From the NCBI RefSeq assembly GCF_001477625.1, contig NZ_CP013692.1, positions 3,658,001 through 3,722,000 of the forward strand: a DNA stretch of 64,000 bases, written 5' to 3'. The DNA comes from Paucibacter sp. KCTC 42545. GTDB taxonomy: Bacteria; Pseudomonadota; Gammaproteobacteria; Burkholderiales; Burkholderiaceae_C. Below are positions 1 through 64,000 of this stretch, piece by piece. The notes under the pieces were generated by a model, which saw nothing but the letters and a program-made list of their open reading frames with translations, made no database searches and was not told the DNA's origin. Position 1 is the stretch's first letter. Each line of letters begins with the position of its first letter. A program made the translations under genes and the position numbers.

Positions 1-3000
1 CGCCCAGCACGGTGCTGCTCGTCGTCGCTTGATACTGCTTGAACTGATAGGCCAGACCGCCACGTTCGTCAGCCGTTGGCGTGGTCGAGTAGACATGCCA
101 GTGGCCTGCCGTGGCTTGCAGAGCTTGTGCACCCGCCTCGTTGCGGAAGTTGCGGCCGGCGGCCAGCAACAGCGGTGTGGCCGCGGCGTTCGCGTTGTCT
201 GCCTTGACGGCTTGCTTCAACACGATGTCCGAGCTCGAACCTTGGGCGCGCACATCCACCGTGCGGGCGGCATGAATGCCGCCCAAGCCATCGGCGCTGC
301 CCACGGTCAGGCTGCTGTCTGTCTTGAACTGCAAGCTGCCCACATCGGCCGCGATCTCGCCCACTTGATGCACGCTGCTGTTCAATGTCACATCGCCACC
401 ACTGCTGCGCAGCGCAAGCTTGGCGGCGCTGATCTGCCCACTGCCCGCAATGCCCGCGCCAGCCTTGTCATTCAAAGACACCGTACCACTGGCCGTGAGC
501 GCTTGATCCAGTTGCAGTCCCGCTTGCTCGGCCGACAGGAACAGACTGCCCGTGTTGACGTGCTGCGCGCCCTGCTGTACCAAGGTGCGGCCGGCGATCT
601 CCACGCGATCACCCACGTTCACGGTCAAGCCTGCCAGCTTCACATCGTCGTCCGTGGCCTTGACGCGCATCACCTTGACGCCATTGAAAGCTTGGGCGCT
701 CTTCTCGCTCAGCTGCGAGCTTTGGCCGCCCAGTTCAAACGAGGCATTAGCACCGTCCAGGGTGAACTCGACCGTGGCTTTGGACTGCCCGCTGACTGTG
801 GCGCTGGTCGTCGCATCCGCCGCCACCAAGCCCGTTGAGGCATGCAGCTGGAGCGTGCTGCTGGTGCCATTGAAGGCAATGGGCGCCTTCAAGTCCAGCT
901 GCCCTGTGGCATTCAAGACCACGGTGACGTTCTGGCCGGCGTTGATGCTCAGGCCACCCAGTCCATCCACCGCGCCCAGGCCCCAATCGGCCGTACTGCT
1001 GCGAACATCGGTGTCACCACCAACCTTCAGCGCCAGCTTTTTGAAATTGAAGCTGCTGTCGCTCAGCACCGCGCCGCCGCCGGCAGTCACTGCCAGATTC
1101 TCCGCAGCCACGCCGCCGTCACGGCCGATGACTTGTTGGCCGCTCAGCAAATGAACGCTGGTGGCGGTGGTGCTGATGTCGCTGTCGAACACCAGATTGC
1201 CGCCATCTTCCCGGCCTACCGCCAGAGTGGCGGCGTTCACATGCCCGATGGTGGCGTTGTTCAAACCCGTGCCCAGATGCAAGTCGTTCGAGGCCGTCAT
1301 CTGGCGAATGGTGACTTTGCCCGTGCCATTCTTGGCGTCAACCGCTTGGCTGATGTTGATGGTGTCGCCGGTGAGGGTGATGTCACCCAAGGTATTGATT
1401 AGCTTGCCGGCGGTGATTTCCACCGTCTTGTTGACCATCTCGAAATGCCCGGAGGCCTTGCCATCGAAGTCACTCGGCACGCTGATGGTGCCGGTGCCGT
1501 CCTCACGGCCGATGGTCAGGTTCTTGATGCCGGGCAGCTTGTCCAGCGTCGTCTTGGAAGCAAAACCGTTGGCATCGCCCAAGACCATATTGGTGCTGGC
1601 GGTAGCAGGCTCCAGCCGCAAGGACGCGGTGCTGAGGTTGCTCAGGGTCGCGGTGCCCCAGTCGATCTTGTTGGCGCGCAGGGTCAGCACACCGGTGCCG
1701 GTATCCATATTGATATTGACGGCGCCGAAGTTGATATTGCCGTCGGTGTGGATGCTTGCCCCGCCCCGAAAGATGAAGGGCGTGTCCACATTCACATCTC
1801 CACTGACCGAAAGCAATCCAGCCAGTACCTTGTTGCCCTCGGTGTGGGTGCCGTCGCCCTTGAAAAAGATGCGGCCGTTGTCCAGCACCATGTTGGAATT
1901 CAGCGTCACTTCGCCGCTGCCGGTGGAGACGTACAAATTGCCACCATGGGTGGTGACGGGCGCATTCAAGGTGAAGTAGCCCAAACCTCCGTTGTCGGAG
2001 TCGGCCCAGATTCGAACATAGCCGCCTTGCGTCTGGATGGCGCCGCCCACAGTGGCGCCGTCAGCCCCAAAAATAGTGATCGACGCGTCGGCCGGTGTGC
2101 CGCTACCGGGTGTGCGGACGTCGTGCGTCGGCAAGGTGGCCGCATTGGTGCCTGCGCCATGGGCAATCAGGATCGGCGTATTCAACACACGACCGCTGCC
2201 ACGGGAACCTGCCACCAGCATCAAGCTCCCCTTCCCCGAGACTTCCAGGGTATTGGCCGCATTGGCGAACATCATGTCGAAATTTCTCGCCACATCAGTA
2301 TCACCAGCCAACACAGTTGGCGGGCTCAAGTGCCCACCATTGGCTGTGCCGGCCTCGATGCGCAGGCTCACATCTGGCTGCATGGTGATCTTGCCGTCCC
2401 CACCGTTAAGTGACAGGTCATTGACGAGGATGTCACCCGTCGCCTGCAGCAGCACATTGGCGTTCTGGGCCTCGATGTCTTTCTCAAACACCTGCGAGCC
2501 GCTCAGCGAACCCGAGCCACTGCCGCCACCGCTGATCTCCAAAGTGGAGGGGTCCAAGAGCAAATCGCCCGTCCGCCCCTTGGCTGCTCGCGCATCCGTG
2601 CGGCCGCTGTACTGCAGCACCTGCTTGCCGGACACCTCCGCGCGGCCACCGTCGCCGCTCTGCGCGCCGCCGCGCACCGAGATATTGCCAGCGAACTGAG
2701 TCTTGTCATCGGACCAGAACACCACCTCACCGCCCTTGCCGACGTCGACAGCATCGGCCTTGGTCAGCACGCTAGCATCGGCCTGCACGCTCGTGGCATT
2801 GCGCACATTGGCGTCCTTACCTTGCCAGCCACCGCCGACCTGGATCTGTCCGCCGCCCGTGGCGCCACTGGCGTCCAACTGAGCGCCGCCGTCCAGACGC
2901 AGATGCTCACCTTGCACGGTGATCGTGCCGCCCTGGGCAGCACTGGAGCTGGCGTCCAGGCGGCCGCTGACATGCACCTCACCTTGCTCGCCACCGTCCA

Positions 3001-3901
3001 GCAAGATACGGCCGCCACGCGCCACCAAGCTTTTCGCCTCGATCACGCCGCTGTTATTGACCACGCTGGCCTGCAAGGCGTTGGCGCTGCGGGCGCTCAA
3101 GATCACCGAGCCGGCCGCGATCTGGCCGCTGTTGTCCACCAGGGCGTCCAGCGCGGCGCGCTCGATCGCCAGGGACACCAAGCCGTCGCGGCCGAAGTCC
3201 AAGGCCATCTTGTCGCCTGCGCCCATCAGCACCTGGCCGGCAGTCACACTGCCTTCATTGCGCACCACAGGGGCCAGCAAGGCCACCACGCCGCCCTGGG
3301 CCTGGATCTGGCCTTGGTTAACCACGCTGCCCGCCACACCATCCGCAGCGAAGCTGGCTTTGCCGCCCATGAAGTCAGCATCCTTGATGTTCAGGCTGCT
3401 GGCCACCAGGCCGCCCACATTGACTTGCGCGCCTTTGCCGAAGACCACGCCGCTGGCGTTGATCAGCCAAACTTGGCCGTTAGCGGTGAGCTCACCCTGG
3501 ATCTGCGTCGGTGCGCCACCGGTGATGCGGTTCAGCGCGATCGCTTGCGCATTGGGCTGGGCGAAAGTGACCTTGGACTTGTCGCCGATATTGAACTCTT
3601 GCCAGTTCAGGATGGCGCGCTGGCTCTGCTGCTGCACCGTCAGCTGATTGCCGTTTTGCGTCACCGTGGCTTGGCCACCAGCCAGTTGCACGCCCTTGGG
3701 CAAGGCACTTGCAGCCGAGCTGGGATCAGGCCCGGCCCCGGCGCCTGCGGCATGGGCGGCACTGGCCAGCAAGACGCTGGCCAAGAGGCCGCTGCTGGCG
3801 CGCTTGCGGCGGCCTTTGCAGTGTTCGGCGACGGCCACATAAGTGCCGGTGACTTCATTCCAAACCAGGCGATAAGCGTGGTTCATGGAGGCTTTTTTCA
3901 T
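1..3901 (-). CDS. TpsA: FHA-type two-partner secretion exoprotein, 3' end outside window
   Basis: About 1,300 codons stay open from the ATG at 3901 to the window edge, so the C-terminus is missing. The N-terminus has an ESPR-type extended signal (MNHAYRLVWNEVTGTYVAVAE, from residue 6), a basic stretch GRRKR, and a hydrophobic core ending SAAHA. A TPS/haemagglutination domain follows (about residues 75-190) with NWQEFNIG, ALNRITGG and INASGVVFGKGAQVNVGGLV. The rest is long, Gly/Asn/Val-rich beta-helix sequence, including DLLLDPSTLEISGGGSGS, typical of filamentous haemagglutinins. FHA-family proteins are secreted adhesins, toxins or polysaccharide-binding fibres; the class here cannot be told without the C-terminus. 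GAGGAT lies just upstream of ATG 3901; an alternative start is Met6 (3886). It lies directly downstream of its transporter gene. The family call is secure; the function is open. Confidence 0.93.
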   Translation of the reverse strand, partial: MKKASMNHAYRLVWNEVTGTYVAVAEHCKGRRKRASSGLLASVLLASAAHAAGAGAGPDPSSAASALPKGVQLAGGQATVTQNGNQLTVQQQSQRAILNWQEFNIGDKSKVTFAQPNAQAIALNRITGGAPTQIQGELTANGQVWLINASGVVFGKGAQVNVGGLVASSLNIKDADFMGGKASFAADGVAGSVVNQGQIQAQGGVVALLAPVVRNEGSVTAGQVLMGAGDKMALDFGRDGLVSLAIERAALDALVDNSGQIAAGSVILSARSANALQASVVNNSGVIEAKSLVARGGRILLDGGEQGEVHVSGRLDASSSAAQGGTITVQGEHLRLDGGAQLDASGATGGGQIQVGGGWQGKDANVRNATSVQADASVLTKADAVDVGKGGEVVFWSDDKTQFAGNISVRGGAQSGDGGRAEVSGKQVLQYSGRTDARAAKGRTGDLLLDPSTLEISGGGSGSGSLSGSQVFEKDIEAQNANVLLQATGDILVNDLSLNGGDGKITMQPDVSLRIEAGTANGGHLSPPTVLAGDTDVARNFDMMFANAANTLEVSGKGSLMLVAGSRGSGRVLNTPILIAHGAGTNAATLPTHDVRTPGSGTPADASITIFGADGATVGGAIQTQGGYVRIWADSDNGGLGYFTLNAPVTTHGGNLYVSTGSGEVTLNSNMVLDNGRIFFKGDGTHTEGNKVLAGLLSVSGDVNVDTPFIFRGGASIHTDGNINFGAVNINMDTGTGVLTLRANKIDWGTATLSNLSTASLRLEPATASTNMVLGDANGFASKTTLDKLPGIKNLTIGREDGTGTISVPSDFDGKASGHFEMVNKTVEITAGKLINTLGDITLTGDTINISQAVDAKNGTGKVTIRQMTASNDLHLGTGLNNATIGHVNAATLAVGREDGGNLVFDSDISTTATSVHLLSGQQVIGRDGGVAAENLAVTAGGGAVLSDSSFNFKKLALKVGGDTDVRSSTADWGLGAVDGLGGLSINAGQNVTVVLNATGQLDLKAPIAFNGTSSTLQLHASTGLVAADATTSATVSGQSKATVEFTLDGANASFELGGQSSQLSEKSAQAFNGVKVMRVKATDDDVKLAGLTVNVGDRVEIAGRTLVQQGAQHVNTGSLFLSAEQAGLQLDQALTASGTVSLNDKAGAGIAGSGQISAAKLALRSSGGDVTLNSSVHQVGEIAADVGSLQFKTDSSLTVGSADGLGGIHAARTVDVRAQGSSSDIVLKQAVKADNANAAATPLLLAAGRNFRNEAGAQALQATAGHWHVYSTTPTADERGGLAYQFKQYQATTSSTVLG

Positions 3902-3942
3902 TGCGTGTAATCCTCAGAATTCTTTGTTTTTTGCTTGAGCGG

Positions 3943-3980
3943 TTTGGCCGTTTGGCCTTTTGGCCTTTTGGCCTTTTGGC
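3943..3980. repeat. 8-bp tandem repeat in the tpsB-tpsA spacer
   Basis: TTTTGGCC is repeated head to tail (TTTGGCC-g-TTTGGCC-TTTTGGCC-TTTTGGCC-TTTTGGC) in the 93-bp gap between the tpsB stop and the tpsA start. In the transcript it reads as GGCCAAAA units, each with a GGCC palindrome. A short repeat in this place could vary in copy number and change tpsA expression; that is inference. Confidence 0.8.
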
Positions 3981-3994
3981 GCTTGGGCCAAAGC

Positions 3995-5743
3995 TCAGAA
4001 GCGCGCCTGCACCTGCACCCACAGGCGGTAGCGCTCCTGGCGACCGTCAGCTTCCAGGCCTGTGGCCGGGTTGCGGCCGGCGTTCTCGCCCAGCGCGCGG
4101 GCCACGCCAGTGCGCACACTCCATGACTGCGCGAACAAGTTCAGGCCCAGGCCCACGCCGTGCAGTGAGTAACTATTGGGCTGGCCCAGCAATGAGCCGA
4201 CCCAGGGGCTGGCGTGCTGCGTGATGCTGCCGCTGTCCACAAAGGCCAGGGCTTGCGCGCGCACATCGCCATGGAACATGAAGTCCTGACGCAGCTCGCC
4301 GTTGAAGACCCAGCCGCTGTCACCCACCGCTTCGCCGACGGCGTAAGAGCGCACGCCGCTGGGGCCGCCCAGCATGAACTTCTCCGACGAATCGAGATTG
4401 CGCGAAGCCTGCTGGCCATTGAGTGCGGCATACACGCTCAGGCCGCTCAAGCCCCAGCCCGCGGCCACGCTTTGGCTGCGCGCCAGGCGCCAGCTCAGCT
4501 TGTGGAAACCGCCTTGGGTGCGGGCGCTCAAGGCGTCAGCCGCTTGATCCCCAGCATTGCCGGCCAGATTGACCTGGCCGATGCTGAGGCCTGCACTGAA
4601 CTCGTTGAGGCCGCCTCCCAGCAGCGCGTCCCAGCCAGAGCCGCTCAGGCCTGCGCCCAGGCGGTGCAAACGACGCTCGCGCAGCGACAGGCCCAAGGCT
4701 TGATCGCTCAGCTGCTTGCGTTCCGCATCCAGGCTCAGCCACAGATTCTGTTCACGGCCGCGCAGCAAGGGATAGCTCAGGCCCGCCGTCAGCGATTGGG
4801 CAGAACCGCGCAGATCGAGGCGATCTAGCTCCTGGCCGACCTTGTAGCGCAGATAAGAGCCCGCCAGATTGGCGCGCAGGCCGGCGGGGTTCAGCGCAAA
4901 GCCATAGCTCAAGGCCGCCTGCTGTGTGCCTTCACTGGCGCTCAGGCTCAGGCTGGCGACATCTTCCAGGCCCAAGGGGCGGTTCCAGAAGCCTTGCGCG
5001 CCGACGCGCACCGCGCCGGTGTAGCGGTTGCTGAAGTTGTCCGCAAGCACGCTGCCGCTCAGGGATGGCAGCTCTTCGGCCGTGATGATGACGCGGCTCG
5101 TGCCCGGCTCCACACCCTTGTCCAGGGTGGCGCGGGCGCTGACGCCCGGCACATCGTTGATCAAAAGAATGGCGCGCTCAATCTGCTCGCCGCGCACCGC
5201 ACCTGCCGGCATGGCGGCGTTGGCAATGGCCATCAAGCGGGTGTTCAGGCCGGCGTCTTTGCCGAGCACTTGCACCCGGCCGGCACCCGACTCCAGGCGG
5301 CCCACCAGCACGGCGATTTCCAGCACGCCCTCGCTGAGGTCTTGGGGCGGCAGATAGGCCCGCGCCAGCATGAAACCACGCGCCTGCAACTGGGCCGTGA
5401 CACGGGCGGCGAGCGCCTGCAACTCAGCATGGTTGAGCGAGCGGCCCAGGCGATCGGCCACCCAGGCTTGCTGCTCAGCCTCACTCACCAGACCTTCAGT
5501 CCCGGTGAAACGCACTAGCTTGATTTGCACTTTGAAGCCGCCGGATTGCGCGGCTTGTGCGGCCTCGCTTTCCAATAGCGCGGGCTTGTTGGCCGGCTGC
5601 TGGCCGGGTTTGTTCAGGCGCTGCTGCTCATTGAGCAACTGGCCTGCATCGGGTGCAGCCTGCACCAGCGACGTGGCCGCCAGCAGCCCCAGGGTGACGC
5701 CCAGGCAGGCGCGCAGTCGCTTCTTTTGCATTATTGTCTTCAT
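3995..5743 (-). CDS. TpsB: outer-membrane two-partner secretion transporter (ShlB/FhaC/HecB family)
   Basis: A 582-residue protein with a signal peptide (hydrophobic core about residues 12-28, ending SLVQA). A Gln/Asn-rich linker is followed by POTRA-type modules (FTGTEGLVSEAEQQAWVADR; LARAYLPPQDLSEGVLEIAVLVG). A C-terminal 16-strand Omp85-type barrel carries LGGPSGVRSYAVGEAVGD, a family signature, and ends in Phe (VQVQARF), as barrel proteins assembled by Bam do. FhaC-type proteins recognise the TPS domain of one cognate exoprotein and pass it through the outer membrane. It precedes tpsA by 93 bp on the same strand, so the two form one operon. Length is usual for the family. A second ATG five codons in (5731) is a possible start. 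Confidence 0.95.
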   Translation of the reverse strand: MKTIMQKKRLRACLGVTLGLLAATSLVQAAPDAGQLLNEQQRLNKPGQQPANKPALLESEAAQAAQSGGFKVQIKLVRFTGTEGLVSEAEQQAWVADRLGRSLNHAELQALAARVTAQLQARGFMLARAYLPPQDLSEGVLEIAVLVGRLESGAGRVQVLGKDAGLNTRLMAIANAAMPAGAVRGEQIERAILLINDVPGVSARATLDKGVEPGTSRVIITAEELPSLSGSVLADNFSNRYTGAVRVGAQGFWNRPLGLEDVASLSLSASEGTQQAALSYGFALNPAGLRANLAGSYLRYKVGQELDRLDLRGSAQSLTAGLSYPLLRGREQNLWLSLDAERKQLSDQALGLSLRERRLHRLGAGLSGSGWDALLGGGLNEFSAGLSIGQVNLAGNAGDQAADALSARTQGGFHKLSWRLARSQSVAAGWGLSGLSVYAALNGQQASRNLDSSEKFMLGGPSGVRSYAVGEAVGDSGWVFNGELRQDFMFHGDVRAQALAFVDSGSITQHASPWVGSLLGQPNSYSLHGVGLGLNLFAQSWSVRTGVARALGENAGRNPATGLEADGRQERYRLWVQVQARF

Positions 5744-5937
5744 GGGAGTCGGTCGATCTCGGTGTTATCAGCCCGCTTTATCGGCCCGTGCCAGGGGCCA
5801 AGCCTTTGGCAAATTGCCCACCGGTCTTGGCAAAACGAATAGCGGCGAGAAAGCGGCTCTCCAGCGAAGAAGAAGTGCGCACATCGCACGGATCACGCGG
5901 CGGACCGCCTGCTTGCGGGCCTACTCGGGTGGCCCTC

Positions 5938-6858
5938 ATGCCCGACAATTCGCCCCCTATGTACGAGACCATCAGCACGGCCAGCACACCCGATACTCTG
6001 CACACCACCCAGGCGCCCATATCGGGCTCGACGCTGGTGCCCCCTTTGATCCTGCTGGTGGACGACAAGCCCGAGGAGCTGCGCTGGCTCAACCAGCTTT
6101 TGCAACCCGACTTCCGTCTTGCTCTGGCCCACAACGGGCAGACCGGCCTGCAGCGAGCCCAGGCCTTGCAGCCCGATCTGGTGTTGCTGGACATTGGCCT
6201 GCCGGATATGGACGGTTACGCCCTGTGTCGCCTGCTCAAGGCTGACCCGCTGACTTGCGCCGTTCCTGTGCTGTTCTTGAGCGCGCACAACTCCCCCGAA
6301 CGGCGCATCCAAGGGCTGGGGCTAGGCGCGGTGGATTTCATCAGCAAGCCGTTTCATCCCGAGGAAGTGCTGGCTCGGGTGCGTGTGCATCTGCGCTTGG
6401 CCGCGCAGATTCGCCAACCCACGGTCGATGAGACTGCCGCCACGGCGCCCGTCCGCAACCCGGACGAACTGCTGGTGCAGGCTGCTGCCCAGTACATTCG
6501 CGCGCATTTGAGTGAGACGCCCTCGGTGGCCCAGATCGCTCGGCAAGTGGGCCTGCACGAAAAGCGCCTGCTGGCCCTGTTCCGCGAGCATCTGGGGCAA
6601 ACCATCTCGGGATTTATCCGCGATGAGCGAGTCAGCACCGGGCAGCGCTTGCTGGCCGACACCGCCATGTCGGTGCAGGAGATCGCCTTCACCGTGGGTT
6701 TTGGCAACCCCGGCAATTTCGCCACCTCGTTTCGAGAGAGCACAGGCATGAGCCCTCAGGCCTATCGCCAGGGCTTGCGTGAGCAAGGGGGGCCAGCCAG
6801 CGCGCTTGGCGGGGATGCTGAGAATGAGAAGGTGGCGCCACAGGCTGATCAGTGTTGA
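5938..6858 (+). CDS. Response regulator with receiver domain and AraC-type output
   Basis: About 306 residues from ATG 5938 (alternative ATG 5959; neither has a strong ribosome site, though GGTGG precedes the first). An N-terminal CheY-like receiver has the acidic pair in LLVDDKPEE, the phospho-acceptor Asp85 in VLLDIGLPDMDG and the Lys of ISKPFHPEE. The C-terminus is an AraC/XylS double helix-turn-helix (SVAQIARQVGLHEKRLLALF; second helix set ending FGNPGNFATSFRESTGMSPQ). It is a two-component transcription factor. Its stop overlaps the start of the adjacent sensor kinase, so the pair is co-translated and almost surely cognate. It is divergent from the tps operon across 194 bp and could regulate it, which is untested. 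Confidence 0.92.
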   Translation: MPDNSPPMYETISTASTPDTLHTTQAPISGSTLVPPLILLVDDKPEELRWLNQLLQPDFRLALAHNGQTGLQRAQALQPDLVLLDIGLPDMDGYALCRLLKADPLTCAVPVLFLSAHNSPERRIQGLGLGAVDFISKPFHPEEVLARVRVHLRLAAQIRQPTVDETAATAPVRNPDELLVQAAAQYIRAHLSETPSVAQIARQVGLHEKRLLALFREHLGQTISGFIRDERVSTGQRLLADTAMSVQEIAFTVGFGNPGNFATSFRESTGMSPQAYRQGLREQGGPASALGGDAENEKVAPQADQC

Positions 6859-9248
6859 GCAGCCTGCTGCGCAAGCTTGTGCGCACACAAGTGCTCGGCC
6901 TACTCCTCGTCGCGGCGTTCTTCAACGGCCACGCTCAAGCACAGCAAGCAAACATTGGCGCGGCTCTGCCCGCGCCGCAAGCCATCTTGCAGCTGCAAGC
7001 GCAAGATCAGGAGCAGCTGCAACTGTTCCCCTATCTGCAGATTTGGGTAGACCCCAGCGCGCGCCTGGGCCCGCAAGACGCGCAGCACCAGGGCTTTCGA
7101 CCCATGCAGAGCGGAGACAAGCATCCGGGCTATAGCGGCTCGGCGTTTTGGCTGCGCCTGCGCCTGCACAACCCGGGTACCCAAAGCCTGAGCCGATATC
7201 TGCTGATCGAGCCGGCCCGCTTGGAGGAAGTAGCGCTGTATCGCCAGCAGGCCGACGGCAATTGGCAAGTCAGCCACGCCGGCACCAGCCACCCCTTTGG
7301 CGAGCGTGAGCTTGCGATGCGGGAAAGCGCCTTCATCGTGCAACTGGCGCCCGGTCAGACCCAGACCTTGATGCTGCGTGTGGCCAGCCGCAGCTCAGTG
7401 GCGCTGGAGGCAACGCTTTGGGATCCGCACGCCCTGCAAGTTCGATTCCCTGGCGGCCTCTGGGTGGACGGAGTTCTGGTCGGTGTTTCCCTGTTCCTGA
7501 TGCTGCTGGCGGTGATGACCACCCATGTGCTGCGCGAGCCGGCCGCGATTTATATCGCCGCCCATATGCTGCTGGCCATTCTGTATGAGTCAGGCATGCG
7601 CGGCACCAGTTTCATGATTCTGTGGCCCAACGCTACCGACTGGGCCACGCGCAGCCTGGCCACCTTGGGCGGCCTTGCCGTGCTGTGCCAATGGCTGGCG
7701 GTGCGCCGCCTGCTTCACCTGCGCCGGCGCCAAGCCCGCCTGCACCGCGGGCTGAACCTGATCGCCTGGCTGGGCCTGCTCACCCTTGGCGTATGCCTGG
7801 TTGGCGACTACCGCCTGGGCACGATCAGCAATTCGCTGCTTAACAGCTGCATGCTGCTGGGTCTGCTGCTGGCCTGCGTGCAAGCCGCTCGCGCGGGCCA
7901 GCGCCTGGCCTTGGTCTGGTTGCTGGCCCTGGGTACCCAGGCCCTGGGCATGCTGCCGCGTTATCTGGGCCTGCTGGGCCTGTGGCCCCACGGACTATTG
8001 AGCGACTACGCGCCGCCATTGATGATGGAGCTGGGCTGTTTGCTGGTGTTGATCGCCTTGATGCAGCGTTTTCACAAGCAACACCAACGCTATGAGCGCG
8101 GGCTGGAAGCTGCCGTGGCGGCGCGCACCACGGCGCTGGCCCAAGCCACCCGGCACGCCCAGGCCAGCGATGCCGCCAAGGGCCGGCTGCTGGGCTATAT
8201 CGGCCACGATCTGCGCGCACCCCTGGCCTCGGTCGTGCATGTCGCGCGTGAGATGCGGGCCGACCAGGCGTTTGATGCCGACCGCCGCGCCATCGAGCGC
8301 AGCGGCCTGCTGCTGCTGGACATGATCGACGAGCTGCAGCGCTTCGCTAAAGCGCCGGAAAGCAGCGCCGTGCTGGAGATCCTGCCCGCGCCGGTCTATT
8401 TGCACGGGCTCTTGCACGACACAGTGGAGCAAGCGCAGGGCCTGGCCCGCAGCGCCGGCTGTCATATCGAATTGCGCCTGGCAGCAGATCTGCCCACCGT
8501 GCTTGAGCTGGACGCCAAGCGCCTGCGGCAAGTGCTTTTCAACCTACTCTCCAACGCCGCCAAGTTCAGCCGCGACAGCGCCATCGTCGTGCACGCCGGC
8601 ACCGAGCCCGACGCACCTGCGAGACTGCAACTGCGCGTGAGCGACCAAGGCAGCGGCATCGCGGCTGAAGACCTGCCGTGGCTGTTCGAGCCCTTTGTAC
8701 GCGCCAGCGCCAGCGCCCATCTGCCGGGGCTGGGCTTGGGCCTGAGCATCGCGCGCCAGATGGTGCAGGCCATGGGCGGGGACATCCGCGTGCGCAGCCA
8801 GCTTGGTCTTGGCAGCGAATTCAGCTTTGACCTGCCCCTTCAGCTGGCGGCCGAAGACGAAGTGCTGTGGCCGCCGCTGCTACGCCAAATCAGCATCGGC
8901 GAGGGCTTGTGCGCGCTGGTGCTCGACCCCTGCGAGACCGCCCGCGAAGCCTTGGCCGAACGCCTGAGCCTGGCCGGCTTCGACTGCCTGCAGGCTGCCG
9001 ACCTGGACGAGGCAATGCAAATCGACGCGCCGCTGGATCTGCTGGTCGTAGAGCCCGATGGCTTGCCAGATGGCTCGGTTCAGGCGCTGGCGGCACTGCA
9101 CAGCCGCCACACGCAAATGCGCGCGCTGTGCTGCAGCCGACACCTGCCGCCGCAGCCCGATGCCGGCTGGCTTTGCAAGCCGGTGCAAGAACAGGATTGG
9201 TGGGCCGCGCTGCAGTCAGTCAGCGCAGCCAGGCTGGAAGAGGCCTAA
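6852..9248 (+). CDS. Hybrid sensor histidine kinase with 7TMR-DISM sensor and degenerate receiver
   Basis: A 798-residue membrane kinase. In order: signal peptide (about 1-30, ending HAQAQ); a periplasmic 7TMR-DISM extracellular domain (about 45-195, with SGSAFWLRLRLHNPG); seven transmembrane helices (about 205-405); a coiled linker; HisKA with His452 in GHDLRAPLASVV; HATPase with LFNLLSNAAKFS (N box), SDQGSGI (G1) and GLGLGLSIA (G2). The last 120 residues are receiver-like, but the phospho-acceptor position is Glu734 (LLVVEPDGLPDG) instead of Asp, while the C-terminal Lys (CKP) is kept. The start is GTG 6852 or TTG 6855, overlapping the regulator's stop. DISM sensors usually bind small carbohydrates or similar ligands; the ligand here is unknown. 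Confidence 0.9.
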   Translation: MLSSLLRKLVRTQVLGLLLVAAFFNGHAQAQQANIGAALPAPQAILQLQAQDQEQLQLFPYLQIWVDPSARLGPQDAQHQGFRPMQSGDKHPGYSGSAFWLRLRLHNPGTQSLSRYLLIEPARLEEVALYRQQADGNWQVSHAGTSHPFGERELAMRESAFIVQLAPGQTQTLMLRVASRSSVALEATLWDPHALQVRFPGGLWVDGVLVGVSLFLMLLAVMTTHVLREPAAIYIAAHMLLAILYESGMRGTSFMILWPNATDWATRSLATLGGLAVLCQWLAVRRLLHLRRRQARLHRGLNLIAWLGLLTLGVCLVGDYRLGTISNSLLNSCMLLGLLLACVQAARAGQRLALVWLLALGTQALGMLPRYLGLLGLWPHGLLSDYAPPLMMELGCLLVLIALMQRFHKQHQRYERGLEAAVAARTTALAQATRHAQASDAAKGRLLGYIGHDLRAPLASVVHVAREMRADQAFDADRRAIERSGLLLLDMIDELQRFAKAPESSAVLEILPAPVYLHGLLHDTVEQAQGLARSAGCHIELRLAADLPTVLELDAKRLRQVLFNLLSNAAKFSRDSAIVVHAGTEPDAPARLQLRVSDQGSGIAAEDLPWLFEPFVRASASAHLPGLGLGLSIARQMVQAMGGDIRVRSQLGLGSEFSFDLPLQLAAEDEVLWPPLLRQISIGEGLCALVLDPCETAREALAERLSLAGFDCLQAADLDEAMQIDAPLDLLVVEPDGLPDGSVQALAALHSRHTQMRALCCSRHLPPQPDAGWLCKPVQEQDWWAALQSVSAARLEEA

Positions 9249-9680
9249 TCAGGCCGGCTGACTGGCCTTAAGCAGGCTTTCACAGCGCTGCTCATGCTGG
9301 CTGATCTCGGCCAGGGTGACTTCGATGTCGTCGAGCTGCTGCTCAAGTTGGCGGCGGTGCTGGCGCAGCACTTCGAGAAAGGCCTTGAGCTGCGGGGCGG
9401 CGCCGGTTTTGGCGTCGTACATATCCACCAGCTGCTTGATTTCCTGCAAGGTCAGGCCCAGGCGCTTGCCGCGCAGCGTCAGCTTGAGGCGGGTGCGGTC
9501 GCGGTGCGAATAGACCCGGTTGCGGCCCGAGCGAGTGGGCTCCAGCAGGCCCATGTCTTCGTAGAAACGAATCGCGCGCGGGGTGATGTCGAACTCAGCA
9601 GCCAGCTCGGTGATGGTGAATAAGCGCGCCTGACCTTCAGCAACACATGCAGCGGTGGCGGGGTTTGCGTTGGAAGTCAT
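9249..9680 (-). CDS. liuR: MerR-family transcriptional regulator, LiuR-like
   Basis: 143 residues from ATG 9680 (ATG 9707 would add nine residues but sits inside the palindromic operator, so the shorter start is preferred). The N-terminal winged helix is typical MerR (FTITELAAEFDITPRAIRFY, then GLLEPTRSGRNRVYSHRDR). A C-terminal coiled-coil dimerisation helix (about 85-135) follows. There is no cysteine cluster for metal sensing; the only Cys residues are isolated. This profile, and the TTGACGTTAACGTCAA palindrome beside it, match the LiuR branch, which controls branched-chain amino acid and acyl-CoA catabolism in proteobacteria. The same motif precedes icmF at 43982. It is divergent from the MBL hydrolase and abuts the stop of the sensor kinase. 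The MerR call is firm; LiuR is likely rather than proven. Confidence 0.82.
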   Translation of the reverse strand: MTSNANPATAACVAEGQARLFTITELAAEFDITPRAIRFYEDMGLLEPTRSGRNRVYSHRDRTRLKLTLRGKRLGLTLQEIKQLVDMYDAKTGAAPQLKAFLEVLRQHRRQLEQQLDDIEVTLAEISQHEQRCESLLKASQPA

Positions 9681-9706
9681 GGGATGCTGGCTAAACTGAG
9701 TGGACA

Positions 9707-9722
9707 TTGACGTTAACGTCAA
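9707..9722. promoter_or_regulatory. Perfect 16-bp palindrome, candidate LiuR operator
   Basis: TTGACGTTAACGTCAA is its own reverse complement and lies in the divergent region between the MerR gene and the MBL-fold hydrolase. It shares TGACGTT...AACGTCA with the 20-bp palindrome upstream of icmF (43982-44001). Position and symmetry fit autoregulation by the MerR dimer and control of the hydrolase. Confidence 0.8.
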
Positions 9723-9773
9723 CGGCAGTTTACCTGCCGCACAACAAGCCAACAGCGACAAGACAAGACCACC

Positions 9774-10832
9774 ATGGCCAATTCCCGCGAGTCCGAACTG
9801 CACTACCCCTTGGGCGATGCCCTGCCCGCCCCTGGTGCCACCCTGGAGCTGGCGCCCGGCGTGCGCTGGCTGCGCATGGGCCTGCCCTTTGCACTGGACC
9901 ACATCAATCTGTGGCTGCTGCGCGATGAAATCGACGGCCAAGCGGGCTGGACCATCGTCGACTGTGGCGTTGCCAATCCCGCCACGCAAGCGCTGTGGGA
10001 ACAGGTGTTCGCCAATGAGCTGGCGGGCCTGCCGGTGCTGCGCGTCATCGTCACCCACTTCCATCCCGACCACATCGGCCTGGCCGCCTGGCTGACCGAG
10101 AAATGGCAATGCCGCTTGTGGATCAGCGCGACCGATTTCCACTTGGCCCGGCTGGCCAGCGGCTCCACCGTGGGCATGGGCGGGCACAGCGCGGCGGCCT
10201 TCTTCGCCAGCCATGGCTTGGTCGATGAAGAGTCGCTGGCCAAAATCCGCGCTCGCAGCAGCTACTACCCCAGCATGGTGCCCAACGTGCCAGCCAGCTT
10301 CCGGCGCTTGATGAATGGCCTGCAGTTCCAGATCGGCGGGCACAACTGGCATTGCATCACCGGCTACGGCCACGCGCCCGAGCACATCAGCCTGCATTGC
10401 CCGGACTTGAGCCTGCTGATCTCCGGCGATATGGTGCTGCCGCGCATCTCCACCAATGTCAGCGTGGTGGATGTGGAGCCCGAGGCCGACCCGCTGACGC
10501 TCTACCTCGACTCGATCCGCCAGATGCTGACGCTGCCGGCCGACACCTTGGTGCTGCCCGCACATGGCAAGCCCTTCAGCGGCCTGCACGCCCGGGTGGA
10601 TCAATTGCTGGAGCACCACGACGAGCGCCTGGCCGATGTGATGCAGGCCTGTGCCGCCAAGCCCTGCCACGCGGCGGAACTGCTGGACTTGCTGTTCAAG
10701 CGCAAGCTCGATCTGCACCAGACCACCTTCGCCATGGGCGAGTCGGCGGCGCACTTGAATGCCTTGTGGTTGCAGGGCCGTCTGCAGCGCCGCCTGGATG
10801 CGGATGGCATTTACCGTTTCAGCACGAACTGA
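9774..10832 (+). CDS. MBL-fold metallo-hydrolase
   Basis: 352 residues with the metallo-beta-lactamase zinc motif HFHPDHIG (VIVTHFHPDHIGLAAWL), an upstream Asp strand (TIVDCGV), the later His in GYGHAPEHISLH, the Asp of LLISGDMVLPRIS and the His of LPAHGKPFSGLHARV. The fold therefore has a complete two-metal site. A C-terminal helical extension (about 270-352, QLLEHHDERLADVMQ...) is common in COG0491 members annotated as glyoxalase II-like or beta-lactamase-like 2. The substrate cannot be read from sequence. The divergent LiuR-like regulator and shared operator suggest a thioester or other step linked to branched-chain acyl-CoA breakdown. No strong ribosome site precedes ATG 9774. Confidence 0.9.
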   Translation: MANSRESELHYPLGDALPAPGATLELAPGVRWLRMGLPFALDHINLWLLRDEIDGQAGWTIVDCGVANPATQALWEQVFANELAGLPVLRVIVTHFHPDHIGLAAWLTEKWQCRLWISATDFHLARLASGSTVGMGGHSAAAFFASHGLVDEESLAKIRARSSYYPSMVPNVPASFRRLMNGLQFQIGGHNWHCITGYGHAPEHISLHCPDLSLLISGDMVLPRISTNVSVVDVEPEADPLTLYLDSIRQMLTLPADTLVLPAHGKPFSGLHARVDQLLEHHDERLADVMQACAAKPCHAAELLDLLFKRKLDLHQTTFAMGESAAHLNALWLQGRLQRRLDADGIYRFSTN

Positions 10833-11138
10833 GGCGCCAACCTTCAGCACAAAGCTGAATGGCAAAGTGCAGCCCAGAAGTAGTGCCGCCGCTGAGGCGT
10901 GAACCCCAGCGGCGGCATGCAGTCTTCTTCTTTGACGTTCCCGCAAGCAGGGCCTGACTGCAAAGGCCTGCTCACCTCCGATGACTTCAGCTTGTGAAGT
11001 CTCTCCAGCGCGTTGACAGCGTTGCCGCGCAGTTTGCACGCGAACGCGCCCTGGGGCAACCACCCCCAAAAGGGGGGGAATTGGAGGAAAAATGGAGGCG
11101 GGGGTCAGGCCTTGCCAGGCCCGACATGAGCGCAATGC
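10833..11138. other. 306-bp intergenic region between convergent genes
   Basis: There is no convincing coding sequence. It holds the hairpin at 10884-10917 and a small CCCCC-AAAA-GGGGG hairpin at 11063-11076. Nothing else is recognised. Confidence 0.7.
10884..10917. terminator. Strong hairpin after the MBL hydrolase
   Basis: An 11-bp perfect stem (TGCCGCCGCTG / CAGCGGCGGCA) with a 12-base loop lies 51 bp after the stop codon. There is no T-run, so it may act as a transcript-stabilising or Rho-assisted end rather than a classical terminator. Confidence 0.5.
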
Positions 11139-11975
11139 CTACTCGGCAATGATGGATTCTTCGCGCAGCTGAGCGCGTGCGCGCTCGAAGTCGGGCAAGA
11201 CCGAGGCCACCACCGCCCAGAAGCGCGGGCTGTGATTCATCTCGCGCAAATGCGCCAGCTCATGCGCCACCACATAGTCGATGATGGCCGGGCTGAAGTG
11301 GATCAAGCGCCAATTCAGGCGGATCGAACCATCGGCACTGGCGCTGCCCCAGCGGGTTTGCGCCGAACTCAGGCGCAGTGACGTCATCTGCACGCCCAAG
11401 GCCGCCGCGAAGTAGGCGCAGCGCGGCTCAAACAGCGCGCGCGCGCGCCGCTTCAGCCAGGCTTGCACGGCCTCGCGCACCTCGTCTTCGCTACTCAAGA
11501 CCGGCAGGTGCAAATGCAGCAGCTGCGCCGCTTCATCCAGATTCACACCGGCTTGCGCCGCGCCCAGCCGCAGGGTCAGGCGGGTGCCAAGGAAGTTCAG
11601 GCTGGCGCCGTCGCGCCACTCAATGCGCGCGGCTTCCACGCGCCGTGCGCGCTCGCGCTGCTCGACCAGCTTGCGCAAAATCCAGTCCGACTTCTGCACC
11701 AGGGCGCGTTCAATGTCTTCTTGCGGCAGCCAGCGCGGCGCGCTGACCCGCAAGCCTTCGGAGCCAACTACAAAGCCGATGCTGCGCCGGCGCGCGCGCT
11801 TGAGCTCATAGGCCACGCGCTGCTCGCCCAGGCGCAACTCGCGCTGCGCACGCGGGTTGGGCAAGTGCGGGGCGGCCGAAGCGGGAGCAGGAGCGGGCAC
11901 CGGCGTGCTCAAGACCTCAGGCCCGAACAAGGACAGCTGCGCATCCTGCAAGAGTTGGGCGAGGCGCTTGCGCAT
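11139..11975 (-). CDS. YgjP-type zinc metallopeptidase-like protein (M48-related, former DUF45)
   Basis: 278 residues from ATG 11975. The first 50 residues are a Pro/Ala linker. The family domain starts near the conserved YELKRARRRSIGFVVG and ends with QTRWGSASADGSIRLNWRL and the zinc-protease motif HELAHLREMNHSPRFW. This is HExxH with a third His six residues later, the layout of WrpP/YgjP-like peptidases. No signal peptide is visible, so it is cytoplasmic. Biological substrates of this family are poorly known. The gene is the last of a minus-strand run with plsC and gmhB, 16 bp downstream of plsC. Confidence 0.88.
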   Translation of the reverse strand: MRKRLAQLLQDAQLSLFGPEVLSTPVPAPAPASAAPHLPNPRAQRELRLGEQRVAYELKRARRRSIGFVVGSEGLRVSAPRWLPQEDIERALVQKSDWILRKLVEQRERARRVEAARIEWRDGASLNFLGTRLTLRLGAAQAGVNLDEAAQLLHLHLPVLSSEDEVREAVQAWLKRRARALFEPRCAYFAAALGVQMTSLRLSSAQTRWGSASADGSIRLNWRLIHFSPAIIDYVVAHELAHLREMNHSPRFWAVVASVLPDFERARAQLREESIIAE

Positions 11976-11991
11976 GCCGCTTGTCCTGCAC

Positions 11992-12798
11992 TCAGGCCTT
12001 TGCCTTTTCGGCCTTAGCAAGCCCTGCAGCGTCTGCAGACTCCGGGCCGTAGGCCTCGGGATCAAGGCGGCGCATTTCGGCCTCGATCCAAGTTTCCACC
12101 TCGCGCATCATCTCGCCGGGCTCGCGGCCGGCCGAGGGGATTTGCTTGCCGATGGAGATGTCCACCACGCCGGGGCGCAGCAAAAAGGTCTTGCGAGGCC
12201 AGCAGCGCGCGGCCGTGGCCGCGATGGGCACCACCGGCACGCCGGCCTCGATGGCCAAACGGGTGCCGCCGGTTTTGTACTCACCCTTTTTGCCGCGCGC
12301 GATGCGGGTGCCTTCCGGGAACATGATGACCCAGTGGCCCATCGCCGTCAGGCGCTTGCCCTGCTCGGCCACTTTGCTCCAGGCCTGGCTGCGCTTGCTG
12401 CGGTCAATGTGGATCATGTCCATGCGCGCCATGGCCCAGCCGAAAAAGGGCACGTACAGCAACTCGCGCTTGAACACATAGGCCAGCGGGTGCGTCATCA
12501 AGCCGGGGTAGGCAAAAGTCTCCCAGGTGCTTTGATGCTTGGAAAGCAGCACCACGCCCGAGGTGGTTTCGGCGGCGCTGGGCAGGTTGTGCTCACCCTG
12601 GATGCGCCACTGCACACCGCAGATATAGCGCGCGCCGTAGATCGACAAACGCAGCCAGCCCGCGCAGGCCCAGTAGACCGTGTTGCCGCGCGCGAAGATG
12701 GAAATCAACAAGACGGCGGTGGCCCAAGGGATCACCGTGACGATGAGGAACAACAGGAACAGAGCGGACCGCAGGGCGGACAAAAGGGTGGCAAGCAT
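11992..12798 (-). CDS. plsC: 1-acyl-sn-glycerol-3-phosphate acyltransferase
   Basis: 268 residues from ATG 12798, four bases after the gmhB-like stop, with GGAG upstream. A membrane helix occupies about residues 5-32. The LPLAT domain follows with LLSKHQSTWETF (block I, here HX4E where most PlsC have HX4D), the PFFGWAMARMDMIHIDR block, FPEGTRIARG (block III) and the GVPVVPIA block IV. It acylates lysophosphatidic acid to phosphatidic acid at the inner membrane, the second acylation of phospholipid synthesis. As far as I recall, the HX4E form is seen in other betaproteobacterial homologues, so it should not be read as inactivation. It is co-transcribed with gmhB and, upstream, glyQS. Confidence 0.92.
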   Translation of the reverse strand: MLATLLSALRSALFLLFLIVTVIPWATAVLLISIFARGNTVYWACAGWLRLSIYGARYICGVQWRIQGEHNLPSAAETTSGVVLLSKHQSTWETFAYPGLMTHPLAYVFKRELLYVPFFGWAMARMDMIHIDRSKRSQAWSKVAEQGKRLTAMGHWVIMFPEGTRIARGKKGEYKTGGTRLAIEAGVPVVPIAATAARCWPRKTFLLRPGVVDISIGKQIPSAGREPGEMMREVETWIEAEMRRLDPEAYGPESADAAGLAKAEKAKA

Positions 12799-12802
12799 TA
12801 AC

Positions 12803-13459
12803 TCAGGTCTCCGGGCCGCTATCGGCTTGTGCTGCATGGTCACCGCGGGCATCGGCCTTGCTGCGGCGTTCTTGTTGGATCAGGCCTTCGGCAAAGGCAC
12901 TCAAATTGACGTGCACCTTGGTGCCGGGCACTTGCGCGGCCAGAGCGGCGAACTGCTCGTCGCTCAGATTGCCCAGCCGTTCGCTACGCACCAGATGCGG
13001 CATGCATCCCGCCGCCTGCGCGGTTTGCAAATCACCGAGGCTGGCGCCCACCATATGCACGGTGGCCAGGTCCACGCCGAAGCGCTCGCCAATCTGCAGG
13101 ACCAGTCCCGGCAGGGGCTTACGACAGTCGCAGCCCTCTTCCGGCGTATGCGGGCAGAAGAAGGCGGCGGATAAGCGCCCGCCCTTCTCCGCCAGCATTT
13201 GATTGAGGCGGATGTGAATCGCATTGAGCGAAGCCATGTCCAGCAAACCGCGGCCAATGCCGGGCTGATTGGTGGCCATCACGACCTGCCAGCCGGCCTG
13301 GTTGAGCCGCGCCACCGCCTCCAGCGCCCCTGGCAGGGGCTGCAATTCCTCGATCGACTTGACGTGGTCGTCGCGGTACTGGTTGATCGTCCCGTCACGC
13401 CCCAGGATGACCAGCTTGACGGGATGGTGGTGGGTGTTGTGGTCGGAGCGAATCGGCAT
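12803..13459 (-). CDS. gmhB: GmhB-like HAD protein missing two catalytic aspartates
   Basis: 218 residues with the HAD-superfamily histidinol/heptose-bisphosphatase fold. The zinc loop is intact (Cys102, His104, Cys110, Cys112 in CPHTPEEGCDCRKP), as are the MATNQPGIGRG motif II region and Lys of CRKP. However, motif I reads LVILGRDGTIN: the nucleophile Asp is Gly20, with only Asp22 kept. Motif IV reads VGASLGD, Ala139 replacing the first metal-binding Asp of GDSxxD. True GmhB removes the C7 phosphate of heptose-1,7-bisphosphate for LPS heptose. This copy should be impaired unless chemistry is shifted, or it may be a lineage variant with another role. A long charged C-terminal tail (about 195-218) is unusual. 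It is 21 bp after glyS. Confidence 0.8.
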   Translation of the reverse strand: MPIRSDHNTHHHPVKLVILGRDGTINQYRDDHVKSIEELQPLPGALEAVARLNQAGWQVVMATNQPGIGRGLLDMASLNAIHIRLNQMLAEKGGRLSAAFFCPHTPEEGCDCRKPLPGLVLQIGERFGVDLATVHMVGASLGDLQTAQAAGCMPHLVRSERLGNLSDEQFAALAAQVPGTKVHVNLSAFAEGLIQQERRSKADARGDHAAQADSGPET

Positions 13460-13480
13460 GGGCTTGGCTCAAGGTTCGGT

Positions 13481-15589
13481 TTAGACCGCCAGGCGGGCCA
13501 GATCGGCCACCCGGTTCATCGCCTCGTGCAGGCTCTTCAACAAGCCCAGACGGTTGGCGCGCAGGGCGGCATCTTCGGCATTCACCATCACGCCGTCGAA
13601 GAAGGCATCGACCGGGCCACGCAAGGAAGCCAGCGCGCTCAAGGAGGCGGTGAAGTCGCCCTGGGTAAACAGCTGATCGGCTTGCGGGCCGACCTTGGCC
13701 AGCGCCGCAGCCAGGCCCTGCTCGGCCGCTTCTTGCAGCAAAGCCGGGTTGATGCTGGCCGTGACCGGCTCTTCGCTCTTCTTCAAGATATTGCCGATGC
13801 GCTTATTGGCCGCAGCCAGCGCGGCCGCTTCGGGCAAGGCGGCAAAAGCACGCACCGCCGCCAGGCGCTGGCTGATATCACCCAGGCTTTGCGGGCGCAG
13901 GGCCAGCACGGCGTCCACTTCCTGGGCGCTGTAGCCTTGCTCGCGCAGGCTGCCGGAGAGGCGGTCGAAGATGAAGTCAGACAGGGGCGCGGCAGGATTC
14001 TGAATCAGCGCACCGAAGGCCGGCACGGCCGCAGCGATCAGCGCGTCCAGGCTCAGCGTGCCAGCGCGCTCGCTGAGCATGCGCACCAGGCCCAGGGCAT
14101 GGCGGCGCAGCGCAAACGGGTCTTTATCGCCGGTGGGCAACTGGCCAATGCCGAACATGCCAACCAGGGTTTCCAGCTTGTCGGCCATGGCCACCACCAG
14201 GCCGGCCTCATTGCGCGGCAGGGCGTCGCCAGCGAAGCGCGGCTTGTAATGGTCTTCAATGGCCATGGCCACCGCATCGCCCAGCCCATCGTGGCGGGCG
14301 TAGTAGCCACCCATGATGCCTTGCAGTTCGGGAAACTCGCCGACCATATCGGTCAGCAAATCGGCCTTGGCCAGATGAGCGGCTTGGTCGACTTGGGCGC
14401 TCAGCTCGGCCCCGCCCAACAAGGCGGCAATCGCCTTGGCGATGGCGCGCACGCGCTCAACCCGCTCGCCCTGCGTGCCCAGCTTGCCGTGATAAACCAC
14501 CTTGGCAAGACCTGACACCCGCTCGGCCAGCGACTTCTTGCGGTCTTGGTCGAAGAAGAATTTGGCGTCCGACAAACGTGGGCGCACCACCCGCTCATTG
14601 CCGCCGATCACGGCCGAGGCGTCGGCCGGGCTGATATTGGAAACGACCAGGAATTTATGCGTCAGCTTGCCTGCGGCGTCCAGCAGGGGGAAGTACTTCT
14701 GATTCGCCTTCATGGTCAGAATCAGGCATTCCTGCGGCACCGCCAGGAACTCGGGCTCAAACTCGCAAGTCAGCACATTGGGGCGCTCGACCAAAGAATT
14801 CACCTCGTCCAGCAAGGCCTCGTCCTCAATCGGGCTCAAGCCTTGGACGGCTGCCGCCGCATTGAGCTGGCGCACGATTTCGGCACGGCGCTCGGCATAG
14901 CTGGCGATCACGGCGCCCTGCTCGCGCAGCTGAGTGGCGTAGCTGTCGGCGCTCTCGACCGTGATGCGCTCGACCTGCGCCTCAAAGCGGTGGCCGCGGG
15001 TCTCGCGCCCGGCCGTCAAGCCCAGGGCTTGCAGCGGCACGAGTTCGCTGCCGTGCAGCGCCACCAGGCCATGGGCGGGGCGCACAAACTTCACATCGCT
15101 CCAGCCGTCGGCCAGCTGATAAGTCATCACCTTGGGGATGGGCAGCTTGGCCAGCGCTTCGTCCAAGGCTTTTTGCGCGCCTTCGGCCAGCGTGGCGCCG
15201 GCCTGAATGCTGTCCAGGAACAAGGCCTCAGCCTTGCCATCGGGTGCGCGCTTGAGTTGAGCCACGGCGCTGGCGTCCAGGCCCATGCCGCCCAGGCGTT
15301 TCAGCAGGGCTTGGGTGGGCTGGCCGTCTTTGTCCAGAGCCACGCTCACCGGCATCAGCTTTTGCTGCACGGCACGGTCGGCGGCCTTGGCGGCCACATG
15401 CGTCAGGTGCAGGCCAAGGCGGCGCGGCGAGGCGAACGAAGTGGCCACGGCGTCGGCCGCAGCCAGGCCTTGGGCCTTGAGGCTGTCCACCAGCACTTGG
15501 GTGAAGGCCTCGCCCAGCTTCTTGAGCGCCTTGGGGGGCAGCTCTTCAACAAACAGTTCAATCAGGAGGTTCTTGGAATTGGCACTCAT
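13481..15589 (-). CDS. glyS: Glycyl-tRNA synthetase beta subunit
   Basis: 702 residues, normal for GlyRS beta. It opens with LLIELFVEELPPKALKKLGE, the family N-terminal signature, and contains VVSNISPADASAVIGGNERVVRPRLSDAKFFFDQD, the strongly conserved mid-protein HD-like region. The C-terminal anticodon-binding/DALR-type helical domain is near 580-690. The beta subunit binds tRNA-Gly, while the alpha subunit holds the aminoacylation site; the enzyme is an alpha2beta2 tetramer. The start is two bases after the glyQ stop, so expression is coupled. Confidence 0.98.
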   Translation of the reverse strand: MSANSKNLLIELFVEELPPKALKKLGEAFTQVLVDSLKAQGLAAADAVATSFASPRRLGLHLTHVAAKAADRAVQQKLMPVSVALDKDGQPTQALLKRLGGMGLDASAVAQLKRAPDGKAEALFLDSIQAGATLAEGAQKALDEALAKLPIPKVMTYQLADGWSDVKFVRPAHGLVALHGSELVPLQALGLTAGRETRGHRFEAQVERITVESADSYATQLREQGAVIASYAERRAEIVRQLNAAAAVQGLSPIEDEALLDEVNSLVERPNVLTCEFEPEFLAVPQECLILTMKANQKYFPLLDAAGKLTHKFLVVSNISPADASAVIGGNERVVRPRLSDAKFFFDQDRKKSLAERVSGLAKVVYHGKLGTQGERVERVRAIAKAIAALLGGAELSAQVDQAAHLAKADLLTDMVGEFPELQGIMGGYYARHDGLGDAVAMAIEDHYKPRFAGDALPRNEAGLVVAMADKLETLVGMFGIGQLPTGDKDPFALRRHALGLVRMLSERAGTLSLDALIAAAVPAFGALIQNPAAPLSDFIFDRLSGSLREQGYSAQEVDAVLALRPQSLGDISQRLAAVRAFAALPEAAALAAANKRIGNILKKSEEPVTASINPALLQEAAEQGLAAALAKVGPQADQLFTQGDFTASLSALASLRGPVDAFFDGVMVNAEDAALRANRLGLLKSLHEAMNRVADLARLAV

Positions 15590-15591
15590 GC

Positions 15592-16536
15592 TCAGGCTGC
15601 CTTCGTCTTCTTGTTCTCGATCTGGGCCAGGACTTCCTCGCCCCAGGCCTTGGGCGCCATCGGGAAGCCCAGGCGGGCACGGCTGTCCAGATAGCTTTGC
15701 GCCACGGCGCGGGCCAGATTGCGGATGCGGCCGATGTAGGCAGCCCGCTCGGTCACGCTGATGGCACCGCGCGCATCCAGCAGATTGAAGCTATGGCCGG
15801 CCTTGAGCAATTGCTCGTAGGCCGGCAGGGCCAGGGCCTGCTCCATCAAATGCTTGCTTTGCTTCTCATGCGCAGCAAAAGCGGTCAGCAGGAAGTCGAC
15901 GTCACTGTGCTCAAAGTTATAGGTCGATTGCTCGACCTCGTTCTGGTGGAACACATCGCCGTACTTGATGTCCGGCGCACCGTCCTTGCCTTCGACATAG
16001 ACCAGGTCGTAGACCGACTCCACGCCTTGCAGATACATGGCCAGGCGCTCCAGGCCGTAGGTGATCTCGCCGGTGATGGGCTTGCAATCAATCCCGCCGA
16101 CTTGCTGGAAGTAAGTGAACTGCGTCACCTCCATGCCATTGAGCCAGACCTCCCAGCCCAGGCCCCAGCAACCCAGGGTCGGGTTTTCCCAATCGTCCTC
16201 GACGAAGCGCACATCGTTCTTCTTCAGATCGAAGCCCAGGGCTTCAAGCGAGCCCAGATACAGCTCCAAGATATTGGCCGGTGCCGGCTTGAGCACGACC
16301 TGGTACTGGTAGTAATGCTGCAGGCGGTTGGGGTTCTCGCCGTAGCGGCCGTCCTTGGGGCGGCGGCTGGGCTGAACGTAGGCGGCCTTCCAGGGCTCTG
16401 GGCCCAGGGCGCGCAAAAACGTGGCGGTGTGGCTGGTGCCGGCGCCGACTTCCATATCGTAGGGCTGCAAGAGCGCGCAGCCCTGTTTGGACCAATAGTC
16501 CTGCAGGGTCAGAATGATTTGCTGGAAGCTCAGCAT
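15592..16536 (-). CDS. glyQ: Glycyl-tRNA synthetase alpha subunit
   Basis: 314 residues from ATG 16536, chosen because [20 protein letters not shown] is the usual N-terminus. Class II synthetase features include the invariant blocks [40 protein letters not shown] and [19 protein letters not shown], with motif 3 region [13 protein letters not shown]. It catalyses glycine activation and transfer together with GlyS. It sits 83 bp downstream of lnt on the same strand. Length and composition are normal. Confidence 0.98.
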
Positions 16537-16619
16537 GGGCTTGAGGGCACAAAGGCCGGTAAAAGACAAAAAGATGATGGCCGCGCGACACAGGCCGACG
16601 CGTCCGACTGAGGGCGATT

Positions 16620-18116
16620 CTACGAGGCCAGCTTGGCCCGGCGTCGAGCCCAGGCTGCGGGCAGCAAGACCAGGGCCACAGCCGCCCACAAGGGCGCCAG
16701 CCCCCAGGCCTGCAGCCAGCGGGCATAAGGCGTGCTGCCGCTGCGGCCGTCCACCGTCACCTCCAGCACGCCGCGCGTGGCCGGCGCCAGGCGCGCCGTC
16801 ACTTCGCCGCGATGGTTCAGGGCCGCCGTGGCGCCGGTGTTGGTGGCGCGAATGAAGGGGCGCTGGAACTCCAGCGCACGCATTTGCGAGAACTGCAGAT
16901 GCTGGTCTTGCACCATGCGCGTACCGAACCAGGCCAGATTGCTGACGTTGACCAGCACCGTGGCCGCATCGGGCCCGTTCATGCTGGCCACAAAGTCCTC
17001 GCCGAACAAGTCTTCGTAGCAGATCAAGGGCCGCAGGCGCTGGCCGGCCACCGCAAAGGCCTGCTGGTGCTGGCCGCGCATCTGGTCATCCATGGGGATG
17101 CCCATCAGCTTGACGAACCAGTGGAAGCCGTAGGGGATGAACTCGCCAAACGGCAGCAGATGGCGCTTGCCGTAGTCGTAAGCCTGGTCGCCACCAAACG
17201 CCAGCAAGGAGTTGGTGTAGCCGCTAGCGTCGTCGCCCAAAAACGTGCCCAGCAAGAGCGGCCGCTGGCGTGCGGCAGCGTCCAGGCGCTGCACATATTC
17301 GCCCTGCAGATAGGCCACCGGCACGGGCGCCACCGACTCCGGCGTGATCACCACCTGGCCGCGTGCGGATTCGATCTGCTGCGCCAGTTGATCCAGATTG
17401 GCGTCGATCAAGGCCTGATCAAATTTCTGATCTTGCGGCACATTGGGCTGCAGCAAGCTGGCATTCAGCGTGCCGGTGCTGACGGTGAAGTCATGCGGCA
17501 ACAAAAAGGGGCCGAAGGCGGCAAGATTCAAGCTCAGCACCGCCAAGCGCCATTGCTTCTTGCCTGCCACCACCAAGCTGAAGGCCATCAGCGCCGCCAG
17601 CGCCGAAATGCCGTAGACACCCAGCCAAGGCGCCCAGGCCGACAGCGGCCCCGCCGTGTGCGCATAGCCGCTGGCAATCCAAGGGAAACCGCCGAAGAAA
17701 GTGGCGCGCGCCAACTCGGCCAAGGCCCAGCAGGCCGACCAGATTGCCATGCGCCAGCCCCAACCCGAACCCCGGCTCAACCAAGCCGCCAGGGCGAGGG
17801 CCGCGGCGTAATAGCTCGCCAGGAACAGCGCCAGCAGCAACACGGCCAAGGCCGCCAGCAGCCAGGGAATGTGGCCGAACTGATGCATGCTGATGTGCAG
17901 CCACCACAGGCCGCTGCTGAGCCAGCCCAGGCCAAAGCTCAGGCCCAGCACCGCAGCACGGCGTGGCGGCGCGTCCAGCGCCAGCCAGGCCAAGCCGGCA
18001 AGCGCCAGAATTTGCGCCCACCAGGCGTAAGTGGGCGCGAACGCGGCCGTGTGCAGCAGGCCCAGCAACAGCGCTGGCAGCGCGGCGGCTGGCCAAGACA
18101 GGCCTTTCAAGCCCAT
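16620..18116 (-). CDS. lnt: Apolipoprotein N-acyltransferase
   Basis: 498 residues. The first 200 residues hold about six membrane helices, and a final helix is near 470-490. Between them is the periplasmic nitrilase-fold domain with the triad Glu in [11 protein letters not shown], Lys in [16 protein letters not shown] and Cys in [11 protein letters not shown]. It transfers an acyl chain from phospholipid to the N-terminal cysteine of diacylglyceryl lipoproteins, the last step of lipoprotein maturation. ATG 18116 overlaps the corC stop (ATGA), as in the conserved ybeX-lnt arrangement. A user of this pathway in the window is the lipoprotein at 57891. Confidence 0.97.
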
Positions 18117-18946
18117 CAGCTATGCGCTTCGTCGGGCAGACGGCTGACCTTGAACCAGCGCACCGAACCGCCACGGGTCAGCATCACGCTGAACAGCAAG
18201 CCGCCCAGCTCCACCGCCTCGCCCCGGCGCGGCACGCGGCCATGCTCATGCGCGACCAGCCCGCCGATGGTGTCGAAGTCATCCAGCGGCAAGCGGATGC
18301 TGAAGGCGGCATTGACGGCGGCAATTTCTGCGTCCCCCGCCACCCGGTGGCTGCCGTCGGCCAGGGTGTAAATGCTGGAGTCACCGTCTTTGTCGTCGAA
18401 TTCATCCTCGATTTCGCCGACGATTTCTTCCAGCACATCCTCGATGGTGATCAGGCCGGCAGTGTTGCCGAACTCGTCGATCACGATGGCCAGATGGCTG
18501 CGGTTGGAGCGGAAATCGCGCAGCAACTCGTTCAGGCCCTTGCTCTCGGGCACGAAGACGGTGGGCCGCAGCAGGGCGCGCAGATTCAACTCGGGCGCGC
18601 GCTGCACCTTCAGTAGGTCTTTGGCCAGCAAGATGCCGATGATGTTGTCGCGGCTGTCCTGGAACACCGGGAAACGCGAATGGCCGGTGGTGATGACCAC
18701 ACCCAGCAACTCGTCGTAAGGTGCGTCGATGTCCAGCAGATCCATATGCGGGGTGGCAACGAGCACATCGCCAGCACTCAGCTCCGCCATGCGCAGCACG
18801 CCTTCGAGCATTTGGCGTGACTCGGGCTCGATCAGCTCGCGCTTCTCGGCATCCGCCAAGGTATCCATCAGCTCGCTTTTGGAATCGGGCCCGGGATGGA
18901 GAAACTCCAGCAGGCGGACCAGAAAACCACGCGGCTCCGGCTTCAT
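18116..18946 (-). CDS. corC: HlyC/CorC-family protein with paired CBS domains
   Basis: 276 residues from ATG 18946, preceded by GAGGGGG. It is soluble, with no membrane helix. Two CBS domains span about residues 50-180 (LVATPHMDLLDIDAPYDEL, then HLAIVIDEFGNTAGLITIED), and the C-terminal CorC_HlyC domain follows (about 195-276, with DTIGGLVAHEHGRVPRRGE). E. coli YbeX/CorC has been linked to magnesium and cobalt efflux and, more recently, to ribosome maturation; the biochemical role is unsettled. It is translationally coupled to lnt. A 250-bp divergent region separates it from the zinc-type GTPase gene. Confidence 0.93.
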   Translation of the reverse strand: MKPEPRGFLVRLLEFLHPGPDSKSELMDTLADAEKRELIEPESRQMLEGVLRMAELSAGDVLVATPHMDLLDIDAPYDELLGVVITTGHSRFPVFQDSRDNIIGILLAKDLLKVQRAPELNLRALLRPTVFVPESKGLNELLRDFRSNRSHLAIVIDEFGNTAGLITIEDVLEEIVGEIEDEFDDKDGDSSIYTLADGSHRVAGDAEIAAVNAAFSIRLPLDDFDTIGGLVAHEHGRVPRRGEAVELGGLLFSVMLTRGGSVRWFKVSRLPDEAHS

Positions 18947-19196
18947 TTTTTGGCCCCCTCGATGAGAGGGCCGACTAGACTGAGGTTCAGACACTGGGAA
19001 CTGTGTGTCGTAGTTGCGATGGCCCCGAGAATAACCCATTGACTTGTCAAAGCCCTTGCAACACAGTCGCACGCCCCCATATTCCGGCCAGCCATTTATT
19101 TCAAGGCTCACGCAAAACTGCCAAGAACGGGCGTTTCACACCGCCACCATGACCGTTTTGCGCCAGCCCCATATTTTCTAGATTGAGCGATCAGCC

Positions 19197-20249
19197 ATGA
19201 ACAGCAGCACCAAGGGTCTCATCCCCGCCACCATCCTCACCGGCTTCCTCGGCTCGGGCAAAACCACGCTGCTCAAGCGCGTGCTGAGCGAGGCCCACGG
19301 CCAAAAGATCGCCGTGATCGAAAACGAGTTCGGTGAAGAAACCATCGACACCGACATCCTGCGGGTCGACTCCGAAGAGCAGATCATCCAGATGAACAAC
19401 GGCTGCGTCTGCTGCACCATCCGTGAAGACCTGCGCACCACCTTGTCCGACCTGGCCGCCAAGCGCCGCAAGGGCGAATTGCAGTTTGACCGCGTCATCA
19501 TCGAAACCACCGGCCTGGCCGACCCCGGCCCGGTGGCGCAGACCTTCTTCATGGATGACGAGATCGCTGAGAGCTATCTGCTGGACTCCATCCTGACCCT
19601 GGTCGACGCCAAGCACGCCGAGAATCAGCTCAATGACCGCCAGGAAGCGCGCCGCCAGATCGGCTTCGCCGACCAGATCTTCATCAGCAAGAGCGACCTG
19701 GTGGACGAAGCCAGCGTGGCCGCCCTGACCCACCGCATCAAGCACATGAACCCGCGTGCCCCGGTGCACAAGGCCCATTTCGGCGAAGCGCCGCTGAACC
19801 AGATCTTTGATCTGCGCGGCTTCAACCTGAATGCCAAGCTGGAAATCGACCCCGACTTCCTCAAGGTCGATGAGCCGCACGACCATGATCACCACGATCA
19901 CGACCATGAGCATGGCGAGCACTGTGACCACCCGCACCACCATGCGCATGAAGACGACGTGAAGTCCTTCGTGTTCCGCTCGGATCGGGCCTTCAACCCA
20001 GCCAAGCTGGAAGACTTCCTGGGCGCCATCGTGCAGGTCTACGGCCCCAAGATGCTGCGCTACAAGGGCGTGCTCTACATGAAGGGCTCGGACAAGAAAG
20101 TGATCTTCCAGGGCGTCCACCAGCTGATGGGTTCCGACCTCGGCCCGAAATGGATGCCGGGCGAGAAAAAGGCGAGCAAAATGGTTTTCATCGGCATTGA
20201 TTTGCCCAAGGAAATCCTGCTGCAAGGCATGGAAGGCTGCTTGGTCTAA
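19197..20249 (+). CDS. COG0523-type GTPase, putative zinc metallochaperone (CobW/YjiA/ZNG family)
   Basis: 350 residues. It has the Walker A TGFLGSGKTTLL, the metal-binding motif GCVCC (NNGCVCCTIREDL), Walker B/switch region VIIETTGLADPGP and the NKxD-like SKSDLVDE. The C-terminal CobW_C domain starts near 265 (VKSFVFRSDRAFNPAKLEDF). A His/Asp-rich linker (about residues 224-250) can hold metal. The family hydrolyses GTP to hand zinc or another metal to client proteins. No clear Zur box is seen upstream. It is followed by dksA after 177 bp. Clients cannot be deduced. Confidence 0.92.
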   Translation: MNSSTKGLIPATILTGFLGSGKTTLLKRVLSEAHGQKIAVIENEFGEETIDTDILRVDSEEQIIQMNNGCVCCTIREDLRTTLSDLAAKRRKGELQFDRVIIETTGLADPGPVAQTFFMDDEIAESYLLDSILTLVDAKHAENQLNDRQEARRQIGFADQIFISKSDLVDEASVAALTHRIKHMNPRAPVHKAHFGEAPLNQIFDLRGFNLNAKLEIDPDFLKVDEPHDHDHHDHDHEHGEHCDHPHHHAHEDDVKSFVFRSDRAFNPAKLEDFLGAIVQVYGPKMLRYKGVLYMKGSDKKVIFQGVHQLMGSDLGPKWMPGEKKASKMVFIGIDLPKEILLQGMEGCLV

Positions 20250-20426
20250 ACATCAAGCGGAAATTCATTACAAATTGACAAACCGGGCGTCCGCGAAGCA
20301 TGGCTACAATCCGCGGCGCCCAAAATGCAGACTTCAATTGAAGAAGCGCGCAAGTTAAGACAAGCTGGTCCCGATTGATATCTAGCCTGACAGGACATCC
20401 ACGACTGTCAGAGCGAGGAGAGAAAC

Positions 20427-21131
20427 GTGAGCAAGACCCAGGCACCAAAACCGACCACCTCGGCCCCCGCCGAGCCCGGAGCACGCCCCGCCGTCAAGAC
20501 AGCCAAGGCCAAAACTGCGGCCAAGATAGACGCGGCCAGTGCCGATGACATTGCTCTGATGGACCCCACGCCGGCGCCAACGGCCAGCAGCCGCTTCGCC
20601 GATCGATTTGCACCACCCAAGCCGCCAACGCGACAAATGAGTTCACCCGTGATTGAAAGTCCCCGCACCGCGGCCAAGGCCGACCCCAAACTCGTCAACG
20701 CATGGAAAACCAAGTCCGGCGCTGAGCTAACCGACGCCGAAGTGCTGGCCATGCCTGAGGCCGAGTACATGGGCCCCAAGCAGATCGAGTTCTTCCGCAC
20801 CAAGCTGACCGCCTTGAAAGATGGCGTGCTGTCGAATGCCGGCGAGACCACCGAGCATCTGCGTGAAGACACCTCCATCGTGCCCGACCCGGCCGACCGC
20901 GCCACCATCGAGGAAGAGCACGCCCTGGAGCTGCGCACCCGCGACCGCGAGCGCAAGCTGCTGAAGAAGATCATTCAGTCGCTGGCTCGCCTGGACAACG
21001 GCGAATACGGCTATTGCGACGAAACCGGTGAGCCCATCGGCCTGGGCCGTTTGATCGCCCGCCCGACTGCCTCGCTGTCGCTGGAAGCCCAGCAACGCCG
21101 CGAGATGAAGCAAAAGATGTTCGGGGATTAA
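20427..21131 (+). CDS. dksA: RNA polymerase-binding transcription factor DksA, cysteine-poor, with long N-terminal extension
   Basis: 234 residues from GTG 20427, chosen for the GAGGAGAG ribosome site upstream; E. coli DksA has 151. The first 85-90 residues are a Lys/Ala/Pro-rich disordered extension. Then comes the usual DksA core with the coiled-coil tip motif DPADRATIEEE. The globular end reads GYCDETGEPIG and LSLEAQQRRE: the four zinc cysteines of E. coli DksA are here Cys, Thr, Ser and Ala, so zinc is unlikely to be held. DksA binds the RNA polymerase secondary channel and works with ppGpp on rRNA and amino-acid promoters. Such cysteine-poor forms are common in betaproteobacteria. Confidence 0.93.
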   Translation: MSKTQAPKPTTSAPAEPGARPAVKTAKAKTAAKIDAASADDIALMDPTPAPTASSRFADRFAPPKPPTRQMSSPVIESPRTAAKADPKLVNAWKTKSGAELTDAEVLAMPEAEYMGPKQIEFFRTKLTALKDGVLSNAGETTEHLREDTSIVPDPADRATIEEEHALELRTRDRERKLLKKIIQSLARLDNGEYGYCDETGEPIGLGRLIARPTASLSLEAQQRREMKQKMFGD

Positions 21132-21254
21132 ACCCTTTTCACTCAAAAACCAGCAGGCCGTGCTCGCGGGCTCCGGTCAAGCCGGCTAGCCCAGGCCGGC
21201 CGCCTCCGGCCCCACCCTTGCTGAAGAGCGCTGCACAAACCTGGTCCACGGCGA

Positions 21255-23072
21255 ATGACAGAACCGAAAGACGGCGAGAGCTTTTTACGCAAGGTCGCGC
21301 GCTTTGTGGCCAACCCGACGACCGATTGGGCCGAGATCAATTCACGCCAGGACGACCCCGAAGCTGACCTCGCCAAAGCCGAGTTGCGGGCCATGGTCGA
21401 CCGCAAGCGCCGCAACGACTTCGTGCGCAAGCGCGAGCTGGACATGCTGCGCCGTATCCGCCGCGAGGGCCTGAGCCCCGAGCAATTGGCCGCCCTGGGC
21501 GCCGCCTCCTCGCGCATCGACGAGATGGAACGCGGCAGCGAGGTCAATTCCAGGATCGATCTGGGCGTGAAGGCCAAGATCGACCGAATTGAGCAGCAAA
21601 TGGTGGGCGACAGCTTCGCCACCACCGTCAATCAAGGCCTCACCACCAGCCGCCGCCAAGCCCTGTACGAGCAAAGCACGCGGCCGGTCAATTTCGCCCC
21701 GACGGAACCGGCAGGCTTCTCGATTGAGAAGCCTGACAGCCCAGAAGCCAGCCGCGTCAGCGAGTTCGCCTCGGCCGACGAGCGCGAGCGCCTAGAAACC
21801 AGCCCCGCACCTGCCGCCGTGGTGATGGGTGCAGGCATGTCACCGCCTTCGGAAGCCGAAGCTGCGGCCTTGCCTGCCCTCCCCGATCTGCTGCCACTGG
21901 AAATGTCGCTGGACATGCCGCTGACCTTCAGCTTCGCGGAGGCCGCATCCGACGCCGCGACTGACGCTGCTGCGCCCCTGGCCAGCCTGGAATTGGCCCA
22001 CGACGCCGAGTTGGACGAGGCCGTGATCGCCTTCGCCAATGCCGACTTTGAGGGCTGCGAGCAGATGCTGGCGGCCTATATCCGCCCAGGCGGCGCGCGC
22101 AATCTGCACAGCGACACCTGGCTGGTCATGTTTGACCTCTACCGCGCCACCGGCAACCAGGCCAAGTTCGAGGCCCTGGCGCTGGAATTCGCACAGATTT
22201 TCGGGCGCTCGGCGCCGCAATGGTTCTCCATGCCCAAGCTGGTGGCCGAAGCCCACCGCAAGGTGCGCGCGCCCATGGCCAAGGCCAGCAATGTCAGCTG
22301 GGCCGCGCCCGAAGTGCTGACGGCCGAGGCCATGCAGCTGCTCAAAACCCGCACCCAGCTGATGCCCATGCCGTGGGTCTTGGACTGGTCCGCCTTGCGC
22401 GCGGTGGATGCCGACGCTGCCCTGCAGCTGCGCGACCAGTTCCGCAACTGGGCCAGCCAGCCCCTGGACATGCGCTGGATCGGTGGCGACCATTTCCTGC
22501 AAGTGCTGAGCGGCTTGTCGCCGGTGGCGGATGCCCAGGTCGACCCGACCCTGTGGATGCTGCGGCTCGAAGCCCTGCGCCTGGTGAATCGGCCCGATCA
22601 GTTCGACGAAGTGGCGATCGACTACTGCGTCACCTACGAAGTCTCGCCCCCATCATGGGAGCGCAGCGCCTGCCGGGTGCGCCTGGCCAGCGGCGTCAAT
22701 TCGATCCAAGGCCCCAGCACCAGCATCACGCCCACCGAGATGAGCAGCAGCTTTGCGGAATCGCAAATCAGCGAGCTCAATCCGATGAGCCCTCCCACCG
22801 AGCTGGAGCTCAGCGGCCAACTCAGTGGCGATATTTCCGCGCAGCTGCAGGCCATGACCGACGAGCTGGGCAGTGCCACCCTCGTCAACGTGATGTGCGG
22901 CACGCTGATTCGCCTGGACTTCATGGCCGCCGGCGATCTGCTCAACTGGGTGTTGACGCGCCAAGGCGAAAACCGCCAAGTGGTGTTCATTGACGCGCAT
23001 CGCCTGGTGGCCCTGTTCTTCGCCGCCATGGGCATCAACGAGCATGCGCGCATCAAGGTAAAACAAACCTAG
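21255..23072 (+). CDS. Hypothetical protein with C-terminal STAS-like domain
   Basis: 605 residues with no signal peptide or membrane helix. The N-terminus (1-130) is highly charged and helical (RKRELDMLRRIRREGLSPEQ). A Pro/Ala/Ser-rich linker (about 150-240) follows, then an alpha-helical block (about 245-480) resembling the helical repeats of tetratricopeptide-type proteins (DEAVIAFANADFEGCEQML). The last 90 residues (SATLVNVMCGTLIRLDFMAA to the end) look like a STAS/MlaB-type fold with the LDFxAAGDLLNWV pattern. STAS proteins bind partner kinases, transporters or nucleotides. The gene stands between dksA and hslVU. I do not know a function and none should be assigned. Confidence 0.85.
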   Translation: MTEPKDGESFLRKVARFVANPTTDWAEINSRQDDPEADLAKAELRAMVDRKRRNDFVRKRELDMLRRIRREGLSPEQLAALGAASSRIDEMERGSEVNSRIDLGVKAKIDRIEQQMVGDSFATTVNQGLTTSRRQALYEQSTRPVNFAPTEPAGFSIEKPDSPEASRVSEFASADERERLETSPAPAAVVMGAGMSPPSEAEAAALPALPDLLPLEMSLDMPLTFSFAEAASDAATDAAAPLASLELAHDAELDEAVIAFANADFEGCEQMLAAYIRPGGARNLHSDTWLVMFDLYRATGNQAKFEALALEFAQIFGRSAPQWFSMPKLVAEAHRKVRAPMAKASNVSWAAPEVLTAEAMQLLKTRTQLMPMPWVLDWSALRAVDADAALQLRDQFRNWASQPLDMRWIGGDHFLQVLSGLSPVADAQVDPTLWMLRLEALRLVNRPDQFDEVAIDYCVTYEVSPPSWERSACRVRLASGVNSIQGPSTSITPTEMSSSFAESQISELNPMSPPTELELSGQLSGDISAQLQAMTDELGSATLVNVMCGTLIRLDFMAAGDLLNWVLTRQGENRQVVFIDAHRLVALFFAAMGINEHARIKVKQT

Positions 23073-23089
23073 AACTTCGCGCCGGGCGG

Positions 23090-23116
23090 TTGAAAATTAG
23101 GCTTCCACATCCATTT
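23090..23116 (+). promoter_or_regulatory. Candidate heat-shock (sigma-32-type) promoter of hslVU
   Basis: TTGAAA (23090-23095) is followed after 13 bases by ATCCATTT (23109-23116), which matches six of eight positions of the sigma-32 -10 element CCCCATNT. The predicted start would be only a few bases before the hslV ATG, so either the transcript is nearly leaderless or the match is chance. Confidence 0.3.
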
Positions 23117-23124
23117 GTGAAGCC

Positions 23125-23688
23125 ATGGACTCTCAACAACACCCCGTTTTTCACGGCACCACGATTGTCAGTGTGCGCCGCCAAACGCCCACCGGCATGC
23201 AGGTCGCCATTGGTGGCGATGGCCAAGTCACGCTGGGCACCATCGTCGTCAAAGCCAGTGCACGCAAGGTGCGCAAGCTGCACCGCGATCAGGTGCTGGC
23301 CGGCTTTGCCGGCGCCACGGCCGATGCCTTCACCTTGTTTGAACGCTTCGAAGCCAAGCTTGAGAAGCACCAGGGTCACTTGGTGCGCGCCGCCGTTGAA
23401 CTGACGCGGGACTGGCGCACCGACCGCGTGCTGCGCCGCCTGGAGGCCATGCTGGCCGTGGCCGACCGCACGGCCTCGCTCATCATCACCGGCAACGGCG
23501 ATGTGCTGGAGCCCGAGCTCGGGATTGTGGCGATTGGCTCCGGCGGCGCCTACGCACAAGCGGCCGCGCAAGCCTTGCTCAAGCACAGCACGCTCAGCGC
23601 GGCAGAGATCGTCAAGCAGTCGCTGGAGATCGCCGGCAATATCTGCATCTACACCAATCAAAATCACACCATCGAGGTGCTGGAATGA
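23125..23688 (+). CDS. hslV: ATP-dependent protease subunit HslV (ClpQ)
   Basis: 187 residues. The catalytic Thr lies in [11 protein letters not shown], after an 11-residue leader ending in Gly that must be cut off to free the N-terminal Thr. E. coli HslV needs only Met removal. The Lys and GDGQVTLG loop of the proteasome beta-type fold are intact, as is [17 protein letters not shown]. HslV forms a double hexamer and degrades proteins unfolded by HslU. Its stop overlaps the hslU start (ATGA at 23685). Confidence 0.97.
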
Positions 23689-25043
23689 GTTCAATGACCC
23701 CGCAGGAGATCGTCTCCGAACTCGACCGCCACATCGTCGGCCAACACCCGGCCAAGCGCGCCGTTGCCATCGCCATGCGCAATCGCTGGCGGCGCCAGCA
23801 AGTGGACGACAAGCTGCGCGCCGAGATCACGCCCAAGAACATCTTGATGATCGGCCCCACCGGTGTGGGCAAGACCGAGATCGCGCGCCGCTTGGCCAAG
23901 CTGGCCGGCGCCCCCTTCATCAAGGTCGAGGCCACCAAGTTCACCGAAGTGGGCTATGTGGGCAAGGATGTGGATTCCATCATCCGTGATCTGGTCGAGA
24001 TCGCCGTCAAGCAAGAGCGCGAGCAGCAAATGAAGCGCCAGCGCCTGCGCGCCGAAGACGCCGCCGAAGACCGCGTGCTCGACATCCTTGTGCCGCCCCC
24101 GCGCAGCGAGGTCGGTTTTTCCACCGCCACAGCCCCGGCCACGCCGGACAACACGGCCCGGCAAATCATGCGCAAGCGCCTGCGCGAGGGCTTGCTGGAC
24201 GATAAGGAAATCGAGGTCGATCTGCTCGAGGGCAAGCCCAGCATGGAGATTCTTGGTCCCATGGGCCAGCCCGGCATGGAAGAGATGGCCGAGCAGCTCA
24301 AAGGCATGTTCTCGCAGCTCGGCGCGGGCAAGCGCAAGACCCGCAAGCTCAAGATGCAAGACGCGCTCAAGCATCTGATCGAGGAAGAAGCCGCCAAGCT
24401 GCTGAACGAAGACGACATCAAGACCGCCGCGCTGGCCGCCGCACAGGAGATGGGCATCGTCTTCATCGACGAGATCGACAAGGTTTGCTCGCGCAGCAGT
24501 CATGCCGATAGCGGCACGGCCGAAGTGTCGCGCCAGGGCGTGCAGCGCGATCTGCTGCCGCTGGTGGAAGGCACCACGGTCAACACCAAGTACGGCATGG
24601 TCAAGACCGACCACATCTTGTTCATCGCCTCGGGCGCCTTTCACCTGGCCAAGCCCAGCGATTTGATCCCCGAGTTGCAAGGCCGCTTCCCGATTCGGGT
24701 CGAGCTGGGTTCGCTGTCGGTGAACGATTTTGAAGCCATCTTGAGCAGCACCCACGCCAGCCTGGTCAAGCAATACCAGGCCTTGCTGGCCACCGAGGGC
24801 GTCACCTTGGAACTCAGCGCCGAGGGCATCCGCCGCCTGGCCGAAATCGCCTTTGAGGTCAACGAGCGCACCGAGAACATCGGCGCCCGCCGCTTGGCCA
24901 CGGTGATGGAGCGATTGCTGGACGAAATCAGTTTCGATGCGCCGAACCTGGGTGGTCAGACCCTCACCCTGGGCGCAGCCGAGGTCGACGCCAAGCTGGG
25001 CGAACTGGCCAAGAACGAAGACCTGTCGCGCTTCATTCTTTAA
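23685..25043 (+). CDS. hslU: HslU ATPase subunit of the HslUV protease
   Basis: 452 residues, an AAA+ unfoldase. Walker A is GPTGVGKTE and Walker B IVFIDEID. The start, [20 protein letters not shown], is canonical, as is [21 protein letters not shown] with the pore loop GYVG. An insertion (I) domain spans about 110-240. The C-terminus ends DLSRFIL, the tail that activates HslV. It overlaps hslV by four bases. Length is close to E. coli HslU (443). Confidence 0.98.
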
Positions 25044-25056
25044 GCTGGCGGAGTAA

Positions 25057-25092
25057 CGCAGGGCTTGCGCGCAACCGCTCGCAAGCCCTGCG
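25057..25092. terminator. Strong hairpin after hslU
   Basis: A perfect 13-bp stem (CGCAGGGCTTGCG / CGCAAGCCCTGCG) with a 10-base loop, starting 14 bp past the hslU stop. No T-run follows, so it is a terminator or mRNA-end candidate rather than a textbook intrinsic terminator. Confidence 0.6.
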
Positions 25093-25234
25093 CTCTCAGC
25101 AAGCTCAGGAGCAGTCGGAAAAGGTCGCAGACCCCGCGCTCAGCTTGGGCGAGCGCCCGCAAGCGCAGCGGCGCCTTCGGCCTGCTTGATTCAGGTCAAT
25201 TCCAAACCGGACTCGGCCCGCTACGCTGCGGGCT

Positions 25235-26026
25235 ATGCCGCACCGCAAAGCCTCCCTCCTCAACACCCGCAGCTGGGGCTTGGCCCGACCTTCGCCGCTG
25301 AATCCGGCGGCAGCGCGGACCGAGCGTGCTTGGCGCTGGCCGGTGCTGATCGCCTTGTTCGCCACCATTCCGGCCTTCTACATCGAGCTGCTGGAGAACC
25401 TGCCCACCCCCCTGGCGCAGGCCATTTACTTCGCGGCGGCGGCCATCATGTGCACCTCGCTGTGGCGGGTCGGCCGCCACGTCAGCCACCCACGCCAATA
25501 CCTGCGCAGCAATGGCCTGGACGTGCTCTTGGTGCTGGGCTTGCTGACGGCGGCCTTGATCGCGCCCAGCGCGCACTCCAATCTGGCTTTGGCGGTGCGC
25601 CTGTTCGTGTCCATGCTGACCCTGGTACGCATGGTCTGGGCGCTAAAAAGCTGGGTCACGCGCGGTGGCCTGGGCTATTTGCTCACGCTGGCATTGCTGG
25701 TGCTGGGCTTTTGTGGGGTGGGCTTTTGGGCTCTGGAGCCGCGCGCCCACGACCTCGGCGACGGCCTTTGGCTGGCTTTCACCACCGCGGCCACGGTGGG
25801 CTATGGCGACATCGTGCCGACCACACCGGCGGCCAAAATCTTCGCCGTGTTCGTGGTCCTGCTGGGCTACGCGGTGCTGTCGCTGGTGACGGCCGCCATC
25901 GCCGCGATGTGGGTGGAAAGCTCCGAGCGGCATATGGAGCAAGACATCTTGCGCGATATGCATGCGCAGCTGCGCACGGTGCACGAAGAATTGGCGGCGC
26001 TGCGCGAAGAGCTCGCCAAGAAATAA
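25235..26026 (+). CDS. Voltage-gated-type potassium channel protein
   Basis: 263 residues with several membrane helices (about 32-52, 57-75, 92-112, 115-135, 148-170 and 205-230). The pore loop has the K+ filter in TTAATVGYGDIVPTTP between the last two. The C-terminal 35 residues form a coiled coil (MHAQLRTVHEELAALREEL) likely used for tetramerisation. The S4 region has few regularly spaced Arg residues, so voltage sensing is doubtful. It is a single-gene unit after the hslU hairpin and converges on coaX. Confidence 0.9.
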   Translation: MPHRKASLLNTRSWGLARPSPLNPAAARTERAWRWPVLIALFATIPAFYIELLENLPTPLAQAIYFAAAAIMCTSLWRVGRHVSHPRQYLRSNGLDVLLVLGLLTAALIAPSAHSNLALAVRLFVSMLTLVRMVWALKSWVTRGGLGYLLTLALLVLGFCGVGFWALEPRAHDLGDGLWLAFTTAATVGYGDIVPTTPAAKIFAVFVVLLGYAVLSLVTAAIAAMWVESSERHMEQDILRDMHAQLRTVHEELAALREELAKK

Positions 26027-26033
26027 GCGGCTC

Positions 26034-26056
26034 GCCGCAAGCGCTAGCGCTGCGGC
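26034..26056. terminator. Hairpin between convergent K+ channel and coaX genes
   Basis: GCCGC-A-AGCGC-TA-GCGCT-GCGGC folds into a ten-pair stem with one bulged A, just after the channel stop and just before the coaX stop. It may serve both directions. Confidence 0.45.
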
Positions 26057-26064
26057 AGTGCGCC

Positions 26065-26844
26065 TTACAAGGCCAGCCGGTGCGACTGCAGGGCCAGCAT
26101 GCCCTCGAAGATCAGCGAGTCCACCAACTCATGCGCAATCTCCAGCGTCGGTGACACCTTCCAGCCAGCGCCGCCGGTCATCAGCGTTAGCGGCACATGG
26201 CCAACACGCTTTTGCAGATGGCGGTGCATGCGCTCGATCGCGCCGGTGATGGCGTAAGTGCCGCCGCTGGTCAGGGCGTCCGAGGTGTTGGTGGGGAAGT
26301 CGCGCACCTCGCCGGTGGGCACACGCAGGCCGGCGGTGCCGCCTTCCAGCGCGCGCAACATGATGCCGTGCCCGGGCAGGATCAGGCCACCGAGAAAGCG
26401 GCCGGTCTCGTCCAGCGCATCCACCGTCACCGCGGTGCCAATCATCACCACCAGGGCGGCACGGGGCGGCAGCTCAGCGCCGCAGCGGTTCAGCACATGC
26501 CAGCGCGCACCGATCAGGGCCACAAAGCGGTCCACCCCCAGGCGGCCGGGGAAGTCGTAGCCATTGCTGACGCCAGCGGCATGGCTGCTGGCCACCACCC
26601 AGCGCGGCTCCACCTCCCAGAGTTCCAGCTGCTCCTCGACCCGCCGGCGCATCGCGTCGCCCGCCACATTGCAGCCCAGCACGCTGTGCGGCGCGGGCAG
26701 GTCGCGCCAGTCACTGTCGGCCAGTTGCTCGATGTTCTCAAGAAATACCGCCCCATGCGCCAGCAAGGCTGCGCCCGGCTGCGGCGAAGCGTACAGTGCC
26801 CACTTGAGGCGGGTATTACCGATGTCGATGGCCAAAAAGCTCAT
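26065..26844 (-). CDS. coaX: Type III pantothenate kinase
   Basis: 259 residues of the CoaX (ASKHA-fold) family. The N-terminal phosphate motif is [26 protein letters not shown] carries the catalytic Asp, [13 protein letters not shown] is phosphate loop 2, and [16 protein letters not shown] follows. It phosphorylates pantothenate as the first step of coenzyme A synthesis and, unlike type I PanK, is not feedback-inhibited by CoA. In many relatives coaX follows birA; here no birA is present and the gene is alone, divergent from the chemoreceptor. Confidence 0.96.
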
Positions 26845-27036
26845 GGTCGCAAGTCAAATTGCTGGCAAGGGTGCTCAGCCTAACAGCAAGCGCAGGCTGA
26901 ACACCCGAGTTCAGTTTCAGCGCGCGCCGCCGATAGCGAGAGAAGTTGTCTTGCGTCGGCCATGCCGAAGCGCCGGATATGGCCGCGCGCGCCCGCCGCA
27001 CTCACCCATTTCTGTCTCAGTTGGAAGGCTCAAGTC

Positions 27037-28578
27037 ATGACCTCACTCTCCATCAAGACCAAGCTGTGGTTGCCCATCATCGCCCTGGCCCTGATCGTGG
27101 CGCTGATCATTGCCGCCACCTTCGCGCGCGCGCAGTCGCAGCAAGCCAAGGTGAGCACCGGCCAGGCGACGCAGCAACAGGTGTTTGAGCTGGCCCTGCG
27201 CTGGCGCGGCTTGACCGAGACCAATGCCGTCCGCACCACGGCCGGCATTTTGAGCAGCGACCCCAATGTGGCCGCCACCTTCAAGCCCGAAATTGCCAGC
27301 ACCACGGCGGCGATTTCCGAGATTCAAAAGCAACTGGAAGCCTTGGCAGATGACGCCAGCGAGAAGGCCGCGATGGCCTTGATCGCCCAGCGGCGCAGCG
27401 CTTACATCGACGTACGCACCGAGGTCGGAAAGCTCAAGGCCGCAGGCGATATGCCGGCGGCCATCGCGGCGCTGAACTCACGCATGCTGCCCGCCGTCAG
27501 CGCCTATTTGGACGCCCAGCAGGCCTTCGTCAAGCTGGAGACCGAGCGTTCACAAGCCGTGCGCGATACCGCCGCGGCGGACCGCATGCGCACGCTCTGG
27601 ACGGTGTCGGGGGTGATGAGCGCCATCGTCATCGGCTTGGCGATTTCAACCTACTTTATGGTCCGCTCCATCACCACGCCGCTGACCCGACTGGCACGCC
27701 AGGCCGAACGCATCGGCGGCGGCGACCTCAGCGGCAATATCGAGGTGAACCGCACGGACGAGATCGGCGAGGTGCAGCGCTCGCTCAGCAGCATGCAAGA
27801 CGGCCTGAACCGCGTGGTGAGTGAAGTGCGCGTTAGCGCCGACAGCATCCAGACCGCCAGCACCGAGATCGCCTCCGGCAATCTGGACCTGAGCCAACGC
27901 ACCGAGCAGACGGCCTCCAATCTGCAACAAGCCGCCACCGCCATGACCGAGCTGACCGGCACGGTGCGCCACAGCGCCGACAACGCCGCCACCGCCAAGC
28001 AGCTCGCCGGCAATGCCGCCGATGTGGCGCAGCGCGGCGGCGAGGTGGTCGGGCAAGTGGTGTCGACCATGGACGAGATCAACACCAGCTCGCGCAAGAT
28101 CAGCGAAATCATCGGCGTGATCGATGGCATCGCGTTTCAGACCAATATCCTGGCCCTGAATGCGGCCGTGGAAGCGGCCCGCGCGGGCGAGCAAGGGCGC
28201 GGCTTCGCGGTGGTGGCGGGCGAGGTGCGCTCACTGGCGCAACGCTCGGCCGAGGCTGCGCGTGAGATCAAGGCCTTGATCGGCGCCAGCGTCGAGCGGG
28301 TCGAAACCGGCGCCCGCCTGGTTCAAGCCGCCGGCAGCACCATGACGGAGATTGTGGCCAGCGTCGGCAAGGTCGGCGACATCATCAGCGAGATCCGCGC
28401 CAGCACCGAAGAGCAAAGCGAGGGCATTGGCGCCGTCAACGGCTCGGTCGGTCAGCTCGATCAGATGACGCAGCAGAACGCCGCCTTGGTCGAGGAAAGC
28501 GCGGCCGCCGCCGAATCCTTGCGCGAGCAGGCCAAGAAATTGGCCGGCCTGGTGAGCGGCTTCAAGCTGCATGCCTGA
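27037..28578 (+). CDS. Methyl-accepting chemotaxis protein
   Basis: 513 residues from ATG 27037, chosen because MTSLSIKTKLWLPIIAL gives a basic start before transmembrane helix 1 (about 9-31) and GGAAGG precedes it. A helical-bundle periplasmic ligand domain (about 35-190), helix 2 (about 191-213), HAMP (about 214-267) and the long signalling coiled coil follow. The hairpin tip is GIAFQTNILALNAAVEAARAGEQGRGFAVVAGEVR. It relays ligand signals to CheA/CheW and is adapted by methylation of Gln/Glu pairs. No C-terminal CheR-docking pentapeptide is present. The ligand is unknown, and no che genes are nearby. Confidence 0.95.
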   Translation: MTSLSIKTKLWLPIIALALIVALIIAATFARAQSQQAKVSTGQATQQQVFELALRWRGLTETNAVRTTAGILSSDPNVAATFKPEIASTTAAISEIQKQLEALADDASEKAAMALIAQRRSAYIDVRTEVGKLKAAGDMPAAIAALNSRMLPAVSAYLDAQQAFVKLETERSQAVRDTAAADRMRTLWTVSGVMSAIVIGLAISTYFMVRSITTPLTRLARQAERIGGGDLSGNIEVNRTDEIGEVQRSLSSMQDGLNRVVSEVRVSADSIQTASTEIASGNLDLSQRTEQTASNLQQAATAMTELTGTVRHSADNAATAKQLAGNAADVAQRGGEVVGQVVSTMDEINTSSRKISEIIGVIDGIAFQTNILALNAAVEAARAGEQGRGFAVVAGEVRSLAQRSAEAAREIKALIGASVERVETGARLVQAAGSTMTEIVASVGKVGDIISEIRASTEEQSEGIGAVNGSVGQLDQMTQQNAALVEESAAAAESLREQAKKLAGLVSGFKLHA

Positions 28579-28608
28579 GTGCGGCGTTCGGCGCGCACCG
28601 GGGCGACC

Positions 28609-30321
28609 TTAGCCCCTAACAACTGAAGCTGCATCGGCAGCAGGCGCCATCAAACTCGCCTGCACCGCATCGGCCACGCTCCAGAACATGCGCTCGGGCG
28701 CGCCCAGGCCTTGCGGGTCCCAGCCCTGCAGCAACTCGCGCACAGACTCTTTCACGCGCGACAGCACCAGAGTCTTGCCGCAGGCCCTCAGGCGTTGATC
28801 CAGCTCCTGCAGGCACTCAACCGCCGTGCTGTCCAGATCCGAACTTTCCTCCAGACTGAGGATCACGGTGCGTATGCCGTCGCCCGGCGCCACCCGGCCC
28901 ATCACCTCGGCCTCCACCCGCTCGGCGCTGGCAAAGAACAGCGGCTCCTCGGGGCGCAACACCAGCAGGCCGGGTTTGGGCTGGGCGCCGCCGCCCAGGG
29001 TGACGTAGTTGCGGCTGTCGTCCAGCTCGCCCAACTCATGCACCACCGGCTGGCTGAAGCGCCGCAAAGCATCCACCAGCGAGAGCGCAATCGCCGCCAA
29101 CATGCCGTGCAAGACGCCAAACAGAATCACCGCCGCCACCGCGGTGATCATCAGGGTGCGGTCACGATTCATGCGCCACAGCGCCAGCAAGGGCGCGGGC
29201 TTGAGGGCATGGAAGAGCGCCCCAATCACCGCCACCGCCAACACCGGCCGGGGCAGGAAGTGCAGAGCCGGCAACGCGAACAGCAGCACCAGCACGATGG
29301 CGCCCAGGGCGGCCACGCCGGACCAACGGCTGGTCGCCCCAGCCGCCGCATTGGCGGCGCAGGCCGAGAAGCCCGCGCCCACCGGCATGCCCTGGAACAA
29401 GGCCGAACCGATATTGCAAGCGCCCAGCACCAGCAGCTCGCGATTGGGCTCCAGCCGGTCTCCATGCGCCAAGGCCAGAGTGCGCATGCTGCCCCAGGAT
29501 TCGGCAAACAGCAGTACCACTAGGCCGAAGGCCAGCTCGGCCAATTGCAGCCATTCCGCCACCGGCAGATCGGGCAAGCTCGGGGAAAAACGCAAGGCAT
29601 CCACTGCGCCCACCTCGGCCACGCCAAGCGCACGCAAGTCCAGCCCGGCAGCCGCCGCGATGGCCAGCACAATCACCACCAAGGCAGCCGGCACCCGCGG
29701 CCAGGGCCTGAGAAGGGCAAGACCCACACCCGCCGCCAAGGCCACCCACACGCTGAGCCCATGCCACTGCTGAGGATGGCTCAACACATAGGCCAAGATT
29801 TGCAAAGGATCGTGCCGCACGCCCGCGGGCAGGGTCAGGCCCAGCGCATCAGGCAATTGCTTGATGACGATGGTGACGGCCAGCGCGAAGGCAAAGCCGC
29901 GCAGCACTGGCCGTGACACAAAGGCCGATAAAGCTCCCTGCTTGGCCCAGGCCAGCAGACACAGAATCACCCCTGCCAAGAGCACCAGCGCCAGCAGGGC
30001 CTGGACATAATGCCCATGCTCAGCGTTGCCCACAAAGCCTGGCATGGTCAGAACGGCGGCTGCCGCCAAGGTGGCGCTGGACGAGGTGGGGGACACGATG
30101 GCGAAACGGCTGCCGCCGAACAAGGCGTACAGCAGCAAGCCCACCAACATACCCGTCAAGGCATGGGCCACCGGCAGCCGCGCCAGGCCCGCATAAGCCA
30201 CCGCCTCGGGCAAAAGCAGGCCGGCCACGCACAGGCCGGCCACCAGATCACGCCAACGTGCTTGCGAGGCAGGCGCAGCAGCGGGCTGGGGTGAGGACAT
30301 GAGGAGCGGCGCGCTAGGCAT
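28609..30321 (-). CDS. SulP-family inorganic anion transporter with STAS domain
   Basis: About 570 residues from ATG 30321 (preceded by AGGGTG at good spacing and overlapping the DUF2252 stop by eight bases); ATG 30300 is an alternative. It begins RWRDLVAGLCVAGLLLPEAVAYAGLA, the SulP N-terminal signature, then about 12 membrane helices including the ATSRWSGVAALGA region. A C-terminal STAS domain (about 450-545) contains TVILSLEESSDLDSTAVECLQEL. SulP proteins move sulfate, bicarbonate, dicarboxylates or molybdate. The neighbours give no substrate hint. Confidence 0.92.
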   Translation of the reverse strand: MPSAPLLMSSPQPAAAPASQARWRDLVAGLCVAGLLLPEAVAYAGLARLPVAHALTGMLVGLLLYALFGGSRFAIVSPTSSSATLAAAAVLTMPGFVGNAEHGHYVQALLALVLLAGVILCLLAWAKQGALSAFVSRPVLRGFAFALAVTIVIKQLPDALGLTLPAGVRHDPLQILAYVLSHPQQWHGLSVWVALAAGVGLALLRPWPRVPAALVVIVLAIAAAAGLDLRALGVAEVGAVDALRFSPSLPDLPVAEWLQLAELAFGLVVLLFAESWGSMRTLALAHGDRLEPNRELLVLGACNIGSALFQGMPVGAGFSACAANAAAGATSRWSGVAALGAIVLVLLFALPALHFLPRPVLAVAVIGALFHALKPAPLLALWRMNRDRTLMITAVAAVILFGVLHGMLAAIALSLVDALRRFSQPVVHELGELDDSRNYVTLGGGAQPKPGLLVLRPEEPLFFASAERVEAEVMGRVAPGDGIRTVILSLEESSDLDSTAVECLQELDQRLRACGKTLVLSRVKESVRELLQGWDPQGLGAPERMFWSVADAVQASLMAPAADAASVVRG

Positions 30322-31519
30322 GGCTGAAGGCACCCTGGTCGTAGGCCTGATTGAATTGCTCGGCGTCACGCAGCGCCTGCTCGGCGCAAGCCTTGGCGGC
30401 CTGGAGCAGCGCAGGCTGCCACTGCGGGCGGGACTGGCCAAACGCGATCAAGGCGTCGGCCGTGGCCGAGCCCTCGCGGCCCGCGCTGCGCAGCTGCGCC
30501 CAGGCCAGCAACTGGCCGAAATTTGCCACCAGCGTGGCCAGCTCACCCGTCTTCAGCTGCGTGGCGCGCAAGGCCACCCGGTCCTCGGTGGGCTGCAAGG
30601 CGCGCAACACAAAGGCCTGCTGCTTGAACAGCACGGGCTGCAGAAACGCTACCGGCACGGCCTGCAAGCGCCGCTGCAAGGCCACGATACGCTGGGCCTC
30701 GTCCGCCCACGCCGGCTGGGCTGCAGGCGAAAAGGGTTGCAGCGCCGAGGGCATGGCCTGCTTAAGGTCGAGCAAATATTGGCCATCAGGCCCGCCCTTG
30801 CCCGCCACCAAAAGCACATAACGCGTCAGGCCCAGGCTGCCCGTGCCGGCAACCCGCCGCGCCACATCCAGCAGTTCAAAGAAATCAGGCTTGGCCTGGG
30901 ACTGAGTCTGGGCGAACTGCTGCATCAAGGCCTGCACCTCGGCGCGCTGCGCTTCCGTCACCGGCAAGGTCTTCTTGCCGTCGACCTTGAGGCGCCGTTG
31001 CAAGCCCTCACCGCTGCAGCGCTTGTCCAGATAGGCCGCGCGTTTGCGGCCCTGCAAGCTGCCCAGCAAATCGGCAATCAGGCCGCTCGCGGTCTCGGTT
31101 TCAATCCAGTAGGCCTTGCCCTCGGCCAAGGCGGCGGCGTAGGCACTCAGGAAGGCTTGGGACAAGGGCTCGGCATCGGCTGCGCCCAGGCCCAGGCTGC
31201 CCAGACCCAGCCGCAAGCTGACCAATAAACGCAGCGGGTCCCAGCTGGCCGGGGCCAAGGCGGCTTCATCGAAATCATTCAAGTCGAAATAGACCAGGCG
31301 GGTGTCGCCCTTGTAGCTGCCGAAGTTTTCCAGATGCACGTCGCCACAGGCCCAGGCCAGCGGCGCGGCCGGCAAGTCCGGCGGCATTTGCGCGTGGAAC
31401 AAGTGGCAGCTGCCGCGGAAAAAAGCAAAGGGGTCGGCGCGCATGCGCTGGTACTTCAGCTGCAAACGCTCGGGTTCACGGCCGTGGTTGAAATGGCGAA
31501 TTGCTGCTATCGGATCCAT
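30314..31519 (-). CDS. DUF2252 family protein (kinase-like fold)
   Basis: 401 residues from ATG 31519. Conserved family blocks are RMRADPFAFFRGSCHLFH, WACGDVHLENFGSYKG and VYFDLNDFDEAALAPASWD. The GDxHxxN and later DFDE patterns recall the catalytic loop and metal-binding Asp of aminoglycoside phosphotransferase-like kinases, so a phosphotransfer role on a small molecule is plausible but unproven. No signal peptide. It overlaps the SulP gene start, so the two are co-expressed. It is divergent from the DUF885 gene across about 150 bp. Confidence 0.88.
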   Translation of the reverse strand: MDPIAAIRHFNHGREPERLQLKYQRMRADPFAFFRGSCHLFHAQMPPDLPAAPLAWACGDVHLENFGSYKGDTRLVYFDLNDFDEAALAPASWDPLRLLVSLRLGLGSLGLGAADAEPLSQAFLSAYAAALAEGKAYWIETETASGLIADLLGSLQGRKRAAYLDKRCSGEGLQRRLKVDGKKTLPVTEAQRAEVQALMQQFAQTQSQAKPDFFELLDVARRVAGTGSLGLTRYVLLVAGKGGPDGQYLLDLKQAMPSALQPFSPAAQPAWADEAQRIVALQRRLQAVPVAFLQPVLFKQQAFVLRALQPTEDRVALRATQLKTGELATLVANFGQLLAWAQLRSAGREGSATADALIAFGQSRPQWQPALLQAAKACAEQALRDAEQFNQAYDQGAFSHA

Positions 31520-31671
31520 GGTGCTGCGTTTGTTCTCCTCTGCCCTCTGCAGGCCAAAGCATAGCCGCCGTGAGCTGAGCCATGGCGAAGCCATCGCTGG
31601 GCCATCGCCAGCGCCCGTGCAAGCAATGCGGCTAGGATGGCCCCCTTCCGATGCCGCCAACAAACTCGCCC

Positions 31672-33483
31672 ATGCTGAAGCGTTTTCTCGCAGTCGCCCT
31701 CGCCTTCCCCGTCCTGAGCGCCCAGGCAGCACAGGCCCCACAGCCAGCCGTAGCTGCCGCAGCGAAAGCAGCCACCACAGCGCCCTCGCGACTGCTGCAT
31801 CAGATCGGTGAACGCTACTTCGAAGCTGGCTTGCAGCTCGACCCGCTGCGAGCCAGCGAGTTGCTGGGCGAAGCCCGCTTTGAGGACAAGCTCAGCATCG
31901 ATATCGCCCCCGCGCATCTGCGCCGCGAGCGCCAGCTGCAGCAACAACTGCTGCGCGAACTGAGCGCCCTGCCGCAGGACCAACTGCCAGAGCCCGAGCG
32001 CCTGAGCTTGGCCCTGCTGCAGCGCCAAGCAGAAGATCAACTCGCGGCACTGGCATTCCCTGCCGAGCTGCTGCCCATCGACCATTACGGCGGCATGCCC
32101 GTCACCCTGGCCCAGCTGGGCACCGGCCAAGGCGTGCAGGTCTTGAGCAGCGAAGCCAATTACCGCCATTTCCTCAAGCGTCTGCAGGCCTTGCCGGCCT
32201 GGAACGCGCAGGCGATGACGAATATGCGCGAGGGCATGCGCCGCGGCATCGTCCAGCCGCGCGCGTTGACCGAGCGGGCCATCGAAACCCTGCGCCCGCT
32301 GGCCGAGGCGGATGCCGAGCACAGCGCCTTCACCCTGCCGCTGCGCCAATTCCCGGCCCACTTCACGCCCGCGCAACGCCAGCGCTTGAGCCAGGCCTAT
32401 CGCAAGACCTGGCGCGAGCAGCTGCAGCCCTCGATGGCCGCCTTGCTGCGCTTTTTGCAGCAGGACTATCTGCCGCATACCCGCGAAAGCGCCGGCCTGG
32501 GTGCGCTGCCCAATGGCGCAGCCTGGTACGCCATGCGGGTGCGCGAGGCCACCACCACGGCGCTGACGCCCGAGGCCATCCACCAGCTGGGCCTGGCCGA
32601 GGTGGCGCGCATCCATGCGGAGATGGACAAGCTCAAACCCCAGCTGGGCGGCAGCGGGCCGCTGAGCGCCTTCCTGGCCGAATACAACCAGCGCCCCGCC
32701 ATGCGCCCCTTCAAGACCGATGCCGAGGTGCTGGCCGCCTACGCCGCCATCAACCAAAAGGTGGAGGCGCAACTGCCGCGCCTGTTCAAGCTGCGCCCCA
32801 AGGCGGCGCTGGAAATTCGCGCCGAACCCGAGATCAGCAAGGCCACTGCCAGCGCGCACTACATGAGTGCCGCCAGCGATGGCTCGCGCCCCGGCGTGTT
32901 CTTCGAAGTCATCACCGCGCCGGGCGATATCGCCACCACCGGCATGACCAGCTTGTTCCTGCACGAAGGCCAGCCCGGCCATCATTTTCAGATTGCGCTG
33001 CAGGCCGAATCAGCCCTGCCGCGCTTTCGCCGCTACAGCGGCAACGATGCCTTCATCGAAGGCTGGGCCCTGTACGCCGAATCGCTGGGCCATGAGATGG
33101 GCTTGTACGCCAATGATGCCGACGCGCTGTTGGGCCACCTGAGCGCGGACCTGCACCGCGCCGTGCGCCTGGTCACCGACACCGGTCTGCACGCCAAAGG
33201 CTGGACGCGTGAGCAAAGCATGCGCTACATGATGGACGCGGAAGGCATTGACGAGGCCGACGCCCGCCGCTCTACCGAGCGCTATATGGCTTGGCCCGGC
33301 CAAGCCCTGGCCTACAAGATCGGCGCACTGAAAATTCGCGAACTGCGCGATCTGGCCCAGGCGCGCCTAGGCGCCGACTTCTCTTATGCCGACTTCCATG
33401 AGCAAATTCTGGGCGATGGCGCCCTGCCGCTGGATTTGCTGGAGGCCAAGCTCAAGCAGTGGCTGGCGCGCCAGAGCAAGTAA
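31672..33483 (+). CDS. Exported DUF885 family metallohydrolase-like protein
   Basis: 603 residues from ATG 31672 (ATG 31651 is also possible), with a signal peptide (FLAVALAFPVLSAQA). The DUF885 domain fills the rest: SLFLHEGQPGHHFQIALQ supplies a His-Glu...His zinc-type motif, EGWALYAESLGHEMG a likely third ligand Glu, and RRSTERYMAWPGQALAYKIG the conserved C-terminal block. Related proteins are described as carboxypeptidase- or oligopeptidase-like. It is probably periplasmic. The substrate is unknown. It converges with the sensor kinase at 33524. Confidence 0.88.
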   Translation: MLKRFLAVALAFPVLSAQAAQAPQPAVAAAAKAATTAPSRLLHQIGERYFEAGLQLDPLRASELLGEARFEDKLSIDIAPAHLRRERQLQQQLLRELSALPQDQLPEPERLSLALLQRQAEDQLAALAFPAELLPIDHYGGMPVTLAQLGTGQGVQVLSSEANYRHFLKRLQALPAWNAQAMTNMREGMRRGIVQPRALTERAIETLRPLAEADAEHSAFTLPLRQFPAHFTPAQRQRLSQAYRKTWREQLQPSMAALLRFLQQDYLPHTRESAGLGALPNGAAWYAMRVREATTTALTPEAIHQLGLAEVARIHAEMDKLKPQLGGSGPLSAFLAEYNQRPAMRPFKTDAEVLAAYAAINQKVEAQLPRLFKLRPKAALEIRAEPEISKATASAHYMSAASDGSRPGVFFEVITAPGDIATTGMTSLFLHEGQPGHHFQIALQAESALPRFRRYSGNDAFIEGWALYAESLGHEMGLYANDADALLGHLSADLHRAVRLVTDTGLHAKGWTREQSMRYMMDAEGIDEADARRSTERYMAWPGQALAYKIGALKIRELRDLAQARLGADFSYADFHEQILGDGALPLDLLEAKLKQWLARQSK

Positions 33484-33523
33484 GGGGGAAGCAGTCAGCT
33501 AGGGCGCATGAGGAAGCGCCGCC

Positions 33524-35794
33524 TCAAGCCTGCGGCGCGCGCCGGGGCAGATTCAGTGTGAACACCGTGCCCTGACCCGGCGTGCTGCGCAGCTCGATGC
33601 TGCCGCCCAGCACATTGCTCACCAGGGTGTGGACCAGATGCAGGCCCAGGCCGCTGCCGCCTTCGCCCAGCTTGGTGGTGAAGAAGGGCTTGAACACCTG
33701 CGACTGATGCGCAAGCGGAATGCCACCGCCGTTATCGCTGACGCTGAGCACGATTTGATCGTTGCTCAGTGATTCCAGGCGGATCAAAACCTCGCCGCCG
33801 CTTTCGCTCTGGCAGTTGGCCAGGCCGTGCACAAAGGCGTTCTCCACCAGATTGCCCAGCACCTGGCCGAAGGCGCCGGGGTAGCTGTCCAGCTGCACAT
33901 CCGCCGCCACCTCCACCCGCAAGACGCCGCGGCTGTGCAGGGACTTGCCCTGAGGCCGGGCGTTGAGGGTGTAGGGCAGCAGATGCAGCACCTCATCACA
34001 CACCAGCTTCAAATCGAAGAGGCGGCGCTGCAGGCTGGCGCGGTCCACCGAAACTTGCTTGAAGTCTTGCACCAAGCTGGCCGAGCGGCCCAGATTGCCC
34101 AGCGCCAGGTCCAGGCCTTGCGCCACCGTCTGCAAATTGGCCTGCAAGGCACTGCGGCGCAGTGGCAAGCCTTGCGCCTGCTCTTGCAGCTGCGTGAGTG
34201 CGGCTTCTACAGCGGTCCGCGCCGTGTCCACCGCCATCAGGCCATTGCCGATGGGCGTGTTCAGTTCATGCGCCACGCCGGCCACCAGCGAGCCCAAGCC
34301 GGCCAGCGTTTCCTTGCGCACCAGTTCTTCCTGCGCTTGCAGCAAGGCGGCGGTGCGCTGCGCCACCCGGTCTTCCAGCGTGGCATTGAGCTGGCGCACC
34401 TCGCCTTCGGCCTGACGGCGCTCCGTCACCTCATGTTGCAAGGCCTGCGCCTGCGATTGCGTTTCGCGCTGGCGCGCCAGCAGCTGCGCGCCCAGCGCAT
34501 CAAAGGCCGAACTCAGACGCCGCAAATCGCTGGACGAGCCAGCCACCATCGGCGCGATCTCACGGTCCTGCGCCAGCTGTTCGGCCAAGGTGTCCACCGC
34601 GCCGGTGAGCCGACCCAAAGGCTGCTTGACCAGGCGCCGAATCACACGCCGCACCATCCACAGCGTCAGCCCCAAGGCCAGCAGGCTGAAGCCCAGAATC
34701 CAATACGCGGCGCCACGCACGCGCTGGTCGAGGCGCGCCTTTTCCAGCAAGGTCACCGACCACCAATCGGGCCCGGCAATCGGCGCCCAGGCCACCCAAT
34801 AAGCGCCGTCGGGCGACTGCAAGGCCAGACCCTGGCCCAGGTCAGCGCCGCTAGCCTGGCTCTGGACATGCGAGCGGATCATTGCGTAAGCCATGTCCAG
34901 CACCGGGTCATTGAGTTGCGCCAGCGCCAGCTGGCCTTGGGCCTGAGCAATGCGTTCGCGCAAATCGGGGTGGGCAATCAGGTGGCCATCATGGCTGAGG
35001 ATGATGGCCTTGCTACCGTTCTCCACGTCTTGCGGTACGTTCAGCAGTGTGTCAACGCTGATGTCGTGCCCGACGGTGCCGACCCAGCGGCCCCGCCAGT
35101 CCAGCGGCGCGATCACCGAGACCATCCAGGTTTTGGCCTCGGCATCGAAATAGACCGGGGTCCAGAACTGCTCGCGCTGCGGATTGCGCTTCGGGTCCGA
35201 GCCCTGCATGGTGGGGTAGTCGAAATTGTCGGTGGCCGGCGTGGCGCTGGCCCCCCAGTCGATGCCGTTGGAATAGACCATCAGGCCCTTCTCGACAAAG
35301 TCCACATAGGCCGAGAAGAACGGTGGCACCAGGGCCGGCCCTTGCTCGGCCAGCAAATCGTGGCTGACCACGGCACGCAGGCGTTCATCCGCGCTCAACC
35401 CTTGGCCGTTCTGCAAATAAAAAGTGGGCCGGCGTTTGGCATCCACCAGCGCCGGCTTGACACGCCAGACACCATCGGCCGAGCGCTCAAACAGCTCAGC
35501 GAAACGCCGCTCGGCCTGCGCTGGCGGCAGCGCCTCGGCACGCTCCAGCCAGGCCGCATGCAGGCGCTTCACACTGGCCTGCGCCTGGGCGAACAACTGG
35601 CCCTGCTGAGTGGCCCGCAACACCACATTGCGCATCAGGATGGATGGCACCTGGGCGGAGGTCAGCCGGGCGATGGACAGCTGCGCAATCAGCGCCAGAC
35701 ACAGCAGCAAGAGCACGATGACAGCACCGATTTGCACGGTCAGCTGGCGTGCAAGCGACATCTGTTTGAATCGAGCGAATCGCCAAAACTTCAT
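33524..35794 (-). CDS. Sensor histidine kinase with periplasmic Cache-type domain
   Basis: 756 residues. Helix 1 is near 19-42; a large periplasmic double-Cache-like domain (about 45-350) contains GTVGHDISVDTLLNVPQ and WVAWAPIAGPDWWSVTLLEK. Helix 2 is near 360-380, followed by a HAMP-like segment, a coiled coil, HisKA with the phospho-acceptor His in VAGVAHELNTPIGNGLMAV, and HATPase with NLVENAFVHGLAN, VSDNGGGIP and GEGGSGLGLHLVH. No response regulator gene is adjacent, so it is an orphan whose partner lies elsewhere. Cache sensors usually bind small organic molecules. It is separated from the TRAP operon by a strong terminator. Confidence 0.9.
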   Translation of the reverse strand: MKFWRFARFKQMSLARQLTVQIGAVIVLLLLCLALIAQLSIARLTSAQVPSILMRNVVLRATQQGQLFAQAQASVKRLHAAWLERAEALPPAQAERRFAELFERSADGVWRVKPALVDAKRRPTFYLQNGQGLSADERLRAVVSHDLLAEQGPALVPPFFSAYVDFVEKGLMVYSNGIDWGASATPATDNFDYPTMQGSDPKRNPQREQFWTPVYFDAEAKTWMVSVIAPLDWRGRWVGTVGHDISVDTLLNVPQDVENGSKAIILSHDGHLIAHPDLRERIAQAQGQLALAQLNDPVLDMAYAMIRSHVQSQASGADLGQGLALQSPDGAYWVAWAPIAGPDWWSVTLLEKARLDQRVRGAAYWILGFSLLALGLTLWMVRRVIRRLVKQPLGRLTGAVDTLAEQLAQDREIAPMVAGSSSDLRRLSSAFDALGAQLLARQRETQSQAQALQHEVTERRQAEGEVRQLNATLEDRVAQRTAALLQAQEELVRKETLAGLGSLVAGVAHELNTPIGNGLMAVDTARTAVEAALTQLQEQAQGLPLRRSALQANLQTVAQGLDLALGNLGRSASLVQDFKQVSVDRASLQRRLFDLKLVCDEVLHLLPYTLNARPQGKSLHSRGVLRVEVAADVQLDSYPGAFGQVLGNLVENAFVHGLANCQSESGGEVLIRLESLSNDQIVLSVSDNGGGIPLAHQSQVFKPFFTTKLGEGGSGLGLHLVHTLVSNVLGGSIELRSTPGQGTVFTLNLPRRAPQA

Positions 35795-35913
35795 GAAGCG
35801 CGAAATCTCATCTTGCTGAACTGCCCGGACGATACCACCGCTGAAATGCGGCGCCGGCGCGCATCATCCCCTGCAAACGGGCGGCGGACTTTGCGCCGCC
35901 GCAAGAATGCGCG

Positions 35914-35960
35914 CGCAAAAAGAAACAGGGCGCGCGGCTGATGAAAGCCGTCGCGCCCTG
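35914..35960 (-). terminator. Rho-independent terminator of the TRAP transporter operon
   Basis: On the minus strand a GC-rich stem (CAGGGCGCGA-CGGCT region pairing with AGCC-GCGCGCCCTG; arms 35926-35939 and 35946-35960, loop of six) is followed by TTTCTTTTT. It lies about 50 bp after the dctM stop and reads in the operon's direction. Confidence 0.85.
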
Positions 35961-36008
35961 CCCTGGATTGGAGCCCCTGAGTCGCACTCAGGCGCCGGGC
36001 CAAGCCCT

Positions 36009-37289
36009 TTACTTCATCAACAAATTAGGCAGCCACAGCGAGATCGCCGGCACATAGGTCACCAGCAGCAAGAAGGCCAGCATGGTGCACAACCAGGGCC
36101 ACACGGCCACGGTCAGCTCAGAGATTCCCATCTTGGTGATGCCCGAGGCCACGTAGAGGTTCAGGCCCACCGGCGGATGGCACATGCCCACTTCCATATT
36201 CACCACGATCAGAATGCCGAAGTGGATGGGGTCGATGCCCAGCTTGATTGCCACCGGGAACAGAATCGGCGCCAGGATCAAGATGATGGAAGAAGGCTCC
36301 ATCACATTGCCGGCCAGCAGCAGCAAGATATTGACCACCAGCAAGAAGGCAACCGGGCCGAAGCCTTGGTTGATCATCCAGTCGGCCATGGCTTGGGGCA
36401 CGCCCTCGCTGGTCATCAAGAAGCTGAACAAGACCGCGTTGGTGATGATGTAGAGCAGCATCGCGCTCATGCTGGCGGAATCCAGCAGCACCTTGGGCAG
36501 GCGCTTGAGCGGCAGGTCTTTGTAGACGAACACGGCCACGATGAAGGCATACACCGCCGCCATGGCAGCTGCTTCGGTGGGTGTAAAGATGCCCGAGTAG
36601 ATGCCGCCCATCACCACCACGATCAGCAGCAGGCCCCAAACGCTTTCGCGGAATGCGGTCCAGCGCTCACCCCAGCTGGCTTTGTCCATGCGGGGGTAAT
36701 TGTTCTTGCGGGCGATGAACCAGGTGGTGAAACCCAGGGCTGCGGCCAGCATCAGGCCCGGCACCACACCGGCGATGAACATGGCGCCGACAGAAGTGTT
36801 GGTCGAGACCGAATACATCACCATAGCGATCGAGGGCGGAATCAAGATACCCAGCGAGCCCGAGGTGGTCAGGATGCCGGCGCCGAACTTGTTCGGAAAG
36901 CCTTGCTTGACCATGGCCGGCAGAATCACCGAGCCAATGGCCACCACGGTGGCAGGCGAAGAGCCCGACACGGCGGCGAACAGCGCGCAGGCCATCACAC
37001 CGGCCAGGCCCAAGCCACCATGCCAGTGGCCGATCATGCTGGAGGCGAAGCGGATCATGCGCCGCGCCACCCCGCCGTGGGTCAGGAAGTTACCGGCCAG
37101 TATGAAGAAGGGGATGGCCATGATCTCGAACTTCTCGATGCCGGTGAACAGCTTCAGGGCCACCGATTCGATCGGCACCTGGGTCATCGTGAAGAGAAAG
37201 GTCAGGACCGTCAGGCCCAGCGAGATGCTGATCGGCATGCCGGTCAGCATCAAGACGATCAAGAGAATAAAAATAATGGAGGCGTTCAT
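36009..37289 (-). CDS. dctM: TRAP transporter large permease subunit
   Basis: 426 residues, almost entirely membrane helices (about 12). Family blocks include SLGLTVLTFLFTM, MAIPFFILAGNFLTHGGVARRMI, AAVSGSSPATVVAIGSVILPAM and MCHPPVGLNLYVASGITKM. DctM forms the ion-coupled channel of TRAP transporters and works with DctQ and the binding protein. It follows dctQ by 14 bp. The SGSSPATV and HPPVGLN motifs are where substrate and Na+ are thought to bind in this family. Confidence 0.96.
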   Translation of the reverse strand: MNASIIFILLIVLMLTGMPISISLGLTVLTFLFTMTQVPIESVALKLFTGIEKFEIMAIPFFILAGNFLTHGGVARRMIRFASSMIGHWHGGLGLAGVMACALFAAVSGSSPATVVAIGSVILPAMVKQGFPNKFGAGILTTSGSLGILIPPSIAMVMYSVSTNTSVGAMFIAGVVPGLMLAAALGFTTWFIARKNNYPRMDKASWGERWTAFRESVWGLLLIVVVMGGIYSGIFTPTEAAAMAAVYAFIVAVFVYKDLPLKRLPKVLLDSASMSAMLLYIITNAVLFSFLMTSEGVPQAMADWMINQGFGPVAFLLVVNILLLLAGNVMEPSSIILILAPILFPVAIKLGIDPIHFGILIVVNMEVGMCHPPVGLNLYVASGITKMGISELTVAVWPWLCTMLAFLLLVTYVPAISLWLPNLLMK

Positions 37290-37303
37290 AGCGCTGCGTC
37301 CCC

Positions 37304-37897
37304 TTAGGCCGACTTGGGCTTGTTGTTGGCGTCGGCCGCGAAGGCCTCTTCGAGCACATCGTCCTCGACACCCTCGACATGGGCGTGGTCGTGATGCGGC
37401 AACTCACCGGTCTTGAGGAAGGCCCAAGCCACTTGCAAGAAGCGGTAGCTCATCAAGGAGCTGCCCAGCGGCACGCAGGCGTAGACCCACCACATCGGCA
37501 CTTCCAGATCGGCCGAGGTTTGGTCGGTTTGCGCGATATGCCACACGAAGTTGCCACCCAACGCCGCCACCGTGCCGGTGAACAAGGCGCCCGACAGCAA
37601 GCCGAACAAGACCAGGGCCTTGTACGAACGGCCTTGCAGCTTGCGCAAGACCACATCCACGCCGACGTGGATGCCCGTGCGCACGCCGTAAGCGGCGCCG
37701 AACTTGGCCATCCAGACGAACATGAAGATGCACAGCTCTTGGGCCCAGCTCATATTGATCTGGATGGTGTAGTCCTGAATCCAGGGCACGCCCGAGAGGT
37801 AGCGATGCAGCACCGCCAGAAAGATCACCAGGGTTGCGGCCCCGATGAGGAAGGCGATCAGCCACTCTTCCAGGTGATTGAGAAATCGATTGATCAT
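37304..37897 (-). CDS. dctQ: TRAP transporter small permease subunit
   Basis: 197 residues with four membrane helices (about 13-35, 52-72, 92-115, 135-155), typical of DctQ. WAQELCIFMFVWMAKFGAAYGVRTGIHVGVD is the conserved central block. An acidic, His-rich C-terminal tail of about 40 residues (HHDHAHVEGVEDDVLEEA) is longer than usual. DctQ forms a complex with DctM in the inner membrane and is required for transport. It sits between dctP and dctM on one transcript. Confidence 0.95.
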   Translation of the reverse strand: MINRFLNHLEEWLIAFLIGAATLVIFLAVLHRYLSGVPWIQDYTIQINMSWAQELCIFMFVWMAKFGAAYGVRTGIHVGVDVVLRKLQGRSYKALVLFGLLSGALFTGTVAALGGNFVWHIAQTDQTSADLEVPMWWVYACVPLGSSLMSYRFLQVAWAFLKTGELPHHDHAHVEGVEDDVLEEAFAADANNKPKSA

Positions 37898-38028
37898 GAT
37901 GGTGGCAGGTCTTGCCTGCTGTTATTTTTCTGGGTGCCCGCATGCCCTGCGGGGCCGGTGCCGGAGCCACCTGCGCCCGCGGCGCGCGCTGGCCGCAGGC
38001 GAACTTGAAGGGGCTGGCTTTTCGCTAC

Positions 38029-39069
38029 TTACTTGGCCGGCACAAAGCCCGTGGCCTTGTAGACCGCATCGATGGTGGCCTTGCCCACGCGCGACTCCAT
38101 CTCCTTGTGCACCGGCATCAAGGCCTTCTTCCACTCGGCGGTTTCGGCCGGTGTCAGGGTGTAGATGGTGGTCTTGCCGCTGGCCTTCATCTTTTCCAGG
38201 GCCAGGCCGTTCTCGGTCGCGGCAATCGCATTGGCGTAGGTGGACGACTCCTTGATGGCGCCTTCCAGCTGGCCGCGGATATCGGCCGGCAGGCCGTCCC
38301 AGAACTTCTTGTTGACGATCACCGCATAGGCCAAGTGGCCATGGTTGGAGATGGTGGTGTGCTTTTGCACTTCATAAGTGCGCTGGGTGTAGAAGTTAGA
38401 AGGCACGCCCTCGCAGCCATCGACCACGCCGGACTGCAGCGCCTGGTACAGCTCGCTGAAAGCCATCACCTGCGGGATCGCGCCCAGCGCGCGCATTTGC
38501 GCGTCCAGCACCTTGCTGGACTGAATGCGCATCTTCATGCCCTTGAAATCAGCCACGCTGTGCAGCGGCTTGTTGGCACTCATGATGTGGAAGCCGTTGT
38601 CCCAGTAGGCCAGGCCCTTGATGCCCTTGGGCTCCAGCTTCTTGAACAGATCGGCGCCCACGGGGCCGTCGGTGACGGCGCGGAAAGCGGCTTGGTCATT
38701 GAAGATGAAGGGCAGGTCGAAGACCTCGAAGTCCTTCACGCCCAGCGGGCCGAACTTGGCCAGCGAAGGGGCCAGCATCTGCACCGAACCCAGTTGCAGG
38801 GCTTCGAGCTCTTCCTTGTCTTTGTAGAGCTGGCTGTTGGGGTACAGCTCCACCTTGACTTTGCCACCGGTGCGCGCTTCGGCCAGTTCCTTGAAGCGCT
38901 GCGCGCCCTTGCCCTTGGGGGTATCGGGCGCCACCACATGGCTGAACTTGATGATGATGGGTGCTTGCGCCTGTGCGGCCAGGGGCAAGGCCCCCAGGGC
39001 CAAGCTGCCGGCAGCGGCCAGCATGGCAGACAGGGTGAGGCGACGGATGCTTGGGGTGGCTTTGCGCAT
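38029..39069 (-). CDS. dctP: TRAP transporter substrate-binding protein, dicarboxylate type
   Basis: 346 residues from ATG 39069 with GGAG upstream. The signal peptide (about 1-31) ends AAQAQA. The mature protein starts IIIKFSHVVAPDTPKGKGA, the DctP signature. The ligand-site arginine is in FKGMKMRIQSSKVLDAQM, and VVDGCEGVPSNFYTQRTYEVQKH is also conserved. It captures a carboxylate in the periplasm and delivers it to DctQM. Similarity in style is to C4-dicarboxylate binders, but TRAP specificity is hard to predict. A gap of 131 bp separates it from dctQ. It is divergent from the sensor kinase gene at 39306. Confidence 0.95.
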   Translation of the reverse strand: MRKATPSIRRLTLSAMLAAAGSLALGALPLAAQAQAPIIIKFSHVVAPDTPKGKGAQRFKELAEARTGGKVKVELYPNSQLYKDKEELEALQLGSVQMLAPSLAKFGPLGVKDFEVFDLPFIFNDQAAFRAVTDGPVGADLFKKLEPKGIKGLAYWDNGFHIMSANKPLHSVADFKGMKMRIQSSKVLDAQMRALGAIPQVMAFSELYQALQSGVVDGCEGVPSNFYTQRTYEVQKHTTISNHGHLAYAVIVNKKFWDGLPADIRGQLEGAIKESSTYANAIAATENGLALEKMKASGKTTIYTLTPAETAEWKKALMPVHKEMESRVGKATIDAVYKATGFVPAK

Positions 39070-39142
39070 GGTGCTTTGTCTCCGGCTTGATGTATTGGTT
39101 TTGGTGCGCCAAGGCCCAGCTTTGCGCACTTGCGAGTCATTG

Positions 39143-39152
39143 TGAAATTTCA
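39143..39152. promoter_or_regulatory. Short palindrome between dctP and the sensor kinase
   Basis: TGAAATTTCA is a 10-bp palindrome in the 236-bp divergent region, the natural site for the response regulator to act on dctPQM. Length alone does not exclude chance. Confidence 0.25.
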
Positions 39153-39305
39153 AGCAAACAAAGGGTAGTTGTGGACTTCCACATCAGCCCTAACCCTCGC
39201 CCTGCACAGCGGAGCGCCCGCCCTGCCGCCCTTCATAATCGCCCCAATGCCACCGCAGAGCAGGCCGCACTTTGCTCGCCACTGCTGCCTGAGCCGCCCC
39301 AGCCA

Positions 39306-41468
39306 ATGCCACAACAAGCCCCCTTCACCCGACACCCCGCGCCAACCGCCCTGTGGCGCCAAGGCCTGTGGAGCCTGCCGCTGGTGCTGTCGCTTCTGTT
39401 CGTGGCGGGGGTGCTGATGTGGACCCGCGACAACGAAATCGAAGAGCGCGAGTTGCAGCGCCAAACCCTGATTTCCGACGCACTCAGCACCGAAGCGCAG
39501 CTGCGCGCCAAGCTGCGCGAAGAGCACAGCCACCTGCGCGACCTGGCCGATAGCCTGGCAGGCCAGCGCCCCTCCGCGGAAGCGCTGGCGCGCCACCCGG
39601 AGTTAAACGCGGGCCTGCGCCGCCTGTGGCTGTCGGTGATCTGGCTGGATGCCCAGCACCGCATCGTGGCCCAGATGCCGAGCCCGCAAGATGTGCAAGG
39701 CCGGCGCGAGACCGAGGATGAGGGCTTGTCGCTCCACCTCAGCGAGCCGGTCGGCCCGGGCGGGCGCGACGGCGTGCTGGTGCTGCGCTACTCCCCCGCC
39801 CTGCTGCTGCAACGCGGCGTGCCCTGGTGGCTGGCGCGCAAATACGATGTGCAGATGGTGGACAGCGCCGATCAGGTGATCGCCTCCATCAGCGAAGACA
39901 GCCCCTTGCGTGCCGCGCAACAAGCGGCGCGGCCCAGCTACCGGGTTGGCTTTGCCGGCCCTTTTCGTGCCAGCCCCTTGACCAACGGGCCCAATGCGCC
40001 AGTTGAGTTTGCGGCCGACCAAGAACCCCTGAGCGACGCCGCCCTGGAGCTGACCCTGCGCGAGCCGCCGCCTGCCAGCATCAAGCCTTTGGCGCTGATT
40101 CTGATCGCCGGCTTCTTGCCCCTGGTGGCAGGGGCGAGCTGGCTGCTGCGCCGCCAGCTGCGCCGCATCTCACGCGCCGAAAACGCTTGGCGTATGGAAG
40201 CCGCCTGGCGCCGCGCCATGGAGGACTCGGCCCTGGTGGGCCTGCGCGCGCGTGATGCCGAAGGCCGCCTGCTCTACGTCAACCGCACTTTTTGCGAGAT
40301 GGTGGGCCTGAGCGCCGAAGCCCTGGTGGGCCTGCGCCCGCCCATGCCTTATTGGCCGCCCGATGCCATCGAGGCCGTGAGCCAGCGCAACCGCCGCAAC
40401 CTGGCCGGCCACGCCCCGCGCGAAGGCTACGAGGCCCGCTGGCGCCATCAAGACGGCCGCATGCTGGACGTGATGGTGTTCGAGTCGCCCTTGGTGGACG
40501 CCAGCGGCAAGCAGATCGGCTGGATGGGTTCCATCATCGACATCACCACGCGCAAGACCCTGGAGGAGCGTGAGCGCCGCCAGGTCGACACCCTCGCCCA
40601 CCACGCCCGCCTGACCATGTTGGGTGAGGTCGCCTCCACCCTGGCGCACGAACTCAATCAACCGCTGACGGCCATCGCCAGCTATAACGCTGGCGTCATC
40701 AACTCATTGGCCAAGCTGGGTGTGGATGAGCCGCGCGTGCTGGGCGCACTGCAACGCCTGGGCGCCCAGGCCGCGCAAGCCGGCCGGGTGGTGCAGCGCA
40801 TCCGCCACTTCCTGACCCGGCGCGAACCCCAGCACGAGGCCTGCGAACTCAACAAGGTCATCAGCGCCGCGGTGGAGTTGCTGCAGCGCGAGCTGCAACG
40901 TGGCGCGGTGGAGCTGCAATTGCAGCTGGCGCAAGACCTGCCCCCCTTGCTGGCCGACGCCGTGCTGGTCGAGCAGGTGATCATCAACCTGCTGCGCAAT
41001 GCCAGCGACGCCCTGCAGGCGCGCCCGCTCGAACAGCACCCGGGCCGACGCATCATTCTGCGCAGCTATGCGGTTAGCCCGCCGCCGGACTCACAACAAG
41101 AGGCGGCGCGAGCAGATGAGCAAGAAGACAGTGCGCAAGCGCAGCAACCCTTTTTGCGCGTCGATGTGATCGACAACGGCCCCGGCCTGGCCGGCAAGAC
41201 CGCCGAAGCCTTGTGCGCCCCCTTCTTCAGCACCAAGGCCGAGGGCATGGGCATGGGCCTGGCCATCTGCCGCTCCATCATTGAAGCCCACCACGGCGTG
41301 CTGGATGCCAGCGAGGCGCTTGGTGGCGGCGCGGCGTTTTCCTTCACACTGCCACTGCGGCCTTTGCTCGGCGGCAGCGCCGACAACTTGCCGGATGAAG
41401 TGGATCACGCTGCGGCGGTGCCGCCAGACAATGCCCCTGCATCGACCCCAGCCAAGCGACAAGACTGA
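39306..41468 (+). CDS. Sensor histidine kinase with PAS domain, probable DctS-type sensor
   Basis: 720 residues from ATG 39306. Helix 1 is near 20-38, then a periplasmic PDC-like domain (about 40-255) and helix 2 (about 258-278). A PAS domain (about 300-425) contains LVGLRARDAEGRLLYVNRTFCEMVGLSAEAL. HisKA holds His448 in LAHELNQPLTAIASYNAG. HATPase has NLLRNASDAL, DNGPGLAGK and GMGMGLAICRSIIEAHHG. The architecture and the divergent TRAP operon match DctS of Rhodobacter, which senses C4-dicarboxylates. The partner regulator starts one base after the stop. Confidence 0.9.
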   Translation: MPQQAPFTRHPAPTALWRQGLWSLPLVLSLLFVAGVLMWTRDNEIEERELQRQTLISDALSTEAQLRAKLREEHSHLRDLADSLAGQRPSAEALARHPELNAGLRRLWLSVIWLDAQHRIVAQMPSPQDVQGRRETEDEGLSLHLSEPVGPGGRDGVLVLRYSPALLLQRGVPWWLARKYDVQMVDSADQVIASISEDSPLRAAQQAARPSYRVGFAGPFRASPLTNGPNAPVEFAADQEPLSDAALELTLREPPPASIKPLALILIAGFLPLVAGASWLLRRQLRRISRAENAWRMEAAWRRAMEDSALVGLRARDAEGRLLYVNRTFCEMVGLSAEALVGLRPPMPYWPPDAIEAVSQRNRRNLAGHAPREGYEARWRHQDGRMLDVMVFESPLVDASGKQIGWMGSIIDITTRKTLEERERRQVDTLAHHARLTMLGEVASTLAHELNQPLTAIASYNAGVINSLAKLGVDEPRVLGALQRLGAQAAQAGRVVQRIRHFLTRREPQHEACELNKVISAAVELLQRELQRGAVELQLQLAQDLPPLLADAVLVEQVIINLLRNASDALQARPLEQHPGRRIILRSYAVSPPPDSQQEAARADEQEDSAQAQQPFLRVDVIDNGPGLAGKTAEALCAPFFSTKAEGMGMGLAICRSIIEAHHGVLDASEALGGGAAFSFTLPLRPLLGGSADNLPDEVDHAAAVPPDNAPASTPAKRQD

Positions 41469-41469
41469 G

Positions 41470-42078
41470 ATGAACGCGATCTACCTGGTTGACGACGACC
41501 CCGATGTGCGCGACGCGCTGAGCTTTCTGCTCGGCTCGCGCGGCTTGGAGGTTCTGCCCTTCGACAGCGGCCCGGCCCTGCTGGCCCACCTGGACGCGCT
41601 GCCCGGCACCGCGCCGCCGCGGGGCGTGTTCTTGCTGGACGTGCGCATGGAGCCGATGACCGGCACTCGTTTGCATGATGAGTTGCTGGCCCGGCGCTTG
41701 CGCAATCCAGTGCTCTTCCTGACCGGCCATGGCGACATTCCCATGGTGGTGGATGCGCTCAAAAAAGGCGCTTTCGACTTCCTCGAAAAGCCTTACAGCG
41801 ACAACGCCCTGGCCGACCGCTTGGAGCAAGCTCTGGCCGTGGCCGCCGCCATGCAAGCCGACGGTGCCCAGGCAGCGGAACGCCAGGCCCGCCTGGCCAG
41901 CCTGACCGAGCGCGAACGCGAAGTCATGCTGCTGGTGGCGGCCGGCAAACTCAACAAGGTGGTGGCCGATGAGTTGGGCGTGTCAGTTCGCACGGTGGAG
42001 GTGCACCGGGCCCGCGTGTTTTCAAAGTTAGGTGTTCGCTCGGCGGCGGAAGTGGCGACGCTGTTGGCGCTGGGCTGA
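41470..42078 (+). CDS. FixJ/NarL-type response regulator, probable DctR
   Basis: 202 residues. The receiver has the acidic pair YLVDDDPDV, phospho-acceptor Asp57 (FLLDVRMEPMTG), the conserved Thr of LTGHGDIPMVVDALKKGAFDF and Lys of LEKPYSD. The LuxR-type helix-turn-helix is LTEREREVMLLVAAGKLNKVVADELGVSVRTVEVHRARV. It starts one base after the kinase stop, so the pair is translationally coupled. By analogy with DctSR it should activate dctPQM in response to external dicarboxylate; this is inference from context. Confidence 0.92.
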   Translation: MNAIYLVDDDPDVRDALSFLLGSRGLEVLPFDSGPALLAHLDALPGTAPPRGVFLLDVRMEPMTGTRLHDELLARRLRNPVLFLTGHGDIPMVVDALKKGAFDFLEKPYSDNALADRLEQALAVAAAMQADGAQAAERQARLASLTEREREVMLLVAAGKLNKVVADELGVSVRTVEVHRARVFSKLGVRSAAEVATLLALG

Positions 42079-42131
42079 GCGCTGACCTAGAAAGTTAGTG
42101 GCCTAGCTACGCCGCCAAGCCACCACGACAT

Positions 42132-42791
42132 TCAAGCGGCAGGCTGAGTCTCGGGCAACTCATCCCGGCTGGCAGCAGCCAGGTGCGCGGACTGCCCCCA
42201 TTGCAGCAAGGCCAGGCCTTGCTGAGCGCTGTAGGCAAAGTGATTGACCGCGGCGTTCTCAATCAGCCAGGTGCGTGGCGCATCCAGGCTCAGGCCAACG
42301 GCCGCGCGGTAGAGGCAATCCAACACGCCGCCGTGGCAGACCACGGCGATGCGCTGGCCGGCATGGCGCAGCGCCAATGCATCAATCGCAGCAAGGCAGC
42401 GCTGATTGAAGGCCACTCGCGTTTCGCCACCCTCGGGGCCGAACTCGGGTTCACGCCTGATCCAGCGGCCATGGGCCTCGGGCCAGCGCTGCGCCAGCTC
42501 GGCCGCGGTATGGCCTTGGAAGATGCCGAAGTGCTGCTCGCGCAGACCTGCCAGCATCTGCAGCGGCAGGCCTTGGGCATCGGCCAGGGCTTGGGCGGTT
42601 TGCGCCGCACGGGACAGGTCGCTGCTGTAGATCACATCGAAGCGCTGCCCCGCCAGCGCCGCGGCGGTTTGCTGGGCTTGCTGGCGGCCCTTGTCGTTCA
42701 AGGGAATATCGGTTTGGCCCTGGTAGCGGCCGAGGCTATTCCACTCGGTTTCGCCGTGGCGGATGGCAAAGATCTGGGTCGGTACGGGCAT
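42132..42791 (-). CDS. Histidine phosphatase family protein (phosphoglycerate mutase-like, GpmB/CobC type)
   Basis: 219 residues from ATG 42791. The catalytic core has RHGETEWN (phospho-His), the Arg of YSSDLSRAAQTAQALA, the acid Glu of LREQHFGIFQG and the second His of VVCHGGVLDCLYR. Cofactor-independent phosphatases of this type act on phospho-sugars, alpha-ribazole phosphate or nucleotides. The neighbours do not settle the substrate. No cobalamin synthesis genes are adjacent, although the B12-dependent icmF lies 1.3 kb away. It converges on the response regulator gene. Confidence 0.92.
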   Translation of the reverse strand: MPVPTQIFAIRHGETEWNSLGRYQGQTDIPLNDKGRQQAQQTAAALAGQRFDVIYSSDLSRAAQTAQALADAQGLPLQMLAGLREQHFGIFQGHTAAELAQRWPEAHGRWIRREPEFGPEGGETRVAFNQRCLAAIDALALRHAGQRIAVVCHGGVLDCLYRAAVGLSLDAPRTWLIENAAVNHFAYSAQQGLALLQWGQSAHLAAASRDELPETQPAA

Positions 42792-43143
42792 GGCTTGTGG
42801 GCGGCGGGTGGGGCAATGGCGGGCATGAGTCGCGCGGCCGTCGCGCGCAGCAATCAAGCTGCGCGGCGCCGCCAATCCACATGCCAGCGCTGGATCGTCA
42901 GGGCGTCTATTGTCCCTGCTGCTGCAACAGCGCCTCAGCGCCGGCCCACTGGGACCCGACCTCCGGCATCGCGCGCGCCAGGGATCGGCGCGGTGGAGTC
43001 GAACATCGCCACCGCTTGCCCCATCTACTCCCCTCGAAAACTGGGGTCAGAAAACTGGGGTCACAGAAAACTGGGGTCAGAGTCGATTTTCCTTTGCCCG
43101 CGATGAAGTCATGCGTCAAGCGCAGAGTCAACGTCGAGTCCGC
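42792..43143. other. 352-bp intergenic region with REP-like repeats
   Basis: No supported coding sequence. The right half carries three copies of a 14-bp unit and a short conserved-looking tail (43036-43092). The left half is GC-rich and unremarkable. It separates the phosphatase gene from the orphan binding-protein gene. Confidence 0.7.
43036..43079. repeat. Three 14-bp repeats, possible REP/RAYT-associated debris
   Basis: GAAAACTGGGGTCA occurs at 43036-43049 and 43050-43063 (directly abutting) and at 43066-43079, followed by GAGTCGATTTTCC. The CTGGGGTCAGAGTCGATTTT pattern resembles, from memory, a sequence that recurs near REP-associated transposases in proteobacteria. No transposase gene is present here. 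Confidence 0.75.
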
Positions 43144-43881
43144 CTAATGCTCAAACTCGGCCCGCACAGCTTCCTGGATGCGCGCCAGGCTGTGATCTCG
43201 TTCCATCTCCTGCAAGCTGCCAGTCACGGCGGCCAACAAAGCCAGATGTCTGTCATGCAGGTAATGGAACACCGGGAAGGCAGTCAGCGGCGCGCCCACC
43301 ACTGCGATGCCACTCTTGGGCTGGCCGCGCAAAAGGGCCAGCCCGGTGATCCGGTTGGCCAAAACGATATCGCAACGGCCCCGCTCCAGCTTGGCGAAGG
43401 CCTGCTGCAGCTTGGCCACGGGCTCCACCTGCATGCCGGCAGTCATTTCCTCCAGCACCTTGATGCCTTTGACAAAGCCCAGGCGATAGGGTCGCAAACT
43501 GTCCCAGCCTTGCACGGGCAGCCGCTGGTCACGCGCGAAGGCCACGATTTCGTAACTGGCCAGCGCCACGGGCACGCGATGCAAATGCGGGTATGTCTGC
43601 TCAATGCCAGCGCGCCGGTAGAGCTCACCATCGGTCTCACCCGCATTGGCGCTGACCAAGGACCGCTCAGCCGGCATGCGCTCGACCTGCAAGTCATAGC
43701 CCAGGCGTCGATAGGCCTGGCGCAAGATGCGCTCGGCCATTTCGGCGACCGGCTCGGGTTCAAGCAGGGTCGAGATCCGCATGCGGGGCATGGCTTCGGC
43801 GCGAACAGTTCGGCAAAGCGATGCGGCGCCAAGCAGCGTGGCGGACGCAGAAACATGGAGAAGACTGCGACGATTCAGCAT
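43144..43881 (-). CDS. Orphan periplasmic substrate-binding-like protein
   Basis: 245 residues. The signal peptide has an Arg pair (NRRSLLHVSASATLLGAASL) and likely cuts near VRAEA. The mature part looks like a family 3 (amino-acid-type) solute-binding fold: TLLEPEPVAEMAERILRQAYRRLGYDLQVERMPAERSL, then GWDSLRPYRLGFVKGIKVLEE at the domain hinge and GRCDIVLANRITG in the second lobe. No permease or ATPase gene adjoins it, so it may feed a remote transporter, act as a sensor partner or be a stand-alone binding protein. It is divergent from icmF. Confidence 0.8.
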   Translation of the reverse strand: MLNRRSLLHVSASATLLGAASLCRTVRAEAMPRMRISTLLEPEPVAEMAERILRQAYRRLGYDLQVERMPAERSLVSANAGETDGELYRRAGIEQTYPHLHRVPVALASYEIVAFARDQRLPVQGWDSLRPYRLGFVKGIKVLEEMTAGMQVEPVAKLQQAFAKLERGRCDIVLANRITGLALLRGQPKSGIAVVGAPLTAFPVFHYLHDRHLALLAAVTGSLQEMERDHSLARIQEAVRAEFEH

Positions 43882-43981
43882 GCGAATGGTGCGGATAGTC
43901 CACGCTCAGCATAACCCGCTCAACGCCATCCGGCGGTGGCAGGTGGCCGCGCCGACCTCCCGCGCAAGGGAGTGGATCAAG

Positions 43982-44001
43982 TGACGTTTACGTAAACGTC
44001 A
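43982..44001. promoter_or_regulatory. Perfect 20-bp palindrome upstream of icmF, candidate LiuR operator
   Basis: TGACGTTTACGTAAACGTCA is fully self-complementary and covers the -35 hexamer of the probable icmF promoter. It shares the TGACGTT/AACGTCA arms with the palindrome at 9707-9722 beside the MerR gene. Confidence 0.85.
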
Positions 44002-44016
44002 ATCAAGACCTAGAAT
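43987..44016 (+). promoter_or_regulatory. Probable sigma-70 promoter of icmF
   Basis: TTTACG (43987-43992), an 18-base gap, then TAGAAT (44011-44016). The -35 box lies inside the 20-bp palindrome, so a bound MerR-type dimer would block or reshape the promoter. The start codon follows 60 bases after the -10 box. Confidence 0.55.
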
Positions 44017-44075
44017 CCGCCCACCTTTGCTGATAAAACTTGGCCCTGCCCCGCCGGGCCTGCTGGAGACAAGCC

Positions 44076-47000
44076 ATGACCGACTTATCCGCCGAATACA
44101 AAGCCTTGGCCGAATATCGCCCCACCAACAAGGTGCGCTTTGTGACCGCCGCCAGCCTGTTCGATGGCCATGACGCGGCCATCAACATCATGCGCCGCAT
44201 CTTGCAGGGCATGGGCGCCGAGGTGATTCACCTGGGCCACAACCGCTCGGTCGATGAGGTGGTGACCGCGGCGCTGCAAGAAGACGCGCAGGGCATCGCC
44301 ATCAGCTCCTACCAGGGCGGCCATGTCGAATACTTCAAATACATGGTGGATCTGCTGAAGGCGCGCGGCGGCGAGCACATCCAGGTCTTTGGCGGCGGCG
44401 GCGGCGTGATCGTGCCGGCCGAGATTCGCGACCTGCGCGAGCATGGCGTGCGCATCTTCAGCCCCGAGGACGGCCAACGCATGGGCCTGGCCGGCATGAT
44501 CGGCGAGATGATGATGAAGGCCGACCAGGACTTCGCCGCCCTCGCCCCCAAGACCCTGGCCGCCATCCAAGGCCATGGCGAAGCCGCCTGGCGCGCCCTG
44601 GCCCAACTGATCACCGCGCTGGAAAACGGCAAGGCCGACCCCGCGCTGGTCGCCAGCCTGCAAGCCTCGGCCAAAGACATCAAAACGCCTGTGCTGGGCA
44701 TCACCGGCACCGGCGGCGCCGGCAAGAGCAGCTTGACCGACGAGCTGATCCGCCGCATCCGCCTGGACCAGAACGACGCCCTGCGCGTGGCCGTCATCTC
44801 CATCGACCCCTCGCGCCGCAAGAGCGGCGGCGCGCTCTTGGGCGACCGCATTCGCATGAACGCCATCGGTCCGTGGTCGCAAGGTTCGCGCGTCTTCATG
44901 CGCTCACTGGCCACGCGCGACTTTGGCAGCGAAATCTCCAAGGCCTTGCCCGATGTGATCGCCGCCACCAAGCTGGCGGGCTTTGACCTGATCGTGGTGG
45001 AGACCTCGGGCATCGGCCAAGGCGATGCGGCCATCGTCCCGCATGTGGACGTGCCCATGTATGTGATGACGCCCGAGTTCGGCGCCGCCAGCCAGCTCGA
45101 GAAGATCGATATGCTGGACTTCGCCGAGTTCGTGGCCATCAACAAATTCGACCGCAAGGGCTCGCTGGACGCGCTGCGCGATGTCGCCAAGCAGGTGCAG
45201 CGCAATAAAGAGGCCTGGACCCTCAAGCCCGAAGCCATGCCGGTGTTCGGCACCATGGCCAGCCGCTTCAACGATGACGGCGTGACCGCCCTCTACCAAG
45301 CCCTCAAGCCACGCCTGGCCGAGCTGGGCCTGCACTTGAACGAAGGCCGCCTGCCCGTCGTCGCCACCCGCCACAGCACGCATCAAACCCCGGTGGTGCC
45401 CGCCGCCCGGGTGCGCTACCTGGCCGAGATCAGCGACACCGTGCGCGGCTACAAAAAACGCGCCCGCCAGCAAGCTACGCTGGCACGCGAAATCCAGCAG
45501 CTGACGGCCAGCTCACGCATGCTGGAAGAGGCCAACGCCGCCAAGACCCGCGCCCGCGAGGCCTTGGCCGAGCTGGTGGATTGCCGCGAAGCGCAAATGG
45601 ACGGCGCCGCCCGCAAGCTGCTGGCCCAGTGGCCGGACATGCAAAAGGCCTACGCCGGCGACGAGTATGTGGTGAAGATCCGCGACAAGGAAATTCGCAC
45701 CAACCTCGTCCACACCAGCCTTTCCGGCACCAAGATCAAGAAGGTGGTTTTGCCAGGCTACGAGTGTCATGGCGAGCTGCTGAAGTGGCTGCTGCTGGAG
45801 AACGTGCCCGGCAGCTTCCCCTACACCGCCGGCGTGTTCGCCTTCAAGCGTGAGGGCGAAGACCCCACCCGCATGTTCGCGGGCGAAGGCGATGCCTTCC
45901 GTACCAACCGCCGCTTCAAGCTGGTGTCCGAGGGCATGCCGGCCAAGCGTCTGTCCACCGCCTTTGACTCAGTCACCCTTTACGGCGCCGACCCCGCACC
46001 GCGGCCGGACATCTACGGCAAGGTCGGCAATTCCGGCGTGTCCATCGCCACGCTGGACGATATGAAGGTGCTGTACGACGGCTTCGACCTGTGCAGCCCG
46101 ACAACGTCGGTCAGCATGACCATCAACGGCCCCGCGCCTTCGATCCTGGCCATGTTCATGAACACGGCCATTGACCAGAACCTGGCCAAGTTCCGAGCCG
46201 ACAACGGCCGCGAGCCCACCGCCGACGAGGCCGCCAAGATCAAGGACTGGGTGCTGGCCAATGTGCGCGGCACGGTGCAGGCCGACATCCTGAAGGAAGA
46301 CCAAGGCCAGAACACCTGCATCTTCTCGACCGAGTTCAGCCTGAAGGTGATGGGCGACATCGCCGAATTCTTTGTGCACCACAATGTGCGCAATTTCTAC
46401 TCCGTCTCGATCAGCGGTTATCACATCGCCGAGGCGGGTGCCAACCCGCTGTCGCAGCTGGCGCTCACGTTGTCCAATGGCTTCACCTTTGTAGAAGCGT
46501 ATTTGGCGCGCGGCATGCACATCGATGACTTCGCGCCCAACCTGAGCTTCTTCTTCAGCAACGGCATGGACCCGGAGTACACGGTGCTGGGCCGCGTGGC
46601 CCGCCGCATCTGGGCCGTGGCCATGCGCGACAAATACGGCGCCAACGAACGCAGCCAAAAGCTGAAATATCACATCCAAACTTCGGGCCGCAGCCTGCAC
46701 GCGCAGGAGATCCAGTTCAACGACATCCGCACCACGCTGCAGGCCTTGATCGCCATTTACGACAACTGCAACAGCCTGCACACCAATGCCTTCGACGAGG
46801 CCATCACCACGCCGACCGAAGAGAGCGTTAGGCGCGCCATGGCCATTCAGCTGATCATCAACCGCGAATGGGGCCTGGCCAAGAACGAGAACCCCTCACA
46901 AGGCGCCTTCATCATCGAAGAGCTGACCGAGCTGGTGGAAGAAGCCGTGCTGAGCGAGTTCGAAAAGATTGCCGAGCGCGGCGGCGTGCTGGGTGCCATG

Positions 47001-47366
47001 GAAACCGGCTACCAGCGCAGCAAGATCCAGGAAGAGAGCATGCATTACGAGATGCTCAAGCACACCGGCGAGTACCCCATCATTGGCGTCAACACCTTCC
47101 GCAACCCGCATGGCGACCAAGTGATGGAAAGCATCGAGCTGGCCCGCAGCACCGAGGAAGAAAAGCAGTCGCAGCTCAGCCGCCTCGCCGAGTTCCACGC
47201 CACCCACGCGGCCGCCAGCGGCCCGATGCTGGCGCGCCTGCAGCAGGCGGTGATCGATAACAAGAACGTCTTCGACGTGTTGATGGATGCCGTGCGCGTG
47301 TGCTCGCTGGGCCAGATCACCTCGGCTCTGTTCGAGGTGGGTGGGCAGTATCGGCGCAGCATGTAA
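44076..47366 (+). CDS. icmF: Fused isobutyryl-CoA mutase (IcmF), B12-dependent, with built-in G-protein chaperone
   Basis: 1096 residues from ATG 44076 (GGAG upstream). Order: B12-binding domain (about 10-150) with the base-off motif [12 protein letters not shown]; a MeaI-type GTPase (about 205-410) with [17 protein letters not shown] and NKFDRKG; a linker; and the (beta/alpha)8 mutase domain (about 555-1090). The substrate-pocket pair is Phe588 (AGVFAFK) and Gln745 (GQNTCIF), where methylmalonyl-CoA mutase has Tyr and Arg, so isobutyryl-/n-butyryl-CoA is the expected substrate. The enzyme interconverts these thioesters using adenosylcobalamin, and the G domain loads and protects the cofactor. 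A LiuR-like operator precedes it and a terminator follows. Confidence 0.97.
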
Positions 47367-47410
47367 AGCCTAGAAGCTGGCGGCAGCGCCAGCCAGCCCG
47401 GCATTCAATC

Positions 47411-47436
47411 AAGGCCACCTCGGGAGGCCTTTTTTA
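47411..47436 (+). terminator. Rho-independent terminator of icmF
   Basis: AAGGCC (47411-47416) pairs with GGCCTT (47426-47431), loop CCTCGGGA region, followed directly by TTTTTATT. It is 45 bp past the icmF stop. Confidence 0.8.
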
Positions 47437-47493
47437 TTGGCGCGGCGGTGGCTTTGCCTAGACTTGCGCTGAGGAAGGCAAACGACAGAAAGC

Positions 47494-48384
47494 TCAAGCA
47501 CCCAGACGCCCCGGCTCTTCCCAAAGCTCGGTGCGCTGCAAGGGCGTGGCGGCCGGCAGCAAGGGGTTGCGCAAGGCCAGCACCTGCCGCTCAGGCAGCT
47601 TCAGGGCTTTGGATTGCCGCCGCATGTGCTGCAGAAACAGCGCCCGCCAGCTGCCGTTGCTAATGATGCGCTCAAGCCCCAGGCTCAGATCCTTGGCCAG
47701 CGCCGGTTCGCGAGGGCTGACGAAAAAGTAGAACGCGGTCGGGTAGCGCAAGAGCAGGCCAGGGGCGATCGCCAAGTCATGACGGGTACCAAAGCGCTCT
47801 AGGTCCTCGGCAATCTCCAGCACCGAGCGCGGAAAGTAGTCGGTGCGGCCATGCTGCAGCATGGCGAATAGGTTCTCGTAGGAACTGCCGGTGCCGACCT
47901 GGAGCCCGTTGGCACGCAGGATCTGCGTGTCGGGCCAGTCATGCATCTGCACGGCGGTCAGGCCGCGTAACTCCTCCAGGCTGCGGATCTGGGCGAAGCG
48001 TTGCTGCTCCGCCTTGCGCACCAGCAAGAGGCGCCAGCCCATCAGCCCACGGTCCAAGGGGAAGCGAAGCGGCAGCAAATCGCGCTCGCGCTCGGCGCTG
48101 GTCATGCTCCAAAGAATATTCAGCGGGCCCTCGCCCGCACTCAGCTGCCGGATCGCCCGCCCCTGGCCTACCGGCTGCAGCACCGGCTTGAGTTGGTAGC
48201 TGACCCCGCAATGCTCAACCGCGAGCTTCAAGACCTCGATGCAGTAGTGCCGGAAGGAATCTTCCTGACCACCGAACACCGGGTAGCTGATTTGCCGCGA
48301 CTCAGCCGCCGAGCCCGCCACCGCCGAATGCGAGGGCAGAACGGCCGGCGAAGCCAGGCTGATCAGAAGGGTGCGTCGGTCCAT
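47494..48384 (-). CDS. Second orphan periplasmic binding-like protein
   Basis: 296 residues from ATG 48384 (GTG 48393 in frame is possible). An Arg pair and hydrophobic segment (MDRRTLLISLASPAVLPSHS) form a signal peptide. The mature protein keeps features of family 3 solute-binding proteins: ISYPVFGGQEDSFRHYCIEVLKLAVEH, LEELRGLTAVQMHDWPDTQIL, GSSYENLFAMLQHGRTDYFPRS and AFYFFVSPREPALAKDLSLGLE. No transporter genes adjoin it. Like the protein at 43144 it is a lone binder with an RR signal, on the other side of icmF. The ligand is unknown. Confidence 0.78.
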   Translation of the reverse strand: MDRRTLLISLASPAVLPSHSAVAGSAAESRQISYPVFGGQEDSFRHYCIEVLKLAVEHCGVSYQLKPVLQPVGQGRAIRQLSAGEGPLNILWSMTSAERERDLLPLRFPLDRGLMGWRLLLVRKAEQQRFAQIRSLEELRGLTAVQMHDWPDTQILRANGLQVGTGSSYENLFAMLQHGRTDYFPRSVLEIAEDLERFGTRHDLAIAPGLLLRYPTAFYFFVSPREPALAKDLSLGLERIISNGSWRALFLQHMRRQSKALKLPERQVLALRNPLLPAATPLQRTELWEEPGRLGA

Positions 48385-48493
48385 CGGTCCCACAAGCTGA
48401 AAGAGCTGCGTACATTGTGCGGCCAGGCGCCGGCCCTGTCATCAGGGCCTGGGAGTTCCGGCCGTTGATGAACGGAGCAGTTGGCGCCACAAG

Positions 48494-48518
48494 GGCGGGC
48501 AGGCCACATCGGCCCGCC
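48494..48518. terminator. Hairpin after oleate hydratase gene
   Basis: A 7-bp perfect stem (GGCGGGC / GCCCGCC) with an 11-base loop, starting nine bases past the hydratase stop on the minus strand. No T-run follows; a weak or Rho-assisted end is likely. Confidence 0.4.
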
Positions 48519-48526
48519 TCACTTGT

Positions 48527-50122
48527 TTACTTGAATGCCTTCAGCAAAGCCTCAAACTTCGCCTTCACCGAATGGTCATGCGGGATGATGGCCGGCACAG
48601 CGCGGTCCACATTCAGCAGCTCGTACACCGCCATCTGCGCGGCACGCACCGAGTACTCGACGGTGAACACCACGTCGTCCGCGATTTCCACGAACTGGCT
48701 GATGAAGGCCAGATTCTTCGAGCTCTTGGGCACCGGCAGGGGCCGGTCGCTCAGCGCGCGAGGCATGAACATGCTGGTGATGTAGGGCATGTGGCAAGGG
48801 ATGCAATTGGCTTGCGCCACGGCGTCCAAGTCGAAGCGCAGATGTCCGCAAAGCTCGCGCAATATCTCTTCACCCGTGCACTCGGCCATGGGCTTGGCCA
48901 CAAAGTTGCCGACGCGATCGGGGAACAAGGCATAGCCCCAGAACACCTGCACATCGGCCGGCTGGTTGGCAAAGTGCGGCTGATGCGCCAGCACGATGGA
49001 CATCAACCAGTTCGAGTCCTTGAAGGTCACCAAGCCACCTGTCCCCGGCTCATTGCCGCTGAAGGCGCGCATCTTGTCGAAGAACACCGTGTCCTTGAGG
49101 GTGACGGTGAAAGAATTCCACATCGACTCGGCAATGCTGCTGTTGAAGGCGGCGGGGTTGCCAAACTCGGGGCGGCCTTGGGCCAGCTTCTCCCACAAGG
49201 TCCAGCCGCCGCTATCGCGCTTAGTCAAGGCGGGCGGCGCGCTGTGCATGGAACCCAGGCTGGACGCATCGGTCATGGAGGCGTTCTGGAAGAAGACCAG
49301 ATCATCGGCACCCACCTCGACGCGTTCAATGGCGCCCGCGCGCTTCAGCTGAATGGCAGTCACTACGAACTTGCCACCCGCTTCGCGGTGCTCCAGGTCG
49401 GTCGCCTTGGCGTCCATCACGAACTGCACACCCTGGGCTTGCAACCAAGCTTGCAGCGGGCGCACAAAAGAGTCGTACTGGTTATAGACGGTGCGCTTGA
49501 CGCCGCCCAAGGTCTCGATGCGCGAGAACTCCAGCATGAAGCGGTGCAGATAACGCTTGAATTCCACGGCGCTGTGCCAGGGCTGGAAGGCGAAGGTGGT
49601 GGCCCACATGAACCAAAACTCGGTCTCGAAGAAAGCGGGCGAGAGCCAGTCGGTGATGGTGGAGGTGCCCAGCTCTTCTTCGCTGGCATTGCTCAGGCGC
49701 AACAACTCCACCCGGTCGTGCATAGAGAAGCCCATGGACTCGACTGGCATCTTGGCACGCTGACGATTGACCAGGCGCGCCATCGAATGCGCCTTGTACT
49801 TCTCATTGAAGGCCAGGGTTTCGTCAAACACGCTTTGGCCGGCATGCTCCAGCGAAGGGATGGTCTTGAACAGGTCCCAGGTGCACTCGTAGTTGTCGGT
49901 GGTCAGCATGCGGCCGCCACGCAGCGAGTAGCCGCGCTCGGCGTCACCGGCGCCGTCCAGGCTGCCGCCCATCAGCGGGGAGGCTTCAAAAATGGTGATG
50001 TTGGCGCCAGGCACTTTGGCGTCCCGGATCATGAAGGCCGCGGCGGCCATGGAGCCGATGCCGCCGCCCAGCAAATAGGCTTTGACTGAGGAGGGAGCGC
50101 GATTGGATGCAGAGGTCAGCAT
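48527..50122 (-). CDS. ohyA: Oleate hydratase (MCRA family)
   Basis: 531 residues. The FAD-binding Rossmann motif is AYLLGGGIGSMAAAAFMIRD, followed by FEASPLMGGSLDGAG and LRGGRMLTTDNYECTWDLF, hallmark blocks of myosin-cross-reactive-antigen hydratases. Other family regions are FWFMWATTFAFQPWHSAVEF, YNQYDSFVRPLQAWL and PCHMPYITSMFMPRALSDRP. The enzyme adds water across the cis-9 double bond of oleate to give 10-hydroxystearate and helps detoxify unsaturated fatty acids. No ribosome site is obvious before ATG 50122. A Fnr-like box lies upstream, followed by a Crp/Fnr-family gene. Confidence 0.95.
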   Translation of the reverse strand: MLTSASNRAPSSVKAYLLGGGIGSMAAAAFMIRDAKVPGANITIFEASPLMGGSLDGAGDAERGYSLRGGRMLTTDNYECTWDLFKTIPSLEHAGQSVFDETLAFNEKYKAHSMARLVNRQRAKMPVESMGFSMHDRVELLRLSNASEEELGTSTITDWLSPAFFETEFWFMWATTFAFQPWHSAVEFKRYLHRFMLEFSRIETLGGVKRTVYNQYDSFVRPLQAWLQAQGVQFVMDAKATDLEHREAGGKFVVTAIQLKRAGAIERVEVGADDLVFFQNASMTDASSLGSMHSAPPALTKRDSGGWTLWEKLAQGRPEFGNPAAFNSSIAESMWNSFTVTLKDTVFFDKMRAFSGNEPGTGGLVTFKDSNWLMSIVLAHQPHFANQPADVQVFWGYALFPDRVGNFVAKPMAECTGEEILRELCGHLRFDLDAVAQANCIPCHMPYITSMFMPRALSDRPLPVPKSSKNLAFISQFVEIADDVVFTVEYSVRAAQMAVYELLNVDRAVPAIIPHDHSVKAKFEALLKAFK

Positions 50123-50243
50123 GGTGGGGTCGATTGGTCAGCGAAGAAGCCGCAAAACTCGGCGAAAGCCCAGTTCACGCAATTCGAAGCATTGCGAAAC
50201 TGGGAAAGTGCCGTCAGCTTCGTCGCTGCGAGCCGCGCTTCAA

Positions 50244-50257
50244 ATGATCCAAATCAA
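50244..50257. promoter_or_regulatory. Fnr-like box upstream of oleate hydratase
   Basis: ATGAT-CCAA-ATCAA matches the Fnr consensus TTGAT-N4-ATCAA at nine of ten positions. It lies 122 bp before the ohyA start and just beyond the end of the Crp/Fnr-type gene at 50293. Confidence 0.55.
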
Positions 50258-50292
50258 TCGGCCAATTTCACATGCGCCGCACTTGCGCTAGA

Positions 50293-50865
50293 TCAAGCCC
50301 GCAGGCGCTTGCGGATCCGGCTCAAGGCCTCGGGGGTAACGCCCAAATAGTGCGCAATATCGCGCTGCTGGATGCGCTCCGCCAAGGCGGGATAGCTGTT
50401 CAAAAAGGACTGATAGCGCTCCTCAGGGCGCATGGTCAGCAGTTGGCGCTCGCGCTGCTCCTTGCGCACGATGTGCCGCTCCAGCAATTGCAAGACCGCC
50501 CCTTGCCAGCTGGCGTGGCGCCCCATCAGCTCGCGCAGGTCGACGTAGCGAATCTGCTCGACTTGGCAAGACTCCAGCGCAATCGCTGAGTAGTCGGTCT
50601 TCTGGCCGGCCACCAGCACGTTCGGGCAGGCAAAGAAGTCGCCTTCGCCGATAAAGGACTTGATCCACTCCTCGCCCTGCTCATTGAAATAGCTGAGCTT
50701 GACCATGCCGTGGCGGATCACATAGACAAAAGGCTGCCACTCACCTTCGGCAAAGATATCGGCGCCCTTGCTGAAGTGCACCAGTCGATAGGAGGGCTCC
50801 AATTGCCCCCAGTCTGGCAGCGGGGCGCCTGAGGCTTGTTCAAAAAGTAGTCGGGTCTGATGCAT
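50293..50865 (-). CDS. Crp/Fnr-family transcriptional regulator
   Basis: 190 residues. The N-terminal cyclic-nucleotide-binding-like barrel (about 25-120) contains FSKGADIFAEGEWQPFVYVIRHGMVKLSYF and FIGEGDFFACP. The C-terminal winged helix is short, with QQRDIAHYLGVTPEALSRIRKRL as recognition helix. The Fnr iron-sulfur cysteine cluster is absent and the cAMP-binding Arg/Ser pattern is not seen, so the signal is unknown. The missing C-terminal wing beyond the recognition helix resembles small Crp-like regulators such as those near FixK branches. It precedes ohyA by 170 bp on the same strand. Confidence 0.88.
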   Translation of the reverse strand: MHQTRLLFEQASGAPLPDWGQLEPSYRLVHFSKGADIFAEGEWQPFVYVIRHGMVKLSYFNEQGEEWIKSFIGEGDFFACPNVLVAGQKTDYSAIALESCQVEQIRYVDLRELMGRHASWQGAVLQLLERHIVRKEQRERQLLTMRPEERYQSFLNSYPALAERIQQRDIAHYLGVTPEALSRIRKRLRA

Positions 50866-51037
50866 GAAACGATGAAAACGAACGCAAGCGCCGGCCGTCC
50901 CTGGTGGCCGGCGCTTGCACTCGCACCAGCCATCCGCGCCGTTTGTTTTTTGCTCTCCAGCGCGCAGTATCGCCGCAGGCTGGTGCCCGGGCCTTCGCCA
51001 CAGCGGCCGCGCTCCGAGCCAGCCTCGCGCCAGGCAC

Positions 51038-51928
51038 TCAGCCCTCAGGCATTCGATCCATCAAATGCTCAAGCGCCTCGATGCGGTGCCGGTGCGGCGT
51101 GGTGATGGCGTAAAAGCGCTCTTGCAAGGCGCTTGACTGCGCGACGGGGACCAAGGTCCCGGCTCGCAACTCATCTTGAACCACCACTTGCGGCAGCACG
51201 GTCAACCAGCCGCTGTCACGCGCAATCAAACGCAGCATGGCCATATCGTCCACTTCGGCCCGCAGCCGAGGCGTTACACCCGCCGAAGCGCACAGCGCAT
51301 CGAACTGCGCCCGCAGCGCGTGGCGTGGCCCGGGCAAGGCGATATCCAGACCGTCCAGATCCTCGGGCATACGCAGGCTTTGCGCTTGCCAGCGGCTCGC
51401 CGGGCCGACCAAGGAGATTGCCTGGCTGCCCAGGAAGCGGCAATGCAGCGGCCGCGACGGATCGGCGGGCACGGTTTCGTTGGCCAGCACCACATCCAGC
51501 TGATGCTGCAACAGCCGCGCGATCAAGCCCTCCAGCAGCCCGGACTCCAGGGTCAAGACCACCGTGGGGTCCGCCAGCAAAGGCCGAATCCAGTTCTCCT
51601 GATAGTTGCGCGACAAGGTGGCCACACTGCCGACCCGCAAACGCGTGATGCCGGCCATGCGGCCCTGCAGCCGGCCCAGCATTTCCTGGCCGAGACCAAA
51701 GATGTTCTCCGCATACGCGAGCACCAATTGGCCGGTGTCCGTCAGCGTTAGGCGGCGCCCCTCGCGGGCAAACAAGTCTTCGCCGAGGCGCTCTTCCAAC
51801 TGCCGAATCTGCGAGGACACCGCCGATTGCGAGGTGTGCAGCTCTTCGGCGGCGCGCGTCAGATGCCCCAGCTTGGCGACCCGCCAAAAGTAGAACAAGT
51901 GATGAAAGTTCAGCTGATCGAGTTGCAT
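51038..51928 (-). CDS. LysR-family transcriptional regulator of the dab locus
   Basis: 296 residues. The N-terminal winged helix has FHHLFYFWRVAKLGHLTRAAEELHTSQSAVSSQIRQLEERLG. The co-inducer domain (about 90-290) contains LRVGSVATLSRNYQENWIRPLL and QHQLDVVLANETVP. It is divergent from dabB over 98 bp, the standard layout for a LysR regulator and its target, and LysR genes next to dab operons are known in other bacteria. The inducer is unknown, though a carbon-limitation signal would be logical. The N-terminus resembles NhaR-type proteins. Confidence 0.92.
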   Translation of the reverse strand: MQLDQLNFHHLFYFWRVAKLGHLTRAAEELHTSQSAVSSQIRQLEERLGEDLFAREGRRLTLTDTGQLVLAYAENIFGLGQEMLGRLQGRMAGITRLRVGSVATLSRNYQENWIRPLLADPTVVLTLESGLLEGLIARLLQHQLDVVLANETVPADPSRPLHCRFLGSQAISLVGPASRWQAQSLRMPEDLDGLDIALPGPRHALRAQFDALCASAGVTPRLRAEVDDMAMLRLIARDSGWLTVLPQVVVQDELRAGTLVPVAQSSALQERFYAITTPHRHRIEALEHLMDRMPEG

Positions 51929-51929
51929 T

Positions 51930-51977
51930 GTTCTGTTTTTAGTATTGTTTTATGCTTTTCAATGTATTTTACAGAAC
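51930..51977. promoter_or_regulatory. Inverted repeat in the lysR-dabB divergent promoter
   Basis: GTTCTGT (51930-51936) and ACAGAAC (51971-51977) are perfect 7-bp inverted arms 34 bases apart. The stretch between them is unusually AT-rich for this genome (TTTTTAGTATTGTTTTATGC). Likely LysR-binding and promoter region. Confidence 0.5.
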
Positions 51978-52026
51978 ATACTCCAATCCGGATGATGCGC
52001 CCCAACAGCTTCAACAGGGTCGTGTC

Positions 52027-53616
52027 ATGGAATTTCCCCAACTTTTGCTTTCGGCCGGCGCCCTGACGCCGGTCGCCTTGATGGCCGCTGCGGCTTTGCG
52101 GCCACGGTTTCCGTCGAGCTCAACAGCCGGGCTGTGGCGGGTCTTTCAGGCACTGTCCCTGGCCGCGCTGCTGATGACGATTGCCAACCTGGGGCTAGTC
52201 CTGCGCGCTGCGCAAATCCCCGCCACTTTTTCGGCTCCCTTGTCTGACTACTTGCTGGCCTCGCCGCTGGGTCTGAGCATGGCGGTGCTGGTGCAACTCT
52301 TGGGCACGGTGATCGGCGCCTTCTCGGCCCGGTACTTGCAGGGTGAAGACGGCCAAAAGCGCTATCTGGCAGCTTTGGCCGCGGTCTTGGCCGCCGTGCA
52401 TCTCTTGCTTTTGGCCGATCATTGGGTGATCTTGATCGCCGCTTGGGCGCTGGTGGGCCTGGCCTTGCAGCATCTGCTGTGCTTCTACCCCAATCGCGCT
52501 TTTGCGCAACTCGCCGCGCACAAAAAGCGAATTGCTGATCGCGTGGCCGATACCTTGCTGATCGCCGCCGCCGCGCTGGCTTGGGCCGAGGTGGGCAGTG
52601 GCTCCCTGTCGGCGCTGTGGGCGCATCTGGCACGGGACGGTATGTCCCTGCCCTTGCAACTCAGCGCCTTGGCCCTGGTCATGGCCGTCGTTCTGCGCAC
52701 CGCTTTGATGCCGGTGCATGGCTGGCTGATTCAGGTGATGGAAGCGCCCACCCCCGTGTCAGCCCTGCTGCATGCGGGCGTGGTCAATCTCGGCGGCTTT
52801 GTGCTGATCCGCTTCGCGCCGCTGTTGGAACAGGCGATGTCGGCACGCGCGCTGCTGCTGGTCTTCGGCCTGGGAACCGCCATCCTGGCCGGCATGGTGA
52901 TGCTGACCCGCATCAGCATCAAGGTCCGCCTGGCTTGGTCCACCGTGGCCCAAATGGGCTTCATGTTGCTCGAATGCGCGCTGGGCCTCTACACCCTGGC
53001 GGCCCTGCATCTGATCGGCCATTCGCTCTACAAGGCGCATGCCTTCCTGTCGGCCTCCACCGTGGTGCGCCAAACCCGGCTGCAGGCGTTGCACAGCGCT
53101 GCGCCTCCCGCCGCCCTGAATCTGGCGCTGGCGCCGCTGATAACGATTGCGGCCCTGTTGCTGATCCAGTCCCTGTCCGGTCACACCGCATGGCCTTGGT
53201 GGTGGAGCGCAGTGCTGGGCCTGGCCTGGGCGCCGCTGCTATGGCAGCCCGCTGGGCCTGCCGGCCTGCGGCTTCGCAGCACACAAACGCTGTTCGGCCT
53301 GCTGATCGTCTTCGGTCTCAGCGCTGCCACGCTGCTGGCCCATACGCTGCCGCTGGGCATCCAAGACGCACCGCATCACACGCTGGGCTTGATCGCCCTG
53401 GCGGGCATGGCCGCCCTCTACGCCTGCCTGGCCCTGCTGCAGCTGCGACCGCAAGCGCTGAGCCGCTGGCGCCAATGGAGCTATGCCGGCTTTTATGTGG
53501 ACGAAGCCTACACCCGCATGGCCTTGCACTTGTGGCCCTCGGGCTGGACGCCTGAACCCCACAAATGCCCAGCCCCACAAGCCGCCGCACCGAAGCTGGC
53601 CGACGCCCCGTACTGA
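52027..53616 (+). CDS. dabB: DabB: NuoL-like membrane subunit of the inorganic carbon pump
   Basis: 529 residues from ATG 52027. About 13-14 membrane helices of the proton-conducting NuoL/Mrp antiporter family are present, with MPVHGWLIQVMEAPTPVSALLHAGVVNLGGFVLIR (the trans-membrane 7-8 signature with Lys/Glu region) and MLTRISIKVRLAWSTVAQMGFML. No other respiratory complex I genes are near, and dabA follows after 24 bp, which assigns it to the DAB transporter. DabB is thought to pass cations down their gradient and so power DabA. The C-terminal amphipathic tail of NuoL is absent. Confidence 0.95.
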   Translation: MEFPQLLLSAGALTPVALMAAAALRPRFPSSSTAGLWRVFQALSLAALLMTIANLGLVLRAAQIPATFSAPLSDYLLASPLGLSMAVLVQLLGTVIGAFSARYLQGEDGQKRYLAALAAVLAAVHLLLLADHWVILIAAWALVGLALQHLLCFYPNRAFAQLAAHKKRIADRVADTLLIAAAALAWAEVGSGSLSALWAHLARDGMSLPLQLSALALVMAVVLRTALMPVHGWLIQVMEAPTPVSALLHAGVVNLGGFVLIRFAPLLEQAMSARALLLVFGLGTAILAGMVMLTRISIKVRLAWSTVAQMGFMLLECALGLYTLAALHLIGHSLYKAHAFLSASTVVRQTRLQALHSAAPPAALNLALAPLITIAALLLIQSLSGHTAWPWWWSAVLGLAWAPLLWQPAGPAGLRLRSTQTLFGLLIVFGLSAATLLAHTLPLGIQDAPHHTLGLIALAGMAALYACLALLQLRPQALSRWRQWSYAGFYVDEAYTRMALHLWPSGWTPEPHKCPAPQAAAPKLADAPY

Positions 53617-53640
53617 CCCGACAAGCCGGAGACCCCGATC

Positions 53641-56214
53641 ATGGACACATTGAAAGACGCCGCGCCGTCACAAGCAGCAAAGCCCGCACCTGCGCATCAG
53701 CCTGCAGAGCAGCAGCGCGTTTTGGCCGCCCAAATCGAACAAGCGTGCGCCCAAGCCTGCCAGGCCATTGCGCCCACATGGCCGCTGGACCGCGCCATCG
53801 CCGTCAATCCGCACTGGTCGCGCATCGGCATGCCGCTGCGCCAGGTGGCAGCGCGCATGGCGGTGCTGGGCAAGATTCAAGTCTTCCCGCCGCGTGAGCA
53901 GCAACTTACGGCCTGGCTCGAAGGACGGATCAGCGCCACCGACCTGGTACAGGCCCTGCGTCAATTGCCAGCCGCGCAAGCGCAAGGCCTGACCCCCGCC
54001 CAATGCGTGGACGCCCTGCAGACGAGCGCGCCGGTGGAGCAACTGCCACTCTTGATCGACGTGCTCGACCAAGACCCCGAACGCCATACCCGCCTGGCCT
54101 GGCGTCAGGCCATCACACACCAGGTGAGCCAGACTTGCGCGGCCTATTTCGATCAGCACCAGGCGGACTGGCAGCCCGAGCGCGCGGAGGGCTTGTACGC
54201 CTTCTGGCGCGACACGCTGCAGCACGACCACGGCATCGGCTTGCTGATGGGGCTGCCGCATCTGGGCCGCGCCATTGACGCGCTGCCGGCCAAGGCCAAA
54301 GACGCCGAGCAATGGGTGATGCAGCGCCTGGGCTTGTCGCCCACGGTGTGGGCCGACTATCTGGAGGCGGTGTTGCTGACCGTCAATGGCTGGGCCTCGT
54401 GGTGCGCCTACCTGGCCTGGCAGGCCGGCCAGGAGGGCCGCAGCGACACCCATCTCCGCGAGCTGCTGGCGATCCGCCTGGCCTGGGGTGCGCTGCTGCT
54501 GGAGTGCAAAGATGATGCCGCGGCCCAACGGGCCTTCAGCGCCCTGCAACGGGCCTGGCAGCAAGCGCCCCAAGTGATGAAGGCCGCCGAACAAGCGCTG
54601 GTGATCGACGAGGTCTGGCAAGTCGCCCTTGAGCTGGGCTACCAGCGCACGCTGGCCCAAAAGCTGCTGTCGGCCAGCGGCCCAGACCCAGTGAAAACTG
54701 ATGTCGAGGTGCAGGCGGCGTTTTGCATCGACGTGCGCAGCGAACCCCTGCGCCGCGCGCTTGAAGCCGTCTGGCCCGGCATGCAGACCCTGGGCTTTGC
54801 CGGCTTCTTCGGCCTGCCGGTGGCCTACACGCCGCTGGCAACTCAAGCGCGGCGCCCGCAGTTGCCCGGCTTGCTGGCCCCCACCATCGAAGTGCTCGAC
54901 CGCATTGCGACCGCCGAATCCTTCCAGGCCAGCGCCAAGCCCGAGGACACTGCCGCGCTGCAAAGCACTGCAGCGCGCGCACGCCAGACCCGCCTGGCCT
55001 TGGGCGAGCAATGGCAGGCCGCCAGCCGTTGGCCGGGCGCCGCCTTCTCCTTTGTGGAGGCCGCCGGCTTGGGCTACCTGGGCAAACTCGGCCAATGGCT
55101 GATGCCCCGCCAGCAAGACCGCGCCAGAGACGACCTCGCGGGCCTGCCGGCACGCTACCGCCCGATCTGCCGCCCGCAATTGGCCGCGCTAGACCTGCAG
55201 GCCAAGGTCACGCTGGCGGGCCGGGTGCTACACGCCATGGGCTTGGAGCAAGACCTGGCCCCGCTGGTGCTCCTGGTCGGCCATGGCAGCCAGTCCACCA
55301 ACAACGCCCACGCCGCCGCCCTCGACTGCGGCGCTTGCTGCGGTCAAACCGGCGAGGTCAATGCCCGCAGCCTGGCGCAATTGCTCAATGAAGCGTCGGT
55401 GCGCGCCGGCTTGCTGCAGGCCGCGGGCATCGCCATTCCCGACACCACCGTGTTCATGGCGGCCTTGCACAACACCACCACCGACGAGATCGAAGGCTTT
55501 GACCTCGACCTCCTGCCCGCCGCCGCCCGCACCCGCTGGCAGCGCCTGCAAAGCGTGTTTGCGCAAGCCTGCGATCAGGTGCGCCGCGAGCGGGCCGGCA
55601 GCCTCCAGCTCGACCCTAGCGCACCGCCCGCCGAGCTGTTGAATCAATTGCGTCGGCGTGCCAACGACGGCGCGCAAACACGGCCGGAATGGGGCTTGGC
55701 GGGCAACGCCGCCTTTCTGATCGCGCCCCGCCACAAGAGCCGCGGCGTGGTGCTGAACGGGCGCAGCTTCTTGCACGACTACGAGGCCAGCCAAGACCTC
55801 GACGGCAGCGTGCTGGAACTGTTGATGACCGCACCGATGTTGGTCACGCATTGGATCAACTGGCAATACCACGCCTCCACCTGCGACCCGCTGCACCTGG
55901 GCAGCGGCAACAAGGTGCTGCACAACGTGGTGGGCGGCAGCCTAGGCGTCTTCGAGGGCAATGGCGGCGACCTGCGCATCGGGCTGACCCATCAGTCCGT
56001 GCATGATGGCCAGCGCCGCATGCATGAGCCCTTGCGACTCACCGTCGTGATCGACGCGCCGCAGGCCGCCATCGAAGCGGTGATCGCCAAGCACGCCGTC
56101 GTCAATCAATTGCTGGACAACGACTGGCTGCATCTCTGGCGCTTTGAGTCCACGGGTTTTGCACGTTATCGCCACGGCGATTGGCGCCCGCTGCAGTGGG
56201 AGGAGCAGCACTGA
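53641..56214 (+). CDS. dabA: DabA: zinc-dependent CO2-hydrating subunit (DUF2309)
   Basis: 857 residues, soluble but membrane-associated. The zinc site of a beta-carbonic-anhydrase-like fold is complete: Cys362 and Asp364 in AFCIDVRSEPLRR, His548 in VGHGSQSTNNAHAAALDCGACC and Cys563 in the same block. These correspond in spacing to Cys351, Asp353, His524 and Cys539 of Halothiobacillus DabA. With DabB it converts CO2 to bicarbonate in one direction, trapping inorganic carbon in the cytoplasm. The start ATG 53641 follows dabB by 24 bp. The stop overlaps the DUF6671 gene (TGATG). No rubisco or carboxysome genes are in the window, so it may serve heterotrophic carboxylases. Confidence 0.97.
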   Translation: MDTLKDAAPSQAAKPAPAHQPAEQQRVLAAQIEQACAQACQAIAPTWPLDRAIAVNPHWSRIGMPLRQVAARMAVLGKIQVFPPREQQLTAWLEGRISATDLVQALRQLPAAQAQGLTPAQCVDALQTSAPVEQLPLLIDVLDQDPERHTRLAWRQAITHQVSQTCAAYFDQHQADWQPERAEGLYAFWRDTLQHDHGIGLLMGLPHLGRAIDALPAKAKDAEQWVMQRLGLSPTVWADYLEAVLLTVNGWASWCAYLAWQAGQEGRSDTHLRELLAIRLAWGALLLECKDDAAAQRAFSALQRAWQQAPQVMKAAEQALVIDEVWQVALELGYQRTLAQKLLSASGPDPVKTDVEVQAAFCIDVRSEPLRRALEAVWPGMQTLGFAGFFGLPVAYTPLATQARRPQLPGLLAPTIEVLDRIATAESFQASAKPEDTAALQSTAARARQTRLALGEQWQAASRWPGAAFSFVEAAGLGYLGKLGQWLMPRQQDRARDDLAGLPARYRPICRPQLAALDLQAKVTLAGRVLHAMGLEQDLAPLVLLVGHGSQSTNNAHAAALDCGACCGQTGEVNARSLAQLLNEASVRAGLLQAAGIAIPDTTVFMAALHNTTTDEIEGFDLDLLPAAARTRWQRLQSVFAQACDQVRRERAGSLQLDPSAPPAELLNQLRRRANDGAQTRPEWGLAGNAAFLIAPRHKSRGVVLNGRSFLHDYEASQDLDGSVLELLMTAPMLVTHWINWQYHASTCDPLHLGSGNKVLHNVVGGSLGVFEGNGGDLRIGLTHQSVHDGQRRMHEPLRLTVVIDAPQAAIEAVIAKHAVVNQLLDNDWLHLWRFESTGFARYRHGDWRPLQWEEQH

Positions 56215-57065
56215 TGGCAGCGCAGTCTCGCTACGCCTCGCGGCAAGTCGCCTTGCTGACCCAGCACGGCAAGCAAGAGGTGATTGCACCGGTGCTGGAA
56301 CCGGCGCTGGGCTGCCGCATTGAGTGGGTCAGCGGCTTCGATACCGACCAACTCGGCAGCTTCACCCGCGAGACGCCCAGGCCTGGCAGCCAGCTCGAGG
56401 CCGCCCGGCGCAAGGCACGCAAAGGCATGGAGCTCGCGGGCCTGAGCCTCGGCTTGGCCAGCGAAGGCAGCTTTGGCCCCGACCCCTTCACCGGCATGTT
56501 CCCGTGGAATGTGGAGCTCTTGGTTTGGATCGATGACGAGCTGGGCATCGAGATCGTTGGCATGGCTCAAGCGGCGGCGCCCAGCGGTCATTTGCAAAGC
56601 GGCGACTGGCAAGCGATTGAAGCCTTTGCGCTGAGCGAAGGCTTTCCGCAGCAGCAACTGGTGCTGCGCCCCAACGGGCCAGACGACCCCAACATCCACA
56701 AAGGCATCCAGGATCCGGCCCAGTTGCGGCAATGCTTTGACGCCTGCCTCGCGCAGTCCAGCCATCGCCAGGTCTTTGCCGAGCTGGATCTGCGCGCCCA
56801 TGCAAATCCGCGCCGCATGAAGCTGATCGAGCAGGCCGCCGCAGACCTGCTGCAGCGCATTCAATCCCTATGCCCCGCCTGCGATGCCCCCGGCTTTTGG
56901 ATCAGCGAAAGAATCGCGGGGCTGCCCTGCGCCGACTGTGGCCTGCCGACGTCCAGCTATCGCAGCGAGCGCTGGAGCTGCCCTCGCTGCCAGCACCAAG
57001 AGCTCAAGCCCCGGACCGACCGCCTGCTCGCCGACTCCAAGCATTGCTTCACCTGCAACCCTTAA
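56214..57065 (+). CDS. DUF6671 zinc-ribbon protein, coupled to dabA
   Basis: 283 residues from ATG 56214, which shares bases with the dabA stop. The N-terminal two-thirds resembles DUF6671 proteins (VALLTQHGKQEVIAPVLEPALG, RETPRPGSQLEAARRKARKGMEL, EGSFGPDPFTGMFPWNVELLVWIDDE). The C-terminal 60 residues hold four CxxC pairs (CPAC, CADC, CPRC, CFTC), giving two probable zinc ribbons. No signal peptide or membrane segment. Family function is unknown. Tight coupling to the zinc enzyme DabA suggests a part in its assembly, metal supply or regulation; this is inference only. Confidence 0.82.
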   Translation: MAAQSRYASRQVALLTQHGKQEVIAPVLEPALGCRIEWVSGFDTDQLGSFTRETPRPGSQLEAARRKARKGMELAGLSLGLASEGSFGPDPFTGMFPWNVELLVWIDDELGIEIVGMAQAAAPSGHLQSGDWQAIEAFALSEGFPQQQLVLRPNGPDDPNIHKGIQDPAQLRQCFDACLAQSSHRQVFAELDLRAHANPRRMKLIEQAAADLLQRIQSLCPACDAPGFWISERIAGLPCADCGLPTSSYRSERWSCPRCQHQELKPRTDRLLADSKHCFTCNP

Positions 57066-57121
57066 GCGCCGGCAGCGCACAAGCAGCGCGCACGCAGCGC
57101 AGACAGAGCCCGACCTGAGGG

Positions 57122-57146
57122 TGCCAGGGCGCATCCGGCCCTGGCA
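57122..57146. terminator. Hairpin between DUF6671 and rhodanese genes
   Basis: A perfect 9-bp stem (TGCCAGGGC / GCCCTGGCA) with a seven-base loop, followed by AAAACTTCTTC. It may be an attenuator or partial terminator inside the 210-bp gap. Confidence 0.45.
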
Positions 57147-57275
57147 AAACTTCTTCGGCCGCCGCACCGTGCAAAAGTGGCTCGCCATGCGCCGCAGTCT
57201 GCAGTAAAAAGCAGGTGTCGCGTCAAGCAGCGCCCGGCCGGGCTGCACAACAAACGCCACGAAGGAGACTTGCCC

Positions 57276-57668
57276 ATGAACTGGAATATGAGTTTGCTGC
57301 CCGTGGAGGCCTACCCCTCGACCCCGCAGGTGCACGAGCATGCGCCGGAGCACGCCGCTGCCGCGCTGGATCAAGCCGCAGCGCACCTGCCGCAGGATGC
57401 CTTGCTGATCGATGTGCGCAGCTACGCCGAGTTCATGGCCGGGCACCTGCCCGGCGCACATTGCCTGCCCATGCCGCGCCTGGAAGAGCAGATCCGCCTG
57501 CTGGCCACCGATGCCCAAACGCCGCTGATCGTCTATTGCGCCACCGGCGCGCGCGCCGAGTTGGCCCTGGGCTTGTTGCAACGCCTGGGCTACCGCCAAG
57601 CGCATTACGGCGGCAGCGCCGTCGATCTGGCCAAACAGTTGCACACGCGCTTGCAGCCCGGCATGTAG
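57276..57668 (+). CDS. Rhodanese-like sulfurtransferase domain protein
   Basis: 130 residues from ATG 57276, chosen for the AAGGAGA ribosome site. A single rhodanese domain is present: DALLIDVRSYAEFMAGHLPGAHCLP, then the active-site loop IVYCATGARAELAL with the persulfide Cys in CATGAR. It is cytoplasmic, without a signal peptide. Rhodaneses carry sulfur as a Cys persulfide. The gene is 210 bp after the DUF6671 gene on the same strand, so membership of the dab transcript is uncertain. Confidence 0.9.
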   Translation: MNWNMSLLPVEAYPSTPQVHEHAPEHAAAALDQAAAHLPQDALLIDVRSYAEFMAGHLPGAHCLPMPRLEEQIRLLATDAQTPLIVYCATGARAELALGLLQRLGYRQAHYGGSAVDLAKQLHTRLQPGM

Positions 57669-57691
57669 CGCTGGGTGTCGCGCTACCGGCC

Positions 57692-57721
57692 TAGGGAAGC
57701 TCTGCACTCCCTATTGCTTTT
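57692..57721 (+). terminator. Weak intrinsic terminator after the rhodanese gene
   Basis: TAGGGA and TCCCTA pair across a ten-base loop (57692-57697 with 57708-57713), followed by TTGCTTTT. It would end the dab-side transcript before the exported-protein cluster. Confidence 0.45.
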
Positions 57722-57890
57722 GCGCGAACGGCTGACACAGCGCGCAAGGGCGCCAATGCCTGCGCAGCCATGGCGGAGCAAGCTCGCCGCAAAGCAGCTT
57801 AGCTACTAGGGTTTACATCTACCCTGATTCACGGGGTGCCGTGTGCACTCAGTCGCGAGAAGCCTATGCTTGCCTTCCAAAGGAGGGGCC

Positions 57891-58523
57891 ATGTGCTGCT
57901 CATCTGCATCCCGCGACTTGGGAGTTTGGCGCTTCGCGCTGGCGGCCGGCCTTGCCGGTTTGCTGTCAGCCTGCGGTGGCGCGGCGGATGAGGCGGCTGC
58001 AGCGGCGGAGCGGGCTCAGCTTGCAGCGATGCGCCGGGCCGAGGAGGCTGCCGCCAAGCCCCTGGCCTTGACAGCACTGCCCCAGCTGCACCAATGCCTC
58101 GGTGAACTCAGCCGCAAGCTCAAGGCCGCTGCGCCCGAAGGGGACATCAATCTGGCTTGCCTTGCGGGCAGCTACCAAGGGCAAACCGATCGGGGCGAGG
58201 ACTGCCTGCTGCGCATCAATGCCGGCCAGCGCAGTTTTAACTACCGGGCCGGCCAGCGTGAGGTGCAGATTCTTTGGGCCACGGTCACGCAGACGGCTGA
58301 TGGCAAGCCCGTGCACAACCTGGAAAGCTCTGACCTCGATGCGCAGCGGCCGGGCGTGCAACTGAGCCAATTCACGGCCGTGCCCGAGGCCGTCACCGAG
58401 ACCATTGCGCTGCGGGCGGGTCAGCCCGTCGCGGGCGGCGGCGCGGCCGCGCTGCCGCAAATCGTTTATCAACGTGTTCAACAGGGGCAGCTCGAAGAGC
58501 TGGGCTGCCGATTTGGTGCCTGA
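57891..58523 (+). CDS. Putative lipoprotein
   Basis: 210 residues from ATG 57891, with a strong AGGAGGGG ribosome site. The signal sequence ends in a lipobox, LAGLLSACGG, so the mature N-terminal Cys (about residue 28) should be acylated. An Ala/Glu/Arg-rich helix (about 30-55) follows, then a compact globular domain with LACLAGSYQGQTDRGEDCLLRINAGQRSFNY. Three later Cys residues could form a disulfide. No known domain is recognised. It may be the first gene of the unit with the PEP-CTERM and tail-collar proteins 76 bp downstream. Confidence 0.8.
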   Translation: MCCSSASRDLGVWRFALAAGLAGLLSACGGAADEAAAAAERAQLAAMRRAEEAAAKPLALTALPQLHQCLGELSRKLKAAAPEGDINLACLAGSYQGQTDRGEDCLLRINAGQRSFNYRAGQREVQILWATVTQTADGKPVHNLESSDLDAQRPGVQLSQFTAVPEAVTETIALRAGQPVAGGGAAALPQIVYQRVQQGQLEELGCRFGA

Positions 58524-58599
58524 GGACGGCTTGGGTCTTGCGATGTGAGCGCAATGCCGTGCCTGAGGTGTGGTTCTAGCTGAGGAAAAGGAGTCGATC

Positions 58600-59319
58600 A
58601 TGCGAATGAATTCTTTGGCGTGTCGCGCATTGCTCGCGGCCACGGGTTTGGCCTGGGGCGCACACGCGGCGGCGGGGGTGGTGACCTACCAGAGCCAAGC
58701 GGCTTTCGTGACCGCCACCAGTGGCTTGGGCGCTGCGCAACTGAGCAACTTCGACGCTGCAGGCCTGCTGGGCAACGCTTACACAAACAGCGCCGGCAGC
58801 CCGAGTTTCAGTCTCAGCGCCGACTCCGCCGGCCCTGCCACGCCTTATGTCAAAGGCGGCTTCTGGACCACCTCGGGCTCGCAGTACCTGGGCCTGAACA
58901 ATGGCGACGGCGCCTTTCTGGGCGGCGACAGCCTAACTTTCAATTTGACCGGCTCGGTGCGGGCCTTCGGCCTTTACGTCATCACCGGCGCTGATGTGAT
59001 CGCCGGGGACATCGGCCTGACCATGGGCAGCACCCAGATGAGCAATGGCGCCAGCGCCGACCGCAGCGATGGCGCCGGCAGCTACGCCTACTTCTTCGGC
59101 CTGATCTCTGACACCGACTTGGGCAGTGTGACCATGAAGTTTGGTGACGGCAGCTTTTTTATGACGGCCACGGTGGACGATGTGAGCCTCTACGGCCCGG
59201 GGCAAACCGGCACCATCCCCGAGCCCAGCAGCCTGGCATTGTTGGGCTTAGGTCTGCTGGCACTTTGCGCGACAGCCCGGCGCCCGCACGGCAAGCCAGT
59301 TCAGGAGGCCAAGGTATGA
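58600..59319 (+). CDS. PEP-CTERM sorting-domain protein
   Basis: 239 residues from ATG 58600, with AAGGAG upstream. The signal peptide (about 1-24) ends AHAAAG. The mature region is Gly/Ser/Asn-rich beta structure, low in charged residues. The C-terminus carries the sorting signal: IPEPSSLALLGLGLLALCATARR, i.e. Pro-Glu-Pro, a membrane helix and Arg residues. Such proteins are cut by exosortase and released to or anchored in the extracellular matrix. No exosortase gene is in this window. The stop overlaps the start of the first tail-collar gene (ATGA), so the two are co-translated. Confidence 0.92.
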   Translation: MRMNSLACRALLAATGLAWGAHAAAGVVTYQSQAAFVTATSGLGAAQLSNFDAAGLLGNAYTNSAGSPSFSLSADSAGPATPYVKGGFWTTSGSQYLGLNNGDGAFLGGDSLTFNLTGSVRAFGLYVITGADVIAGDIGLTMGSTQMSNGASADRSDGAGSYAYFFGLISDTDLGSVTMKFGDGSFFMTATVDDVSLYGPGQTGTIPEPSSLALLGLGLLALCATARRPHGKPVQEAKV

Positions 59320-59930
59320 ATACGTCAGCACCCAAATCTTCCGTCCTGCGGGGCGCCCTGGCCTTGGCTGCGCTATGCCTGCTGCCCACTGCGCCCGCCG
59401 TTGCGGGCAGTGAACCCATACTCGGAGAAATCGTCTGCGGTGCCTGGAACTTTGCGCCCAGGGGCTGGATGATGGCGCAAGGCCAGCTGCTCTCAATTTC
59501 GCAGAACACCGCCTTGTTTTCGCTGCTCGGCACACAGTACGGCGGCGATGGCCGCAGCACGTTTGCGCTGCCCGACCTGCGTGGCCGCGCCGCGATCAAC
59601 GCCGGCCAAGGACCCGGCTTAAGTGAATATGTGATGGGGCAGCAAGGCGGTGCGGAAACGACGAGCCTGCTAGCGAGCAATCTTCCTGCCCATAGCCATC
59701 AGGTCGTGCAACTGGGCAGCACGCAAGACGCCAGCCTGCAGTCACCGGCCGGGGCCGTGCCCGCCAGCAAGGCGCGCAGCCAATTCTACGCCGCTGCCAC
59801 GCCAGGGACCGCAAGAGCGGCGAGCCGAACCGATTCGGCAGGCCAAGGCCAGCCCATCAACATCATGCAACCCTATCTGGCGATGAGCTGTGTCATCGCC
59901 ACGCAGGGTGTCTTTCCTTCCCGTCCGTAA
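59316..59930 (+). CDS. Exported tail-collar (Mdp-type) protein 1
   Basis: 204 residues from ATG 59316. A signal peptide (about 1-31, ending APAVAG) precedes a phage tail-collar/microcystin-dependent-protein domain: GEIVCGAWNFAPRGWMMAQG, ALFSLLGTQYGGDGRSTFAL, DLRGRAAINAGQGPG, LASNLPAHSHQV and a C-terminal MSCVIATQGVFPSRP. Ordinary Mdp proteins lack the signal peptide and the cysteines. Here Cys41 and Cys192 are placed to form a disulfide, fitting an extracytoplasmic protein. It is translationally coupled to the PEP-CTERM gene. The collar fold trimerises in phage tails; the role here is unknown. Confidence 0.9.
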   Translation: MNTSAPKSSVLRGALALAALCLLPTAPAVAGSEPILGEIVCGAWNFAPRGWMMAQGQLLSISQNTALFSLLGTQYGGDGRSTFALPDLRGRAAINAGQGPGLSEYVMGQQGGAETTSLLASNLPAHSHQVVQLGSTQDASLQSPAGAVPASKARSQFYAAATPGTARAASRTDSAGQGQPINIMQPYLAMSCVIATQGVFPSRP

Positions 59931-59943
59931 GCAGGGGCTCATC

Positions 59944-60582
59944 ATGATCAGCAAGAGCGAAAGAAACCCTTTGAACTTGAGCATGCGGCGGTGCCGCCGC
60001 GCCCTGGCGATCCCCTTGATGGGGCTAGCGCTGGCCGGCATGCCGTCCGCTCATGCTGGCACGGACCCCTTCATCGGCCAGGTCATGTGCGGCGGCTGGA
60101 ACTTCGCGCCCTATGGTTGGATGGAGATGGATGGCCGACTGCTGCCCATTGCCGAGTACGACACCTTGTTCGCCCTGATCGGCACTACCTTTGGTGGAGA
60201 TGGCGTGCAGACCTTTGCCCTGCCAGACACGCGCAGCCGCATGGTGGTGAGCCAAGGCACGGGGCCCGGCTTGTCCACCCGCGTGCTGGGCCAGGCCATG
60301 GGAAGCGAAAGCCAGACCCTGACGAGCAGCCAGCTGCCTTCGCACAGCCATGGCTACCGCCCGCAAGGCAGCTTGGGTGATGCCACAGCGCTGTCTCCGG
60401 CAGCTGCAGTGGCCGCCAACAAGGCCCGCACAACGCTGTATGCGCCCGGCCCCGGCACTGTGCCCATGCAAGGCGTGCAAAGCAGCGTGACAGGGGGCAG
60501 CCAGCCCTTCCAGGTGCAGCAGCCGTATCAAACGATCAAGTGCGTCATCGCCGTGTGGGGGATCTTCCCCTCGCAAAACTGA
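59944..60582 (+). CDS. Exported tail-collar (Mdp-type) protein 2
   Basis: 212 residues from ATG 59944, 13 bp after protein 1. The signal peptide has a basic start (MRRCRRALAIPLMGLALAG) and a likely cut after PSAHA. The collar domain has GQVMCGGWNFAPYGWMEMDG, ALIGTTFGGDGVQTFAL, DTRSRMVVSQGTGPG, SSQLPSHSHGYR and a C-terminal IKCVIAVWGIFPSQN. Cys49 and Cys200 match the cysteines of proteins 1 and 3. It is clearly a paralogue by tandem duplication, though well diverged, so the duplication is old. No enzymatic motif is seen. Confidence 0.9.
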   Translation: MISKSERNPLNLSMRRCRRALAIPLMGLALAGMPSAHAGTDPFIGQVMCGGWNFAPYGWMEMDGRLLPIAEYDTLFALIGTTFGGDGVQTFALPDTRSRMVVSQGTGPGLSTRVLGQAMGSESQTLTSSQLPSHSHGYRPQGSLGDATALSPAAAVAANKARTTLYAPGPGTVPMQGVQSSVTGGSQPFQVQQPYQTIKCVIAVWGIFPSQN

Positions 60583-60642
60583 TGAGATCGGCCGCCGCCA
60601 TGGCTGCGGCTGAACCCGTACCGAATCAATCAAGGAGTTGCC

Positions 60643-61242
60643 ATGTCTTTGCAACAAGCAAATCGTCTGGCCCGTCAGCTGCGTGGGCTTGGCCTGAGCG
60701 TTTGCCTCTTGGGCGCGACAGCGTCCTGGGCCGACACCCCGTTTTTGGGTGAAACCGCCTGCGGCATCTGGAACTTCGCGCCCAAGGGTTGGGCGCTGAT
60801 GAACGGGCAGTTACTGTCCATCCAACAAAACCAAGCTTTGTTTTCGCTCCTGGGCACGAGTTACGGCGGCAACGGTATCCAGACCTTTGCCCTGCCCGAC
60901 ACGCGTGGCCGAGTTGTCATCGGCGCGGGTGCTCAGTACCAAGTCGGTGATCGCGGCGGTACCGAGGCGGTGACCTTGACGACGGCGCAAATGCCCATGC
61001 ACAACCACGAGGTCGCGCTGCCCGGCAGCGCCTCGATCGGTGACACGCAAAGCCCCGCCGGCAAATCCCCCGCCAGCCAGAGCCGCAGCACCTTGTACGC
61101 CGCGCCCAGCGTGCCGGGTGTGGATATGAGCCCGGCCTCCGTGGCCTCGGCCGGTGGCAATCAGCCCGTCAGCGTGATGCAGCCCTCTCTGACGCTGACC
61201 TGTGTGATTGCCCTGCAAGGGATTTTTCCGAGCAGAGACTAA
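60643..61242 (+). CDS. Exported tail-collar (Mdp-type) protein 3
   Basis: 199 residues from ATG 60643, with AAGGAG upstream. The signal peptide (about 1-30) ends ATASWA. The collar domain has GETACGIWNFAPKGWALMNG, ALFSLLGTSYGGNGIQTFAL, DTRGRVVIGAG, TAQMPMHNHEVALPG and a C-terminal LTCVIALQGIFPSRD. Cys40 and Cys187 repeat the conserved pair. It is 60 bp after protein 2 and ends the cluster, converging on the lactonase gene. The three homologues may form hetero- or homotrimers on the surface, by analogy with tail collar proteins. Confidence 0.9.
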   Translation: MSLQQANRLARQLRGLGLSVCLLGATASWADTPFLGETACGIWNFAPKGWALMNGQLLSIQQNQALFSLLGTSYGGNGIQTFALPDTRGRVVIGAGAQYQVGDRGGTEAVTLTTAQMPMHNHEVALPGSASIGDTQSPAGKSPASQSRSTLYAAPSVPGVDMSPASVASAGGNQPVSVMQPSLTLTCVIALQGIFPSRD

Positions 61243-61279
61243 TCAATGCCCCGGGGTGACAGCGTCTGAACGCCCGCGC

Positions 61280-62437
61280 TCACATGCTGGCAAACACCAG
61301 ATGCGCCGGGCTGGGCACCGGGACATAGCGCCCGGTGAATTGCAGGCCAGCGCCACGCTCAGCCAAGCGAAACACCGCCAGGTGATCGCTGCGCTGATTG
61401 CAGACGAAGAAGTAGCGGCCGCTGGGGTCGAAGCTGCCGCTGCGCGGATAGCTGCCGCGCGTCCACTCATGGCCCAGCAACTGCGGGCTGCCGGCGGCGT
61501 CGATCTCGAAAATAGCGATGGCATCGTGCAGGCGATTCAGGCAAAGAAGCTGGCCACCGTCGGGCGTGAACTGCAGCTCCGACGCGAAGCTGGTGCCCGC
61601 AAAGCCCGTCGGCAAGGTGCTGACTTCGCCCAGCGCCCGCAGCACGCCGCCCGCCTGCGCATCGAAGCGCCACCAGCTCAAGCTGGATGACTCTTCATTG
61701 AGCACGTAACACAGCGAGGCATCGCGCGGATGAAAACACAGCTGGCGCGGCCCGGCGCCCGCCGAGCTGGGGTGGCAGCGCGGCGCCGATAAGCGGCCAC
61801 TGCGCGCATCGAACTGCCAGCTGATGATTTGATCCAGCCCCAAATCCGTGCTCAGCAAGAACTGGCCCGTGGGGTCGAGATTTGCCTGGTGGGCATGCGG
61901 CCCGTCGTGGTCGCTGTGAGCAAAACTGCCGGGCGGCGCATGCTGCGCCAGCGCGGTGTAGGGCTGCAGGGTTTTGAACTGGGCCGGGCTTTGCTGATCC
62001 AGCTGTTGCCCCAGGCCGCCAGCCGCGTCCAAGGCCAGCACAGCCAAGCTGCCACAGCCGTAGTTGGCCACGAAGAGATAGCGCTCTTGCGCATCCAGGC
62101 TTAAATGCACCGGTCGCGCCCCGCCCGAGGCCACGCAGCCGGCCAGGCTCAGCGCACCGCTGGTGGCATCGCGCCGATAGACGCTCACCGAGCCGGACAA
62201 ACGGCCTTGAAAATCCTCATGCTCATTGGCCACATAAAGCCGGGAGTGATCGGCATTGAAGAGCAAGAAGCTAGGGTTGGGCGCCAGGTCCGGCGTGCCC
62301 AAGCTTTGCAAGTCGGCCTCGGCGCCGACGCCGTTCATGGCGAAGCGGTAGATGCCTTGACCATGCGGGGCATAACTGCCCACATAAGCGTGGCAAGGCT
62401 TGGCACTGATGTCGGAGCTGACTGGCAGAAGATTCAC
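61280..62437 (-). CDS. Lactonase family protein (6-phosphogluconolactonase-type beta-propeller)
   Basis: About 385 residues. No ATG suits the N-terminus: the reading frame offers GTG 62437 (reading MNLLPVSSDISAK) 35 bases after the NagX-like stop, which I prefer. The protein is a seven-bladed propeller of the YbhE/lactonase family, with blade sequences FLLFNADHSRLYVANEHED, HLSLDAQERYLFVANYGCGSL, HAHQANLDPTGQFLLSTDLGLD, RQLCFHPRDASLCYVLNEESS and GSFDPSGRYFFVCNQRSDHLAVF. Such enzymes hydrolyse sugar lactones such as 6-phosphogluconolactone. It has no clear signal peptide. It forms an operon with the NagX-like gene and the TonB receptor. Confidence 0.88.
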   Translation of the reverse strand: MNLLPVSSDISAKPCHAYVGSYAPHGQGIYRFAMNGVGAEADLQSLGTPDLAPNPSFLLFNADHSRLYVANEHEDFQGRLSGSVSVYRRDATSGALSLAGCVASGGARPVHLSLDAQERYLFVANYGCGSLAVLALDAAGGLGQQLDQQSPAQFKTLQPYTALAQHAPPGSFAHSDHDGPHAHQANLDPTGQFLLSTDLGLDQIISWQFDARSGRLSAPRCHPSSAGAGPRQLCFHPRDASLCYVLNEESSSLSWWRFDAQAGGVLRALGEVSTLPTGFAGTSFASELQFTPDGGQLLCLNRLHDAIAIFEIDAAGSPQLLGHEWTRGSYPRSGSFDPSGRYFFVCNQRSDHLAVFRLAERGAGLQFTGRYVPVPSPAHLVFASM

Positions 62438-62471
62438 GATCGAGAAGGACAGAAAACTGAAGAATGGGAGT

Positions 62472-63689
62472 CTAGATGCGCAGGCGAACCCCACGCGCCG
62501 CGATGAACTTGACGAAGGCCGCCACCGCCACGGCATAGGCCATGCCGAACATCACCCCCAACGGTGCGCTGCGAGTGAAGGCCGGCCACACCCAGTGCAG
62601 CAGCTGCATCAGCGCTTCAACGACGAAGGGCGTCAGATAAGCCAGCAAGGGGTTGGCTGCCACCGCATCCAGCAAGCCGGGCAGGCGTGGCGCGGCCACG
62701 GAAGTTGCCGCCGTACGTTGCCGCCACTCCAGCCACAGCTGCAAAGCGGCAAAGATCAGCACGCAAGCCGCCGCGCTGTAGAGCGCCCAGCTGGGCGTGG
62801 CGTAGATCTTGGAGATCTTGAACGCCGGCCGCATCAGCCCCGCCAGCACGGCGAGCGCGGCAGCAAACAACAGGGCCAGGCCCAGGCGCTGCGCCATGCT
62901 GCGGGCACGCGTCTGGTCGAAGAAGATCAGCGCCGTGATGCTGCCGCTGATCGCCAAGCCACCATGCACCGCATTGCCATCCTGACTGAACAGCAGACGC
63001 AGCCAGTCGCTGCTCTGCACCAGCGGCAGGCGCTGCAGGACGAAGTAAGCCATGCACAAGCCCAGCGCCAGCAGCAGGCCGCCCACGCGAGCCCGGCACA
63101 GCAAGAATGCCATGCAGCCAAGCAAATAAGCCCAGCCGATCAGACCCAGAATGCCCCACCACTGCGTCGTCATGCTGCCGCTGCCGTCTGGCGCGCCGCG
63201 ATAAAGCCAGGCCAGTAACGCAAATAGCGCTACACCGGCCAGCCGCCAGCCGCCCGCCAAGGCCGGCCCGCCGCGCAGCGAGCCCCACAGGGCAAAGGCG
63301 GCCACATAGCTCAGCAGCGCCCACAGAGCAATCGGCATGGGCATAGATGCGGCATGGAAGCCGTCTTCCGCGTTGACCATGAAGACGCCAATCAACACCA
63401 GGCTTAAGCCCCGTTGCAGCACATGCAGCAAGAGTTGGCGCGGCGTATCGCCGGCCTTCAGGCGTTGCTGCAGCGCGAAGGGAATGGACATGCCGACGAT
63501 GAACAAAAAGGCCGGAAAGACCACATCGACAAAGCTCATCGCATCCACATCCGCCGGCATATGCAGCATCCAGGCCGGCAGATCGTTGACCCGATGCCAT
63601 TCATTGACGGTGATCATCACCAGCACCGTCAGGGCGCGAAAGATATCGATGCTGGCAATGCGGCCAGCGCGCAAATGGCGTCCGAACAT
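62472..63689 (-). CDS. NagX-like membrane protein (DUF5009, HGSNAT/acyltransferase-like)
   Basis: 405 residues, about 10-11 membrane helices. It starts with RIASIDIFRALTVLVMITVNEW, the family signature, followed by VDVVFPAFLFIVGMSIPFAL. A segment AHGGLAISGSITALIF-like region and the C-terminal NPLLAYLTPFVVEALMQLL are also typical. Relatives include eukaryotic heparan-glucosaminide N-acetyltransferase and the bacterial NagX found in N-acetylglucosamine or glycan uptake loci, where a transport role is proposed. ATG 63689 overlaps the stop of the upstream TonB receptor. The substrate is unproven. Confidence 0.85.
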   Translation of the reverse strand: MFGRHLRAGRIASIDIFRALTVLVMITVNEWHRVNDLPAWMLHMPADVDAMSFVDVVFPAFLFIVGMSIPFALQQRLKAGDTPRQLLLHVLQRGLSLVLIGVFMVNAEDGFHAASMPMPIALWALLSYVAAFALWGSLRGGPALAGGWRLAGVALFALLAWLYRGAPDGSGSMTTQWWGILGLIGWAYLLGCMAFLLCRARVGGLLLALGLCMAYFVLQRLPLVQSSDWLRLLFSQDGNAVHGGLAISGSITALIFFDQTRARSMAQRLGLALLFAAALAVLAGLMRPAFKISKIYATPSWALYSAAACVLIFAALQLWLEWRQRTAATSVAAPRLPGLLDAVAANPLLAYLTPFVVEALMQLLHWVWPAFTRSAPLGVMFGMAYAVAVAAFVKFIAARGVRLRI

Positions 63690-64000
63690 CAGTAGTCAAT
63701 GCCCACGCGCAGGCCAACCATGCGCGGCTCATTCCACATCGCCTTCACAAAGCCGCCGCCATCACCCGCGGCGTTCTTGGTCCACTGATTGGTGAGGTTG
63801 TAGACATAGGCTTCCACATGCCAGTTTTTGGGCGAAACCAGCTTGATCGAGGCATCGATCTTGGTGAAGGCTTTTTGCGCATCGGAGATGTGCGGGTTGT
63901 CCAGATTGCGCAGGGTGAAGTACATCTTGTCCTGCCACTTCAGTGCGATCCAGGGCGTCAGCACATAGCCGCCGTCGAAGTTGAAGCTTTGCGAGAAGTT
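63689..64000 (-). CDS. TonB-dependent receptor, C-terminal end only
   Basis: The last 103 residues of a protein that enters from the right edge. The visible part has beta-strand repeats and the typical receptor end: WIALKWQDKMYFTLRNLDNP, KNWHVEAYVYNLTNQWTKN and a final strand PRMVGLRVGIDY ending in an aromatic residue for outer-membrane insertion. YNLTNQ is the usual TonB-receptor motif. It shares TGATG with the NagX-like gene, so the receptor, NagX and lactonase form one operon, probably for a sugar or glycoside. Confidence 0.85.
   Translation of the reverse strand, partial: NFSQSFNFDGGYVLTPWIALKWQDKMYFTLRNLDNPHISDAQKAFTKIDASIKLVSPKNWHVEAYVYNLTNQWTKNAAGDGGGFVKAMWNEPRMVGLRVGIDY

Follow-up and report, generated by a model that had tools for sequence, protein, structure and literature searches.

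The window, a stretch of 64,000 nucleotides from Paucibacter sp. KCTC 42545, contains a compact block of five genes: a predicted lipoprotein, a PEP-CTERM protein of a family here termed PEP-A, and three tandem proteins with the Collar domain of phage tails (Table 1). The elements described in the earlier note, namely a PEP-CTERM gene overlapping by ATGA the first of three exported Collar genes with cysteine pairs, are all found where they were claimed. Signal peptides were called by eye together with a hydrophobicity rule; the tripeptides AVA, AHA and SWA precede the mature ends. Comparison with a congener (G014) indicates purifying selection on all five genes (dN/dS 0.12-0.27). Matches to a sigma-54 promoter in the window number 32 against 35.5 expected, and a promoter and terminator scan remained near chance.

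Table 1. Coordinates of the genes and features of the locus within the window.
Feature	Position	Strand	Evidence
Predicted lipoprotein (lipobox LLSAC)	57891..58523	+	No Pfam or PHROGs family
PEP-CTERM family A (PEP-A) protein, 239 aa, signal peptide, C-terminal exosortase tag	58600..59319	+	PF07589 27.9 bits, cut-off 20.7
PEP-CTERM sorting motif, residues 205-228 of PEP-A protein	59212..59283	+	
ATGA stop/start overlap, PEP-CTERM gene / collar 1	59316..59319	+	
Exported collar protein 1, 204 aa, Collar domain residues 37-92	59316..59930	+	PF07484 89.5 bits, cut-off 24; orthologue group 97/89
Cys41 codon, collar 1	59436..59438	+	Read from sequence
Cys192 codon, collar 1	59889..59891	+	Read from sequence
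Exported collar protein 2, 212 aa, Collar domain residues 45-101	59944..60582	+	PF07484 78.6 bits, cut-off 24; orthologue group 100/99
Cys49 codon, collar 2	60088..60090	+	Read from sequence
Cys200 codon, collar 2	60541..60543	+	Read from sequence
Exported collar protein 3, 199 aa, Collar domain residues 43-92	60643..61242	+	PF07484 81.6 bits, cut-off 24; orthologue group 97/88
Cys40 codon, collar 3	60760..60762	+	Read from sequence
Cys187 codon, collar 3	61201..61203	+	Read from sequence

The PEP-A protein consists of a signal peptide, an ectodomain predicted as a β-sandwich (approximately residues 39-205), and a tag comprising the PEP motif, a helix (residues 210-224) and a basic end, as in PEP-CTERM proteins. 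Structure matches of PEP-A are weak, and its sequence yields a single match in the PDB, with an E-value of 0.99. The genome encodes two exosortases of the EpsH family (246.3 and 229.6 bits) and 55 PEP-CTERM motifs above cut-off. Because such motifs are common in this genome, one PEP-CTERM neighbour alone says little.

The collar fold of PF07484 is trimeric and intertwined, and the HxH motif, which binds metal in T4 fibres, is invariant in 15/15 aligned collars. A collar monomer model from the 15-sequence input reached a pLDDT of 49, too poor to use. Both PHROGs and Pfam label the collars as phage tail proteins, in keeping with a prophage or tailocin remnant next to which the PEP-CTERM gene lies by chance. 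That origin is highly improbable. The only Collar matches in the whole 5.17 Mb genome are these three genes. Of seven non-collar genes scanned in and around the locus, lipoprotein and PEP-CTERM genes included, only the lactonase matches PHROGs, in a family of unknown function. The flanking genes are cell genes or DUFs by Pfam (DabA, DUF6671, rhodanese, lactonase and a DUF5009 protein). With no tail, baseplate or structural genes among the seven, a remnant was rejected; the signal peptides, the purifying selection and a recurrent partner also argue against it.

A search with a PEP-A profile, derived from a database search and not from the collar neighbourhood, found the full-length protein in 8 of 399 genomes of the family, and in 8/8 it lies directly upstream of an exported collar with the C40/C187 pair. 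The pairing claimed in the earlier note thus recurs, in a family-specific manner. Given the start codons selected, the four-base ATGA overlap is also present in L159, L160 and L248. In an order-level search, a genome of another family (G728) carries the lipoprotein, PEP-A with the ATGA overlap and two C40/C187 collars; G756 gives a weak PEP-A match (66 bits), with no collar within the 17 kb fetched. Among the 12 C40/C187 loci with fetched context, two (L166 and L167) have no PEP-CTERM neighbour.

In the wider set, a tag-bearing gene lies upstream in 17 of 36 exported collar clusters by the tag rule, or 19 when L170 and L171, which the rule missed and which belong to the PEP-B family by homology, are added; the rule also missed L040/L255 (PEP-D, altered tag). 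These counts cover clusters with 600 or more bases upstream (omitting L045, L048, L049, L056, L078, L081 and L093), take the duplicates L036 = L161 and L040 = L255 once, and, like the cysteine and export tables, leave out L199-L215 (viral_contigs). Tag-like ORFs have a background frequency of 0.0045 per single-strand window of 680 bp in the fetched loci, and the pairing recurs far above it. Co-occurrence with exosortase, which had been proposed as a check, is complete: 11/11 tested genomes with C40/C187 collars have an exosortase. Exported collars also follow a collagen-like GXY gene in five genomes, three of them without an exosortase match.

The upstream lipoprotein, suggested earlier as the base of the assembly, is a conserved part of the set, recurring in 5/10 PEP-A loci. 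Its homologues upstream of PEP-A reach 88% in L160, 53% in L159, 41% over 106 aa in L248 and 27% in L037. Collars themselves are patchy, being present in 5/18 genomes of the genus. Such a distribution would fit a defence-like role, and profile relatives of the collars are phage tail and fibre proteins; the exported tail-like protein could then bind the cell's own glycans in the manner of a phage fibre and, as a decoy or receptor mask, block phage adsorption, with the PEP-CTERM partner as its anchor. A mask of this kind seems improbable, as no named neighbour points to defence and the recurrence of lipoprotein and PEP-A across at least two families is a better fit to a structural role.

Two further PEP-CTERM families occupy the same surroundings. 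PEP-B lies beside collars in 5/5 genomes having it and PEP-D in 13/13; both profiles derive from genes next to collars, all five PEP-B matches were already in the query, and 7/13 PEP-D matches are at new places. PEP-D, whose tag reads PEL instead of PEP in three genomes of one genus, adjoins collar triplets without signal peptides (13/13 for the family, the seven new places being those examined for this). Homologues lacking the signal peptide or the cysteine pair, which the earlier note had named as contrary evidence, therefore do occur beside PEP-CTERM genes, and the idea that these two features define the pairing was rejected. In addition, PF07484 and PF07589 are found on one chain in 12/120 homologues of P0083 among the matches listed, P0083 included; these fusion chains mostly have no cysteine and no visible signal peptide at predicted starts that may be cut short.

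PEP-A and PEP-B have no mutual BLAST match, PEP-D forms a third family, and GXY proteins take the place elsewhere, so no single interface is conserved. This diversity is what would be expected if collars and PEP-CTERM proteins were merely co-regulated and made together as separate matrix components without contact. Co-regulation alone is nevertheless considered unlikely, given that tag and collar share one chain in other bacteria and that full-length members of each PEP family, bar the weak G756 match, were found solely next to collars in searches that scored about the best 5-7 candidates per genome and may miss matches.

Export and cysteines were compared in 331 homologues, a sample drawn from relatives of the window's proteins and no census. 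In a MAFFT-based table, covering ORFs of loci where anchor and start could be set, C187 accompanies C40 in 70/71 proteins having C40, and C187 is present in 92/133 exported vs 3/198 non-exported homologues. The claimed link between export and the cysteine pair is thus supported, the pair itself being all-or-none. Three proteins (P0048, P0055 and P0070) that the hydrophobicity rule places among the non-exported, despite a pair of the exported type, seem to have truncated starts or signal peptides that the rule overlooked. Other exported groups carry C53-C187, C46-C188, C33-C190 or C29-C39, and 12/133 exported homologues have no clear pair. Export in itself is not rare in this sample, since 133/331 homologues look exported.

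Collar copy number bears on how the trimers could be built. Among the matches listed, tandem runs stop at three in 80 genome loci (three genes in 44, one in 30, two in 4); of the two four-collar loci, one has a single gene plus a run of three and the other a run of three in which one gene is split, and some one- or two-collar loci may be cut by contig ends. Three orthologous collar positions keep their order in two genera. These three-gene arrays hint at heterotrimers. Alternatively, and not exclusively, each collar may form its own trimer with its own ligand, three genes giving three specificities. This variant of the preferred surface assembly is quite possible, at somewhat below an even chance: one collar gene is enough in many exported loci that pair it with the same PEP-CTERM family (L161-L165), and two-gene loci also exist (L248, L060 and L174-L176). 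The stop at three, with larger arrays of six (L201) and nine (L199), and chains that carry the collar two or three times argue against it.

In domain family, mature length and frequent arrangement of three genes in a row, the window's collars resemble the 'microcystin-dependent' Mdp tail-collar proteins (PF07484, COG4675). The classical Mdp proteins have no signal peptide, nearly always Cys53 and hardly ever the C40/C187 pair, and many have GNAT and DUF6916 neighbours in place of those found here, whereas the window's collars are exported and cysteine-paired and so fall outside the classical triplet. Collars 1 and 2 group outside its three paralogue clades; collar 3 is placed in the orthologue grouping only. 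Among phage fibres, collar-type sequence matches were obtained to the long tail fibre 8kec (E 3e-7) and the T4 gp12 short tail fibre 1ocy (E 0.79). Both are phage proteins forming parts of longer fibres and, to our knowledge, carry no export signal, in contrast to the exported bacterial collars.

The mosaic adhesive trimers (MAT) of Bdellovibrio are likewise trimeric, phage-fibre-like adhesins of a bacterial surface with a signal peptide. In the available parts of their description, a conserved domain of ~130 residues after the signal peptide leads into a long trimeric fibre of β-prisms, often with an S74 domain (13/21), no exosortase partner appears, and the word 'collar' is absent from the main text (PMC10769870). 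At 199-212 aa with Collar as the only Pfam match, the window's collars look too short for a MAT fibre. The PEP-A protein shares signal peptide, C-terminal PEP motif and genomic exosortase with known PEP-CTERM surface proteins; according to the portions consulted, those lie mostly in single-gene operons, and PepA of Aquincola affects flocculation (PMC1569441, PMC9850573). The window's gene differs in overlapping a collar gene and in belonging to a family found beside collars. In the open-licence literature, no paper with both 'tail collar' and 'PEP-CTERM' and no described function for Collar/Mdp genes were found.

Judged from sequence, the locus probably encodes a cell-surface or matrix assembly in which exported collar trimers act with an exosortase-sorted PEP-CTERM protein. 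The gene order lipoprotein, PEP-CTERM, collar(s) is conserved in part of the loci, and the collars combine predicted Sec-type signal peptides with the all-or-none cysteine pair. The collars would exit by Sec, and a periplasmic disulfide would tie the N-terminal region of each to its C-terminal strand. Collar-type trimers would then form, and proteins 1, 2 and 3 may combine into a heterotrimer in loci that retain all three genes. The trimers would act with the PEP-CTERM protein, which exosortase would process and direct, through its C-terminal tag, to the exopolysaccharide or the outer surface. With its ectodomain, predicted to be a β-sandwich of the carbohydrate-binding-module kind, PEP-A may hold the collars in place or bind a glycan of the surface, while in some genomes the lipoprotein could provide a foot in the outer membrane. 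The most probable task of the assembly would be to mediate adhesion or to cross-link the matrix through a compact trimeric tip.

A bolder version is more doubtful. Collars 1-3 would be an obligate heterotrimer, each closed N-to-C by its disulfide and mounted on the lipoprotein foot by the exosortase-sorted partner, or by a collagen-like stalk where exosortase is lacking; triplets without signal peptides, located next to PEP-D genes or to giant genes of the Ig/cadherin-like type, would represent the same machine exported by another route, and the whole a new class of surface structure.

The collar and PEP-CTERM neighbourhood in several environmental bacteria points to a surface structure so far undescribed. 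If the proposed assembly is correct, a phage tail fold has been converted into a component of the bacterial surface, and the exported groups differ in where their cysteines sit. The link to exosortase-tagged proteins, seen in three PEP-CTERM families and in fusion chains, offers a concrete lead on where Collar/Mdp proteins work, and PEP-CTERM proteins gain a defined candidate partner. Collar/Mdp genes are widespread, with at least 591 confirmed stretches, and the 80 loci among the matches listed span many phyla; Collar/Mdp proteins (COG4675) are also listed in soil metaproteomes, as given in the available part of that report (PMC5579227).

In the window, the arrangement described in the earlier note is borne out, with a PEP-CTERM gene running into three tandem Collar (PF07484) genes whose products carry cysteine pairs at 41/192, 49/200 and 40/187. 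A profile search of the whole genome returned no Collar gene beyond these three, and the genome holds two exosortases and 55 PEP-CTERM motifs over the cut-off. To either side lie cellular genes or DUFs; in a PHROGs scan of seven non-collar genes, the sole match is that of the lactonase, to a family of unknown function. Five genes of the locus are under purifying selection, with dN/dS of 0.12-0.27 against the congener G014. Genes resembling the neighbouring lactonase and rhodanese genes recur near a collar gene in three loci of another genus (L163, L164 and L165).

Positions of the locus genes (window coordinates) and of features in comparison loci (locus coordinates)
Feature	Position	Strand	Remark
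Rhodanese gene	57276-57668		neighbour of the locus
Predicted lipoprotein gene	57891-58523	+	upstream of the PEP-CTERM gene
PEP-CTERM gene	58600-59319	+	239 aa, signal peptide, tag 27.9 bits (cut-off 20.7)
Collar gene 1	59316-59930	+	ATGA overlap with the PEP-CTERM gene
Collar gene 2	59944-60582	+	
Collar gene 3	60643-61242	+	
Lactonase gene	61280-62536		neighbour of the locus
ORF clusters beside SP-less triplets (examples)	L115:282-7967; L086:2-7765; L074:3-7952		
HlyD-family adaptor gene	L173:9118-9972; L198:9248-10099		precedes an exported collar
Collar arrays, viral-filed contigs	L199:1-5453; L201:5450-8723		

The PEP-CTERM protein of the window belongs to a family, PEP-A, whose profile came from a database search and was run on 399 genomes of the same bacterial family. 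Full-length matches occur in eight of these (184-334 bits), each immediately followed by an exported C40/C187-type collar (collar 3 numbering); all other matches listed score at most 45 bits and begin no earlier than model position 94. At order level, three of 399 genomes match: that of the window, G728 and G756. G728, from another family, combines a homologue of the lipoprotein, PEP-A with the ATGA overlap and two C40/C187 collars; the match in G756 is weak (66 bits), and the 17 kb of sequence examined there contain no collar. Among the 12 distinct C40/C187 loci whose surroundings were retrieved, 10 have PEP-A upstream, preceded by a lipoprotein homologue in five of the ten; L166 and L167 have C40/C187 collars with no PEP-A upstream.

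Across all clusters, a same-strand gene that carries a PEP-CTERM tag, as judged by a tag rule, lies no more than 600 bases upstream in 17 of 36 exported clusters versus 10 of 86 clusters lacking signal peptides (SP-less) (Fisher p 6e-5, kinship uncorrected); inclusion of L170 and L171 would lift the exported count to 19. Since the background is 0.0045 tag-like ORFs per such window (27 further tag-like ORFs over 2,031 kb), exported collars are often, though not always, coupled to PEP-CTERM genes. Recurrent pairing, a test set by the earlier note, holds within PEP-A and reaches this share of all exported clusters.

Two further PEP-CTERM families accompany collars. PEP-B, which has no BLAST match to PEP-A, precedes exported four-Cys collars; it is present in five of 374 genomes and collar-adjacent in 5/5, a figure that means only that no further member was found, the profile being made from the same five. 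Distant PEP-B relatives also precede exported collars at L050 and L092, both from Gammaproteobacteria by their record titles. PEP-D precedes SP-less collar triplets, at loci including L252, L253, L254, L191, L256 and L260-L266, and is collar-adjacent in all 13 of the 374 genomes that hold it; seven of the 13 sites were absent from the profile input, and each, when checked, has three SP-less collars. Because PEP-D sits beside SP-less collars, signal peptide and Cys pair are rejected as the mark of the pairing; tag-bearing neighbours are commoner among exported collars. In five loci (L174-L178), a GXY-repeat (collagen-like) protein precedes exported collars, the Pfam Collagen model staying below cut-off in both such proteins tested; exosortase searches of the five genomes gave no match in three, a partial 32-bit match in one and a 79-bit match in one.

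Each component comes from a known family, and phage-fibre folds are already described in surface adhesins, the mosaic adhesive trimers of Bdellovibrio (PMC10769870). Searches of an open-licence library turned up no pairing of collars with exosortase-tagged partners.

Among 331 distinct homologues, 133 look exported and 198 non-exported. The exported proteins comprise C40+C187 (68), C53+C187 (24), C46+C188 (10), C29+C39+C46+C188 (9), an N-terminal pair near 29/39 (5), C33+C190 (4), C53+C188 (1), C41+C53 (1), lone C53 (10) and no Cys (1). The non-exported comprise lone C53 (85), C53+C188 (52), C53+C184 (32), C53+C190 (9), C187 (3) and small classes (17); Cys53 with a near-C-terminal Cys is thus also frequent here, hardly ever at 187. 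C40 occurs without C187 in a single case (L064), and the pair is associated with export (Fisher p 6e-45, kinship uncorrected). An all-or-none pair, its link to export and alternative pairs joining the same two regions would be the trace expected of a disulfide. In the tree, all 20 C40/C187 rows fall in one clade (SH-aLRT 97), consistent with a single origin, and the export state switches at least five times.

Same-order orthologues of collars 1-3 in G050, of another genus (groups 97/89, 100/99 and 97/88), indicate that the three genes are old and separately kept. Two other trios lie outside the C40/C187 clade: the three exported collars of L092 make up a separate clade (99); the three of L045 cluster with two other Chryseobacterium collars (98). 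Among 80 genome loci listed, three collars stand in a row in 44, one in 30, two in four and four in two; of this last pair, one is a single gene plus a trio and the other a trio in which one gene is split. Single chains holding two or three collar copies exist. PF07484 and PF07589 share a chain in at least 12 (query included) of the 120 relatives listed of a multi-collar chain, most of the 12 lacking both Cys and a visible signal peptide; tag-like tails end 17 of the 103 other relatives examined. The pattern fits a trimeric fold whose parts may come from three genes, from one, or from a single chain, and does not prove heterotrimers.

Larger arrays comprise six collars in L201 and nine in L199. 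These contigs are filed as viral, like L200 and L202, the four carrying arrays of nine, six and three; some of their collars have signal peptides, and the contigs may be bacterial. Beside many SP-less triplets lie gene clusters with tested members GNAT, DUF6916 and giant Ig/cadherin-like proteins, the Pfam naming covering one or two members per shared ORF cluster; across 54 loci (L040 and L255 being one place), GNAT-like ORFs are common to 42, DUF6916-like to 30 and giant ones to 22. The HlyD-family adaptor gene, assigned by Pfam in L173 and by 76% identity in L198, stands ahead of an exported collar lacking a PEP-CTERM gene. One collar protein, P0195, is listed with PF00353 (RTX-type repeats) too, a hint of another export route.
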